This document shows positions 1 to 51,939 of a stretch of DNA of 51,939 nucleotides, one piece after another; the first letter of the stretch is position 1; each line of letters opens with the position of its first letter. A program made the translations under genes and the position numbers. Source of the DNA: an uncultured bacterium (GTDB lineage Bacteria > UBP6 > UBA1177); contig CAJOFY010000016.1 of the NCBI GenBank assembly GCA_905233945.1, positions 1 through 51,939 on the forward strand. The letters are read 5' to 3'. The notes under the pieces are model-generated. The model ran no database searches. It saw nothing but the letters and a program-made list of their open reading frames with translations, and was not told where the DNA came from.

Positions 1-1
1 A

Positions 2-1591
2 AATCTCTATATCGAGGCGACATATCACCGCTCAGGCAGTTCAAGAACGCTTGAGAACATAAAATATGAAGGTTTTATCCCTGGTGCTTCGACGATTTCA
101 TCATCGGCAACCGGTCCTCACAATGAACTTTACTTCCAATTCAACGATCTGAAATACTCGAACGGCGATCCTGTTTCGCAGAGTGAAATAATAAGCAAAA
201 GCCGTCTTTGGAAGCAGACAAGCAGCGGAGCATGGGACGGCGAGACAGAAATGAACATGGCTGAGCTCCCGCCTGTCATCAATGAAGACAAGAGCAGCGC
301 ACTGATCATGCTTGTTCTTGACTCGACGACATCCCTCGGGAGCGATTTCGCAAAAATGCAGAATGAAGCAAAGAACTTTGTTGAAATCCTTGTAAACGGC
401 GGAAGCGGCGTAACTGAATCGAGTCCGTGCGACGACAATCCGTGTGCGACACTTGCCAATTCGACGCATATCTGCACCGTAAGCGGCTCAAGCTACACAT
501 GCGGTTGTAATTCAGGCTACACCTGGAACGGCTGGCAGTGCACAAGTACGTCAACGCCCTGCAACCCGAACCCGTGCACAAGCATTTCAAATTCAACGGG
601 TGTCTGCACCGTAAACGGTACAGGCTACACATGTGGCTGCCAGTCAGGTTACACCTGGAACGGCGGATCATGCACATCGTCTTCAAGTCCGGACAATCTT
701 ACTCTCGGCAACATCTGCACCGGTCAGACATCGTGTTACAACGCGTCTTCGTCTTCGTCAATGACCTGCCCGTCATCGTCAAGCGCCGATTTCTTCGGTC
801 AGGACGCACAGTACACAAGCAAATGCACGGCTCAAAGTTTCACTGCTTCATCGAATGTGGTCGTAGACAACAACACAGGTCTTACCTGGGAAAAATCACC
901 TTCGTCAAGCACCTATACCTGGGCAAACAGAAATACCCACTGCAATGAACTCAACAGTTCCAATTACGGCGGCAGAAGCAACTGGCGTGTTCCGAATCCG
1001 CTTGAACTGCTCACTATTGTCAACAACAGTGCATACAATCCTGCAACGAACTCGAGTTTCACCGGAATGCCGACAGACAGCAGTGTTTGGTTCTGGACAT
1101 CTGCAGAATACAAAGGCAATACAAGTTATGCATACTATTTCAATCCCTCTTACGGATGGTGTTCGTATGATGATAAAACCGGCACTTACAAAGTTCTCTG
1201 TGTTTCAGGCAATGAAATGCCAAAAGGAGTTTTCTCGTCACAAACGATAAGCGGAAGTGTTGTCGTCACAGATTCAACAACAGGTCTTATGTGGCAGAAA
1301 GAGTATGCGACAGGCAAGACATGGCAGCAGGCTTTGAAATATTGCGAAGATTCGACTTATGCAGGATATAGTGATTGGAGACTTCCTAACAAGAACGAGC
1401 TCGCATCGCTTTTAGACCCCGGTAAATCAAGTGCTCCGTATTCAAATTTCCCGGATATGCCGAGCGACTGGTTTTGGTCTTCCTCTACCTACGTCTACTA
1501 TACGTACAGCGCGTGGGGCGTGTACTTCGATCACGGACTCGTGGTCAGCAACAATAAGACTTACAGCAGCAGTGTGCGTTGTGTGAGGTAG
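2..1591 (+). CDS. Surface protein with EGF-like and DUF1566 domains (5' end outside window)
   Basis: The frame is open from base 2, so the true start lies outside the window; the first ATG inside is at 251. About 530 codons are visible. After an unassigned N-terminal part comes a stretch with an LVLDSTTSLGSDF motif, faintly like a vWA metal site (weak). Two six-Cys EGF-like units follow (about residues 140-177 and 181-220). Two DUF1566 (Lcl C-terminal) units follow, each with a TGL.W start and a W(R)VP/WRLPN..EL core; the last ends VRCVR directly before TAG. The Cys pattern implies an exported, disulfide-bonded surface or secreted protein. The ligand is unknown. The next 171 codons stay open in the same frame after the TAG (see next entry). 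Confidence 0.8.
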   Translation, partial: NLYIEATYHRSGSSRTLENIKYEGFIPGASTISSSATGPHNELYFQFNDLKYSNGDPVSQSEIISKSRLWKQTSSGAWDGETEMNMAELPPVINEDKSSALIMLVLDSTTSLGSDFAKMQNEAKNFVEILVNGGSGVTESSPCDDNPCATLANSTHICTVSGSSYTCGCNSGYTWNGWQCTSTSTPCNPNPCTSISNSTGVCTVNGTGYTCGCQSGYTWNGGSCTSSSSPDNLTLGNICTGQTSCYNASSSSSMTCPSSSSADFFGQDAQYTSKCTAQSFTASSNVVVDNNTGLTWEKSPSSSTYTWANRNTHCNELNSSNYGGRSNWRVPNPLELLTIVNNSAYNPATNSSFTGMPTDSSVWFWTSAEYKGNTSYAYYFNPSYGWCSYDDKTGTYKVLCVSGNEMPKGVFSSQTISGSVVVTDSTTGLMWQKEYATGKTWQQALKYCEDSTYAGYSDWRLPNKNELASLLDPGKSSAPYSNFPDMPSDWFWSSSTYVYYTYSAWGVYFDHGLVVSNNKTYSSSVRCVR

Positions 1592-2104
1592 AGTCTACTT
1601 CCGGAATGCAGCAAAACGAGCGGTACGCCGTGCTATGATTCGACAAGCCATCTCACATGGTCAAAAATTTCGTCAAATTATATGACATACACTGCTGCGA
1701 CAACATTCTGTCAGGGCAGTGAAATGAACGGCTACGGCGGTTTTACGGACTGGAGGCTGCCGAATATCGACGAGTTGAAGACGCTGATAATCAATCCGAG
1801 CGGCACACCGAGAACTAAAAACTGTGCGGTTTCGGAGGCGACAGGAGATCTTTCATACAGTAGTGACTGGACTTGTTCGACCTGCACTGAAGCCTGCACC
1901 CAGTCTTCGACAGGGACCGGCTGTTCGAGTTGTAACGGTTCTTCAGAAGGCATCTACAGCAAATTGGGTGACGGAGATGTCGGGTTATGGTCTTCCTCGC
2001 TTCGGTCCGATAATTCGAGCTACGCATGGCTCGTGGGTTTCTACTACGGAAACGTGAGCTACGACATTATAGACAACGGCAACATCGTTCGTTGTGTGAG
2101 GTAG
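1592..2104 (+). pseudogene. Start-less DUF1566 cassette, in frame behind the preceding stop
   Basis: This is an open frame in register with the upstream gene, separated from it only by TAG at 1589-1591. It begins mid-domain (about 30 residues with CYDSTSHLTWSKISSNY before any ATG) and continues through WRLPNIDELKTL to the same VRCVR-TAG end as the upstream gene. The only internal ATG worth using is at 1682 and no ribosome binding site precedes it. Likely explanations are a former 3' end displaced when another DUF1566 end was inserted, a silent donor cassette for recombination, or rarely a readthrough extension. The last 15 bases (2090-2104) equal those at 1577-1591 and 46764-46778. Confidence 0.6.
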
Positions 2105-2258
2105 GTCAGTGGCCGCATTTTGCGCGGAACGCGCCGGTTTGCGCACGCCGGTTGCGAGAGGCGGGCGCGGCTCGCGTGGTGGAACCGGCATTTCAGTCAC
2201 TTGCGAAATAAATTAGCCCCATCCTAAATCTCGCATTTCCCGAAAAACAACGAATTTA

Positions 2259-2342
2259 CTACGGAAAAAGAAGTCGTTTCGTAAAAAACTCTACGGAAAA
2301 GAACAAAATTACTACGGAAAAAGGATCTGTTTCTACGGAAAA
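2259..2342. repeat. Four copies of CTACGGAAAA
   Basis: Exact 10-mers occur at 2259-2268, 2291-2300, 2312-2321 and 2333-2342. Three of them start 21 bases apart (2291, 2312, 2333). The intervening bases are unrelated. Function is unknown; the array lies between two gene 3' ends, so a promoter role is unlikely. Confidence 0.75.
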
Positions 2343-2509
2343 GATTCTCGGTGCGATAAAAGAAAATCCTAAACAACAAAAGAACTCGCGCTAAAATTCG
2401 ACATAACCGAATACGGTGTGTTTTATCATGTCAAAAAACTCCGTTTGGCTGGCCGAATCAAACGGTAGGGCGGCAGAAAAAACGGACACTGGGAGATCGT
2501 CTGAATCGT

Positions 2510-2594
2510 TTATACCTGCGCATAATCGGAGTTTATTGGTATTTTATACCTGCGCATAATCGGTTTTTATGCTGTTTTTATACGTGCGCATAAT
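2510..2594. repeat. Three 34-bp-phased repeats containing TGCGCATAAT
   Basis: TTATACCTGCGCATAATCGG occurs at 2510-2529 and 2544-2563. A variant TTATACGTGCGCATAAT occurs at 2578-2594. Starts are exactly 34 bases apart. The core resembles the XerC arm of the E. coli dif site (GGTGCGCATAA), but no clear XerD arm follows, so a recombination role is only a possibility. Confidence 0.75.
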
Positions 2595-2649
2595 GACAAA
2601 AAAAGCGAAAAAAATATCTAAATCGTTTCCAGAAAGGCTTCGATCCTTG

Positions 2650-3537
2650 TTATATGTGGGAGATTGCGGAATCGTAAAGCGCTTTCAAATGTTCCGGCGT
2701 CGTTCCGCAGCAGCCGCCCACGATTTTAGGATCGAATTTCTGAATAAGTTCTGACATTTTTTGAGAAAATTCAGCGGGAGTTGTTTTGTAGACGAATTTT
2801 CCGTCAATATTTTCAGGAAATCCCAGATTGGGCATCAGTGAAAGCGGAAACTGTGATATTTTCTTAATTATTTCAGCATCTTTTTCTATTTCTGCAAAAT
2901 CTTCACAGTTTAGTCCGAGTGCGAACAGATCATATTTCGAGATTTCGCGGACGATTTCTTCAAAAGGTGTTCCGGTGTGCGTTTTTCCGTTTTTTCCTGA
3001 AATAGAAACGATGACAGAAATATTTTTATTGATTTCTTTTGCCGCGGTAAGTGCTGAATTTAATTGAATAATATTCTGCATAGTCTCAAAAATAAGCAGA
3101 TCGGCGCCACCTTCAAGAAGGGCTGAAATCTGAGTGGAATATGCTTCAAAAAGAAGTGCTTCATTCTGCTGCAGTGAGCCGTTTTGGTTGAAAACAGGGC
3201 CGACTGAGCCTGCAACGAAGCGCGGTTTTTCCGGAGTCGAAAATTTGTTAGCCGCTTTTTTTGCTAAAATTGCAGAAATTTTTGCACATTCCAAGACCGA
3301 TTTTTTTATTCCGAAACTTTCAAAAACAATGGGATTCGAGTTGAAGGAATTCGTTTCAACCACATCGCAGCCCGCTTCAAGGTATTCTTCATGCAGAGCA
3401 AGCACGATGCCCGGGCGTTTCAGCGAAAGAATGTCGGGAAGAATCACCGAATTATCCTCTGAAAGAAGGGCGGAACCAGTCGCACCGTCAAAAAGGATCG
3501 TTTTTTTAGTGTTTGCGAAATCTGAAAAGGAAATCAT
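2650..3537 (-). CDS. Homocysteine S-methyltransferase family protein
   Basis: 295 aa. Predicted to transfer a methyl group to homocysteine (methionine synthesis), like the N-terminal domain of MetH. N-terminal FDGATGSALL and ETNSFNSNP match the barrel start. The zinc-binding cysteines are visible as GLNCE (mid-protein) and GGCCGTTPEH near the C terminus. It is a stand-alone Hcy-binding barrel: no folate, cobalamin or activation domain follows, so the methyl donor is either another protein's product or S-methylmethionine-like. The start overlaps the end of the upstream thyX by 4 bases, so the two are co-transcribed. Confidence 0.9.
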   Translation of the reverse strand: MISFSDFANTKKTILFDGATGSALLSEDNSVILPDILSLKRPGIVLALHEEYLEAGCDVVETNSFNSNPIVFESFGIKKSVLECAKISAILAKKAANKFSTPEKPRFVAGSVGPVFNQNGSLQQNEALLFEAYSTQISALLEGGADLLIFETMQNIIQLNSALTAAKEINKNISVIVSISGKNGKTHTGTPFEEIVREISKYDLFALGLNCEDFAEIEKDAEIIKKISQFPLSLMPNLGFPENIDGKFVYKTTPAEFSQKMSELIQKFDPKIVGGCCGTTPEHLKALYDSAISHI

Positions 3538-4991
3538 TTTTCGGGGAATATTTTTGAAAAATGTTCGCGGTAGCTGCTTTTGCCGCAGAGAAGCATCGCA
3601 GTGAGCGGATGAACCGATCTGACGAAGTTTTCAGCCTCTTTCGCGCTGTTGCGGATATCCCACTGAGCATGTTCATCGTCACGCAGCGAAATGAAGTGGT
3701 AAAGTTCGCGGGCGTTGATTTTAAGAAGAACTCTGCGCCTGTGTGCATTTGAAAGAATGTAGTTCTTAGAGCAGGGAAACGCCTTTGCAAAATCGTGGTA
3801 GAAGTCATTGATTTTATTGATTGTTTCGTTGAAAAACGTCTCTTTGCCGATAGCCTTTATCGATTCGGGAAGAGTGCAGCCGAGTTCCGGGTCATAATCC
3901 TGAACAAGCTGGGTCGTCATTCTGTGGCGCTTGAGCTGAGCGTAGTTTGTAGCACTTACAATGAGTTCGAAAGTGTAATCTATCGTCTCAAAGGCGCGGT
4001 CAACCTTTTCAAAGCTTTCTTTCGATGCAAGTGCCTGTTTTATTAAGGTTTCTTTCGCTTCGAAGCTCATATTTTCCGCATGGTTCAGGCAGCTTGCAAA
4101 ATTCTGGTTTGAATATGCGTAAAGAAGAGCGGCAACAAGCTCTGTGTCTGCGTCTTTTGAGTATGAAACCGGTGAAAAACCGCAATAGTTTCCGTTGGTT
4201 GAGTCTTTTACTGCAAGAGCGGCCTGCACGAGAGCACTTTTTTTGGCCGCTTCGTGTTTTGTCGGCTCGACATATTTGATGAGCGACGGCGCGAGTGATT
4301 TCACTTTTTCGGAAAGTTTTGCCGAAAGTTCGCGCACTTCAGCAAGATTTGAAGAATTGAACTGCCGCAGCATATTTTCAAGCGAGCGGGCGTTGACAGT
4401 CATTCCGAACTGCGCTTTTGTGGCGAGTGCGACGATGTATCTTGCGTCTTCTTTCGCCTTGGTTTCAAGGTCGATGGCATCGCGTTTTGTCTTTATTTTA
4501 TCTGCGTTTTTCGCGAAAAGATCCTCTTTCAAAGCCTCGAAAAGGGTGAAATAGGCATCGTTCTGCATTTTGATGACTTGCGAAAATTTTTCGGCAAAAT
4601 GGGAATTTTTTATCTCTTCCGGCATTATGAAATCGCCGTCAAGAGTGATGTAACGCTGGCTTTTTTCGGTGAAAGAGGCAAGTCTGAACTTCTGAACTTC
4701 TTCGGTCGCGAGCCTTGAAATCCCGGTTATGTCGAAGTTGAAAACGGCGTGTTCCGCGACGCTCGAATGACCCAGACCGAAAATTATCGTTTCGTTCGAT
4801 TTTCTCGATTTGGCAACTTCGGTGCGCGAGATTTTTCTTAGTTCGCCGATATCCGCCGGATCGCGTGAAATTCTGGCGTAAGCCGCACTCAGAGTCTCGG
4901 GCGTGACGTTGTCTTCGGTCCAGCCTGTGCGGTTTTTGAGCTCTTCGATTATCGAAGAATCGATGTTGTATCCTGCTAAAGTTACGTTCAT
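3534..4991 (-). CDS. thyX: Tandem-domain FAD-dependent thymidylate synthase (ThyX family)
   Basis: 485 aa, about twice the usual ThyX length. Makes dTMP from dUMP with FAD and methylenetetrahydrofolate. Two ThyX-like halves are seen. The first has SSVAEHAVF and FTEKSQRY (about residues 70-120); the second has LKRHRMTTQLVQDY (about 360) and RELYHFISLRDDEHAQWDIR near the end. The RHR and S..RY parts of the classical motif are thus in different halves, suggesting a composite or one degenerate site. The start at 4991 is chosen over an ATG at 5027 because GGAGAG lies 5 bases upstream of it. Followed by homocysteine methyltransferase with a 4-base overlap, a one-carbon metabolism pair. Confidence 0.85.
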   Translation of the reverse strand: MNVTLAGYNIDSSIIEELKNRTGWTEDNVTPETLSAAYARISRDPADIGELRKISRTEVAKSRKSNETIIFGLGHSSVAEHAVFNFDITGISRLATEEVQKFRLASFTEKSQRYITLDGDFIMPEEIKNSHFAEKFSQVIKMQNDAYFTLFEALKEDLFAKNADKIKTKRDAIDLETKAKEDARYIVALATKAQFGMTVNARSLENMLRQFNSSNLAEVRELSAKLSEKVKSLAPSLIKYVEPTKHEAAKKSALVQAALAVKDSTNGNYCGFSPVSYSKDADTELVAALLYAYSNQNFASCLNHAENMSFEAKETLIKQALASKESFEKVDRAFETIDYTFELIVSATNYAQLKRHRMTTQLVQDYDPELGCTLPESIKAIGKETFFNETINKINDFYHDFAKAFPCSKNYILSNAHRRRVLLKINARELYHFISLRDDEHAQWDIRNSAKEAENFVRSVHPLTAMLLCGKSSYREHFSKIFPEK

Positions 4992-5050
4992 TTTTCTCTC
5001 CACAAAAAAGCCGCTTGTCTTTACCATAATTTTTGAAGCAAGAAAATTTT
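4989..5050. repeat. Duplicated 5' leader, copy 1 (thyX)
   Basis: About 60 bases covering the start codon, ribosome binding site and upstream region of thyX are nearly identical to those in front of the neighbouring lipoprotein gene (6802-6865). Differences are a few C/T and indel changes. The shared part includes GTGGAGAGAAAAATG on the minus strand and probably the promoter. Confidence 0.8.
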
Positions 5051-5070
5051 TTGGAAATTTTTACGGTTTT

Positions 5071-6804
5071 TCAGTCGTCTTCCCTGACGACATATTCGAT
5101 AGTCGCGTCCTCTAATTCAAGGCATGATCCGCCTGGTATCAGGGTTTCATACGGAGGATTGACATGGTCGGTCTCTGTTTCGACAAGGCGCAGATCTGTG
5201 ATTTCGACGGTAATTTTTTTGTATATTTTTTCCAGCTTTTGTATTGTGACAAATATTCTGCCTTTCTGCTGAAAATATGATTTTTCACTGTCTTCATAGA
5301 CAAAAATCCTTACATCGCTGTCGATGTAGGGGATGCCGTAGAGATCGAACTCAAGCTCGCTGTCAAACGGTAGTTCCGTATAAAAATGAAGCGTGAACTT
5401 GTCGGATTCTTCAGGATCGCCGGTGTTGGGGGTGTATGAGGTGTAGTAATAGCCGATATAACCTGAATTTTCGTCGTTGTTGAGAGTTATCTTTGTGCAG
5501 TTTTCATATGGAAGGCATTCAGTCTGTTCAGAATTGCAGTATTCGTCCTGCCCACACCCTTTTCCGCATGTTCCTCCGCAACCGTCATCGCCGCAGATTT
5601 TGCCTTCGCAGTCAGGATAACAGAACGTATCCCATGTCAGGTTGGGGATTTCGTAGCATTTTCCGCCTGAGACAGGGATGAGGTTGTAATGACTGTCTTC
5701 GGCGTATTCGATAAGCCGTATGCTTCCGTGGCCTTTCGAGTCGAAAGTTTCTTCGTCAACTTTTTCAAAGACGAGTTCTCCGCTCTGCTGGAAATATTGT
5801 TTCACGGCCGGTTCGTATTCCGCATCGTCTTCGTATAAGTAAATGCATTGCTCGCAAAGACCGACGTGATCTTTCAGTTTGACAGTACCGACAGAGAGCG
5901 AAGTGCCTTTTCTGAACATGATCTCCATGCGGTCTTCTATTGAAGCGTCTCCGAGAGCGTTGCCGGTTACGGAACTTTCATAGAAATGAGGGAAAGAGGC
6001 AAATTCGTAATATTTGTGGGTGAATTTTTCGAAGCCGTCAATGGTTTCGCATTCCCACGGGACACATGCCGACTGGTCGGCACTGCATGCAAGGTCGCCG
6101 CATGATCCGCATGATCCGCTGCAGCCGTTTGTTCCGCAGACTTTGCCGTTGCAGTCGGGATTGCAGAGACCGGTGTCAAAATTTCCGCTTTCGATTTCGT
6201 AGCATTCGCCGTCTTTGATCAATGTCGACAGCTTTGTTTCAGGGTCTATGTCGGCTTCTACAAGTTTTACCGAGATCGTTCCTCTGATTTCGCCGAAAAC
6301 ATCGCGGTCTGTAATTGTCAAAGTGCCGCTTTTCTGGAAAAAAGTTTTTGTCCAGTACCCCATGGCTCCGTGTGCCTCTGGGTCTTCGTAAGGAACATAA
6401 TCCTGGAATATTACTGCACATTCCGTACATGTCGAATAGTTGTTGTTTTTGCCTTTTCCAAGTATGAAAGTGCCTTGGGAATAGCTGATTCTCTCATCTC
6501 TCGGGGAAAAGGAGAGTTCAAATACATCAGTGATATCCGGATCGCCGATATTTGTCTTTAAATCGGCATCGAATATGTAGGAATGGGCGGGAAGACCGAA
6601 AGTTTCCCAGTCGACAGAAATACCTGTGCAGTCGAGATCATCCTCTTCTTCTTCGTTTGAATCATTGTCTTCGTCAACTGTCTCCAAATCATCTGAATCG
6701 GCATCCGGAATGATATCGGAATCATCGGATGTTTTATTAGAAGAAGAGCATGAAATCAGACCGAAAATTGAAAAAACGAACAAAAGTTCAAAAATTTTCT
6801 TCAT
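5071..6804 (-). CDS. Lipoprotein with Cys-rich GK.CG.DGCGG modules
   Basis: 577 aa with a lipoprotein signal (MKKIFELLFVFSIFGLISC, cleavage before Cys19), then an Asp/Glu/Ser-rich linker. Three homologous beta-rich repeats follow, each ending in a C..D.EG..CG..GC.G.CG type knot (two clear knots, near the middle of the protein). Predicted to be anchored in the outer membrane; no enzymatic motif is seen and the function is unknown. Such modules are common in Myxococcota-like surface proteins. The start at 6804 (not 6840) is supported by a GGAGAG site and by the signal peptide. The gene shares its 5' leader with thyX. Confidence 0.8.
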   Translation of the reverse strand: MKKIFELLFVFSIFGLISCSSSNKTSDDSDIIPDADSDDLETVDEDNDSNEEEEDDLDCTGISVDWETFGLPAHSYIFDADLKTNIGDPDITDVFELSFSPRDERISYSQGTFILGKGKNNNYSTCTECAVIFQDYVPYEDPEAHGAMGYWTKTFFQKSGTLTITDRDVFGEIRGTISVKLVEADIDPETKLSTLIKDGECYEIESGNFDTGLCNPDCNGKVCGTNGCSGSCGSCGDLACSADQSACVPWECETIDGFEKFTHKYYEFASFPHFYESSVTGNALGDASIEDRMEIMFRKGTSLSVGTVKLKDHVGLCEQCIYLYEDDAEYEPAVKQYFQQSGELVFEKVDEETFDSKGHGSIRLIEYAEDSHYNLIPVSGGKCYEIPNLTWDTFCYPDCEGKICGDDGCGGTCGKGCGQDEYCNSEQTECLPYENCTKITLNNDENSGYIGYYYTSYTPNTGDPEESDKFTLHFYTELPFDSELEFDLYGIPYIDSDVRIFVYEDSEKSYFQQKGRIFVTIQKLEKIYKKITVEITDLRLVETETDHVNPPYETLIPGGSCLELEDATIEYVVREDD

Positions 6805-6865
6805 TTTTCTCTCCACAAAAAAGTCGTTTGTTTTTACCATAATTTTGAAACAATAAAAAATTTTT
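6802..6865. repeat. Duplicated 5' leader, copy 2 (lipoprotein gene)
   Basis: Second copy of the leader at 4989-5050, in the same orientation. This copy also contains, on the plus strand, the promoter for trkA, which the other copy lacks. Confidence 0.8.
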
Positions 6866-6873
6866 GTTATAAT
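6845..6873 (+). promoter_or_regulatory. Sigma-70-type promoter for trkA
   Basis: TTGAAA (6845-6850), a 17-base spacer and a perfect TATAAT (6868-6873). The start point would be near 6880, giving a leader of about 100 bases with a small GGCGG/CCGCC hairpin (6879-6898). It is divergent from the lipoprotein gene. Confidence 0.75.
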
Positions 6874-6982
6874 GCCGGCGGTTTTTTTCGGTGCCGCCTA
6901 ATTTTGTCGAAATTTCGAAATATCGATGGCGGCGAATCGTAATAGCGAAAATTACGATTTTGCAAGGTGTGAGAGGGAAAAT

Positions 6983-8350
6983 ATGAGAGTAATAATTGTC
7001 GGAGCCAGCAAGGTAGGGTTCGCGCTCGCCAGGCATATCACCGAAGAGGGTTACGATCTTGTGGTTATTGACCGCTCTCCTGAGAAGATTGACGCCATTA
7101 CCGATGCATTTGACTGCAACGGCTATGTCGGCAACGGGTGCTGTTCCGAGATGCTCAGAAAATGCGGCATCGATTCGGCTTCAGTGTTTGTAGCGGTAAC
7201 GAAAAACGACGAAACGAACATTCTGTGCTGCAGCGCGGCTAAAAAACTTGGTGTAAAGCGCACGATAGCGGCTGTCAGGAGTCCTGAATACGAAAAAGAG
7301 ATAAGTTTTATGACTAGTGAACTCGGTGTCGATCTACTCATAAATCCTGACAGGGCGGCAGCCGAGGTCGGGATCAAGATGCTGCGCTACGTTGAGACCG
7401 TTGAGCGTGAGATGTTCGGAAACGGAGCCGTTCATCTCTCTGCGGTCGAAATATGCGGAAACGGAATTTTATCCGGTGTGAAGCTCCCCGCAGTACAAAA
7501 GGTGCTTGATGCAAAGATACTGATCTGCGCTATTGACCGCGGAGGAAAAGTGTTCACCCCGTCAGGAAAGGATGAGATAAAAACAGGCGACAAGATCGTC
7601 TTCGCCGCGGCGGAAGCGGATATGGAAAAAACGCTGAACAAGCTGAGGATCACCGAAAGAAGGCTGAAAAAGGCCGTTATAGTCGGTGCGAGCAATGTCG
7701 GTTACTATATGACTGGGATACTGCTCAGGCGCGGGATCAAAGTTACGGTCATCGACAATGATGCGGGGCGCTGCCGTCAGATGCTCGAGTGCTTTCCTAA
7801 GGCAGATATCGTCAACGGTGACGGAACGGATTCCGAGCTCATGGAAAAGGAGCTGAAAGGGGCGGATGCCTGTGTGGCTGCAACCAGCCGTGATGAGGAA
7901 AACCTTGTAATATCGATGTTTGCGAAGTCTTTCGGAACGGGCAGGATCGCCGCTGTAATTAAAAATATCGATTATGAAACAATGCTTAAAAAAAGCGGCA
8001 TCAACCATGTTTTTTCGACGCAGGATGTCGCACTTATCGACATAATCAAGGATGTGCGTCTGGTTGACAAAGAAACTGACGAGACCTGCGGTTCGATGAA
8101 ATGGCTCTACGCCCTTAATTCCGGAACGATAGAGGCAGCGGAATTCGAGGTCGGAACTGATTTCAAGCTGCAGGGGATACTGTTCAGGGACGAGGCTTTC
8201 AAGCTGAAGCCAGGCATACTGATTGCGGTCATCATGCGCGGAGGCAGTGTAGAAATTGCCGGCGGAAACTCGAAAATCCTGCCCGGTGATCATGTTATAG
8301 TTGTTTCGGCGGAGCACAGGATCCTGAGCCTTGCCGATATTGTCGGATAA
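6983..8350 (+). CDS. trkA: Trk potassium uptake regulatory protein TrkA
   Basis: 455 aa cytoplasmic peripheral protein that gates Trk/Ktr K+ channels in response to nucleotides. It has two RCK halves: a Rossmann start VIIVGASKVG at the N terminus with an acidic strand end (VVID), and a second VIVGASNVGYYM near residue 225. Each half is followed by a TrkA-C-like segment. The start at 6983 is chosen over 6926 because GAGAGGG lies just upstream. No trkH/ktrB is visible in the window; the next gene is a cation/proton antiporter 20 bases downstream, which suggests a joint role in K+/Na+ balance. Confidence 0.9.
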   Translation: MRVIIVGASKVGFALARHITEEGYDLVVIDRSPEKIDAITDAFDCNGYVGNGCCSEMLRKCGIDSASVFVAVTKNDETNILCCSAAKKLGVKRTIAAVRSPEYEKEISFMTSELGVDLLINPDRAAAEVGIKMLRYVETVEREMFGNGAVHLSAVEICGNGILSGVKLPAVQKVLDAKILICAIDRGGKVFTPSGKDEIKTGDKIVFAAAEADMEKTLNKLRITERRLKKAVIVGASNVGYYMTGILLRRGIKVTVIDNDAGRCRQMLECFPKADIVNGDGTDSELMEKELKGADACVAATSRDEENLVISMFAKSFGTGRIAAVIKNIDYETMLKKSGINHVFSTQDVALIDIIKDVRLVDKETDETCGSMKWLYALNSGTIEAAEFEVGTDFKLQGILFRDEAFKLKPGILIAVIMRGGSVEIAGGNSKILPGDHVIVVSAEHRILSLADIVG

Positions 8351-8370
8351 AGATTTGCGGAAGTTTTAAG

Positions 8371-9654
8371 ATGGAACACTTGCTGCTGGGACTCCTTTTC
8401 ATACTTTTCATGATTGTCGCAATCACGGTTTTCAACGAAAAGACCCTTAAAATATCAAACGATATAGCCCTTGTCCTTTTTTCATTCCTGATTGCCGGAT
8501 TCGTGAAGATACTTGAAGCTTTGGGATTCATTGATTTCGAGACGAGTATGGTGGGCAGAATAGCCGACTTCAATTTCCAGGAATTCCTGATGAACGGGAT
8601 TCTGTGCTTCATGCTCTTTTCAGGCGCGAGCGGAGTCAATTTCAACCGCTTTGTGAAAAACATCAAGCCGATAAGCCTGCTAGCACTGCTATCAACCGTA
8701 ATTTCGTCGTTTGTCTACGGCGGAATATTCTATCTCTTTTCTTATTTTTCCGGCCTCGATTTTTCAATATGGCTCTGCATACTGCTCGGCTGCATAGTTT
8801 CGCCTACCGACCCGATCGCGGCGACGAGCATTCTCAAAAAGGCGGGGCTTTCCAAAAACGTATCGACCGTCATCGAGGGAGAGTCGCTGTTTAATGACGG
8901 AACCGGTGTCGCTGTCTTTGTTTGCGTCAAAAATATCGTCAACGACGTTTCGGACCTGAGCTTTCCTGTGCTTATGGCAAAGGAGCTTCTTGGCGCGGTT
9001 GCGATAGGACTTGCGGTTTCGTTCCTTATGTTCAGGCTTCTGCGCGCCAGCAACAATCCTATGCTGCACATTCTGATAAGCCTTCTCGATGTCGTCGCGG
9101 CATACATAATCTGCGAGACTCTAGGATGCTCCGGCGTTATCGCTTCCGTAGTATGCGGAATCTATTTTTCGAAAAACATGGCAAGGTATGAGGAATGGCG
9201 CAAGGTTGTGGATCCCAAGGACTGGTATGAGGATTTCTGGCATCTGGCCGATACGCTGCTCAACAACATCCTCTTCATTCTGATAGGATGCGCAGTGCTG
9301 AGTCTGCCGCACCATCCGCTGATTGCGGCACTAGTATTTGGAGCAGTTCTGATAAATATGGCGGCGCGTTTTATCGGTGTCGGCACTTCGGCTCTTATTA
9401 TCGGAAAACACAAGATTCCTAACCGCTACAATACGATGGAATTTACCTCGCTCATGACCTGGAGTGCGCTCAAAGGCGGTCTTTCGCTGGCACTGGCACT
9501 CAGCACAGCCGAATTTCTTGCACCCTCAAGCTACAATGTCGTGATCATAGTAACGAGTGTGACAATGTATTTTACGATTGTAGTCCAGGGACTTACCACG
9601 AAAAAGGTCTTCGCCATTATCGAGAAGCACAAGGCTGAGCGCATAAGGCTGTGA
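8371..9654 (+). CDS. CPA1-family Na+(K+)/H+ antiporter
   Basis: 427 aa integral membrane protein with about 12 hydrophobic segments. The signature region GCIVSPTDPIAATSILKKAG (about residue 140) and the following EGESLFNDGTGVAVFV match the ion-binding region of NhaP-type CPA1 antiporters. The C-terminal cytoplasmic tail is short, unlike eukaryotic NHEs. It exchanges monovalent cations for protons across the inner membrane. It lies 20 bases behind trkA, probably in one operon. Confidence 0.88.
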   Translation: MEHLLLGLLFILFMIVAITVFNEKTLKISNDIALVLFSFLIAGFVKILEALGFIDFETSMVGRIADFNFQEFLMNGILCFMLFSGASGVNFNRFVKNIKPISLLALLSTVISSFVYGGIFYLFSYFSGLDFSIWLCILLGCIVSPTDPIAATSILKKAGLSKNVSTVIEGESLFNDGTGVAVFVCVKNIVNDVSDLSFPVLMAKELLGAVAIGLAVSFLMFRLLRASNNPMLHILISLLDVVAAYIICETLGCSGVIASVVCGIYFSKNMARYEEWRKVVDPKDWYEDFWHLADTLLNNILFILIGCAVLSLPHHPLIAALVFGAVLINMAARFIGVGTSALIIGKHKIPNRYNTMEFTSLMTWSALKGGLSLALALSTAEFLAPSSYNVVIIVTSVTMYFTIVVQGLTTKKVFAIIEKHKAERIRL

Positions 9655-9680
9655 TCTGCCGGATCAAGTGAAATTTTAAG

Positions 9681-9708
9681 TTGAAAATTAAACTTTCCCT
9701 GCTAAAAT
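9681..9708 (+). promoter_or_regulatory. Candidate promoter for the carboxyltransferase gene
   Basis: TTGAAA (9681-9686), a 16-base spacer, TAAAAT (9703-9708). Lies 42 bases before the start codon at 9751. Confidence 0.55.
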
Positions 9709-9750
9709 GCTCCGCTTTTTGGTTTTTATTATTTTTGATATAGGTGTGTT

Positions 9751-11400
9751 ATGGCAAAAAAACTTCTTATTAGAGACCTCACTTTAAGAGACGGTCAGCA
9801 GTCGCAGTTCGCGACCAGAATGAATCAGAATCAAGTAGATAGACTCTTGAAATCATTCAACAAAGCTCATTTTTACGCAATGGAAGTCTGGGGCGGGGCG
9901 GTTCCCGATTCAGTTATGCGTTACCTCGGCGAAGATCCGTGGGCAAGACTTGAAAAAGTTAAAGCCGGAGTAGGCGAGGCAAGCAAACTCACGGCTCTTT
10001 CGAGAGGCAGAAACCTTTTCGGCTACAACCCTTATCCTGAAGATGTAATCGAAGGCTTCAACCGCAACGCGATAAAATCGGGTATCGACATCATGCGTAT
10101 TTTTGACGCTCTGAACGATATCGACAATATGCGCTCGACAATCAAATACGTAAAAGAGAACGGCGGAATGACAGACTGCTGCATCTGCTACACTGTCGAT
10201 CCCAAATTCTCGACGAAAGACAAAATCAAGGCGATGTTCAGCGGCAAAAAACTGCCTGACAATCTTTTCTCTATCGACTATTTCGTAAACAAGGCAATAG
10301 AGCTTGAAAAAGCTGGCGCCGATATGATTTCGATCAAGGATATGGCGGGTCTTATCAATCCGGCAATGAGCGCAAAACTTATTTCGGCACTCAAAAAAGC
10401 GGTCAAAATCCCGATAGACCTGCACACTCACTGCACACCGGGCTACGGTTTGGGCAGTGTTCTCATGGCGATGGTAAACGATGTCGATATCGTTGACAGC
10501 GTAATCATGCCGTTTGCAGGCGGTCCTGCTGCTCCTGCGTTCGAGCTTGTTCAGGTTTTTGCAACTAAACTCGGACTTGAGACGAATGTCGATCTCGCTG
10601 CTGTAAAAGAAATCAGGACCGAGCTTTTCAAAATCAGAAAAGAACTTGCAAAATTCGACCAGTACAAACTTTTCCCGAAGGATTTCGACCCGACAGACAA
10701 ACTGCCGGCTGATGTAGAGAAACTTTTCGATGACGCGATTGCCGCTGCAAAGAAAGGCGACACAGACACAGTCACCGATCTCACGCAGCAGATCGAGCGC
10801 TACTTCAACTTCCCGAAACCTAACGAAGTTGTAAGAATGGCGCAGATCCCCGGCGGAATGTACACGAACATGCTTGCACAGCTTCAGGCAGGAAAAATCG
10901 AGCACCTTCTTCCGAAAGTTATGGAGATGGTTCCGATCGTCAGACTTGCTGCTGGTGTTCCGCCGCTTGTAACTCCGACAAGCCAGATCGTCGGAACTCA
11001 GGCTGTAAGCTGCGTCATCAACCTCAATTCCGGAAAAGCGATGTATGAAAATACGTCAGTCCAGTTCGTAAATCTGGTCAAAGGCGGCTACGGTCACACG
11101 CCGTGGCCTGTCGATCCCGCTTTCCGTGAAAAAATCTCCGGAAAACGCGAGGAACAGCCTTATGACACATCGAAACACGTAAAGCAGGTAAACGAGACTC
11201 TTGATGAATTCGGCGGCGTCAAACTTGCTGCGACAGAAAAGGAAGAACTTCTTCTCGAGCTTTTCCCGGCAGTTGCGAAACCTTTCCTCAAAACTAAACG
11301 CGAGAAGGATTTCCGTGCTGAGCAGCAGAAGGTTCAGGATAAACTTGATGAAGAGAGAGGAAAACTTATCTCAGCGCTTGAAGGAAACGTCCTCGAGTAA
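9751..11400 (+). CDS. Carboxyltransferase: pyruvate carboxylase B / oxaloacetate decarboxylase alpha / transcarboxylase 5S family
   Basis: 549 aa. A DRE-TIM barrel carboxyltransferase that moves a carboxyl group between carboxybiotin and pyruvate/oxaloacetate. Visible features: RDLTLRDGQQS at the N terminus (metal and substrate site), ISIKDMAGL (the lysine that is carbamylated), DLHTHCTPGYGLG (metal-binding HxH) and the conserved FAGGPAAPAFELVQ helix. A PYC_OADA-type second domain follows. The usual C-terminal biotinyl domain (EAMKM) is absent, so a separate biotin carrier must exist elsewhere. Which reaction it catalyses cannot be decided without the partner subunits. Confidence 0.88.
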   Translation: MAKKLLIRDLTLRDGQQSQFATRMNQNQVDRLLKSFNKAHFYAMEVWGGAVPDSVMRYLGEDPWARLEKVKAGVGEASKLTALSRGRNLFGYNPYPEDVIEGFNRNAIKSGIDIMRIFDALNDIDNMRSTIKYVKENGGMTDCCICYTVDPKFSTKDKIKAMFSGKKLPDNLFSIDYFVNKAIELEKAGADMISIKDMAGLINPAMSAKLISALKKAVKIPIDLHTHCTPGYGLGSVLMAMVNDVDIVDSVIMPFAGGPAAPAFELVQVFATKLGLETNVDLAAVKEIRTELFKIRKELAKFDQYKLFPKDFDPTDKLPADVEKLFDDAIAAAKKGDTDTVTDLTQQIERYFNFPKPNEVVRMAQIPGGMYTNMLAQLQAGKIEHLLPKVMEMVPIVRLAAGVPPLVTPTSQIVGTQAVSCVINLNSGKAMYENTSVQFVNLVKGGYGHTPWPVDPAFREKISGKREEQPYDTSKHVKQVNETLDEFGGVKLAATEKEELLLELFPAVAKPFLKTKREKDFRAEQQKVQDKLDEERGKLISALEGNVLE

Positions 11401-11402
11401 TT

Positions 11403-12734
11403 ATGGATTTCATCACTCCCTATATCAATAGCGACAAAAAGCTTCATATCCGCTTTGAAAAGCTCTTTTCGCTCCTTTCATTGTGCGGATTTTCCGGAAA
11501 AATCGTCGTTCTCAGCGGCGCGGAAACATTTCCGATAATTGTTTCAAAAGGTTCTGTCTGGACTGACAAGCCGATGAATTTATTGGGTAATCTTCCGAAA
11601 AACGCCCTTTTTAAAGTTGAAGATACCTTCGATGATAACATGAAAAAAGGGATGAAGGAATATGAAGCCATGGAGTTTCTGTTTTCGGTGATTCTGAGTA
11701 TGCCCAGAGAGCGCATTCTCGAAGTTCTGAAGCCTTATGCAACGGAGTTCATTTCAATCAAGCCGGAAGCGGCTAAACTGATTTTTCTGCATGAAGACCT
11801 TCAGCCTTTTGTCGGGCAGAAAAGAAACGAGATTTTTTCAAATCTTAAAAAAAGTTACCGCACAATCTATTTTCTTTTGATTTCCCAGCTTGCGGTAATT
11901 CTTCCATCAACTCCTGAAGAAAAGGCAAAAATTACAGAAAAACTCGATAAATCCGATATATTTACCGAGAAGGCGGCTGCTCAGGAAATTGCCGAGAAAG
12001 TTGAACAAGAGAAGAAAAAGGAGGAAATGTCGGAAGAGGACGAAATCAAGACTTTCCTCAACGCGAACGAGCGTTATACCGATGTTTTCTCTCTTTTCGG
12101 GCTTAAAGGGAAGTTTGACGATAAAGTGGCAAGACGCGAATACATCAAAATAATGCAGAAAATCCACCCCGACAAACTTGTCGGAATCTCGCCGAACACC
12201 GCTATCCGTGCAAAGGAGTTTCTTCAGCTTGCAGGTGAATGCTACGAGCTTATACGCAATCCCGAAGTTGCGAAGGACATCGAACGTCTGATGATAAAAT
12301 ACGGTCCGATAAGAAACAAAAACGAGTATCTCAAAATCAAGGAATACGATTCTGCGATGATGAAAGCTTCGGCGCTTGCGAAAATAGGCTCTTACGATGC
12401 TGCGGCGAAAGTTTTCGATTACATCTATAAAGAAACGAAAAATCCAAGTGCTCTGGAGCAGAAAAACCTCGCTCTCTGGAAGATGGCGCCTAAGTGGAAC
12501 AAACTTGAAAAGGCGGACAAATACAAAGAGATCAGAGACGATTTCGTAAAAATTTCGATGATAAAGGAACTCTCTTTTGAATCGATGTATATCCTGGCTG
12601 AGATCTACGAATATTTCGAAGATATTCCCGACGCAATAAAAGTTCTTGACAACATTCTTAAAGTAAGACCGGATGATTTCAAAGCCGCCGGAATGAAAAA
12701 AAGGATGATCTATTACAGCAGATTAAAGAATTAA
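11403..12734 (+). CDS. J-domain (DnaJ-like) protein with N-terminal DUF4388-like region
   Basis: 443 aa. A J domain lies in the middle (about residues 220-290) with the diagnostic HPDK motif (KIHPDKL, about residue 255). It would stimulate ATP hydrolysis by an Hsp70 partner. The N-terminal 170 residues resemble DUF4388/PatA-N regions common in Myxococcota (inference by style). An acidic/Lys coiled coil (EKVEQEKKKEEMSEEDE) links it to the J domain, and the C terminus has helical TPR-like repeats. The zinc-finger and substrate domains of true DnaJ are missing. It begins 2 bases after the carboxyltransferase stop and its own stop overlaps the convergent lipoprotein stop. Confidence 0.8.
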   Translation: MDFITPYINSDKKLHIRFEKLFSLLSLCGFSGKIVVLSGAETFPIIVSKGSVWTDKPMNLLGNLPKNALFKVEDTFDDNMKKGMKEYEAMEFLFSVILSMPRERILEVLKPYATEFISIKPEAAKLIFLHEDLQPFVGQKRNEIFSNLKKSYRTIYFLLISQLAVILPSTPEEKAKITEKLDKSDIFTEKAAAQEIAEKVEQEKKKEEMSEEDEIKTFLNANERYTDVFSLFGLKGKFDDKVARREYIKIMQKIHPDKLVGISPNTAIRAKEFLQLAGECYELIRNPEVAKDIERLMIKYGPIRNKNEYLKIKEYDSAMMKASALAKIGSYDAAAKVFDYIYKETKNPSALEQKNLALWKMAPKWNKLEKADKYKEIRDDFVKISMIKELSFESMYILAEIYEYFEDIPDAIKVLDNILKVRPDDFKAAGMKKRMIYYSRLKN

Positions 12735-14344
12735 TTCATAGAACCGCGGACGCAGCGTGCGTAGTGGTTTGCTGAAGCATAGCTGTAGAACACTTCACCG
12801 TTTATGAAGTTTATAGCCCAGATTCTGTAGTTTTTACTCGGATCGTCAGTTGTGCTTGTCCAGTAGGGGAAATCAATCTGTTCACCGACTTCCGGCTGCA
12901 GATAGTTCCCGCTGCTGCATGTTTTGCAAACCGATGAGTAATTTCCGGGATATGCCGGATTTTCTGCGGTTACCGGACATTCATTTGTTTTGTTGCAGCC
13001 TTTGACGATCGATTTAAGTTCCGTGAGATTCGGAAGTCTCCAGTCGTCGTGTCCGGCATAGTTAAGATTTTCGCAGTAAGCTTTTGCTGCATCCCAGCCT
13101 TCAACTCTGACGACTTGAGGTTCCCATTTGTTCAGAGTTTCGTTTACTGTTCCGGTCTGCCATTCAAGACCGTTTGCGGAGACATAAATTCCAGTAACAC
13201 ATTTGTGAGAACTGCACCACTCTCCTGTCTGGCAGTCAGCATCGGCTTTGCATTCCCAGTCTTCGGGATTCGTCGTAGCTTCCTCTTCTTCCTCTTCGGT
13301 AACGTCAGCAGCCGTTCCTTCACGGACGCAGCGGACCCAGTTTGCTATCTGAACTGTATCAGAGCTGCTGTGTATGATACCGCTTTTGAAGTTGAGGTAC
13401 CAGAATGCATTCATCATTGAGCCGATGATATTTGTAGTTGTATTTTTTGTGCTTGACCATGTTCCGTCACACGGATCGCCGTGCATTGCCTTGACGATGT
13501 AGCATTCGTTGTTGTCAAGCTGTGTTTTGGTGAGCTGGCAGTCTTCATCAAGATTGAGGTATGAAATTGCCGGATCGTATTTCTCTGTATTGAGAGCTTC
13601 GCATCCAAGACATGAGTTGCCGAATCCCTGAGTGTTGTCTTTGTCTTCATTGCAGGTTTCCTGTGTAGAGCACAGTTCAGTTGTAGGACATTTGCCGCCG
13701 TATGCGATAGTGCTGATACCTCTGACAAGCGTTCTGAGCTCGTCGATTGTTGGCAGTCTCCAGTCATCTGCACCTGCAAGAACAAGGTTTTCACAGTAAG
13801 TAACGGAATCTGCGTGAGATGGTTCAGCGCCGAGTGCTGTATAAGTCATCGGATTTTCCCAAACCAGGTGAATCTCTGTGCCGGGGAAAGGTTTCGGATC
13901 GACCCAGATGCCCTGCGAATTTTTATCGAATCCGCCGTTGCCGTTACCGCCGTCACCATTGCCGCCGTTGTTTCCGCCTTCGCCGCCTTCGCCGCCTTCA
14001 CCGTCATCGATTGCCGGTGTACCCTGGCAGTTTGCAGTGTCCCAGCCGGAACAATCTGATTTGCATGTCGCTTGTCCGCCGGTGTAGCCGTAATCTATCG
14101 AAGTGCAGTCCTTTGTTCCGCTGTCGCAGATTTCACTTTCTTCGACGATGCCGTTGCCGCAGATTTCACCCTGCTGGTTTCCGTTGTCACCGCCGTTGTT
14201 TCCGCCTTCGCCGCTGTCACCGCCGTTTTCGCTGCTGTTTCCGCCGTTACCGCCGTTTGCACCATCTTCTTCGTCATCAGCACCGCATGAGACAAATACG
14301 AATGAAAGAGCCAGCAAAATTAACAAAAAACGAAATAAACGCAT
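12731..14344 (-). CDS. Lipoprotein with two DUF1566 domains
   Basis: 537 aa. Lipoprotein signal MRLFRFLLILLALSFVFVSC, then a low-complexity Gly/Asn/Asp linker. A CGNGIVEESEICD Cys-rich module (DUF4215-like) and a second Gly/Asn linker follow. Two DUF1566 domains complete it (DDWRLPTIDELRTL; DDWRLPNLTELKSI), the last ending ARCVRGSMN. Start at 14344 because AGGAGG lies 7 bases upstream; an ATG at 14377 lacks one. Divergent from the subtilase gene, with which it shares the CGNG..EICD module. Probably a surface-displayed binding protein; ligand unknown. Confidence 0.82.
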   Translation of the reverse strand: MRLFRFLLILLALSFVFVSCGADDEEDGANGGNGGNSSENGGDSGEGGNNGGDNGNQQGEICGNGIVEESEICDSGTKDCTSIDYGYTGGQATCKSDCSGWDTANCQGTPAIDDGEGGEGGEGGNNGGNGDGGNGNGGFDKNSQGIWVDPKPFPGTEIHLVWENPMTYTALGAEPSHADSVTYCENLVLAGADDWRLPTIDELRTLVRGISTIAYGGKCPTTELCSTQETCNEDKDNTQGFGNSCLGCEALNTEKYDPAISYLNLDEDCQLTKTQLDNNECYIVKAMHGDPCDGTWSSTKNTTTNIIGSMMNAFWYLNFKSGIIHSSSDTVQIANWVRCVREGTAADVTEEEEEEATTNPEDWECKADADCQTGEWCSSHKCVTGIYVSANGLEWQTGTVNETLNKWEPQVVRVEGWDAAKAYCENLNYAGHDDWRLPNLTELKSIVKGCNKTNECPVTAENPAYPGNYSSVCKTCSSGNYLQPEVGEQIDFPYWTSTTDDPSKNYRIWAINFINGEVFYSYASANHYARCVRGSMN

Positions 14345-14531
14345 CTGTTGCCTCCTGAATGATTCCATAAATAACAAAAATACAATTCAAAACCATTTTT
14401 GAATGAAGTTTGCGGAGATTTTTAGCATACAAAAAAAGAAATGTAAATATTTTATTTTTGTATTCTTGATAATAGTACCGTATTGAAATAAAGTCTTTTG
14501 CTTTTGTAGTTTACAAACTGAGGAGTTGAAA

Positions 14532-16667
14532 ATGAAAAAAATTCTTGTTGTTTTTGCGGTTCTGGCTGCCTTTATGACGCTTTCGGCGGCAGATGTGACC
14601 AAGCCGAAATTCACCGGACGCATTATTGTGAAACTTGACAGCAAATGCCTGGCACAAGGCAGAGACAAATGCATCAAAAGTCTGGGCTGCACCGAAGCGG
14701 GCGAACTCACGCTAAAAAACTGGGCGATTCTCAAATGTGACGGCGAACCTGCGACAAAAGCTGACGCTCTCATCAAAAAAGGGTTCAAAGCGGTTCCCGA
14801 AAGATTCGTGAAACACCAGCTTTATTCGGTCGATTCGATAGAACCGCTTTATCTCAACGATGTGTACATGAAGGAACAGTGGAATTTCCACAATGACGGA
14901 AAAATTACTGCGGCTGACAAAAAAATGATTGTTAACGGCAAAGATCACGCCCACATCGCCGAAGCATGGCGTCTTCTCCGTATTCTCGGGGCGGTAAAAA
15001 GCAACTGCGAACTCGGAAAGGACAGGAAACTTGCGATAATCGACGACGGTTTTGATATTCTGCACGAAGATATTGGCAGCGGTGTTATAGCATCGAAAAA
15101 TTTCGGTGATAGTACTTGTGAAGAGGGCAATCTTTTCAGCAACCAGACTGCTACAAAAAATTTTCACGGAACGCTTGTTACAGGAATAGCTGCTGCAAGA
15201 GGAGCCAACGGTGTCGGTCCTGCAGGTGCATGTCCTGAATGTTCGCTGATTCTTGCGAGAATGGCCGGCGATCCTGAAGATGTAGGATATACATTTAAAG
15301 AGGAGGAGTATAAAACTTATTATTCTTATTATGACCAGATTTTCCGGTGGGTCATGGAGCAGGGGGCTGAAGTTGTAAACTGCTCATGGGGCTGGTTCTA
15401 TGGGAGCGAGGATGATTTCTTGCCTGTTAAGGAGTATTTTGACGAGCTTTTTGAATATGCGGCGACTCAGGCGAACGGCGGAAAAGGAACTCTTTTCATT
15501 TTTGCTGCTGGTAATGAGGGCGAGGATTTTTCTTTTAATCCTTTTGCGACAAATCCGAATGTCCTTGCAGTCGGAGCAACAGACAGCACAGGAACAAGGT
15601 ACAGTTTTTCAAATTACGGCCCGAAACTCGGAGTTATGGCGCCTACAGCAGGCGGAGAATCCACGGGATCAGGTTCGTCGAAAAAATTCTATGACAGAAT
15701 CTGGACGACCGATAATTACATCGCACCTACATGCAGTAACCCGGGAACCAGCGGATGTCACGACAAGGCAGGATGGAATCCGGAACATAATATGGCCGGA
15801 GGAGATCTTTATGTCGGAAAATATTCGTACCGTTTTTCTCACACATCTTCGGCAGCACCTCTTGTAAGCGGCGTTGCGGCAGTTGTTCTCGAGGCAAACC
15901 CGAATCTTACCGCGCTTGAACTCAAAGAAATACTTACAAGCACGGCGGATCAGGTTTCAAAATCTGATGCCAACTACGATGCCAACGGTCACAGCAATAA
16001 ATACGGTTTCGGCAGAGTCAACGCTCTCCGCGCTGTTGCTGCGGCATGGATAAAAGGCGGTGGTGTCATCACGAAAAGCCTGAAGGATGCGATTGACAAG
16101 GCTTCGCCGTGCACAAAAGACAACTGCTGGAATTTTGCAGGAGCGGCATATCCGGACGAAGACTTGTATGATTACGATCCGAATGCCGAAGACGAATGTG
16201 AAGAACAGCCCTATACTCCGCCGGATCCTGAAGAAGATGAGGTCCCTGACGATGACAATGCCGATTCAGATTCCGGTGATACCGGCGACAGCGACACAGG
16301 GACAGATACAGGTGACAACACAGATACCGGCGATACAACACCCGGCGACAACACAGATACAGGCAGTGACGAACCGGCAGGTCCTCTCTGCGGAAACGGG
16401 AATGTTGATGCAAACGAAATCTGCGACGGCAACACTGTGCCATGTGCTCAGCTTGCTGGGACACCCGAAAACGGAACGGCAAAATGCGCTTCAAACTGCA
16501 TGGGCTGGGACAAATCGGGCTGCTACAACGACGGCGAAGAACCTACGGCAAGCGATAGCGATGAACCTGATTCCGGCAACGACGGAAACGGCGGCAATAA
16601 TTCTTCCGATGCATCGGATTCAGAAGAGAAAGATGATTCAGGCTGCGCTCTTGTTACAATAGATTAA
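14532..16667 (+). CDS. Secreted subtilisin-like (S8) serine protease
   Basis: 711 aa exported protease. Signal peptide at the N terminus (MKKILVVFAVLAAFMTLSAA), then a propeptide-like region. The catalytic triad is visible: Asp in AIIDDGFDILHED (about 171), His in NFHGTLVTGIAAARG (about 212), Ser in SHTSSAAPLVSG (about 438), with the oxyanion Asn in FAAGNEG (about 328). The usual GTS before the catalytic Ser reads HTS. The C-terminal 170 residues are a Thr/Asp/Gly repeat linker, a CGNGNVDANEICDG Cys-rich module and an acidic tail ending SGCALVTID. AGGAG lies 6 bases before the ATG. No membrane anchor is seen at the C terminus. Confidence 0.9.
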   Translation: MKKILVVFAVLAAFMTLSAADVTKPKFTGRIIVKLDSKCLAQGRDKCIKSLGCTEAGELTLKNWAILKCDGEPATKADALIKKGFKAVPERFVKHQLYSVDSIEPLYLNDVYMKEQWNFHNDGKITAADKKMIVNGKDHAHIAEAWRLLRILGAVKSNCELGKDRKLAIIDDGFDILHEDIGSGVIASKNFGDSTCEEGNLFSNQTATKNFHGTLVTGIAAARGANGVGPAGACPECSLILARMAGDPEDVGYTFKEEEYKTYYSYYDQIFRWVMEQGAEVVNCSWGWFYGSEDDFLPVKEYFDELFEYAATQANGGKGTLFIFAAGNEGEDFSFNPFATNPNVLAVGATDSTGTRYSFSNYGPKLGVMAPTAGGESTGSGSSKKFYDRIWTTDNYIAPTCSNPGTSGCHDKAGWNPEHNMAGGDLYVGKYSYRFSHTSSAAPLVSGVAAVVLEANPNLTALELKEILTSTADQVSKSDANYDANGHSNKYGFGRVNALRAVAAAWIKGGGVITKSLKDAIDKASPCTKDNCWNFAGAAYPDEDLYDYDPNAEDECEEQPYTPPDPEEDEVPDDDNADSDSGDTGDSDTGTDTGDNTDTGDTTPGDNTDTGSDEPAGPLCGNGNVDANEICDGNTVPCAQLAGTPENGTAKCASNCMGWDKSGCYNDGEEPTASDSDEPDSGNDGNGGNNSSDASDSEEKDDSGCALVTID

Positions 16668-16696
16668 ATCTTTTTTTCAAAAACATTTTTTTATTG

Positions 16697-16724
16697 TTGA
16701 CTTTTATTTTTTGCCAATTACTAT
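16697..16724 (+). promoter_or_regulatory. Promoter upstream of the RRM gene
   Basis: TTGACT (16697-16702), a 16-base spacer, TACTAT (16719-16724). It is followed at once by an attenuator-like hairpin (next entry). Confidence 0.7.
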
Positions 16725-16729
16725 CGCCT

Positions 16730-16763
16730 CACCTTGAGAAATAGTTCTCAGGGTGTGTTTTTT
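16730..16763 (+). terminator. Hairpin with T-run in the RRM leader (attenuator or short RNA terminator)
   Basis: CACCTTGAGAA (16730-16740), loop ATAG, TTCTCAGGGTG (16745-16755): an 11-bp stem with one G-U pair, followed by a T-rich run. It lies directly downstream of the promoter and upstream of the RRM gene, so it would terminate transcripts before the gene unless regulated. Confidence 0.7.
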
Positions 16764-16791
16764 TACAATGTTTTTTTGAGAGATGAGAGAC

Positions 16792-17064
16792 ATGAACATT
16801 TATGTTGGAAACCTTGCGTACAAAATGAGTGAAGAAGAACTTAGATCCGCTTTCGAAGCTTTCGGAACAGTTGATTCCGCAAGATTCGTAATCGATCGCG
16901 AAACCGGACGTTCAAAAGGCTTCGGTTTTGTTGAAATGCCTGTAAAAGAAGAGGCTGAGGCAGCTATCGCAGGACTTAACGGAACAGAGCTTTGCGGCAG
17001 AACCGTTACGGTCAACGAAGCACGTCCGCGTGAAGAGAGACCGAGAGGCGGTTTCAGAAAGTAA
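16792..17064 (+). CDS. Small RNA-binding protein (single RRM domain)
   Basis: 90 aa. One RNA recognition motif fills the protein: RNP2 IYVGNL at residues 3-8 and RNP1 KGFGFVEM near residue 42. A short Arg/Gly tail (RPREERPRGGFRK) follows. Bacterial single-RRM proteins bind single-stranded RNA and are often cold- or growth-regulated. Start at 16792 rather than 16783 because GAGAG is well placed only for the former. A strong terminator follows at 17101. Confidence 0.92.
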   Translation: MNIYVGNLAYKMSEEELRSAFEAFGTVDSARFVIDRETGRSKGFGFVEMPVKEEAEAAIAGLNGTELCGRTVTVNEARPREERPRGGFRK

Positions 17065-17100
17065 TTCTTTGATTCGTAGCAGATAGATCACGCACATTTT

Positions 17101-17131
17101 ATGCCCGGGTTTTTTGCCCGGGCATTTTTTT
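17101..17131 (+). terminator. Rho-independent terminator after the RRM gene
   Basis: ATGCCCGGG / CCCGGGCAT stem with a T-rich loop, followed by seven T (17126-17132 region). Confidence 0.9.
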
Positions 17132-17203
17132 ATACCTAATCAGCTTTTTTTATAGTTTTAACGCTTTTTTTGTGCTATAAGCCGTCGTTTTCGGAGGAGA
17201 AAG

Positions 17204-18088
17204 ATGATTACAGAATGTCCGAACTGCCATAAAACAATATCAGCCGCCGGTTTTGGTATGACAACATGCTCCAAGTGCGGTGCGCTGGTTTTTATCGGAG
17301 ATCCTTTGAAAAACGAGGACAACAGCGTAATCGACAGCAACCCGGGAAAAAAAGAAGCCGGACATGATGATTCAAGAGTTGAAAACAACGAAAGCATCAA
17401 AAAAATCAAAGTTGTTCTGAAAAAAATAAGGGTCACTCTTTCATCCGGAACACCTTGGGACCTGATCTCGGAGATAGGTTTCACCGATGCGTTCTTTTTA
17501 ACTACAAAAGAGGTCCTTTTTCAGCCGGAGCAGTTCTTTTACAAGATGAAGACCTGCAGAAAGCCTTCGTTCCTTCCTCTTTACGGCCTGATTGCGGCTC
17601 TGGCTGCATCGATTTTCCAGATTTTCTGGGCTTTGAAATTTTTTCAGACGGCGTTTCCCGATTTTGCTTCTTTCAAGGCTGCGGCAGCTTCTTTCGGAAC
17701 CGAAACTCTGCCGCTGCTGAGCGATGAAAACGCGTTAAGGGCGATTTTCGGAATGATGAATCCCGAGCCGTCGATGCTTTTTTTCCAGATACTTCTTTCA
17801 CCTTTCATGGCGATAGTTTTCACAGCGTTTATTCTTCACACCGGAAGCACTCTTCTGGGCTCTGACACGCGCCTTGTCCAGTTTTACCGTATGTCGAGCT
17901 TCATCATGGCGACGGGCCTTTTCAACATTGTTCCGGTGATCGGCAACCTTGTCTCTTTTGTCTGGCGCGCCGTCCTTGTCTACAAAGGTGGAAAGGTCCT
18001 TAACGGATTCAACGAAAGAAAGGCCAGAATTTATCTGGTTTTTTATCTTTTTATGCAGATTTTGTTCATGGGACTGGGGATGATATGA
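17204..18088 (+). CDS. Zinc-ribbon, Yip1-type membrane protein
   Basis: 294 aa. The N terminus is a zinc ribbon (CPNCHKTI...CSKCGALVF, residues 5-31). A charged linker follows, then a hydrophobic region of about five membrane segments with the PEQFFYKM and P-rich pattern of the Yip1/YIP1 domain. Membrane protein of unknown role. GGAGGAG precedes the ATG. It overlaps ispF by 4 bases (ATGA), so it heads an operon with ispF and at least two more genes. Confidence 0.75.
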   Translation: MITECPNCHKTISAAGFGMTTCSKCGALVFIGDPLKNEDNSVIDSNPGKKEAGHDDSRVENNESIKKIKVVLKKIRVTLSSGTPWDLISEIGFTDAFFLTTKEVLFQPEQFFYKMKTCRKPSFLPLYGLIAALAASIFQIFWALKFFQTAFPDFASFKAAAASFGTETLPLLSDENALRAIFGMMNPEPSMLFFQILLSPFMAIVFTAFILHTGSTLLGSDTRLVQFYRMSSFIMATGLFNIVPVIGNLVSFVWRAVLVYKGGKVLNGFNERKARIYLVFYLFMQILFMGLGMI

Positions 18089-18567
18089 ATTTAAGGGTAG
18101 GAAACGGGTTTGATGTCCACAAATTTGAAGAGGGAAGACCGCTTTTTTTGGGCGGGATTCTGATTGAAAATCATGCCGGGCTTGCCGGCCACAGCGATGC
18201 CGACGTGCTGATTCATGCTGTTATCGACGCGCTTCTCGGAGCAGCGGCCATCGGCGACATCGGAGAACTTTTTCCGGATACCGACAACACTTTCAAAAAC
18301 ATAAGAAGTACTATTCTGCTTGAAAAAGTTGTAGCTGAACTCGTTTCCCGCGGCTGGGGAATCGTCAATGTCGATTCGACAGTCGTCTGCGAAACACCGA
18401 AAATAAGTAAATACAAACTTCAAATAAGGGAAAAACTTGCCGGAATCATGGGCATTCCGCTTGACTGCATCATGGTCAAAGGCAAAACTTCCGAAAAGCT
18501 CGGATTTACCGGCAGAAAAGAAGGTATTGCCGTTTTTGCAACTGCACTTCTGGAGAAAAAATCATGA
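18085..18567 (+). CDS. ispF: 2-C-methyl-D-erythritol 2,4-cyclodiphosphate synthase
   Basis: 160 aa, normal length. Converts CDP-methylerythritol 2-phosphate to the cyclodiphosphate in the MEP isoprenoid pathway; works as a trimer with zinc. Visible: RVGNGFDVHKF (Asp8/His10-type metal ligands), GLAGHSDADVLIHA (metal-binding His), FPDTD, and the C-terminal KTSEKLGFTGRKEGI. Translationally coupled on both sides by 4-base overlaps. Confidence 0.96.
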   Translation: MNLRVGNGFDVHKFEEGRPLFLGGILIENHAGLAGHSDADVLIHAVIDALLGAAAIGDIGELFPDTDNTFKNIRSTILLEKVVAELVSRGWGIVNVDSTVVCETPKISKYKLQIREKLAGIMGIPLDCIMVKGKTSEKLGFTGRKEGIAVFATALLEKKS

Positions 18568-19178
18568 AAAAACTCAGTTTTTATGTAGGAAAAAAGAATT
18601 TTGTAACTTTTATCATCGCATCACTGATTCTGCTTTACGCGGTTTATTCTTTTTCAGACAATGTAATCTACTTTTTCTCGGACAATACTCCGATAGATTT
18701 AGGCGACGCGCTTGAGCTCAACACAGAAAATTTCGCAAAAGTGAAGGACGGTGACTACGTTCAGATCAAGGGAATAACTTCGGTCCAGGGCGGCAATATT
18801 AAAAAAGGTCTGCTGGGAGAACGTCACGTCGTCTACTATCTGAACGGTTCGTCAAAGTTCATAATAGATTCGGCTGTTACTGACGAAGATTCTTTCTCCG
18901 GGCCGCATTACAGAACGGTGAAGGGGAGGGCTTTCGCGTTCAGAACCAATTCAAAGGCGGCAAAGATGCAGGCCTTTTTTGCAAATTCGCTTTATCTCGA
19001 CATGAAGGATGACGGCTTTTTCATCGAGGACGGCGTGATTCCGCGCTCGGATTATGCCGGACTCTGCATGTTTGCGTTTTTCTGCATTCTGATGGTTCTC
19101 AATGTAGTTTTTTTCATAAAACCTTTGAGGCGCGAAACCAGGGAAGAAAATATCGTCAACGGACTTGACGGATTTTAG
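18564..19178 (+). CDS. Membrane protein of unknown function
   Basis: 204 aa with one membrane segment near the N terminus (FVTFIIASLILLYAVYSF) and one near the C terminus (LCMFAFFCILMVLNVVFFI). Between them is about 130 residues of beta-rich, probably periplasmic sequence. Topology resembles small GIDE/E3-like membrane proteins but no family motif is certain. It overlaps ispF by 4 bases and lies 15 bases before the TMTC-like gene. Confidence 0.7.
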   Translation: MKKLSFYVGKKNFVTFIIASLILLYAVYSFSDNVIYFFSDNTPIDLGDALELNTENFAKVKDGDYVQIKGITSVQGGNIKKGLLGERHVVYYLNGSSKFIIDSAVTDEDSFSGPHYRTVKGRAFAFRTNSKAAKMQAFFANSLYLDMKDDGFFIEDGVIPRSDYAGLCMFAFFCILMVLNVVFFIKPLRRETREENIVNGLDGF

Positions 19179-19193
19179 TTTACGGAGCGGAGA

Positions 19194-21200
19194 ATGTCAG
19201 AGAAAACCGATAAAAAACAAATTTTTTTCCTGATTCTGGCGGTGGTTTTTGTCTATTTCAATTCTCTGCCGAATGAATTTATTTTTGATGACATCCCGCT
19301 TGTTCAGGATTCGCTCTGGATAACTTCTGGCAGTTTTCTTGATATGCTTTTTTCATACAGACCGCTGCGTTATATCACTTATGCTGTCGATTACCGTATC
19401 TTCGGAATGAATCCGGCTGGTTTCAGGCTTATGAACATAGTTTACCACATATTTACCGTTCTTGCCCTTTTCTGGACTTTGAAAGCATTCGGTCTTAAAA
19501 AACGGGCTGCGTTTGCCGCTTCCCTGATTTTTGCGGTCCATCCGGTAAATACTGACGCCGTTGCCTATATTTCAGGCAGACGCGATGTGATAATGGGGCT
19601 TTTTTACATTCTGAGCGCCGGATGCTTTTTCAAGTTCTACAGAACGGTTTCACCTTCCATCAGAGCAGAATCGGGCTCTGTTAAAAAGAAATGGGGCTTT
19701 TTGATTGCGGCTTTTGTTTTCATGGCGCTTTCGATTTCGGCAAAAGAGATGGGGGCGACGATCCCCCTTGTTTTCATTATGTATGCCGCTTATCTGGACG
19801 GCGCGGCTCTTCTTAAAAAGCCATGGTTCTGTTTTGTCCTGATGATTTTCCTCCTTTTATTCTCGTTTTTCGCGCTTATGGCGATTTCAGGCGGCGGAAG
19901 CGCCCTTGTTTCGCTCAACGGAATCCGTTTTCACGGAAATTCGCCCGAAGTCCATTATCTGACGGCTGCGACGATTTTTCTGCACTACCTGAAACTCACT
20001 GTTTTTCCATGGAAGATCATTCTTGACAACGCCGGTTATCCGCTTGTCGAAGACTGGAATTTTGAAGTGTTTTTCTCGATTCTCGCAGTGTTTGTCCTTG
20101 TTTTTCTCGTATGGGACCTTCTTTCAACTTCCAGGAAAAACAAACAGAATTCAACTGCAGAACGGCTTGAAATGAGGCACTCGGTCGCGTTCTGGATTCT
20201 CTTTTTCATTGTTTCGCTTGCTCCGGTAATGCAGATAATCCCGCTTCACGAAATCGTAGCGGTTCACTATCTTTATGTCCCGGTTATCGGATTCTGCGCG
20301 GTTGTCGGACTCTTGTTCGATTACTTTGCCGGAAGTGACAATACAGGTTTCCAGCAGATGTTCAACTTCTCTGAAAACAGGAAGAGAGCTGTTGCCGCGC
20401 TTTGCATAACACTTGTTTTTTCGCTTTTTTCGCTCCGTACGATTTCGCGCAATTTCGAGATGAAAAACATCTGGACCGTGCTTCATGCCGATGCCGAAAA
20501 GCAGCCGCTTTCATTCCGCGGACTATTCACCATCGGTGCCGAGTATCTCAAGATGAAGTTCCCGGACAAAGCGTGGGAATACTATCAGCAGTCGGTAAAT
20601 ACAGGCTACTGGGATCCAAATCTTCTGGGAAATATTATCGGCTATTACATTGTTAAAGGTGACCATGATGCGGCTGTCGCTTTTTTTGAAAAAATGGTCA
20701 GAAACAACGAATATATCACTTCAAACGGAATTTTGAATATTGCCAAAATCTACATGATCCGCGGCGACTGCGGCACGGCTTTGAAACTGACGGATGCTGT
20801 TGTTCCCGATGCAAGCGAACTCAGGCGCCACAGTCTGCTGAAAAAATGCAGGGATTACGGTTTTGAAAAGTTCGACGACAGAAATATTCAGGATATCTAT
20901 CAGAAACAGGAGAAAATGAAAGACCTTGAAATGAATGTCGAGAGAAAGCCTTATCTCAAAAAACTGATAGAAAGCGGGGAATTTACAGGAGAAAAACTTG
21001 TCGAGCTTGTCGCGGAGCTTGCCGCAGTAGACTTTATTTCCGATATTCCCGAAGCGATAAAATATTACAGATATGAAATCGAACTCTGCGGAAAGTTCGG
21101 GCTTCCGGTCACTGATGTCGCAATCAAATCGTTAGCGGTTTTAGAAGACTATTCGCAAAAAATTCTTGTCGAAGGCAGGTATCTGCCGCTCGAATTTTAG
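19194..21200 (+). CDS. TMTC-like GT-C glycosyltransferase with TPR tail
   Basis: 668 aa. The N-terminal 430 residues hold about ten membrane segments. The acidic FDD motif in the first external loop (FIFDDIPLV), HPVNTDAVAYISGRRD and a later HEIVAVHYLYVP follow the pattern of TMTC/PMT-like GT-C enzymes that use lipid-linked sugars. The C-terminal 230 residues are helical TPR-like repeats. Probably O-glycosylates exported proteins, which fits the many Ser/Thr-rich surface proteins here (inference). GGAG precedes the ATG. Confidence 0.78.
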   Translation: MSEKTDKKQIFFLILAVVFVYFNSLPNEFIFDDIPLVQDSLWITSGSFLDMLFSYRPLRYITYAVDYRIFGMNPAGFRLMNIVYHIFTVLALFWTLKAFGLKKRAAFAASLIFAVHPVNTDAVAYISGRRDVIMGLFYILSAGCFFKFYRTVSPSIRAESGSVKKKWGFLIAAFVFMALSISAKEMGATIPLVFIMYAAYLDGAALLKKPWFCFVLMIFLLLFSFFALMAISGGGSALVSLNGIRFHGNSPEVHYLTAATIFLHYLKLTVFPWKIILDNAGYPLVEDWNFEVFFSILAVFVLVFLVWDLLSTSRKNKQNSTAERLEMRHSVAFWILFFIVSLAPVMQIIPLHEIVAVHYLYVPVIGFCAVVGLLFDYFAGSDNTGFQQMFNFSENRKRAVAALCITLVFSLFSLRTISRNFEMKNIWTVLHADAEKQPLSFRGLFTIGAEYLKMKFPDKAWEYYQQSVNTGYWDPNLLGNIIGYYIVKGDHDAAVAFFEKMVRNNEYITSNGILNIAKIYMIRGDCGTALKLTDAVVPDASELRRHSLLKKCRDYGFEKFDDRNIQDIYQKQEKMKDLEMNVERKPYLKKLIESGEFTGEKLVELVAELAAVDFISDIPEAIKYYRYEIELCGKFGLPVTDVAIKSLAVLEDYSQKILVEGRYLPLEF

Positions 21201-21207
21201 GTAAAAA

Positions 21208-23370
21208 ATGAATTCTGAAGTTGAAATTCTTGCTCCTGCCGGCAGTTTTGAAGCCGCGGTCGCCGCTTTTGAAGGCGGTGCGGACGCTGTTTATCTCGGT
21301 TTAAGCGATTTTTCGGCTAGAAAAGCGGCCAGAAATTTTTCAAGGGAGGAGTTCCTTTCTCTGAAAACTCTTGCAGTGCGTGAAGGAAAAAAGATTTTCG
21401 CAGCGCTGAATACAGTTATCAAAGAAGATGAAATCGAAAGCGCGCTCGATACGGCCCGTTTTTTGTATGATGCCGGAGTCGACGCGGTAATTCTTCAGGA
21501 TATCGGTTTTGCTTCGATTCTTAAAAAACTTTTTCCCGATCTGGCGCTTCATGCTTCAACGCAGATGGCGCTCCACACTGTCGAAGGAGTCAAATTCTTG
21601 AAAACACAGGGTTTTTCAAGAGTTGTTTTGAGCCGCGAAGTTCCGTTTGACCTCATTGCGAAAATCAAAAAGGAAGTTCCAGATATGGAGCTTGAAGTCT
21701 TTGTCCACGGCGCTTTGTGCTACTCTTTTTCTGGTCTCTGTCTTGCGAGCGGCATGGTGCTCGGGCGTTCCGGAAACCGGGGAATGTGCGCACAGCTTTG
21801 CAGAAGTTACTACGAAACCGAAGAGGGGAAAAAAGGATATTTCTTTTCGTGCAACGACCTTGAATACAAAGATTTTGTGCAGCAGCTCAAGTTTGCCGGT
21901 GTCGATTCGTTCAAAATCGAAGGGCGCATGAAATCGCCTGAATATGTTTTTCACACTTCGGCTTTATACCGCGCCATGCTCGAGAGAAGCGACTACTTCG
22001 ACGCTTTGAAAAACAGCCGGATCTGCTTTGCGCGAAAGGCTACGACTGCTTATCTCAGGAATTTTTCTGGAAACAACCTGATCTGCGGCGGTTATCCCGG
22101 GCATCGCGGAGTGAAAACCGGAGTCTGCGAGAAAAAGCTGAAGGACCGCTTTTTTATCAAAACCAAATATTCGCTGGGAATCCACGACGGTCTTCTTTTC
22201 TTCAGAAACAATGATGAAACGAAGCCTTTCAACTGCTCGATAGAAGAGATTTCATCTGCTTCGGGTAAAAATCTCAAAATTGTGGGCGACAGTTCGAGAG
22301 TTTACGTGAAAACAGGCGAACTGCCGGAAGTAGGGGATGAAATTTATCTTGTAAGTTCGCGTTCTCTCGAAAGAAAAAAAGTAAATTATGCAAGTTTTCC
22401 GCAGTGGAAGAAAGCAGTTGAACTTGAAGTTTCGCTTGCCGGAAACAGAATCAGAATAAAGAGCGGCGGTTTTTCCTACGAATCGGAAGAAATTACAGTA
22501 GAAAAATCGGAAAATCAGAACGGTTTTAAGGATAAGTTTGCAGAAATACTTAAAAATTCCGCCGATTCATTTTATTTCTCGGATAAGGCAACTTTTGATA
22601 AAAACTGTGAAAACGTCTTTGTTGTTCCGAGCATTCTCAAAAAAATAAGAACTGATTTTTACGAAAAATATACCGCATTCTGTGATGCCGCTTTTGAAGA
22701 AAAAAAGAGAATAGTTCTTGATTCGTTTTCTGTGCCGGAAAGCGGAAATGTCCCGGAAATTTTCCGCGAGCGAGCTTTGATGAACCCTGACACCGATATT
22801 CCGTTTTTTATGCCGGACGATTCGGAAACCTCGCTTAAAACAGTCGGCGGATTTCTGACGGTTCCGCTCCTTCCCTTGATGAAGGAAAGTGAAAAATATC
22901 TCAATAAAATCAATGATATAATCTCTGAGAACAGCGATAAGAAAATCCTTGTGGGTCTTTCCAATCTTGGGCAACTCAACTTCGCGCTTGAACACTTGAA
23001 AGATGAAAATATTTTCTTCTTTATCGATTTTTCGCTCTACATCGCGAACAGGTTTTCATACTCCTTTTTCAAAAATCTTCTGGGCGAAAAACTTCTTTTC
23101 GGCTGCTCCTGGATCGAGGAAAAAGAAGATGTTCTGCAGCTTTCACCCGAAATCATCACGGTTTCAGGCTTCAATCCGCCTCTTTTTGTGAGCGCAGGCT
23201 GCTTCGAACGCTCGAACGGCTTCAAAAAATGTGCCGAGTGCGGCGGGAAACGGAGCGAAAGGATCCTTACAAACTGCGGCAGAGTGTTCAAAGTCGTTTC
23301 CAGGAATTGTATTACCTTTATGTTTTTGGAACACTTTGACTGCCGCGGATTCTGCGCTAGTTCAGAATGA
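21208..23370 (+). CDS. U32 family peptidase / RNA hydroxylase-like protein
   Basis: 720 aa. The N-terminal 300 residues carry the U32 signature: LAPAGSFEAAVAAFEGGADAVYLG at the start, then ALHASTQMA, EVFVHGALCYSFSGLCLAS and RGMCAQLCR with the cysteines that bind an Fe-S cluster in RlhA/YegQ-type members. A DUF3656-like C-terminal part follows, with further Cys near the end (CAECGG, CRGFCAS). The closest characterised relatives (RlhA, TrhP) hydroxylate rRNA or tRNA rather than cut protein. Starts 7 bases after the TMTC-like gene. Confidence 0.85.
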   Translation: MNSEVEILAPAGSFEAAVAAFEGGADAVYLGLSDFSARKAARNFSREEFLSLKTLAVREGKKIFAALNTVIKEDEIESALDTARFLYDAGVDAVILQDIGFASILKKLFPDLALHASTQMALHTVEGVKFLKTQGFSRVVLSREVPFDLIAKIKKEVPDMELEVFVHGALCYSFSGLCLASGMVLGRSGNRGMCAQLCRSYYETEEGKKGYFFSCNDLEYKDFVQQLKFAGVDSFKIEGRMKSPEYVFHTSALYRAMLERSDYFDALKNSRICFARKATTAYLRNFSGNNLICGGYPGHRGVKTGVCEKKLKDRFFIKTKYSLGIHDGLLFFRNNDETKPFNCSIEEISSASGKNLKIVGDSSRVYVKTGELPEVGDEIYLVSSRSLERKKVNYASFPQWKKAVELEVSLAGNRIRIKSGGFSYESEEITVEKSENQNGFKDKFAEILKNSADSFYFSDKATFDKNCENVFVVPSILKKIRTDFYEKYTAFCDAAFEEKKRIVLDSFSVPESGNVPEIFRERALMNPDTDIPFFMPDDSETSLKTVGGFLTVPLLPLMKESEKYLNKINDIISENSDKKILVGLSNLGQLNFALEHLKDENIFFFIDFSLYIANRFSYSFFKNLLGEKLLFGCSWIEEKEDVLQLSPEIITVSGFNPPLFVSAGCFERSNGFKKCAECGGKRSERILTNCGRVFKVVSRNCITFMFLEHFDCRGFCASSE

Positions 23371-23381
23371 CAAATTTATTG

Positions 23382-23711
23382 ATAAATTAAAAAAAAGAGT
23401 GATAAGAGCGAGTTTTGTCACGGCGGCGGCGCCGGGCTCTTGAAATTAAGGAGGATTTTATGAATAAAGAAGACAAACTCGTTATCGCGGGGCATGAGTT
23501 CTCGTCCCGTTTCATTCTTGGTTCTGGAAAATATTCGATGAAACTTATCGAAGCGGCGGTGAAGTATGCCGGTGCGGAAATCATCACGCTTGCCGTCAGA
23601 CGCGCCAATTCCAAGGAGCACGAAAGCATTCTCGACTATATTCCGAAAGGGGTTACGCTTCTTCCGAACACTTCAGGAGCGAGAAACGCCGAGGAGGCTG
23701 TCAGAATCGCG
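23382..23711 (+). pseudogene. thiG 5' fragment (first 84 codons) with its upstream region
   Basis: From ATG 23460 to 23711 the translation equals the first 84 residues of the intact ThiG at 39687 except for two of the first four residues. DNA identity is only roughly 85-90% and nearly all changes are silent. About 75 bases upstream are also related (TTTATTGATAAAT, AGAGTGATAA). At 23711 the match stops abruptly and the frame runs into the 3' side of an opposing lipoprotein gene, ending at 23867. ThiG needs about 250 residues, so this is a remnant. Confidence 0.88.
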
Positions 23712-24019
23712 TTGAATGCGGCAAGTTTTGCAAGCGGGGAGAGCTTTTCGACATCGACTGCGGAATTTTTTGAAAATAGGTTGAGCTTCATTCCGCTAGC
23801 TTCTTCCAAACTTACAGCTTCTTTTGTTTTGTTGTCGGCTTTTCCCTCGATAAAACCCTGGACCTGAAACCCGATTTCGATCGGGCGCGACCAGACATGC
23901 ATTGCTTCGGGAGCGAGTTTTGCCTCTTTTGAAACACTCATCGTAGAAATCTGCGAAGCGCAGGAGCAGAGCATTGTGAAAACAACCGCGACAATAGTGA
24001 ATCCGAAAAATCTTTTCAT
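23712..24019 (-). pseudogene. Lipoprotein gene truncated at its 3' end
   Basis: Starts at ATG 24019 behind GGAGG. Lipoprotein signal MKRFFGFTIVAVVFTMLCSC, then about 85 residues. At 23711/23712 it meets the opposing thiG fragment, and its frame continues through antisense thiG to a stop at 23636, so the real C terminus is lost. Function unknown. The head-on joining of two broken genes marks a rearrangement junction. Confidence 0.65.
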
Positions 24020-24196
24020 CTTTTCCTCCAATAAAAATAATAAAAATTGCGTTCATAACCTTTATGAAGCGCGTTTCGGAGGTTTTAACGCAAGGGGTGG
24101 GGCATATATCGCCCAAACGCGGATTTTTTGGAGAATATATTGCCAAACCCGAAAAAATAAGCGATAAAGGCGCGTGTTGGTCTTCTTGGAGGTAAT

Positions 24197-24391
24197 ATGA
24201 CTAAAGTAAACGGAAAGACCGAGGCCGTTACCGGTCTCAATATAGCCGAGATAGTTGAAAAATTCGGCTATAATCCCGCAAGAGTGGCGGTCGAGCTCAA
24301 CGGAAACATCGTTCCGAAAGCAAAATACGCAGAAACGGTCGCTGGAGAGAACGATGTCATTGAAATCGTAAGTTTTGTGGGAGGCGGTTAG
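24197..24391 (+). CDS. thiS: Sulfur carrier protein ThiS
   Basis: 64 aa ubiquitin-like protein ending in the obligatory Gly-Gly (IVSFVGGG). Its C terminus is adenylated by ThiF and thiocarboxylated, then delivers sulfur to ThiG for thiazole. GGAGG lies before the ATG. The stop is directly followed by the thiF start. No THI-box (CUGAGA core) is seen upstream. Confidence 0.93.
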   Translation: MTKVNGKTEAVTGLNIAEIVEKFGYNPARVAVELNGNIVPKAKYAETVAGENDVIEIVSFVGGG

Positions 24392-25027
24392 ATGATCCCT
24401 TCAAAAGAAGAGTTTTTCAACGGCCTTGCGGCAAAACACGGGCTTGAACTTCAGAAAAAATTCGCGGCTGCTTCAGCTGCTATCTGCGGCGCAGGCGGGC
24501 TCGGTTCGAATATCGCGATCGCTCTGGCGAGAGCAGGAGTAGGGCGGCTTAAAATTATCGATTTCGATAAAATTGAGATCACAAATTTGAACCGTCAGCA
24601 GTATTTTGCAGACCAGATAGGTCTGTTCAAGGCAGAGGCGTTAAAAGAAAATCTCTCAAAAATCGCTCCTTACTGCGAAGTTACGGCTGAAACTGTAAAA
24701 ATCACCGAGGAAAATGTGACGGAACTTCTCAAAGGTTTTCCGATAGTCTGCGAGGCTTTCGATAAGGCCGAGGCGAAGGCGATGCTAGTGAACGCAGTCC
24801 TTGAAAATATGCCTGAAACTTATCTTGTTTCGGGTTCCGGAATGGCAAGCCTCAATTCTGCCAATCTCATAAAAACGAGAAAAATCACTGACAAATTCTA
24901 TCTCTGCGGCGATATGGAAAGTGATGTCGATGCCGGAAACGGCCTTTTCGGTTCTAGGGTCCTTGTCTGCGCTGCGCATCAGGCTCATACTATTCTGCGG
25001 ATCATCGCAGGTGAATTTGAAGCATAA
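24392..25027 (+). CDS. thiF: ThiS adenylyltransferase ThiF
   Basis: 211 aa E1-like enzyme. Rossmann ATP-binding GAGGLGSNIAIALARAG (residues 29-45), DFDKIEITNLNRQQY with the conserved Asp/Asn/Arg, and a C-terminal half typical of the shorter ThiF family 2. Activates the ThiS C terminus with ATP. Directly follows thiS with no gap. Confidence 0.9.
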   Translation: MIPSKEEFFNGLAAKHGLELQKKFAAASAAICGAGGLGSNIAIALARAGVGRLKIIDFDKIEITNLNRQQYFADQIGLFKAEALKENLSKIAPYCEVTAETVKITEENVTELLKGFPIVCEAFDKAEAKAMLVNAVLENMPETYLVSGSGMASLNSANLIKTRKITDKFYLCGDMESDVDAGNGLFGSRVLVCAAHQAHTILRIIAGEFEA

Positions 25028-25036
25028 GGAGGAAAA

Positions 25037-25786
25037 ATGAACGATTTCGCAAAATTCAAGAAAATTGACGCGCACTCTCACATCGGCTTTTTCGGAAGCC
25101 CGTTCAATGTCAATTTCGATGCGGATATGCTGGATAAACAGATGTCGGAATACAACATCGAAAAGACGATCCTCTGCCCGGCGGCGCACACGCTGAACGA
25201 AGAGCTCAACGATGCTTTCAAAAAGATGCCGGACAAAATAATCCCCCTCTGCTGGGTAAACGCAAATCTCGGTCAGGCGGCTTACGACATGCTTGAACAC
25301 TATCTGCGCGACGAAAAGTTCGCCGGAGTCAAGATGCAGCCTCTTTTTGACGCTTTCACGGCCGATTCTCCGATGGTCGATCCGATCATGGAGATCGCGA
25401 AGAAATACGATAAACCGGTATTTATCCACTGCGGTCATCCGCCGTTCTCGCTTCCGTGGCAGATAGGTCTTCTGGCTGAGCGCCATCCGCAGGTTCAGGT
25501 CGTAATGATCCACATGGGTCACGGTCACGGAGTCTATATCGACGGCAGCATCACGATGGCGAAAAAGTTCGACAACCTCATGCTTGAATGTTCCGGAATG
25601 CCGATGGGATGCCAGATCAAAAACGCCTACGAAACAGTCGGCAGCGAACGCGTTATGTTCGGTATCGATTCTCCGTTCCACCATCCGACAGTAGAGATCC
25701 AGCGCGTCCTTTCGTGCGGTCTCAATGACTCTCAGCTCGAAGACGTTTTCTACAACAACGCCGCGAAATTTATGGGGATGAAGTAA
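25037..25786 (+). CDS. Amidohydrolase_2-type metal-dependent hydrolase
   Basis: 249 aa TIM-barrel enzyme. Metal-binding motif DAHSHIG at residues 12-18, further His at FIHCGHPPF and VVMIHMGHGHG, and a late Asp in FGIDSPFHHPTVE, all as in the amidohydrolase_2 family. AAGGAGG precedes the ATG and it follows thiF by 9 bases, so it is in the thiS operon. The substrate is unknown; a link to thiazole precursor metabolism or detoxification is only suggested by position. Confidence 0.85.
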   Translation: MNDFAKFKKIDAHSHIGFFGSPFNVNFDADMLDKQMSEYNIEKTILCPAAHTLNEELNDAFKKMPDKIIPLCWVNANLGQAAYDMLEHYLRDEKFAGVKMQPLFDAFTADSPMVDPIMEIAKKYDKPVFIHCGHPPFSLPWQIGLLAERHPQVQVVMIHMGHGHGVYIDGSITMAKKFDNLMLECSGMPMGCQIKNAYETVGSERVMFGIDSPFHHPTVEIQRVLSCGLNDSQLEDVFYNNAAKFMGMK

Positions 25787-25969
25787 ATCTATCGGCAAGA
25801 TTTTTAGCAAAAAAGCTCTAAAAAGGCCACTTTTTTGCCGATACCGGCAAGAAAATGAGGATTTTTATTGAAAACCCATTTTATCAGAATTGGATGTCAT
25901 AAATTGTAATTTCCAATCTCATTTTCCATTTTATTCCTCTAAATAAACTTGTTGCAAACAGATATATGT
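25787..25969. other. Intergenic with overlapping inverted repeats
   Basis: ATCGGCAA (25791-25798) pairs with TTGCCGAT (25835-25842). The inner GCAAAAAAG (25807-25815) can alternatively pair with CTTTTTTGC (25830-25838). This may serve as a transcription terminator for the thiS operon, although no clean T-run follows. It marks the left edge of the accessory island. Confidence 0.4.
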
Positions 25970-27043
25970 TCACTTTTCTGAATGTGTTTCATTGAAGATT
26001 TCTTTCTGTCGTTCAATTTCATCTGCAAGTTCCTGTTCTGTTGGCAGTAAAGTCAAATATTTGCTTGCAAAAATCTGTTTTGAATCGTTTAGGACTGAAT
26101 ATTTAGCCACAGTTCTGTCTGTTTCAGAGCATAAAAGAATGCCGATAGTCGGATTGTTTTCCTGAGTTTTATAAAGATCGTCGAACAAACGCACATAGAA
26201 ATCCATTTGTCCAACATCTTTGTGCGTTAACTGACCCATTTTTAAATCTACAAGCACGAAGCATTTAAGAACAAAATTGTAAAACACCAGATCAATGTAG
26301 AAATCTTCGCTTTCTGTTCTCACAAGTTTTTGTCTTTCCACAAAAGCGAAACCTTTACCCATTTCTAGAAGAAATTTTTGAAGAGAATCTATAACTGCTT
26401 GTTCAAAGTCGCTTTCTATGTAACTTTTGTTGGCCGGTAAACTTAAAAATTCAAGCACGTATGGGTTTTTCAGAAAATTCAGTTTGTTATCTTGAAAAAC
26501 TTTTGTTTTTTGCTCCATTTCGTTTTTAACAGGTCCCTTGATCTGCGAACTTAAAAGCCGTTCGTAATACTGTGTCGCAATATTGCGTTCCAAAGTGCGA
26601 ACATCCCAGTTTTGTGCGGCACTTTCGTTGCAATACCACGTTCTTGCGTTTTCCTGCGTCACCCGCATTGCGGCTTTGTAATGGCTCCAAGTCAATATTC
26701 TCCACGCTGTGGAGAATTTCTGCGGGTCAGAGAATTTTTGGTAAAACATCCGGAAATTGTAAAGGCTTTGTGCCGAAAATCCCTTGCCGAATTCTTCTGT
26801 AAGTTCACAAGACAAGTTTTTGATTATTTCCTTTCCGTATTCTGCCCGGTTTCCGCCGTTCTGCTCCTGTATTACTATTCTTTTGCCTGTTAGCCAATAT
26901 GCGAAAATCATTGCGTAATTGACATGATTCTTAACATAATGCCTTGATGTTTCAAAAATTTTCTTTACATCTGAAACATAATCGTTTGTAAATACAATAT
27001 CTGACATTTTTGCTTCGTAGATTATTGAATCATAATCGCTCAT
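25970..27043 (-). CDS. YhcG/DUF1016-family PDDEXK nuclease (copy 1)
   Basis: 357 aa, full length. N-terminal helical DUF1016_N (residues 20-170, with GKRIV, EYGKEII and TWSHYKAAMRV). The C-terminal PDDEXK nuclease fold reads DFYIDLVFYN..LKCFVLVDLKMG..LTHKDVGQMDFYV, with the Asp and D-x-K catalytic residues. DNA-acting enzyme of unknown biological role, usually in accessory islands. The frame can be read back to a GTG at 27052 but ATG 27043 has the better spacing from GGTGG. A perfect inverted repeat lies inside the gene at 26697-26717, just before the TWSHY motif. Confidence 0.85.
   Translation of the reverse strand: MSDYDSIIYEAKMSDIVFTNDYVSDVKKIFETSRHYVKNHVNYAMIFAYWLTGKRIVIQEQNGGNRAEYGKEIIKNLSCELTEEFGKGFSAQSLYNFRMFYQKFSDPQKFSTAWRILTWSHYKAAMRVTQENARTWYCNESAAQNWDVRTLERNIATQYYERLLSSQIKGPVKNEMEQKTKVFQDNKLNFLKNPYVLEFLSLPANKSYIESDFEQAVIDSLQKFLLEMGKGFAFVERQKLVRTESEDFYIDLVFYNFVLKCFVLVDLKMGQLTHKDVGQMDFYVRLFDDLYKTQENNPTIGILLCSETDRTVAKYSVLNDSKQIFASKYLTLLPTEQELADEIERQKEIFNETHSEK
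26697..26717. repeat. In-gene perfect palindrome, DUF1016 copy 1
   Basis: Arms ATTCTCCAC (26697-26705) and GTGGAGAAT (26709-26717) around GCT. On the coding strand it encodes FSTAWRI directly before LTWSHY. Confidence 0.9.
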
Positions 27044-27052
27044 AGATGCCAC

Positions 27053-27375
27053 CGTTTGTTAGTTTTTAAATTTACGATTCATGATTGAAAGTTTTAAATA
27101 AACAAAAACTGCTTTAAGAATAGAATTATTATTCGAAAAATCAAATTTATTTTACAGTTGTTAGCAAATATATGATTTTGTTGTTGCGATACGCCTCAAA
27201 ATCAAGCGTTTTTATTTAACTCTGTATAGATTAAAATTAGAAAATTATTTAATAAAATTAAGTGGTTATTGCTTGAAAAGAGCAGGGGTTTGGGTATAGT
27301 GCGGGGAAATGTCTAAAAAAAACAAGGATTTAAGCTGAGAAAGCCGCGTTTTTTAACTTGCATTTTTTAGGGAAA
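27053..27375. other. AT-rich intergenic region with left copy of the 71-bp direct repeat
   Basis: Between the DUF1016 promoter side and the ORF6N gene 3' end. Contains the direct repeat at 27191-27261 (separate entry). Nothing coding is seen. Confidence 0.6.
27191..27261. repeat. 71-bp direct repeat, left copy
   Basis: Identical over 71 bases to 28470-28540, beginning ACGCCTCAAAATCAAGCG. Weaker similarity continues for about 33 bases in both copies (CTTGAAAAG..GGGG/GGAG..TTTGG). The two copies bracket the ORF6N gene. Confidence 0.92.
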
Positions 27376-28359
27376 TCACAATTTTAGCTTCAGTTCTCTG
27401 TTTGAGAGCAGAGATTCAAGTGTGGTTTTGTAATCGGCGATTCCTTTGATTTCTAAGATTGTCGTGATTCTGCGTCCTGCGTCTTTGCTGGATGCGCCGC
27501 AGTGATATAGTCTTTCGTTTTTTGTTCCGAAATCAAGTGCGATATACCTGTCGTGGATCCTGCCAAGAGAAACGATGAAATTTATTTTTACATTGGGATA
27601 TTCCTTCAAAAAATCGTTGTATTCGGTGAGTTTCAATGGATTCTTTCCTTTGTTGTCACTGATTATCGTGATTTGAACCCCGTTTTTCGCACCTGCGAGA
27701 TGATGCAGAGTTTTCAATCCCAGATAATCGTCGATTACAATTATGCTCTTTTCTGCAGTACCATAGATTTTCTGATATGCAAAATCGGCTTTGAACGGCT
27801 CTCCGTCAAGAATAAGTATTTCTTCGTTCCTGATTCCCGTGTCGAAAAGTTTCATGAAATCGGTTAATTCGGCTTTTGTAACCATAGTTTCCTTTATTAT
27901 AGCAATATCTTTCGTGTTCTGCGAAGTCTGAAATGCGAGTTTTGCACCTTCATTCTGTCCGATAAGATTCCCGCTATCGATGATAAAATCCTTCATTCCC
28001 TTGAAAAGTCGGATCAATATTTTGCTTTGTCGGGTAGCTAAATCACCTTTGAGAACGGTCATCAGCATGTAAATTCCTTGTTCTGTAAAGGCGTAAGGTA
28101 AATAGCGTCGTCCTCCTCGTGCCTCAATTTTTGAGGTGCAATTTTTGCACCTCAAAAATGAATATTCATATTCGTTAATTTGAAACATAAAGTCTTTGTC
28201 AAATTTTTCAATATTATTCTTGACTTGTCGATTGAAAGCCTTGACTGAATAGCCATAAATTTCAGCCAAATCAAAGTCGAGCATCACCTTCATTTCTCGA
28301 ATAGTGTAAATCTTTGATTGCAAGTCTATTTCGTTGTGAATCACTATTTCATTTTCCAT
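27376..28359 (-). CDS. ORF6N-domain protein with PLD-like C-terminal region
   Basis: 327 aa. The N-terminal ORF6N DNA-binding domain (about residues 8-100) shows the usual VMLDFDLAEIYG, FMFQINEYEYSFLR and GGRRYLPYAFTEQGIYML. The C-terminal half (about 190-315) has IIVIDDYLGLKTLHHL and HDRYIALDFG with GASSKDAG, resembling the phospholipase-D-like HKD fold found in some phage-type regulators (moderate). Possible phage-derived regulator or abortive-infection protein. The start has AGGGAAACAAG before ATG. Bracketed by 71-bp direct repeats. A 33-base perfect inverted repeat sits inside the ORF6N domain. Confidence 0.8.
   Translation of the reverse strand: MENEIVIHNEIDLQSKIYTIREMKVMLDFDLAEIYGYSVKAFNRQVKNNIEKFDKDFMFQINEYEYSFLRCKNCTSKIEARGGRRYLPYAFTEQGIYMLMTVLKGDLATRQSKILIRLFKGMKDFIIDSGNLIGQNEGAKLAFQTSQNTKDIAIIKETMVTKAELTDFMKLFDTGIRNEEILILDGEPFKADFAYQKIYGTAEKSIIVIDDYLGLKTLHHLAGAKNGVQITIISDNKGKNPLKLTEYNDFLKEYPNVKINFIVSLGRIHDRYIALDFGTKNERLYHCGASSKDAGRRITTILEIKGIADYKTTLESLLSNRELKLKL
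28127..28159. repeat. In-gene perfect palindrome, ORF6N gene
   Basis: Arms ATTTTTGAGGTGCAA (28127-28141) and TTGCACCTCAAAAAT (28145-28159) with a 3-base centre. On the coding strand it encodes FLRCKNCTSKI, just before GGRRYLPYAFTEQG. Confidence 0.95.
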
Positions 28360-28469
28360 CTTGTTTCCCTAAATAAACTGTTCGCAAATAGATAATAAAT
28401 ATTCACGCAACAATGTCAAAGTAAAAATCTAATATCAAATCTTAAAATCATAAAATAATATTCAAAAAC

Positions 28470-28540
28470 ACGCCTCAAAATCAAGCGTTTTTATTTAACT
28501 CTGTATAGATTAAAATTAGAAAATTATTTAATAAAATTAA
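28470..28540. repeat. 71-bp direct repeat, right copy (CRISPR trailer side)
   Basis: Exact match to 27191-27261. Ends 53 bases before the last (degenerate) CRISPR repeat, so it lies at the trailer end of the array. Confidence 0.92.
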
Positions 28541-28593
28541 AGGTTTAGATACTTGAAAAGGGGTGGAGTTTGGAATTCTAAAAAGCAACGGCA

Positions 28594-29421
28594 TATTTTG
28601 ACCCCTAAGAAATAGCACTGCTCTCAAACCGCTCAGACTTTCACAGCTCGCAGAAACACGATTGAGACCCCTAAGAAATAGCACTGCTCTCAAACATCAG
28701 TCAGTTGCCGTTTATTGATCTTTGTGATTGAGACCCCTAAGAAATAGCACTGCTCTCAAACTTTATAACCGTCCATAGTTGTTAGGACTTTGATTGAGAC
28801 CCCTAAGAAATAGCACTGCTCTCAAACATCTGAAAACGATGAAATCATCCAGTTTGAGATTGAGACCCCTAAGAAATAGCACTGCTCTCAAACGAACTGG
28901 AGAAAATGGAGGAAACCAATGAAGATTGAGACCCCTAAGAAATAGCACTGCTCTCAAACTTGTTTTTTCCGCTCTTTACGACCCCGAAAGATTGAGACCC
29001 CTAAGAAATAGCACTGCTCTCAAACATAAACCAAATAAAGAATGAAGTTTTTGATGATTGAGACCCCTAAGAAATAGCACTGCTCTCAAACAAGTAAATT
29101 TTTCAAAAAAAATAAAAAAAGGATTGAGACCCCTAAGAAATAGCACTGCTCTCAAACCTACGAGTTTTTTCTCTTTTTCAGTCAGTTGATTGAGACCCCT
29201 AAGAAATAGCACTGCTCTCAAACACATCTATATTTCGGATGTTGTTTTAAAAGGATTGAGACCCCTAAGAAATAGCACTGCTCTCAAACCTTTTGGTAAG
29301 TACAAAGACAAAACATCGTGATTGAGACCCCTAAGAAATAGCACTGCTCTCAAACTGCAAAGTCAGCTCATTACCGTAAACGATCGATTGAGACCCCTAA
29401 GAAATAGCACTGCTCTCAAAC
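28594..29421 (-). CRISPR. Type II-A CRISPR array: 13 repeats, 12 spacers of 30 bases
   Basis: 36-base repeats start every 66 bases at 28594, 28660, 28726, 28792, 28858, 28924, 28990, 29056, 29122, 29188, 29254, 29320 and 29386. All spacers are exactly 30 bases. In crRNA orientation (minus strand) the repeat begins GTTTGAGAGCAGTGC and ends GGGGTCTCAATC. The repeat at 28594 is degenerate in its last bases, as expected at the trailer end. The leader end is therefore at the high-coordinate side, next to csn2. The other repeats are identical by eye. Spacer origins cannot be judged here. Confidence 0.98.
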
Positions 29422-29484
29422 CTCAAATTCTGATCAAAATCAGAAAAAACGGCCTGCAACCGCCGAGGAATGAGAGCAAAAGTC
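29422..29484 (-). promoter_or_regulatory. Leader region of the CRISPR array
   Basis: Only about 63 bases separate the first repeat from the csn2 stop. On the minus strand they hold a hairpin plus T-run (29444-29465) and then a TTCTGAT/ATCAGAA stem next to the first repeat. A leader this short must also overlap the csn2 end, or the array is transcribed from upstream. Confidence 0.5.
29444..29465 (-). terminator. Possible terminator of the cas operon
   Basis: On the minus strand CGGCGG-TTGCA-GGCCG followed by six T. The stem is short (4-5 bp), so termination may be partial. Confidence 0.45.
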
Positions 29485-29490
29485 TCAATC
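29468..29490. repeat. Inverted, centrally deleted CRISPR repeat overlapping the csn2 stop
   Basis: On the plus strand GAATGAGAGC-AAAA-GTCTCAATC. The two ends match the two ends of the CRISPR repeat (GTTTGAGAGC and GTCTCAATC in crRNA orientation), with about 17 middle bases replaced by AAAA. Orientation is opposite to the array, so a cas-operon transcript would carry an anti-repeat-like segment. Confidence 0.6.
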
Positions 29491-30162
29491 ATTTCCACAA
29501 ATTTCACAAAGAGCTGAGTCTATAATATACCGTTGCTCACTTTTCAGAAGCGGATGTTCTCCGCTTTCGATCATCAGCAGATTATAGCCGTGTTGAATCA
29601 CTGTTTCAATAAATAATTCCATTTCTTTATCAGAAACATAACTGCGCAGATTTACTGTGAAAAACAGCTTCTTTCTATCAAATTCAGTCACGAGCTCGAA
29701 ATAATCTATGATCTTTTCGCATAAATTGTCGTAATCCTCTTTAAATTCAAATCCGGAAGCCTTGATGATTGCCCCTGCGCTGATTTTGCTGAAATTGCAG
29801 TCGCATGAAAGATTGGAGGATATTTCTAAGAGATAAGCCTCTATTTTGCTGAGGATCTCAGCTGTTTCCTTAAAATATTCTCCTGAAACTGCTATCTGTT
29901 CGAGAGCAGACACAGCCTTGTTGACCAGAGTTTTCTGGTTCAACTCGAAAGGAATGAATTGACTAAGGATTTCCGCATTCTTTTGAAAAGGAATAAGGTC
30001 ATTTTTGTCCGACAAAACGCTTTTGCCGTCGAAACCATCGATTTGATTTCTTATGTCTTGAATAACATCTGAGAAAAGCTGCTGATTTTCGATTATCAGA
30101 GAGTTTACCTTGTCAATGTCTGTGTCAAAAACACGGTTTATTGCCGGGTGTGTAAATTTCAT
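29485..30162 (-). CDS. csn2: CRISPR adaptation protein Csn2
   Basis: 225 aa, the size of short Csn2 proteins. Ring-forming DNA-end-binding protein needed for spacer acquisition in type II-A systems. Matches in style: N-terminal [13 protein letters not shown] beta strand, an acidic helical middle, then [23 protein letters not shown] and [22 protein letters not shown] near the C terminus, equivalent to the LLVFVNALSYLT and LFLEP regions of streptococcal Csn2. The start at 30162 overlaps the cas2 stop by 4 bases; a longer upstream frame is just antisense of nothing useful and overlaps cas2 coding. Its presence defines subtype II-A. Confidence 0.85.
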
Positions 30163-30479
30163 AGTATCACCAGATGGTCGTTTGAACTTATAACATCGCT
30201 GCTGTTTTCTCCGACAACATATTCCATCCTTGCGAATTGTTTTTCTGTTATCGCGAGATACTGCACAAGCCCTTTCGGCGGTTTGTTTTTTCTTATCAGA
30301 GCTTTTATCGAATCTTCGACAGTAGGAGTGGTTATCAGTTTGCAATAGACTGATTCCTGCATCATAATAAATCCGTTTTTGATAAGAAAATTATGAAACC
30401 ACCGGTAATTTCTTCTGTCTTCCGGTGTAAGTGTCGGCAGGTCAAAAAATACAAACGCTCTCATAAATCTGTAGCTCAT
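30159..30479 (-). CDS. cas2: CRISPR-associated endoribonuclease Cas2
   Basis: 106 aa ferredoxin-like protein, partner of Cas1 in spacer integration. N-terminal [22 protein letters not shown] shows the beta-strand-Asp (FFDLP) and the Arg/Tyr helix of type II Cas2; [12 protein letters not shown] follows. Start overlaps the cas1 stop by 4 bases. Confidence 0.95.
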
Positions 30480-31351
30480 GCAGTGTAACTATAAAATTTT
30501 ATTGAAGAAATGTCGTTTGATTCGATGGCGTCAAAAACACTTTTGGTATATATCTTTATTGCGTTTAGAACAGTCTGCTTTGATGAATCAACAAATATCG
30601 GCTGCTCAAGAAGAGTACAGAGCGAGTGTTTCGTGCTGATATCAAAAACATCGGTATTTAAAGCGCAGACGGCTCTGTCAACGATGATTCTGAAAGGTTC
30701 CATCAGATCGCTTCCGAGATTGAAGTGGTTGAACATGCTGTCGTGGCATATCCCAAGCTGCGTCAGGTATCCGTTTGATGCTATTTCTCTGTTGAACGCT
30801 GAAAGAATAAGGCTGTATCCGTAATTCAAAGCTGAATTCAAAGGATCGTCGGCACCTCTAATGAAACCTGCTCCGAAAAGTGCTCTGAAGTATACTTTTG
30901 CGGCAAGTCCTTCCCGGTTTGTTGGATCCATCGGTTCTACTTCTGTGATGTAGGAAACAAGCAGTTCGGCTTCCTTTGCTTTTTCGCGGATTAGCAGAAA
31001 CTCTGTCTGTTTTCTTATTTTGTCTTTAACAATTTCCTGCCACACTTTGGCTTTACTGCCTTCTTCCCAAGCTATCTGCCGCTTGATCTTTGATGAACTG
31101 TCGTGGCAGGGGTGGTGGGGAACAAGTTCCGCTTCAGGATTCCTTTTGGAATTGCAGAAGATCACCTTTATCTTTTTTTCGATGAGGGCTTCGATCAGGC
31201 ATCCGGTAATAGCTACCGCAGGATTTTCAATTATGAGAACAGCGATCTCATCGAGAAACACCCGCTTTGTCTCGTCGCTTCTCACGACCATGTAACCCAT
31301 TTTGAAGTCAAGCTTGGCCTGACTTGAAATGACCACTGTCCTCCAGCTCAT
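30476..31351 (-). CDS. cas1: CRISPR-associated endonuclease/integrase Cas1
   Basis: 291 aa, type II size. Integrates protospacers at the leader end. The metal-binding residues are visible: Glu in [16 protein letters not shown] (about 145), His in [22 protein letters not shown] (about 200-205) and Glu in the same segment (EPFR). Start overlaps the cas9 stop by 4 bases, so cas9-cas1-cas2-csn2 form one tightly coupled operon. Confidence 0.97.
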
Positions 31352-34300
31352 ACCTTTAAAAGTTCAAGAAGGTTTTTCGATTTCTTTTCCCAAAGTCCTG
31401 ATGCGGAAGAATCTATTATGCGGACATCTTTGTAGTTCTTATTCCAATTCGAGATTGTTGCACTGAAATTGACAGTTGCAGCAGCTTTTCCTACTCCTCC
31501 GATTGAAATTAAATCACATCCTCCAGTCATTCTACCGAATACCTGATGAATGTTGAGAAGAGTTTTTGCCTGTTCTTTGATGCCGAGTGAAATGAATTTT
31601 TCTCTTCCTTCTTCTAAGGTTGTTGTCGGGGGATTTATCCGTTTGGAATAGATGGAATTTTTAAGTTTTTTTCTGTAAAGGTCGTAAAGTTCGATGTTTT
31701 TTTCTACTGAAATTTTGTCAAACTCTTCGCTATAAATGTAGGTTTTGTTTTTTGAGCATTTTTCATCAAACATTTCGAGCTTTTTAAGGTAGAATTGCCA
31801 CGATCTGTCAGCGGAAAACTGCATTATAGGTTGAGCACTTAAACATTTGCCTCCACCTGCACTTCCTGTTATGCAGATCTTAAAACCATCAAGCGAAAGA
31901 ACGGTGTTTACTTTCCAAGGTCTCATGCCAAGCGGGAATGAAACTTCATTCACTTTTTTCCCAAGGATCTGTTCAAGCCTTGAAAAAGAGTATTCCTTAG
32001 CAAAATCCTTATCTGAAAGAAAATGTTTTCCGTGAAGAAGTTCGACTGACATGATCAAAATGTCCTGCTTTTTCCCGATTTTATACTTCACAGGAATAAA
32101 GAACATGCTTCCGGCCTTATTGTATCCTCCGTATTTTTCAGTCGGCAGATCTTTCTTTCTCGGCACAAGACCGCTGGCAGCTGGAACAGGCATCTGATCA
32201 AAAAATCCACCTTTTTTGAAGAATGCGAATTTCGTGAAGTGTGCATTGTTTTTTGAGGCTGTTTCTTTGACTTTCGCAAGCATTTTATCGCCATCCCAAA
32301 TGATTTTGCCGTTGCAGATCACCGGATGAGTGAACAAAGTCTTTGTTTTTATGCTGTATTGAGTGTTTACATTGAAATTCTTGGTGAATTTCATGTTGTA
32401 GACATTGCCTGTCACTATATTCAAATAAGCGTCGACGGCATGGTGAAGATCATTAAAAAGCCTCGATTTAAAAAGGTCGAATTCTTGACGGAATTCGGAA
32501 GTGAGTCCTGCTTTACAGTAAACGATCTCTGTATTTTTAAACTTTTCTTTAAGAAGGGTAGCTACAGCTTTTGTTGACTGAGATGTTTCAGTGAGTTGCC
32601 TGTTTATGAAACCGAGTTTTTCATCTTCGGTAAAAGGAGTAGAACGCGTGAGTCTCTTGAATTTTTCTTCACTGATAAATTCTTTTTCTTTAAGAAGGTT
32701 CCAAAAAGCTATCATTTTATTTCTAACGCTTTCCTCAATCGGGTATTTGTCGCCTTTGAGACCGTTAGCCTCTGATAAAACAAGGACTTTGTTATTGATT
32801 ATGCTGTCGTCTTTTACGTAAGACTGAGGATATATGTGGTCGATATCATATAGTTTTGATCCGAGATTTGCGATATCTATAGGTTTTCCGGTGTACATAC
32901 ATTTTCCCATCTGCATGAAATAGAGGAAAAGTTTGTCTCCTTGAAGTTTGTTATCGGCTGAAACGCCCATCTCTTCAAGCTGTTTACGCAGATGGACCAC
33001 ATCTTCGTTTTTAAATTTATCGTAAAGTTCGAGGATCTGATCTTTTCTGCTTTTTGTTCTCTCTCTTTTTTTATCCTTCGAGCCGCCACGAGCCATTTCA
33101 ATGAATATTTTGGTCGGTTTACCGAAAGCCTTTGTTATCTCGCTTACGATATCCAAAGCTCGGTAAATAGGTCTTTTGACAGCGTTTGAGATATACATTT
33201 CATCAAGACGGTCTTCCAGTTTCAGGTCACCGTGCTCCGAGTAATAAGTTTTGCGCAGTTCTTCTATTTCTTCGGTGAAAGTGAATCTGTCGTTTGCAAG
33301 GATCTCCATCAAATTGCAGTTGGTGTTCCAAAGCGCGCCTAAAATCGTGCAGGGTTCTCCGGTTTCTTTGTTTATTCCCTGCAATTCGCATAAGAATTTG
33401 CGCGAAAGTCTGCCGAAATCTTTGATTTTTATGTTGCAGATATATTTTCTGTCTTCCTCGTTTATTTTGGAGAACTCTTTTTCGAGCCATTTTGAAAGAC
33501 GCGATTTGTCTTCGGCATAAGTCGATCGTTTGACGATTTCTTCGACTTCATTTTCTGTCAAAGTCTTTGAATCCATTAGCTTTTTGAAGGCATTCTGTGG
33601 AGCAAGATCTGATTTTATTGTTATATCTATCCCTGTCAGAGCCGCTTCACGACCTTTTTCGATGAATCCTTCTTTAACAAGAAACTGCTCGATTTTTTTT
33701 CTCGTTACCTTTTTGTTCATCATAAAGATTTCGTTATAGATTCTCTGTTTCAGTTCAACGGAAATCTTTTCTCCGTCTATTTTTAAGTTGTTGATTTCAT
33801 TAAGAACTTCAAATTTGTGGTAGGCGAGAGAATCTTTTGGAAGAACATCTTCTCCCGGAATATAGGAGCATTTGTTTGTCAGCCTGTTTATGAATTCATT
33901 TTCGCTTGCTTCGAGATCGACAATTTTTTCAAAGTTCCACGGAAGGATTTTTCCTTCAGCCTTTCTTACGAGCCACGCTTTGTCTGATCTTTCATTGAGC
34001 GGACCGACAAAGTAGGGGATCCTGAAACTGAAAATACTTTCAATTTTGCTTTTGGTGCTGATACCGTCTTCATCGGTTTCATTCAGGAACGGAAGATATT
34101 CTGAAGCATTTTTGAGTATCTCCTTAAGCTCGAAAAGATAGAGTTGGTTAGGAATTACGCGGTTGTCACCGTCTTTTTGTTTTGGCATGAACTTGCGGGT
34201 TTCAAGCCGCTGTTTCATGTCCTCGAATTGAACTTGATCTGTTTCGTTCGGTTCTATTTCCTTTATTATTCCGAGAATAAATTTAGAAAATTTTTCTTTA

Positions 34301-35460
34301 TCTTTGTCTTTGTGCCATTTTGCACCTGGATTCTTAACATCGGTGTGGTGAGAATATGCGGCATAATTTGCGATATCTTTTTGGGGAAGATCAGTTCTTC
34401 GGAAAATTTCATCGTATTTTTCAGGAATATAAATTTTTACAACATGCTTTAAAAACGCGAGATCTTTCTGGTGTTGTTCATAAACCTTGATTTTGGCTTC
34501 GGAAATAGTGTTTTTTGCAGCAAGGATGTTGACAAGGATCGACCAATCGTAAATTGATCGAAGATTCTCGATGAGATCATAGTCGTCGCCGATTTCAGCG
34601 GCTATTTCGGCAAGTTTGTCATCGTCCATGCTCAATGAGACCGATTTGTTCGTAAGTTCGGCATAATCCTCGTTGTCAAAGAGTTTTGCGAGATCATAAG
34701 TTCCGCCAGCCAGAAGTTTTAAGATACCTTCTTTACTGAAAGGAAATTCCTCTGAAATATCTTTTGGAGGTTTGCCGTTGTAAATAAGTTCACAAAGTTC
34801 TTTATATTTTTGAGTTACGCCGCTGTCTTTTTTTAAGATTTCAGCTAATTTGGTTGCATCGACCGAGTCTTGTGTCCACGGCTGAAGAAAGCCTTTACTA
34901 TCAAAATAAGCAATAAAGTTTTCATAAATTCGGTCAAAATCTTTTATGTCAGAAAGCTTTTCAACGCTGATATTCTGTAAAAAGTGACCTCTGTGAGCGA
35001 CAAGCCATGCACAAGCCAGATAAACAAGACGGACATCGTGCGGATCACTGCTTTTCATCAAGTCGTCAATGAGATGATGAATGGTGGGGTATTTATCGTG
35101 ATAATCTTTATCTTTAAAGCCAATGTCATTGAAGAGAGTGTATTTGTCGCTTTTATCTTCCGGGTAGAGAGTGCTTTCTTCCATGCGGATGAAAAAACGC
35201 GGATCGATTTTTCCGATTTCTTTCGCAAAAAGCTCCTGAAGCAGATCGATTCTCTGCTGACGGCGGTCAAGCCTTCTTCTTGCTGTCCTGAATGTGCGGC
35301 GTTCGGTATTCAAAGAAGCGGCATCAAAAACAGTTGCGCCCCAGACAGGTTCGCCGTGGAATTTGAGCAGATTATAGTTTTCATCAGTTGCCGCATAGCC
35401 GACCGAATCGGTTCCGATGTCGAGAGAAAGAAAATAATTTTTGTTTTTAGCGTTTTTCAT
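31348..35460 (-). CDS. cas9: CRISPR-associated endonuclease Cas9 (type II-A)
   Basis: 1370 aa, the size of streptococcal Cas9. RNA-guided dual-nuclease. RuvC-I SLDIGTDSVGYA with catalytic D14; Arg-rich bridge helix RRTFRTARRRLDRRQQR (about 55-70); RuvC-II IFIEMARGG with E788; HNH YDIDHIYPQSYV with H875 and a downstream NNKVLVLSEANGLKGD; RuvC-III LHHAVDAYLNIV with H1007 and D1010. A C-terminal PAM-interacting region ends RIIDSSASGLWEKK. All expected catalytic residues are present, so it should cut both strands. GAGGAAAAATCAAG precedes the ATG. The tracrRNA is divergent, 37 bases upstream. PAM cannot be read from sequence. Confidence 0.98.
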   Translation of the reverse strand: MKNAKNKNYFLSLDIGTDSVGYAATDENYNLLKFHGEPVWGATVFDAASLNTERRTFRTARRRLDRRQQRIDLLQELFAKEIGKIDPRFFIRMEESTLYPEDKSDKYTLFNDIGFKDKDYHDKYPTIHHLIDDLMKSSDPHDVRLVYLACAWLVAHRGHFLQNISVEKLSDIKDFDRIYENFIAYFDSKGFLQPWTQDSVDATKLAEILKKDSGVTQKYKELCELIYNGKPPKDISEEFPFSKEGILKLLAGGTYDLAKLFDNEDYAELTNKSVSLSMDDDKLAEIAAEIGDDYDLIENLRSIYDWSILVNILAAKNTISEAKIKVYEQHQKDLAFLKHVVKIYIPEKYDEIFRRTDLPQKDIANYAAYSHHTDVKNPGAKWHKDKDKEKFSKFILGIIKEIEPNETDQVQFEDMKQRLETRKFMPKQKDGDNRVIPNQLYLFELKEILKNASEYLPFLNETDEDGISTKSKIESIFSFRIPYFVGPLNERSDKAWLVRKAEGKILPWNFEKIVDLEASENEFINRLTNKCSYIPGEDVLPKDSLAYHKFEVLNEINNLKIDGEKISVELKQRIYNEIFMMNKKVTRKKIEQFLVKEGFIEKGREAALTGIDITIKSDLAPQNAFKKLMDSKTLTENEVEEIVKRSTYAEDKSRLSKWLEKEFSKINEEDRKYICNIKIKDFGRLSRKFLCELQGINKETGEPCTILGALWNTNCNLMEILANDRFTFTEEIEELRKTYYSEHGDLKLEDRLDEMYISNAVKRPIYRALDIVSEITKAFGKPTKIFIEMARGGSKDKKRERTKSRKDQILELYDKFKNEDVVHLRKQLEEMGVSADNKLQGDKLFLYFMQMGKCMYTGKPIDIANLGSKLYDIDHIYPQSYVKDDSIINNKVLVLSEANGLKGDKYPIEESVRNKMIAFWNLLKEKEFISEEKFKRLTRSTPFTEDEKLGFINRQLTETSQSTKAVATLLKEKFKNTEIVYCKAGLTSEFRQEFDLFKSRLFNDLHHAVDAYLNIVTGNVYNMKFTKNFNVNTQYSIKTKTLFTHPVICNGKIIWDGDKMLAKVKETASKNNAHFTKFAFFKKGGFFDQMPVPAASGLVPRKKDLPTEKYGGYNKAGSMFFIPVKYKIGKKQDILIMSVELLHGKHFLSDKDFAKEYSFSRLEQILGKKVNEVSFPLGMRPWKVNTVLSLDGFKICITGSAGGGKCLSAQPIMQFSADRSWQFYLKKLEMFDEKCSKNKTYIYSEEFDKISVEKNIELYDLYRKKLKNSIYSKRINPPTTTLEEGREKFISLGIKEQAKTLLNIHQVFGRMTGGCDLISIGGVGKAAATVNFSATISNWNKNYKDVRIIDSSASGLWEKKSKNLLELLKV

Positions 35461-35461
35461 C

Positions 35462-35490
35462 TTGATTTTTCCTCATTTGTTAAATATATA
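35462..35490 (+). promoter_or_regulatory. tracrRNA promoter
   Basis: TTGATT (35462-35467), a 17-base spacer, TATATA (35485-35490). Start near 35497, just before the anti-repeat. It overlaps the cas9 ribosome binding region on the other strand. Confidence 0.7.
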
Positions 35491-35496
35491 GCCATC

Positions 35497-35618
35497 GTAA
35501 TTTTGTAGACCCCTATGGAATTACACTGCGAGTTCAAATAAAAGTTTGACTCAAATCGTTGGCTTGACCAACTGCACAGAGTGTGCATTCGGGACTTCGC
35601 TGAAGTCCCTATTTTTTT
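35497..35618 (+). ncRNA. tracrRNA of the type II-A system
   Basis: The anti-repeat at 35508-35539 starts GACCCCTATGGAATTACACT and closely matches the complement of the CRISPR repeat. Pairing gives a lower stem GUUUGA/UCAAAU, a bulge of GA against GAGU, and an upper stem GCAGUG/CACUGC: the same geometry as the S. pyogenes dual guide. Downstream are a nexus hairpin GTTGG-CTTGA-CCAAC (35558-35572), TGCAC-AGAGT-GTGCA (35573-35587) and GGGACTTC-GCT-GAAGTCCC (35591-35609) followed by TATTTTTTT. Transcribed divergently from cas9. 5' end is estimated from the promoter. Confidence 0.93.
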
Positions 35619-35809
35619 ATCTGCGACTTTCATTTTAACCTCCGCCGAAAAATAGACACATAACCGTGGAATAATCAACAATTTTTCCGAAATTTCTTAA
35701 AAAAATTTTATACTGAACATTTTTTTTGAAAAAACTCTCTAAAAAACGCGGATTTTCTCGACTCAGGCGCTATATGCCTGAGTAAGTGAGTAAAATAAAT
35801 CCTTTTTGT

Positions 35810-35902
35810 GGTCACAAACTGTGACCTCAAAAACCTGCGGGCGAGCCGCCATGATATTGAGACGCACCACGGCACAGAGACGCCATGATATGACGTCTCT
35901 AC
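35810..35902. repeat. Dispersed island repeat, copy A
   Basis: Starts with the palindrome GGTCACA-AAC-TGTGACC, then TCAAAAACCTGCGGGCGAGC and a tail ending GACGTCTCTAC. Related copies at 36222-36314, 37663-37756, 38663-38711 (5' half) and 39525-39562 (core and tail end). Confidence 0.88.
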
Positions 35903-35968
35903 AGGATGCAGGGCGGTGGAATCCGTAGATTATTTTGTGGCACCAATAAAATTTTTCTTAAATAAATC

Positions 35969-35997
35969 TTGACAAAGCCTATTTTAAATTATATATC
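35969..35997 (+). promoter_or_regulatory. Promoter of the candidate small RNA
   Basis: Consensus TTGACA (35969-35974), a 17-base spacer, TATATC (35992-35997). Confidence 0.7.
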
Positions 35998-36002
35998 GCG
36001 TT

Positions 36003-36063
36003 CAATGCAACGCCATTCTTTCTTGAATGGTTATGAGCCACGCCTGTCGTGGCTCTTTTTTTT
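36003..36063 (+). ncRNA. Candidate small RNA with two hairpins and own terminator
   Basis: About 60 bases between a strong promoter and a strong terminator. Hairpin 1: CCATTC (36013-36018), loop TTTCTT, GAATGG (36025-36030). Hairpin 2: GAGCCACG (36035-36042), CCTGT, CGTGGCTC (36048-36055), followed by eight T. No start codon with a ribosome site lies inside. Not recognised as a known family. It lies 385 bases beyond the tracrRNA on the same strand. Confidence 0.6.
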
Positions 36064-36221
36064 GGCTTTGTTTTAATATTAAAATAATTACAAACGCTTT
36101 GAAAATGCGGTTATGCCGGACAATGTATCAACTGCGGAAGGCAAGATATATTCCATCCCTGCAGAGTGGAAAGAGAAGCAGTGTTTCCAGAAATTTTAGT
36201 TACTTCGGAAACGCCGAACAG

Positions 36222-36314
36222 CTCACACAAGCTGAACCTCAAAAACCTGCGGGCGAGCCGCCATGATATTGAGACGCACCACGGCACAGAGAGACCATGG
36301 TATGACGTCTCTAC
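36222..36314. repeat. Dispersed island repeat, copy B
   Basis: Same unit as copy A, but the 5' palindrome is replaced by GCTCACACAAGCTGAACC; the rest from TCAAAAACCTGCGGG to GACGTCTCTAC is nearly identical. Confidence 0.85.
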
Positions 36315-36340
36315 GGGAAAAACAGATAATCTGGTTTTAT

Positions 36341-36357
36341 GGTCGCAAATTGCGACC
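36341..36357. repeat. Stand-alone 17-base palindrome (ORF6N type)
   Basis: GGTCGCAA-A-TTGCGACC, followed by TTAGAAATCGAAAAC. The same flank follows the palindrome at 37618-37634 although the arms differ. Confidence 0.85.
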
Positions 36358-36544
36358 TTAGAAATCGAAAACAAAATCACGATATTTCGAATGTTTTAGT
36401 AAATATATAAGAAAAATAATAAAATAATTTTGATTTTATCAATTAAAAAATTATCATGTGTATGTTATTTGTCTTGTTCGAAGTTTGAAATTTGGAATGA
36501 TCGTTAAAATCGTTTCTGGTTTATAGTAAAAGTCAGGGGATGAG

Positions 36545-37585
36545 ATGAAAGAAAATGCTATCTACATCAAAACAGGTGACATCGTCGAAGATGCCCGCAA
36601 AATCATTGAAAGAGCCCGGAGCAATGCCGTTAGAAGCGTGGATTTCTGCCGCGTTCAGATGTATTGGAACTTGGGAAAACGAATCCTGGAAGAAGAACAG
36701 GAAGGCAAGGAAAGAGCTGATTACGGAAGTTATATTATCAAAAATCTTGCTGTTCAGCTGGAAGCAGAATACGGCAGCGGATTTTCTGAAAGACAATTAA
36801 AATTTTGCAGGCAATTTTATCGCGTTTATCCAATTGGGAACGCACTGCGTTCCCAATTAAACTGGATGCAATATCGCCTACTTATTCAAATTTCCGATCC
36901 CTATAAGCGCGAATACTATGAACTGGAATCTGTGAACAACTGCTGGACAGGGCGAGAAACGGAACGACAGATAAACAGCCAACTTTACGAACGGCTTCTG
37001 CTCAGCAACGACAAAGAAACCCTTCTTGCAATCGCCCGCAGAGAACGCATCCCGGAAACGCCGCAGGAAATCATAAAAGAGCCTATGCTTCTTGAGTTTC
37101 TGGGACTTGAAGCAAAACCATCTTACTACGAAAACGATCTGGAAAGCGCGATAATTTCGCATATAGCCGATTTTCTGCTTGAAATGGGAAAAGGTTTTTC
37201 TTTCGTGGCGAGACAAAAAAGGATCATGCTTGAAGACGACGAGTTTTTCATTGACCTTGTTTTTTACAACAGGCTGCTGCGCTGTTTCGTGATCATCGAA
37301 CTGAAAACCGGTAAAATCACTCATCAGGATCTCGGACAGATGCAGATGTATGTCAATTATTACGACCGAATAGAAAAACTTCCGGATGAAAATCCGACTA
37401 TCGGGATCCTGCTCTGCACGAGCAAAAACGATACTGTCGTAAAAATGACTCTGCCGCAGGACAACAAAACCATTCTTCCGAAAGAATATCAGCTTTATCT
37501 GCCGACATCGGAAGAGTTGGTGAAGGAAATAAACGAGGCAAAGCAAATCGCTGAAGAGACAAAAAACGAAGGGGATGATCTCTGA
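36545..37585 (+). CDS. YhcG/DUF1016-family PDDEXK nuclease (copy 2)
   Basis: 346 aa, full length. DUF1016_N helical region (residues 10-160; GKRILEEEQ, ADYGSYIIKNL, GFSERQLKFCRQFY). PDDEXK core FFIDLVFYNRLLRCFVIIELKTGKITHQDLGQMQMYV with catalytic Asp and E-x-K. AGGGGA lies 5 bases upstream of the ATG. Differs strongly in sequence from copy 1, so these are not a recent duplication. Carries a perfect 27-base inverted repeat at 36832-36858 at the position equivalent to that in copy 1. Role unknown; possibly defence-related by neighbourhood. Confidence 0.87.
   Translation: MKENAIYIKTGDIVEDARKIIERARSNAVRSVDFCRVQMYWNLGKRILEEEQEGKERADYGSYIIKNLAVQLEAEYGSGFSERQLKFCRQFYRVYPIGNALRSQLNWMQYRLLIQISDPYKREYYELESVNNCWTGRETERQINSQLYERLLLSNDKETLLAIARRERIPETPQEIIKEPMLLEFLGLEAKPSYYENDLESAIISHIADFLLEMGKGFSFVARQKRIMLEDDEFFIDLVFYNRLLRCFVIIELKTGKITHQDLGQMQMYVNYYDRIEKLPDENPTIGILLCTSKNDTVVKMTLPQDNKTILPKEYQLYLPTSEELVKEINEAKQIAEETKNEGDDL
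36832..36858. repeat. In-gene perfect palindrome, DUF1016 copy 2
   Basis: Arms AATTGGGAACGCA (36832-36844) and TGCGTTCCCAATT (36846-36858) around one base. Encodes IGNALRSQLN just before NWMQYRLLI. Confidence 0.95.
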
Positions 37586-37615
37586 AACAGACTGAATTTA
37601 TTGGAAAATATGTTC

Positions 37616-37636
37616 AAGATTCCAAATTGGAATCTT
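37616..37636. repeat. Stand-alone palindrome (ORF6N type)
   Basis: AAGATTCCAA-A-TTGGAATCTT, followed by AGAAACCGAAAAC. Homologous flank to 36341-36357 but with different, still complementary arms. Confidence 0.88.
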
Positions 37637-37662
37637 AGAAACCGAAAACACTAACTGGTTTT

Positions 37663-37756
37663 GAGATCACAAGCTGAACCTCAAAAACCTGCGGGCGAGC
37701 CGCCATGATAATGAGACGCACCACGGCACAGAGACGCCATGATATGACGTCTCTAC
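37663..37756. repeat. Dispersed island repeat, copy C
   Basis: GAGATCACAAGCTGAACC then TCAAAAACCTGCGGGCGAGC through to GACGTCTCTAC; differs from copy A mainly in the 5' palindrome and one base (ATAATGAG). Confidence 0.85.
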
Positions 37757-37889
37757 GAGAAAAACAGATGAAACAAAAATCTAAAAATAATTTGACTTTT
37801 TAAAATGAATGAATATATTGCAACCATTGAGCTGGTCGAAAGACCCAGGTTCAACCTGATGCGGCGGGCAGACTGACCCGCTCGTTGCG

Positions 37890-38570
37890 GTGGGGATTTT
37901 AAGTATTTTCGTTGACGAAAGCGGAGATTTCGGCACTTACAGCCAGCATTCACCGTATTACATCGTAACAATGGTTTTTCATAATCAAGAAAGCAAAATC
38001 ACAGAACAAATTCAAAAATTGGATCAAGAGATTCTTTCGCTCGGCTACGAAAAAGATTTTGTAATTCATACCGCGCCCCTTATAAGAAAAGAGGAGATGT
38101 TTTCTTCCGTTTCGCCGAACGAACGGCGCGCTTTGTTCACGAAGCTGTTTTATTTCGTTATAAAGTCAGAAATTCACTACAAAACTTTTGTCTTTGAGAA
38201 AAAACAGTTCGAAAATGTTCTCAAACTGGAAGGCAGAATGGCGAAGGAAATTTCTCAATTCATTCGCGGTAATCAGGATTTTTTTCAAAGTTTTGAAAGT
38301 GTGATTTTGTATTATGACAACGGACAGCATGAGCTGAACCGTATTTTGAACACCGTTCTTGCAACGGAACTTTCGCAGTATGATGTGCGGAAGGTTCTTC
38401 CGAAAGATTATAAACTGTTTCAGGCAGCCGACTTGATCTGCACGCTGCAGTTGCTTTCACTCAAATGCGATCGTCACGAACTTTCCCGTTCGGAACAGTT
38501 GATTTTTCACAATGAACGGGAGTTGAAAAAGCAGTTCTTGAAACCCATTAGAAAAAAGAAATTTATGTAA
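37890..38570 (+). CDS. DUF3800 domain-containing protein
   Basis: 226 aa. N-terminal IFVDESGDFG and C-terminal LFQAADLICTLQ are the two acidic signatures of DUF3800, a family with an RNase H-like fold and putative nuclease activity, frequent in mobile and defence regions. The start is taken as GTG at 37890 because an in-frame stop lies at 37857 and no ATG precedes the VDESGD strand; no good ribosome site is seen, so the start is uncertain. Confidence 0.75.
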   Translation: MGILSIFVDESGDFGTYSQHSPYYIVTMVFHNQESKITEQIQKLDQEILSLGYEKDFVIHTAPLIRKEEMFSSVSPNERRALFTKLFYFVIKSEIHYKTFVFEKKQFENVLKLEGRMAKEISQFIRGNQDFFQSFESVILYYDNGQHELNRILNTVLATELSQYDVRKVLPKDYKLFQAADLICTLQLLSLKCDRHELSRSEQLIFHNERELKKQFLKPIRKKKFM

Positions 38571-38584
38571 TAATAAATACCCCA

Positions 38585-38638
38585 GACCATTTTATTGACA
38601 TCAATAAGATGGTTTTAACCCCTCGAATTCGAGGGGTT
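38585..38638. repeat. Two tandem hairpins after the DUF3800 gene
   Basis: First ACCATTTTATTGA/TCAATAAGATGGT with a 2-base centre (one G-U pair), then the perfect palindrome AACCCCTCGAA/TTCGAGGGGTT at 38617-38638. The first ends in TTTT and may terminate transcription. Confidence 0.7.
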
Positions 38639-38662
38639 TGGAATTGCCTGAAAACTTTTTGT

Positions 38663-38711
38663 GGTCACAAACTGTGACCTCAAAAACCTGCGGGCGAGCC
38701 GCCCGCGCTAC
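38663..38711. repeat. Dispersed island repeat, copy D (5' half)
   Basis: Palindrome GGTCACA-AAC-TGTGACC and TCAAAAACCTGCGGGCGAGC as in copy A, then diverges to GCCGCCCGCGCTACGAC. Confidence 0.82.
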
Positions 38712-38756
38712 GACAAAACCGCCTGTATTTATTTAGAAATCGAAAGTAAAATAATA

Positions 38757-39410
38757 TTATTGCTTATCTTTATTTTCCTTGCATTGCAATCTGAAAAATT
38801 CCTTCTGCTGTTCTATTTCTCGGCGCAGTTCCTCTTTTGTCGGCATATAAGTCAGATACTTTGCTGCAAAAAGCTGGTCGTTGCTGCTTAAAACGGAATA
38901 ATGAGCTACATCTTCATCGGTATCGGCGCAAAGCAAGAGACCTATTGTCGGGTTGTGACCTTCAGGCCGAACAAGTTCATCGTATATTTTAATTTGAATC
39001 TGTTCATATAAGTCGGCTGTATAAGTAAGTTCCGTTGTTGCCGGAATAGCTCCAGATTTTCTACTCACTGCGTAGAAAATGTTAGGAAAGTAGTTATAGA
39101 ATGCTGTAAAATGGTAAAGGTTTGCCTTACTGAAACCGCTTCCGAAACGCTTAACCAAATCTTTTGCCAACATTTTTATAACCTCTTCACCGTATTCAGC
39201 ACGTTTACCCTTCAAGATTTCATGCTGAATCCTCAAGCCTAAAAGCCAGTTACGTTTGATAAGGGTTTCATTGATAGCCCGATATGCAACGGTCTGAGCC
39301 TGCTCAATAATCGTGCATGCATCTTTGAACAACTCAACCTGGGATGAGGTGGCTCCGAGTTGGGTGTCTCGAAATTTTTCTTTTAATTTTCCCGATTCAA
39401 CAACTTTCAT
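38757..39410 (-). pseudogene. YhcG/DUF1016 protein lacking the nuclease core (copy 3)
   Basis: 217 aa against about 350 for the family. Residues 1-125 are DUF1016_N (KGKRAEYGEEVIKML, GFSKANLYHFTAFY). The sequence then jumps to the C-terminal end of the nuclease region (NPTIGLLLCADTDEDVAHYSVL, YLTYMPTKEELRREIEQQ). The segment with FYIDLVFYN..LxK, i.e. the PDDEXK catalytic residues, is missing. The frame is intact, so a shortened protein may be made; it cannot be a nuclease. A palindrome (39056-39080) lies at the same place as in the other copies, close to the deletion. Confidence 0.75.
39056..39080. repeat. In-gene palindrome, DUF1016 copy 3
   Basis: Arms ATTTTCTAC (39056-39064) and GTAGAAAAT (39072-39080) around TCACTGC. 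On the coding strand it encodes IFYAVSRK. The core CACTGCG is shared with the palindrome in copy 2. Confidence 0.9.
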
Positions 39411-39524
39411 ATTTCAAACTCCAAAGAAAAATTGTAGATAAATAAAATAGAAATTTTGATAGAAAAATCAAGTTTTATTTAATAATTTTTTGGAAAAATT
39501 GCAAAAATAATATTGAGATAAAAA

Positions 39525-39562
39525 CAACCTGCGGGCGAGCCGCCATGGTATGACGTCTCTGC
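39525..39562. repeat. Dispersed island repeat, copy E (short)
   Basis: ACCTGCGGGCGAGCCGCCAT joined directly to GGTATGACGTCTCTGCGGG; the middle of the unit is missing. Marks the right edge of the accessory island. Confidence 0.75.
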
Positions 39563-39686
39563 GGGAAAAACCGCCTGTATTTATGGGTGAAGGGGGTAAT
39601 TTGCAGTTTTATTGATAAATACAAAAAAAAGAGTGATAAAGCGCCGCTGCGTGTTATCGCAGGATTTTGATCGTTAGGAGGCGATT

Positions 39687-40460
39687 ATGGATAAAAGTGA
39701 CAAACTCGTTATCGCGGGGCACGAATTTTCGTCCCGTTTCATTCTCGGTTCGGGAAAGTATTCGATGAAACTTATCGAAGCGGCTGTGAAGTATGCCGGT
39801 GCGGAGATCATTACTCTGGCAGTGCGCCGCGCCAATTCCAAAGAACACGAAAGCATTTTAGACTATATTCCGAAAGGGGTGACGCTGCTTCCCAACACGT
39901 CAGGAGCCAGGAATGCAGAAGAGGCAGTCAGGATCGCGAGACTTGCAAGGGAGCTCGGCTGCGGTGATTTCGTAAAGATCGAGATCATGCGCGACACGAA
40001 ATACCTCCTTCCTGACAACGCCGAAACGGTGAAGGCGACTGAGATCCTTGCAAAAGAGGGCTTCGTCGTAATGCCTTACATGTATCCTGACCTCAACACG
40101 GCGCGCGACCTTGTGAATGCAGGAGCAGCTTCTGTTATGCCGCTTGCGTCTCCGATCGGCTCGAACAAAGGCTTGTCAACGCGCGATTTCATCCAGATCC
40201 TGATCGACGAAATAGACCTTCCGATAATCGTAGATGCCGGAATAGGCCGCCCGTCGCAGGCATGCGAGGCAATGGAAATGGGTGCCGCGGCGATAATGTC
40301 GAACACCGCTCTGGCCACGGCAGGAGACCTTCCGAAGATGGCCGACGCATTCAGACAGGCGATAGAAGCGGGCAGAAAGGCTTATCTTTCGGGACTCGGC
40401 AGAGTCCTTTCGCGCGGCGGCGCACCGTCAGACACACTTATCGGATTCTTGCACGATTAG
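39687..40460 (+). CDS. thiG: Thiazole synthase ThiG
   Basis: 257 aa, full length. TIM-barrel enzyme that condenses DXP, ThiS thiocarboxylate and dehydroglycine to the thiazole phosphate of thiamine. [20 protein letters not shown] at the start, the Schiff-base Lys in DFVKIEIM (about residue 96), [13 protein letters not shown] and [12 protein letters not shown] with phosphate-binding Gly. GGAGG precedes the ATG. Followed 9 bases later by thiH. A truncated, silently diverged copy of its 5' region lies at 23382-23711. Confidence 0.97.
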
Positions 40461-40469
40461 AAGGTAAAA

Positions 40470-41723
40470 ATGGACAACAACTATTTTGTAGATTCTGTGA
40501 AACTTTCAAAAGAGGCTCTTGCGAAAAAGCACGAGCTTGAGACAAATCCGGCGGCGCGTGCCGACATCATGGAGTATCTGCCGGGAATGGAAAAGATAGA
40601 TTCCGACATCGCTTCAAAGGTGCTTGCCGAAGTTGATTTCTACGATCCCGATTCATACAAGGCGGCTGACGTGCAGCGTGCACTTGACCACACGAACCGC
40701 ACTATCGAAGATCTGAAGGCTCTTCTTTCTCCGGCAGCCGACGCTTTTTTGGAAAAAATGGCGGTGCTTTCGCGCCTTGAGACGCAGAACCACTTCGGAA
40801 ACACGGTCTATCTCTTTACGCCGCTCTATATCGCGAATTACTGCGAAAATTACTGCGTTTACTGCGGTTTTAACTGCTACAACGATATCCGCCGCATGAA
40901 ACTCGACATGGAGCAGATTGAGCACGAAATGAAGATAATTTCCGAAAGCGGAATGGAGGAAGTGCTCATTCTGACAGGCGAAAGCCGCTCTCAAAGCAGT
41001 GTAGAATACATCGGCGAAGCTTGCAAACTGGCGAGAAAATACTTCAGAATGGTGGGAGTTGAGGTTTATCCGCTCAATGTCGATGAATACAAATATCTCC
41101 ACGAGTGCGGAGTCGATTATGTCACGGTTTTCCAGGAAACTTACGACAAAGTCCGCTTCGAAAAACTCCATCTCAGAGGTCATAAAAGGGTATGGCCTTA
41201 CCGCTTCGATTCACAGGAACGCGCACTTATTGGCGGAATGAGAGGAGTCGCTTTCGCCGCGCTGCTCGGGCTTTCCGATTTCAGAAAAGACGCTCTTGCA
41301 ACGGCACTTCACGCATACTTCATCCAGAGAAAGTATCCGCAGGCCGAGATTTCGCTTTCATGCCCGCGGCTGAGACCGATAATCAACAACGAAAAGATAA
41401 ATCCTCTCGATGTCCACGAGCGTCAGCTCTGCCAGATCTTGTGTGCATACCGCCTTTTCCTGCCGTTTGCCGGGATCACGGTTTCGTCGCGTGAAAGCAA
41501 GACTTTCAGAAACGGCATCGTGAAGATCGCTGCAACCAAGATTTCGGCCGGAGTTTCGACCGGGATCGGCGACCACGAAAGCAAATACACCGGAAAAAGC
41601 GCTGATTCCGCAGAAGGCGACGAACAGTTCGAGATCAACGACAGCCGCAGCCTCGAAAAAATGTACGAAGACATGTCGGAAGAAGGAATGCAGCCGGTTC
41701 TCAACGATTATATCTATCTGTAA
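40470..41723 (+). CDS. thiH: 2-iminoacetate synthase ThiH (radical SAM)
   Basis: 417 aa. Cleaves tyrosine to p-cresol and dehydroglycine for ThiG. Radical SAM cluster YCENYCVYCGF (C-x3-C-x2-C, about residue 127), then VLILTGESRSQSS and GVEVYPLN typical of ThiH. The C-terminal region YTGKSADSAEGDEQFEINDSR is the usual BATS-type end. In one operon with thiG. Confidence 0.96.
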   Translation: MDNNYFVDSVKLSKEALAKKHELETNPAARADIMEYLPGMEKIDSDIASKVLAEVDFYDPDSYKAADVQRALDHTNRTIEDLKALLSPAADAFLEKMAVLSRLETQNHFGNTVYLFTPLYIANYCENYCVYCGFNCYNDIRRMKLDMEQIEHEMKIISESGMEEVLILTGESRSQSSVEYIGEACKLARKYFRMVGVEVYPLNVDEYKYLHECGVDYVTVFQETYDKVRFEKLHLRGHKRVWPYRFDSQERALIGGMRGVAFAALLGLSDFRKDALATALHAYFIQRKYPQAEISLSCPRLRPIINNEKINPLDVHERQLCQILCAYRLFLPFAGITVSSRESKTFRNGIVKIAATKISAGVSTGIGDHESKYTGKSADSAEGDEQFEINDSRSLEKMYEDMSEEGMQPVLNDYIYL

Positions 41724-41746
41724 AACGTTGAAATAATCTTTTTTGT

Positions 41747-41762
41747 GGTCGCAGAATCGACC
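41747..41762. repeat. Degenerate palindrome of the island type
   Basis: GGTCG-CAGAAT-CGACC followed by TCAAAATTCC, between thiH and groEL; same flank as the GGTC..GACC elements of the island (TTTTTGTGGTC before, CCTCAAAA after). Confidence 0.55.
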
Positions 41763-41795
41763 TCAAAATTCCGGAAAAATTTATTGCCACTAAAT

Positions 41796-41822
41796 AAAAA
41801 AAAGGCGGCCCGAAAGCCGCCT
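41796..41822 (-). terminator. Rho-independent terminator of groESL
   Basis: On the minus strand AGGCGGC-TTTCGG-GCCGCC followed by seven or more T. Confidence 0.9.
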
Positions 41823-41848
41823 GAAATATTAAGACTAAGGAGGTTAGA

Positions 41849-43519
<1,671 letters not shown>

Positions 43520-43536
43520 TTAATAAAATCAATCTC

Positions 43537-43824
43537 TTATTCAACAACTGCAAGGATGTCGTCTTCTCTGAGGATAAGGTGTTCCTCGCCGCCGACCTTT
43601 ACTTCTGTGCCGCTGTATTTGCCGAAAAGGACTTTGTCGCCGACTTTTACCTGCATCGGCTGTCTTGTGCCGTTTTCAAGCATCTTGCCGGTTCCGACTG
43701 CGATAACTTCAGCTTCGACCGGTTTTTCCTTCGCGGTATCGGGGATGATGATTCCGCCGAGTGTTTTTGTTTCGCTTTCTACTCTCTTAACGATGACTCT
43801 GTCGTTCAAAGGTTTAAGTTTCAT
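43537..43824 (-). CDS. groES: Co-chaperonin GroES
   Basis: 95 aa. Lid of the GroEL chamber: [16 protein letters not shown], the mobile loop with [13 protein letters not shown], and [27 protein letters not shown] lies before the ATG. First gene of the groES-groEL operon. Confidence 0.98.
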
Positions 43825-43865
43825 TGTTTCCTCCTTATAAAAAGTTAAATAAACTTCGCAACATA

Positions 43866-43881
43866 CGGGAACTGCTTCCCG
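43866..43881 (-). promoter_or_regulatory. Inverted repeat in the groES leader
   Basis: CGGGAA-CTGC-TTCCCG, just downstream of the predicted start point. It occupies the place where CIRCE would be expected, but a CIRCE sequence (TTAGCACTC..GAGTGCTAA) is not present. May be an operator or a leader hairpin. Confidence 0.5.
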
Positions 43882-43893
43882 AAAACGCCGTTA

Positions 43894-43920
43894 TTTATAT
43901 GCACAAAAACATATAGTCAA
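43894..43920 (-). promoter_or_regulatory. groESL promoter
   Basis: On the minus strand TTGACT (43920-43915), a 15-base spacer, TATAAA (43899-43894). The spacer is short for sigma-70. Confidence 0.5.
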
Positions 43921-43924
43921 GGGT

Positions 43925-44184
43925 GAAAAATAAAATTTTTTTTAGGTCATCGAGCCAGTTAAAATGGGCGGGCGCTGACCTCACCCTTTTATCCACTCTC
44001 CATTTTTGGCGAGGGACTTTTGTCGGCTTGCAGTCGGCTCGACTGCAGTTTCATTGGTTTCAGAATCCGAAATATTTCAGTTTTGTTGAAAAAACTTTAC
44101 TTTTCACGCTTTTGCATATTGAAAAAACTTTACTTTTTGTAAAAATTGATGTTGAAATAACGGTGTTTTTTGAAGGAGGCCATG
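43925..44184. other. Intergenic upstream of the ATPase gene, with direct repeats
   Basis: TTGAAAAAACTTTACTTTT occurs twice, at 44086-44104 and 44119-44137, starts 33 bases apart. A perfect hairpin TGCAGTC-GGCTC-GACTGCA lies at 44029-44047. The repeats may be operators for the following gene. Confidence 0.65.
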
Positions 44185-45519
44185 ATGTTCAGACGTAAAG
44201 TTTATGACAAACTGATTAAGTGGAAACAGGAATACGCTGGCAGATATGCCTGCCTTTTGGAAGGTGCACGCCGTGTAGGCAAATCAACGATTGCGGAAAA
44301 TTTTGCCAAAAACGAGTATGATTCCTATATCAGAATCGATTTCGCCGACATTACGGAGGAAATGCTCGATGTTTTTCGTGACATCGCGAAACCCGATATA
44401 TTTTTTCTCCGTTTGCAGGCAGAAACCGGCATTACTCTCAAAAAAAGAAAATCCGTAATTATTTTTGATGAAATTCAACTGAATCCGAAAGTTCGTCAGG
44501 CAATCAAGTATCTTGTAAAAGACGGCCGTTACGACTATATTGAAACAGGCTCTCTCATTTCAATCAGAAAAAATGTGAAGGACATCGTAATTCCGTCGGA
44601 AGAACACAGAATCAAGGTCTATCCGATGGATTTTGAGGAATTTTCATGGGCCTTAGGCAAAGATCCTGATCCGCTTCGGCAGCTTTTCAAAGCTGAAATA
44701 CAGGCCGGAAACGCTCTCAATAGAAGCCTGATGCGTGATTTCAGAATATACATGGCGGTCGGAGGAATGCCGCAGGCAGTTGAGGCCTACATCAAAAGCA
44801 ACAACTTCAATCATGTTGACAGCGTGAAAAAAGAGATCATCGACCTTTATCTTGATGATTTGATGAAACTCGATCCGACAGGAAGACTTTCCGCAATATA
44901 CGACTCCGTTCCGAGCCAGCTCGCGCTGAAAAAAAAGCGTTTTATCGTCTCTTCGGCTACAGGAAAACAGAAAACCGGCAGGGATGACGAGCGTATTTTT
45001 GAACTCATCGATTCTAAAATGGTTATTCCTTGCTGGCATATCGCAAATCCGGGAACAACGCTTGCGCTGACAAAGGAAATTGACAAGTTCAAACTCTATC
45101 TTTCCGATACCGGGCTTTTTGTCACGATGATGATTGAGAAAGAACCGGAAAAAGCGGCAGATATTTACAAAAAGTTTTTAGGCGACAAACTTCCGGCAGA
45201 TTTAGGCTATCTCTACGAAAACGCGGCGGCGCAGATATTCGCCTCGCACGGCAAGGAACTCTACTATCACACATGGCGGAAAGAAAACAGCACACACAGT
45301 TACGAAATCGATTTTCTTCTTTCCAGCGGAAGCAAAATCGTCCCGGTGGAAGTGAAATCCTCCGAAACAAGAAACCACGAATCAATCGACAGATTTTCCG
45401 AAAAATACAAACAGTATGTCGGCAGACGATATCTTTTTTCCCAGAAAGATGTCGCTAGCGACGGCCAGTTGCAGCTGAAACCGATCTATATGCTGCCGTT
45501 TGCGGCGGAAGAGATATAA
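44185..45519 (+). CDS. AAA-type ATPase with DUF4143
   Basis: 444 aa. Walker A LLEGARRVGKST (about residue 25-35), Walker B VIIFDEIQLNPKVRQ (about 95), and a winged/PDDEXK-like C-terminal DUF4143 region (YENAAAQIFA, YEIDFLLSSGSKIVPVEVKSS; the D and E-x-K recall the restriction endonuclease fold). Typical lone accessory ATPases of unknown function. ATG 44185 is preferred because AAGGAGG ends 5 bases before it; ATG 44182 also possible. Confidence 0.85.
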   Translation: MFRRKVYDKLIKWKQEYAGRYACLLEGARRVGKSTIAENFAKNEYDSYIRIDFADITEEMLDVFRDIAKPDIFFLRLQAETGITLKKRKSVIIFDEIQLNPKVRQAIKYLVKDGRYDYIETGSLISIRKNVKDIVIPSEEHRIKVYPMDFEEFSWALGKDPDPLRQLFKAEIQAGNALNRSLMRDFRIYMAVGGMPQAVEAYIKSNNFNHVDSVKKEIIDLYLDDLMKLDPTGRLSAIYDSVPSQLALKKKRFIVSSATGKQKTGRDDERIFELIDSKMVIPCWHIANPGTTLALTKEIDKFKLYLSDTGLFVTMMIEKEPEKAADIYKKFLGDKLPADLGYLYENAAAQIFASHGKELYYHTWRKENSTHSYEIDFLLSSGSKIVPVEVKSSETRNHESIDRFSEKYKQYVGRRYLFSQKDVASDGQLQLKPIYMLPFAAEEI

Positions 45520-45528
45520 TAGTGTTTT

Positions 45529-45564
45529 CCGGTCATTGAGCGGAGCCGGAATGAACGAAGCCGG
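45529..45564. repeat. Dispersed CCGGTCATTGAGCG repeat, copy 1
   Basis: CCGGTCATTGAGCGGAGCCG followed by GAATGAACGAAGCCGG. Related to 46826-46855 and 47521-47549. Intergenic short repeat of the type seen widely in bacteria. Confidence 0.7.
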
Positions 45565-45588
45565 ACAGATTTCTGTCGCGGCAAAAAC

Positions 45589-45616
45589 TTGCTAATACTA
45601 CCAAACTTCCTAAAAT
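45589..45616 (+). promoter_or_regulatory. Candidate promoter for the DUF1566 protein gene
   Basis: TTGCTA (45589-45594), a 16-base spacer, TAAAAT (45611-45616). Confidence 0.45.
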
Positions 45617-45656
45617 AATACGTTTTTTTTGAATGAATCGTTTCTTTGAGGTTGAA

Positions 45657-46778
45657 ATGAGAAAAATCATTGTTTTCTTTTTGGTTCTGGCTGTTTTCGG
45701 CACAAATTTCACTCTTTTTGCCGATGATGATGACAAGCAGAAACTTGCCGTTATGGAATTCGAGGATCAGAGCGGCAAACTTTCAAAAAAAATGCTTTCG
45801 AGTGCGACTGAATACATCCGCGGCGCATTTGTCAGCACAAACAAGTATGTCGTTATAGCGAAAGAGCGGCAGGAAAAGGAGATGATCAAGGAGATGAAAA
45901 AGGAATCCTACAAAAGCTGCAACGACAAAAACTGCCAGATTCCGCTGGGACAGGCACTTTCGGCAGACACGATTCTTAGGACGACAATCACGTTTTTCGG
46001 AGGAACCTACACGATTACATCGGAACTCATCGACCTTGAAAAAGAGGCGACTATTATCGGTGCAACGCAGAAATTCAACGGATCTGAGCAGAAGCTCATG
46101 GATGCACTTGACAAGATTGTTCTCCAGATTACCGGCAAGGAAAAACCAAAAAATATGTCAGAAAATTCAAAGGATTCGAAAGCATGTGAATATGCAAGAA
46201 GCGACAAATCACTTGAAACTTGGAATGAATATCTTGAATCTTTTCCAAACGGCGAATGCTCTTTTGAAGCAAAACAGCAGATTAAGAAATTGACAAAAGA
46301 AAATGGAAAAAAAGAACAAAAAACGGAATCGAAAGAAAAAGTTCAAAAAATTGCGAATCTTATTTGGTCTCAACGTTATCCTAAAGAAATGAACTGGTAT
46401 GAGGCACAACAATACTGCGAAAATCTTTCTGAAGGCGGTTTTAGTGACTGGAGACTGCCGAATATTGATGAATTGAGGTCGCTTATAAAAGATAGGAAAA
46501 CTGTTACAGGTGGAGTTTGCAAAGTAAGCGATAAAACTGCTTGTTTGACAGAAAATTGTTGGAGTTTTGAAACATGTGGCGAATCATGTGATCGTAATTG
46601 GAACTGCACTGGTTATACGGACGGCAGATACAGCAAATTGGTCGACGGTAATGTTTGGCTTTGGTCGTCTTCTAGCCGCTCTGATTACCAAGGTCATGCA
46701 TGGGGCGTGTATTTCTATAATGGACTTATAAATGTTCATAATAAATCGGACTATAGCTCTGTTCGTTGTGTGAGGTAG
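45657..46778 (+). CDS. Exported protein with CsgG-like N-terminal region and DUF1566 C terminus
   Basis: 373 aa. Signal peptide MRKIIVFFLVLAVFGTNFTLFA. Residues about 25-160 (LAVMEFEDQSGKLSKKMLSSATEYI, YVVIAKERQEKEMIKEM, DTILRTTITFFGGTYTITSELID) resemble the FlgO/CsgG-like region of exported proteins that act at the outer membrane. A Lys/Glu linker follows, then one DUF1566 domain (DWRLPNIDELRSLIKD, AWGVYFYNG) ending VRCVR-TAG. The start at 45657 follows a GAGG site; an ATG at 45633 would spoil the signal peptide. Its 3' end matches that of the first locus in this window. No lipobox Cys is seen. Confidence 0.78.
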   Translation: MRKIIVFFLVLAVFGTNFTLFADDDDKQKLAVMEFEDQSGKLSKKMLSSATEYIRGAFVSTNKYVVIAKERQEKEMIKEMKKESYKSCNDKNCQIPLGQALSADTILRTTITFFGGTYTITSELIDLEKEATIIGATQKFNGSEQKLMDALDKIVLQITGKEKPKNMSENSKDSKACEYARSDKSLETWNEYLESFPNGECSFEAKQQIKKLTKENGKKEQKTESKEKVQKIANLIWSQRYPKEMNWYEAQQYCENLSEGGFSDWRLPNIDELRSLIKDRKTVTGGVCKVSDKTACLTENCWSFETCGESCDRNWNCTGYTDGRYSKLVDGNVWLWSSSSRSDYQGHAWGVYFYNGLINVHNKSDYSSVRCVR

Positions 46779-46855
46779 TGCTTCGACTCCTTCGACAAGC
46801 TCAGGAACCGTCTCAGCAACCGTTTCCGGTCATTGAGCGCAGTCGAAATGAGCGG
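46779..46855. repeat. Dispersed repeat pair, copy 2
   Basis: CTTCGACTCCTTCGACAAGC-type half (46781-46810) and the CCGGTCATTGAGCGCAGTCG half (46826-46855), forming a partly self-complementary unit. Confidence 0.65.
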
Positions 46856-46864
46856 CAGGTTTTG

Positions 46865-47291
46865 TTATTCGATTTTCTTATTTTCGTGTTCTTTTTCGAT
46901 CTGTTTCACGCTTTTTTCAGGTGTCGGCAGATCTTCCGGCATCGTGCCTCCGAGTTCTGAGATTGTCTGGCGGACTTTTTTGCCGACTTCAAAGTGGGTT
47001 TTGTTTGCTCGATAGATAGCAGGCATAACGCGAAAGCATGAAATCTTCGATAGTGCGAGTTCCGCCTTTTGGCATTTCCGATGATTTGCCAACCTCGGCA
47101 AAATGTTCATTGACATCGTGTCCACTGTTTTGGCAAGCTGTTTTTGCTCGTTCAATTGCATCGGCAAAACGCCGCCACTGGGCATACTCCAGCAACGGCT
47201 GCAACTCCCTTGCATACCAGAATTCCTGCCCGAATTCGTTGATGTGTTTAATGTTTTCAAACAAATTTTCGTCGTACTTCACAAGATCCAT
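46865..47291 (-). pseudogene. dinD remnant (DNA-damage-inducible protein D)
   Basis: The first 95 residues from ATG 47291 match DinD (HINEFGQEFWYARELQPLLEY, VGKGGTRTIEDFMLSRYACYL-like end) and then stop at 46989. In another frame the C-terminal end of DinD continues (EVGKKVRQTISELGGTMPEDLPTPEKSVKQIEK) to 46865. The middle, about half of the usual 280 residues, is missing and the frames differ, so the gene is broken. Confidence 0.82.
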
Positions 47292-47520
47292 TTTTTCCCT
47301 CCATCTTATGGTTTTGCAAATTTTAATTTTTGTATTCTTGATGAATAATAAAATAAAATTACGAATAAATATATTGCAGTTTTTACAAATATCAATAAAA
47401 ATTTTTTTTCAAATACAAAAATATAGAATGTGTTTCATGCATTTATTAATCTTTAAATTTTAACAAGCATTCCCTATAAGCAGACAAAAAAGTGAGATGC
47501 TGCAACCGGAAACCTTCTTA

Positions 47521-47549
47521 CGGTCATTGAGCAGAGTCGAAATGATCGG
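47521..47549. repeat. Dispersed CGGTCATTGAGC repeat, copy 3
   Basis: CGGTCATTGAGCAGAGTCGA followed by AATGATCGG; see 45529 and 46826. Confidence 0.7.
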
Positions 47550-47569
47550 AAATCTATTTCGCTACGGAT

Positions 47570-47597
47570 TTGACTAAATTCTGAGTATCGGTAGAAT
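47570..47597 (+). promoter_or_regulatory. gpsA promoter
   Basis: TTGACT (47570-47575), a 16-base spacer, TAGAAT (47592-47597), 30 bases before the start codon. Confidence 0.65.
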
Positions 47598-47627
47598 TTC
47601 GGGTTTTTTGTTAGGAGGTAATTTATT

Positions 47628-48653
47628 ATGGTAAAAATAGGTGTTGTATCGGCTGGAAGCTGGGGCACGGCGCTGGCCGGAATGCTTGCTGAAAAACAGT
47701 ATGAAACCGTTATCTGGGCGCGTGAGCCTGAAATCGTCGAATCAATAAATTCGGAACACGAAAATAAACTTTTTCTTCCGGGAATAAAACTTCATGAATC
47801 TTTGAAGGCTGTTGCCGACATAAAAGATGCAGTTATCGGCAAGGATCTTGTCGTCATTGCGACTCCGGCGCAGCACATCAGGAAGTCGATCGAGCAGATT
47901 TCTTCAATGATTTCAGAGAAAACTTTTATAGTTCTGGCTTCGAAGGGAATCGAAAATTCGACGCTTAAAATGATGTATCAGATCGCCGAGGAGATCCTTC
48001 CGCCGGCTCTCTACAAAAATATTTTTGTTATCTCAGGGCCGACTTTCGCCCGCGAACTTGCGATGAAAATGCCGACATGCGCAGTCGTTGCAGGCAAAAA
48101 CTCCGAGGATATCGGCAAAATCCAGAATTTTTTCAATTCGCCGTATATGAGAATTTACACTTCGAGAGATGTCGTCGGAGTCGAACTCGGAGGTTCTCTG
48201 AAAAACGTTTTTGCCGTCGCGATCGGTGTTCTCGAAGGGCTTAAAATGGGGAAAAATACGCAGGCTGCTGTCATCACGCGCTCTATTGCCGAAATGACGC
48301 GGCTCGTAATTGCGATGGGCGGAAACCCGAGGACCATTGCGGGACTCAGCGGAGTAGGCGACCTTGTTCTTACCTGCACGGGAGACCTCAGCCGGAACAG
48401 ACAGGTAGGTATCAGGCTCGGTCAGGGCGAGAAAATAAAGGACATTCTCGATTCGATGATCATGGTTGCCGAAGGTGTTCCGACGACCGCTTCAGCACAC
48501 GATCTCGCGGCAAAAATGAATGTCGAAATGCCGATTACGGAAACGCTTTATGACGTGCTTTACAACGGTGCCGATATTAAGGAATCTATTACAAAACTGA
48601 TGTCGAGAAGCCTTAAAGACGAGCTTCTTTCATACGGGGGAGAAAATGATTAG
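47628..48653 (+). CDS. gpsA: Glycerol-3-phosphate dehydrogenase [NAD(P)+]
   Basis: 341 aa. Reduces dihydroxyacetone phosphate to sn-glycerol 3-phosphate for phospholipids. Rossmann start GVVSAGSWGTALAGMLAE (the usual GxGxxG reads SAGSWG, as normal for GpsA). ATPAQHIR, SKGIENSTLKM, the catalytic Lys region VELGGSLKNVFAVAIGVLEGL, and GLSGVGDLVLTCTGDLSRNR are all present. AGGAGG precedes the ATG. Overlaps dapB by 8 bases. Confidence 0.96.
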   Translation: MVKIGVVSAGSWGTALAGMLAEKQYETVIWAREPEIVESINSEHENKLFLPGIKLHESLKAVADIKDAVIGKDLVVIATPAQHIRKSIEQISSMISEKTFIVLASKGIENSTLKMMYQIAEEILPPALYKNIFVISGPTFARELAMKMPTCAVVAGKNSEDIGKIQNFFNSPYMRIYTSRDVVGVELGGSLKNVFAVAIGVLEGLKMGKNTQAAVITRSIAEMTRLVIAMGGNPRTIAGLSGVGDLVLTCTGDLSRNRQVGIRLGQGEKIKDILDSMIMVAEGVPTTASAHDLAAKMNVEMPITETLYDVLYNGADIKESITKLMSRSLKDELLSYGGEND

Positions 48654-49389
48654 GATACTTCTCAGCGGCGCTGCCGGCAGAATGGGAAAGGCTATAACCG
48701 AAACGGCAGAAAACTATCCCGACATAAAAATCACTCATAAAGTCGATGTCGTGCAAGGTTTTGAAAATATTGATGAAATTAAAGGTGATGATGTTGATGT
48801 CACAGTCGATTTAAGTTCCCGCGAAGGCTTCAAAAAGGCTCTTGACTGGGCTCAAAATCACGAAAAACCGCTTGTGGTCGGAACGACAGGGCTCACTGAC
48901 GATGACCACGCCGCAATAGACAAGGCGGCAAAGGAAATCCCAGTGCTTCAGGCATCGAACCTGAGCAAAGGCGTCAACATAATGTTCGAAATCCTCCGTA
49001 CAGCGGCGGCTCTTACTCATGACGCAGACATTGAAATTGTCGAGATGCATCACAACAAAAAGAAGGATGCTCCGAGCGGAACCGCTCTCGAAATGGGCAG
49101 AATAATATCAGAAATCCAGGCAGAACGCGCTTTGGAAAGGCGTGACGGAAGAAGCGGAATGGTCGGAGCAAGAACTGCCAACGAAATCGGTTACCACGCT
49201 CTCCGCTGCGGAGACGTTGTCGGCGAACATACCGCGGTTTTCGGTTTTGCAGGCGAAAGAATAGAGATTTCGCACAAATCAGGAAGCCGCTCGGTTCTTG
49301 CTGAAGGTGCTTTGAGTGCGGCTCGTTTCCTTTGCGGAAAAAAGCCTGGAAGATATTCGATGCGTGATGTTATAAAGACGGAGAAATAA
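48646..49389 (+). CDS. dapB: 4-hydroxy-tetrahydrodipicolinate reductase
   Basis: 247 aa. Lysine/diaminopimelate pathway. N-terminal NAD(P) site ILLSGAAGRMGKAI, VVGTTGL, ASNLSKGVNIMF, and the substrate-binding EIVEMHHNKKKDAPSGTAL with the conserved His-His and Lys. Complete. Translationally coupled to gpsA. Confidence 0.96.
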   Translation: MIRILLSGAAGRMGKAITETAENYPDIKITHKVDVVQGFENIDEIKGDDVDVTVDLSSREGFKKALDWAQNHEKPLVVGTTGLTDDDHAAIDKAAKEIPVLQASNLSKGVNIMFEILRTAAALTHDADIEIVEMHHNKKKDAPSGTALEMGRIISEIQAERALERRDGRSGMVGARTANEIGYHALRCGDVVGEHTAVFGFAGERIEISHKSGSRSVLAEGALSAARFLCGKKPGRYSMRDVIKTEK

Positions 49390-49392
49390 AAA

Positions 49393-49731
49393 TTGGAAAA
49401 CAATATCCGGATAGAATACAAAAAATTCTCAAGTTTTCTTAAAGACTGCATTAAAAGTTTCAGCCGCGGCTATCTTTTTCTGATTTCCGATGAAGAACAC
49501 CAGCTAGGCGAAACCTTCTCTTTTTCAATCAAAGTCGAAGGTGTCGGAGAAACGCTTTCTGCCGCCGGAAAAGTGATTTTTTCAGGTACAAACGATGCCG
49601 GTGAAAAGGGGATGGGGCTTGAGTTTTCGTTTGATGAAGAAAGCAGAAAATTCATCGCAGGAAATTTGAAGGAGTCTGTCATCTCCAAATACGGCGATGT
49701 CTGGGGAAGGAAACTTTCAGAATTATTTTAA
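49393..49731 (+). CDS. Small PilZ-like protein
   Basis: 112 aa, TTG start with GGAG upstream, 3 bases after dapB. YLFLISDEEHQLGETFSFSIKV, VGETLSAAGKVIFSG and KGMGLEFSF follow the beta-barrel pattern of the PilZ variants of the TIGR02266 type common in Myxococcota. The RxxxR c-di-GMP motif is not evident, so binding of the nucleotide is doubtful. Confidence 0.6.
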   Translation: MENNIRIEYKKFSSFLKDCIKSFSRGYLFLISDEEHQLGETFSFSIKVEGVGETLSAAGKVIFSGTNDAGEKGMGLEFSFDEESRKFIAGNLKESVISKYGDVWGRKLSELF

Positions 49732-49743
49732 CTATGGGTAGAA

Positions 49744-50922
49744 ATGATGAAAGGAACTTACTGCGTTCTTGACGATGAAAAGGATTTTCTGACTGTCGCT
49801 GCCGGTGAACTGAAAAAATTCCTGCCGGATATGAACGGTATTTTTACAACTGATTCCGATGAAGCGATTGATCTGGCCGGAAATGACAAACCGGTCATTT
49901 TCATAATAGACATTGTTCTCGGCGGAAAAACCGGAATGGAAATCTATCAAAGAATTTCGGCAGTTTCCAAAAAAGTGAGAGTTATTTTCATTACCGGCGA
50001 CGAAAATTTTGTCAATGACGAAAATATCAGAAACCAGATCCTGCTCGAAGGTTCCATAGACCTTATGGAAAAACCGATAAAATGGCACGAACTTGCGATA
50101 AAAGTGAAGAACAACATGCAGCTTCTCCTTTATCAGTGCGATCTTGAAAACATTGTCGCCGAGCGCACACAGCAGCTTATTCACGCAGACAGGCTTGCTA
50201 CGGTCGGAACGATGATAAGTTCGATTGTTCACGAAATAAACTCACCTCTCACGTTTATCAAGGCCAATCAGGAAATGTGCAGATATGCATATGAAAACGT
50301 CAAGAAAGCAGCTTCGCACGAGGAGGTCGTTTCAATATTCGAGCGTCTGATTGTGCCGAGTGTCGACGAGTCTCTGAAGGGAATTGAGCGGATTGAGGAT
50401 CTGCTTAACTCGTTCAGGCGTTTCTACAAGCGCGACGATACGGTAAGCGAGGTCAATTTTGCCGATCTTTTTGCAGAAGTTAAAAACCTTACTGCTTACA
50501 ACATGAGGCGCGGAAACATAAATTTTACAACCGAAATCGCCAAAGGCGCACCGAAAAAGATAGTCTGCAAAAAACAGGAACTGATTCAGGTTATTACGAA
50601 TATTGTCAACAATGCCGTCGATGCTTTCGAGGAAAGTGCCGGAATCGTGAAAAAGGAGCTGAAAATAGTTGTTTCCGGCACAGATTCCATGGCGAACATA
50701 GTTGTTTCCAACAATGGTCCCGAGATTCCGAAATATGTTATGGAACGGATATTCGAACCGTTTTTCACCACGAAAAAAGCTGAGAAGGGAACCGGACTAG
50801 GACTTTCGATTTCAAAGCAGATACTCAAATTCATGGGCGGCACGATGTATGTCGAGAACAAAAGCGCAAAACATCCGACAGTCGATTTTATCATAACGAT
50901 TCCAATAACTTATAATGCGTAG
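49744..50922 (+). CDS. Receiver domain fused to a histidine kinase
   Basis: 392 aa, soluble. Residues 1-125: response regulator receiver (CVLDDEKDF, phospho-acceptor Asp56 in FIIDIVLGGKTG, Lys in LMEKPI). A coiled coil follows with the HisKA phospho-His in SIVHEINSPLTF (H163). The HATPase domain shows NIVNNAVDAFE (N box), FEPFFTTKKAEKGTGLGLSI (F and G boxes). No sensor or membrane region, so input must come by phosphorylation of the receiver or by a partner. Preceded by the PilZ-like gene, possibly the same operon. Confidence 0.9.
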   Translation: MMKGTYCVLDDEKDFLTVAAGELKKFLPDMNGIFTTDSDEAIDLAGNDKPVIFIIDIVLGGKTGMEIYQRISAVSKKVRVIFITGDENFVNDENIRNQILLEGSIDLMEKPIKWHELAIKVKNNMQLLLYQCDLENIVAERTQQLIHADRLATVGTMISSIVHEINSPLTFIKANQEMCRYAYENVKKAASHEEVVSIFERLIVPSVDESLKGIERIEDLLNSFRRFYKRDDTVSEVNFADLFAEVKNLTAYNMRRGNINFTTEIAKGAPKKIVCKKQELIQVITNIVNNAVDAFEESAGIVKKELKIVVSGTDSMANIVVSNNGPEIPKYVMERIFEPFFTTKKAEKGTGLGLSISKQILKFMGGTMYVENKSAKHPTVDFIITIPITYNA

Positions 50923-50931
50923 AGAGGCAGT

Positions 50932-51669
50932 ATGAACATTGAAGCAATCATCCTTGCAGCAGGCAAGGGAACAAGAATGAAATCCGATCTTCCAAAGGTT
51001 ATGCACAATGTGGCTGGAAAGCCGATGATCGCATGGATTATCGAAGCGCTGAAACCGGTCTGCAATGTGCTTAATGTCGTAACAGGCCACGGAAGAAACA
51101 TCGTTGAAGACTACATTTCCCAAAACTTTCCTGAAGTGAAATTTTCGTTTCAGGCAGTTCAGAACGGTACCGGCGGCGCAGTCAGAGCGGCTATACCGAA
51201 TGTTTCGGGAAATATTGACGCAGTTCTTATCTGCAACGGCGATATTCCGCTTGTAAAAACAGAAACTTTTGAGAGAGCAGTCAAATTTTTTGAAGAAAGC
51301 GGTTCTGATTTGCTTTTAGTAAGCACGATTCTTGATGATGCAGGTCAGTACGGAAGGATAGAGCGTAAAGAAAACGGTGATGTTGCAGGAATAGTCGAAT
51401 TTTTTGACGCCGATGAAATGCAGCTGAAATTGAAAGAGATAAATGTCGGAATTTATTTAGTAAAAAAGCCATTTCTTATTGAAGCTATCTATAAACTCAA
51501 AGACAACAACGCGAAACGTGAATACTACCTTACCGACATTGTAAAAATTGCGGTGAACATGCACAAGAAAGTTACTGCTTATGTAGAAAAAGATTATACT
51601 TCTCTTGCAGGCATAAACAACAAGGAAGAGCTTGCTTCAGCAGAAAAAGTTCTTGCCGGTCGCATATAA
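50932..51669 (+). CDS. GlmU-type nucleotidyltransferase (N-terminal domain only)
   Basis: 245 aa. Matches the uridylyltransferase half of GlmU: AIILAAGKGTRMKSDLPKVMH, QNGTGGAVRAA, CNGDIPLV, YGRIERKENGDVAGIVEF, and EINVGIYLVKK. It would make UDP-GlcNAc from GlcNAc-1-P, or a related sugar nucleotide. The left-handed beta-helix acetyltransferase half of GlmU (about 200 residues) is absent; the gene ends cleanly, so the acetyl step must be done elsewhere. Starts 9 bases after the kinase gene. Confidence 0.85.
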   Translation: MNIEAIILAAGKGTRMKSDLPKVMHNVAGKPMIAWIIEALKPVCNVLNVVTGHGRNIVEDYISQNFPEVKFSFQAVQNGTGGAVRAAIPNVSGNIDAVLICNGDIPLVKTETFERAVKFFEESGSDLLLVSTILDDAGQYGRIERKENGDVAGIVEFFDADEMQLKLKEINVGIYLVKKPFLIEAIYKLKDNNAKREYYLTDIVKIAVNMHKKVTAYVEKDYTSLAGINNKEELASAEKVLAGRI

Positions 51670-51673
51670 AACC

Positions 51674-51939
51674 ATGTATCTTTCTGACACAATTCAAGTC
51701 GTTGAATTTCTTGATAAATTCGCAAGTAATTCTCTTGTTACAGCTGTTTATAAATCGCGCGGCGGAACATTGATCAAACTTTACGGATCGCCTGAAATTT
51801 CAGGTTTTTTCTTCCATTTGAAGGATAAAATCATAATTCCGGTAAAAAATCTTTCCGCTTTCCCGAAAGAGCTGCTTTCGAGACTTGAAGAAGGGCTCAG
51901 AAGCAATTTTTTCGGCAAAATAACAGCCTTTTCCGTGAT
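51674..51939 (+). CDS. Partial gene of unknown function, runs off the window
   Basis: ATG at 51674, 4 bases after the GlmU-type gene, and open to the end (88 codons). MYLSDTIQVVEFLDKFASNS and later IIPVKNLSAFPKELLSRLEE. It may belong to the DUF4388-like or another regulatory group but I do not recognise it. No strong ribosome site; translational coupling is likely. Confidence 0.6.
   Translation, partial: MYLSDTIQVVEFLDKFASNSLVTAVYKSRGGTLIKLYGSPEISGFFFHLKDKIIIPVKNLSAFPKELLSRLEEGLRSNFFGKITAFSV

Follow-up and report, generated by a model that had tools for sequence, protein, structure and literature searches.

Small RNA gene beside the tracrRNA

The window analysed here is a stretch of 51,939 nucleotides of DNA from an uncultured bacterium. 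What looks like a small RNA gene lies on the tracrRNA strand, with cas9 (start 35460) on one side and a DUF1016 gene (36545) on the other, and the question is whether this RNA works with the adjacent CRISPR-Cas system or with something else. A reading of the sequence alone had offered three answers: regulation of the cas genes, an antitoxin RNA, or part of a mobile element. The explanation preferred here, with a probability of roughly 0.68, is that the element consists of a promoter and a ~60-nt RNA belonging to a mobile RNA-RNase module, which would act by a type III-like mechanism, the RNA being orphaned in the window. The features of the element and its borders are listed in Table 1.

Table 1. 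Features of the small RNA element and its borders (positions are those of the window)
Feature	Position	Strand	Basis or remarks
102-nt repeat copy, 5' border of cassette	35814..35915	+	repeat search
-35 hexamer TTGACA	35969..35974	+	sequence; identical in G002, G005 and G013
-10 hexamer TATATC, spacer 17	35992..35997	+	sequence; TATACC in G005
HEC-09/NYN-associated small RNA	36004..36063	+	5' end inferred from promoter, 3' end from terminator
Conserved hairpin CCAUUC-UUUCUU-GAAUGG	36013..36030	+	stem 36013-36018 / 36025-36030; paired in six NYN-linked relatives
Terminator hairpin and U8	36035..36063	+	8 bp GC-rich stem 36035-36055, loop CCTGT, U8 36056-36063
NYN (HEC-09) pseudogene	36077..36199	+	last ~38 codons, no start codon, joined to leader by internal deletion
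102-nt repeat copy, 3' border of cassette	36226..36327	+	repeat search; genome-wide search

The sequence-only reading placed the promoter and the element at 35969-36063, and both are correct: the two hexamers, 17 nt apart, are followed by a strong intrinsic terminator. The 52-kb window has a single site, that of the element, at which a perfect TTGACA is combined with a -10 hexamer matching at four or more of six positions and with a terminator within 90 nt; none of 60 dinucleotide shuffles has any. Two hairpins had been drawn in addition to the terminator. The one at 36013-36030 is conserved, as is the terminator hairpin. The first (GCGTTCAATGCAACGC, 35998-36013) is unsupported because the expected transcript start (~36004) falls inside it, the copy in another genome of the genus (G002) breaks one of its pairs (GCATT) and it is absent from the NYN-linked relatives described below.

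The element matches no Rfam model at the gathering score, and relaxed thresholds give weak chance matches on the terminator only (asX2, ncS54). Because no Rfam model matches, annotation based on Rfam would miss this RNA. A genome search with the element as a single sequence (E-value of 10 or lower) returned, beyond the element itself, AT-rich chance matches only.

A trans-acting small RNA of the CRISPR-Cas locus, either a cas regulator or a second tracrRNA, is suggested by the strand shared with the tracrRNA and by the distance between the two (within 400 bp). Base pairing argues against both roles. Target prediction against the cas mRNAs gave duplex energies no better than those of shuffled RNAs, of which 9-77% pair at least as well with the starts of cas9, cas1, cas2 and csn2, and the proposed cas regulation is left without support. 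Pairing with the CRISPR repeat amounts to -15.4 kcal/mol, compared to -38.2 kcal/mol for the tracr anti-repeat, such that the RNA contains no anti-repeat. Three further genomes of the genus have the element on contigs that showed no match to the cas genes of the window within the 15-17 kb read. A CRISPR role is thus considered very improbable.

NYN gene remnant and copies in the genus

The surroundings of the element had been described as 900 gene-free bases. This is not simply so, as the C-terminus of a NYN gene follows the terminator (Table 1). The remnant matches residues 189-228 of an intact 228-aa protein (E-value in the genome search: 3.2e-17) and has a stop in frame. A genus search found the same ~130 bp at 98% identity in three other genomes. 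In G002 and G013, the promoter and RNA (~110 bp) are located directly 5' of an intact NYN gene of 228 codons, with the RNA terminator ending ~20-25 nt before the NYN ATG. On contig 32 of G002, a copy of the 102-nt repeat and the module (35811-36077) are 97% identical to the window, while the DNA beyond differs. G005 has the same junction as the window at another site, beside a type I methylase gene, and G008 has only the 3' end of the NYN gene, at a contig end. Two similar stretches containing TTAAT bound the deletion in the window gene, the first located after the terminator and the second inside the gene. A search for an intact NYN homolog elsewhere in the window's own genome (99.7% complete) found none. 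Judged from these alignments, what remains in the window is the RNA half of a mobile module of two parts (RNA plus NYN protein), the protein half having been deleted. The mobile-element proposal is therefore well supported by comparison, with the RNA as the partner of a mobile NYN/HEC-09 module.

In the G005 orphan (L021 4485-4610), the leader is joined to an internal ATG, and a possible 40-aa C-terminal NYN peptide would start at the original start position.

Conservation of the RNA structure

The structure of the RNA was examined in an alignment (A4) of six leaders from viral contigs; the NYN proteins encoded behind these leaders share 53-62% identity with the G002 protein. In the upstream hairpin, 100% of cells are paired and 4/6 pairs show changes on both sides; this signal is destroyed when the pairing partners are slid. 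A covariance model (R1) built from these six leaders only, with the window and its genus left out, locates the window element at 36005-36062 with 54.5 bits (E-value: 2.3e-14). The next best site in the 52 kb scores 18.8 bits, and although E-values of such a home-made model are rough, the gap in bit score is large. R1 also recovers the three genus copies. The covariation search proposed along with the original annotation thus gave a positive result, both in the compensatory changes of the hairpin and in the R1 match.

Terminators in front of NYN homologs

Protein sequence was the sole criterion for picking NYN homologs, which came from genomes, plasmids, phages and viral contigs; their upstream regions were inspected afterwards. 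The viral contigs required an alignment as the query, a scan with a single NYN protein having found nothing. In 43 of 78 non-redundant NYN genes, an intrinsic terminator ends 5-45 nt ahead of a start codon, compared to 2 of 165 controls (p = 1e-23); the controls are other genes of these loci that have 60 nt or more of space upstream. Among closer homologs, and with a more sensitive detector, a terminator 5-50 nt before the start was found in 50/66 compared to 8/154 controls (p = 7e-27). In both comparisons the detectors were home-made and the control genes came from the same, mostly prophage, loci. Approximately 10 of the 66 close homologs have no RNA according to the detector, and some of these (e.g. 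L041) show one on inspection.

Plasmid-borne NYN genes of Klebsiella, E. coli and Xanthomonas follow the same pattern, with a terminator 13-26 nt before the annotated start in all six examined. On inspection, most NYN leaders have a sigma-70-like promoter and a hairpin ahead of the terminator. E. coli plasmid pRHB09-C24_5 (CP057926; L167 151-267) carries 33-nt tandem hairpin repeats and a terminator, with the NYN gene 13 nt further on. The leaders of distant homologs have this layout in common but hardly any sequence, and so may not all belong to a single RNA family. A MAFFT alignment of one distant leader group (A7) was too ragged to use, and no Rfam family was matched by those homolog leaders that were scanned. 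On the basis of these genomic associations, the RNA is assigned to the NYN family and not to CRISPR.

Divergent RNA clade

One alternative is that the RNA is only a cis-acting 5' leader, that is, a terminator or attenuator that holds NYN expression down or, through read-through, turns it on, and has no role as a molecule of its own. At most loci the RNA does share the strand of the NYN gene and stops shortly ahead of its start codon, and RCd22, an RNA upstream of the phage gene abiF, also lowers abiF expression in cis (PMC12373285). A cis attenuator should always be on the strand of the gene it controls, but in one clade (L037, L159, L038, L039 and L102) a related two-hairpin RNA is encoded on the strand opposite to the NYN gene. 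These RNAs share the sequence GATAGTATC in the loop region, GACGCC and GTTTC; both-side changes occur in 6/16 pairs, and L159 has a clean TTGACA-16-TATAAT promoter for the divergent RNA. As a divergent RNA is unable to terminate the NYN mRNA, it must act as a separate molecule, at least in this clade. A purely cis-acting leader is also difficult to reconcile with a hairpin conserved ahead of the terminator through compensatory changes, with the orphan copies, which retain the RNA intact without a gene to attenuate, and with the fact that no alternative antiterminator fold was seen. This alternative is regarded as improbable.

NYN protein

The intact G002 protein has the NYN domain PF01936 (above the cut-off) and matches the PADLOC candidate defence family HEC-09 (E-value: 2.3e-45). 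The HEC-09 profile is matched by 15/15 family members tested, and the window itself keeps the C-terminus only. Five acidic residues (D14, E114, D118, D143 and D145) are invariant in 15 diverse members and are predicted to be catalytic. No match was found between the NYN protein and the ToxN domain PF13958. An AlphaFold model (pLDDT 83.7) compared with the PDB using Foldseek gave no match at an E-value of 0.001 or lower, and the protein has a weak sequence match to 2qip (E-value: 6e-5). Because Foldseek returned no PDB match, the fold assignment is based on Pfam, PADLOC and the 2qip sequence match. The protein half of the module is therefore predicted to be a PIN-like NYN ribonuclease and is a candidate anti-phage defence protein.

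Neither an RNA partner of HEC-09 (in open-licence PubMed Central literature or Rfam) nor a description of its mechanism (in open-licence PubMed Central) was found. A linked and structurally conserved RNA gives HEC-09 a concrete mechanism that can be tested, and would place the NYN/PIN-like fold among the RNases that RNA antitoxins control. As small plasmids of E. coli and Klebsiella, prophages and numerous bacterial genomes all carry the RNA-NYN pair, the test is readily done in laboratory E. coli.

Comparison with known systems

The gene order of promoter, short folded RNA, intrinsic terminator and RNase start codon defines type III toxin-antitoxin systems (PMC5086642). Like ToxIN/AbiQ, CptIN and TenpIN, the NYN module has one promoter, a structured RNA and a terminator with the RNase start ~20 nt further on, and it is mobile, being found on plasmids and prophages. 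An RNA upstream of the putative toxin gene under one promoter is seen in G002, G013 and most homologs, the toxin gene of the window being truncated. A Rho-independent terminator between RNA and gene is typical of the homologs, as counted above, and is present in the window. The earlier suggestion of an antitoxin RNA is thus well supported by this type III layout of the NYN/HEC-09 module, with antitoxin function itself being an inference.

The module differs from type III systems in several respects. Its protein is a NYN (PIN-like) RNase and not of the ToxN, CptN or TenpN type. The RNA usually consists of one hairpin plus the terminator hairpin; tandem nucleotide repeats, characteristic of type III antitoxins, are absent from the window leader and nearly all homologs, L167 being the only case with repeats. 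In addition, the RNA is divergent in one NYN clade, and inhibition by the NYN RNA is a prediction. Because toxin fold and repeats both deviate and inhibition is predicted, the module should not be filed as a type III toxin-antitoxin system, even though it would work like one. The missing repeats and the non-ToxN fold count against a type III-like antitoxin. As AvcID shows, the toxin partner of a type III-like RNA antitoxin may have an unrelated fold (PMC10511110).

The genome of the window also encodes a genuine ToxIN module, on contig C28 (L165 1239-2334). This has a promoter, ~34-nt repeats (x2.4) and a terminator close before the ATG of a ToxN protein (PF13958; E-value: 1.2e-45), and its flanking repeats are related to those that border the window element.

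Three other systems bear comparison. RCd22-AbiF of Clostridioides difficile phages (Rfam RF03085) likewise has a short hairpin RNA and terminator directly upstream of an abortive-infection gene in prophages, and its RNA binds the protein and thereby acts in trans as well as in cis (PMC12373285), which is a precedent for the mechanism proposed below. RCd22, however, carries two abiF motifs and its partner AbiF is not a NYN protein; no Rfam model matches the window RNA. The DUF3800 RNAs (Rfam DUF3800-I to -XI) are small structured RNAs just upstream of a nuclease-like gene, but this gene belongs to another protein family and the window element matches none of their models. HEC-09 agrees with the module in the profile matches described above and differs in that PADLOC lists it as a protein model only.

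Proposed mechanism and fate of the orphan RNA

The proposed model for the intact module is as follows. A single promoter would produce large amounts of a short RNA ending at the intrinsic terminator, and occasional read-through would yield the NYN mRNA; in one clade the RNA would instead be transcribed divergently. The folded RNA would bind the NYN RNase and keep it silent, as in type III toxin-antitoxin pairs. Loss of the short-lived RNA, for example upon phage transcription shutdown, would free the RNase, leading to RNA cleavage and arrest of phage growth. Inhibition by the RNA, and activation of the RNase when the RNA is lost in infection, are suggested by the gene order, the comparison with ToxIN, the repeats of L167, the invariant acidic residues and AvcID. 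Location, gene order, terminator frequencies, structure conservation and the deletion are observed directly, and transcription, RNA-protein binding, toxicity and a defensive function are attributed to the module by analogy. A survey of Pseudomonas, in which HEC-09 is linked with phage susceptibility and not resistance (PMC12447246), counts against this model.

The RNA could also be a guide or activating cofactor of the NYN nuclease and not an inhibitor. This would account for the tight linkage of RNA and nuclease and for the structural conservation, and NYN nucleases are able to process RNA (PMC11346440). However, a variable guide-like segment is absent. The terminator layout yields more RNA than protein and is shared with inhibitory type III RNAs (PMC5086642), among them the one at the ToxIN locus of this genome. 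Such a role has only a slim chance of being correct, and inhibition of the RNase by the RNA is preferred.

In the window, the NYN gene is reduced to its last ~38 codons and the RNA is an orphan. It may be either a relic or a retained antidote against incoming modules. That this copy is a remnant of a decayed gene and now functionless is compatible with the proposed model of the module and is given somewhat less than an even chance. The truncated NYN gene with its in-frame stop and absent start codon is consistent with decay, as is the lack of an intact homolog in the genome. Opposed to this is the comparison of the two orphan copies, which lie at different sites. Promoter and RNA are identical at 110/111 positions between the window and G005 (RNA 67/67, promoter region 43/44), compared to 104/121 in the joined NYN tail (p = 1e-4) and 25/43 in the 5' flank. 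Furthermore, the R1 score of the window copy equals that of the G002 copy (L020) beside an intact gene (54.5 bits). Although the numbers are small, this pattern would be expected if selection acted on nothing but the RNA, which might serve, for example, as an antidote to modules that enter the cell. Part of the constraint on the orphan RNA may predate the loss of the NYN gene. With the orphan copies one can address whether RNA antitoxins are retained for protection once the toxin has been lost.

A broader proposal is that HEC-09 is a widespread and hitherto unrecognised class of RNA-controlled NYN RNases, type III-like with a new toxin fold and a short antitoxin RNA free of repeats, and that orphan copies are kept as antidotes that shield the cell from intact modules coming in. 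This is put forward tentatively and is rather doubtful as a whole.

Cassette borders and neighbourhood

A palindrome-containing repeat family occurs in the window at 35814-35915, 36226-36327, 37668-37769, 38655-38703 and 39523-39571. In the manner of cassette borders, these repeats lie between the small RNA remnant, a DUF1016 nuclease gene, a DUF3800 pair and a DUF1016 gene that is broken. In G002 (L020), the intact module has this repeat on its flanks as well. The DUF3800 cassette (37792-38570) consists of a promoter-like site, a DUF3800-XI RNA (Rfam; 37828-37878, 48.1 bits) and, 12 nt later, a DUF3800 gene. It is a second pair of an RNA and a nuclease-like gene, 1.8 kb away from the orphan RNA. 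The DUF1016/YhcG gene at 38757-39410 has an internal deletion that leaves the N-terminal part and the C-terminal end only, and full copies of DUF1016/YhcG are present at 36545-37585 and 25970-27052. Finally, thiG is present twice: a partial copy, with 81% identity over 343 bp, is found 16 kb before the full thiG (23375-23711 and 39608-39938). The CRISPR-Cas locus and the cassettes lie between the two thiG copies, as if an island had been inserted with duplication of its target.
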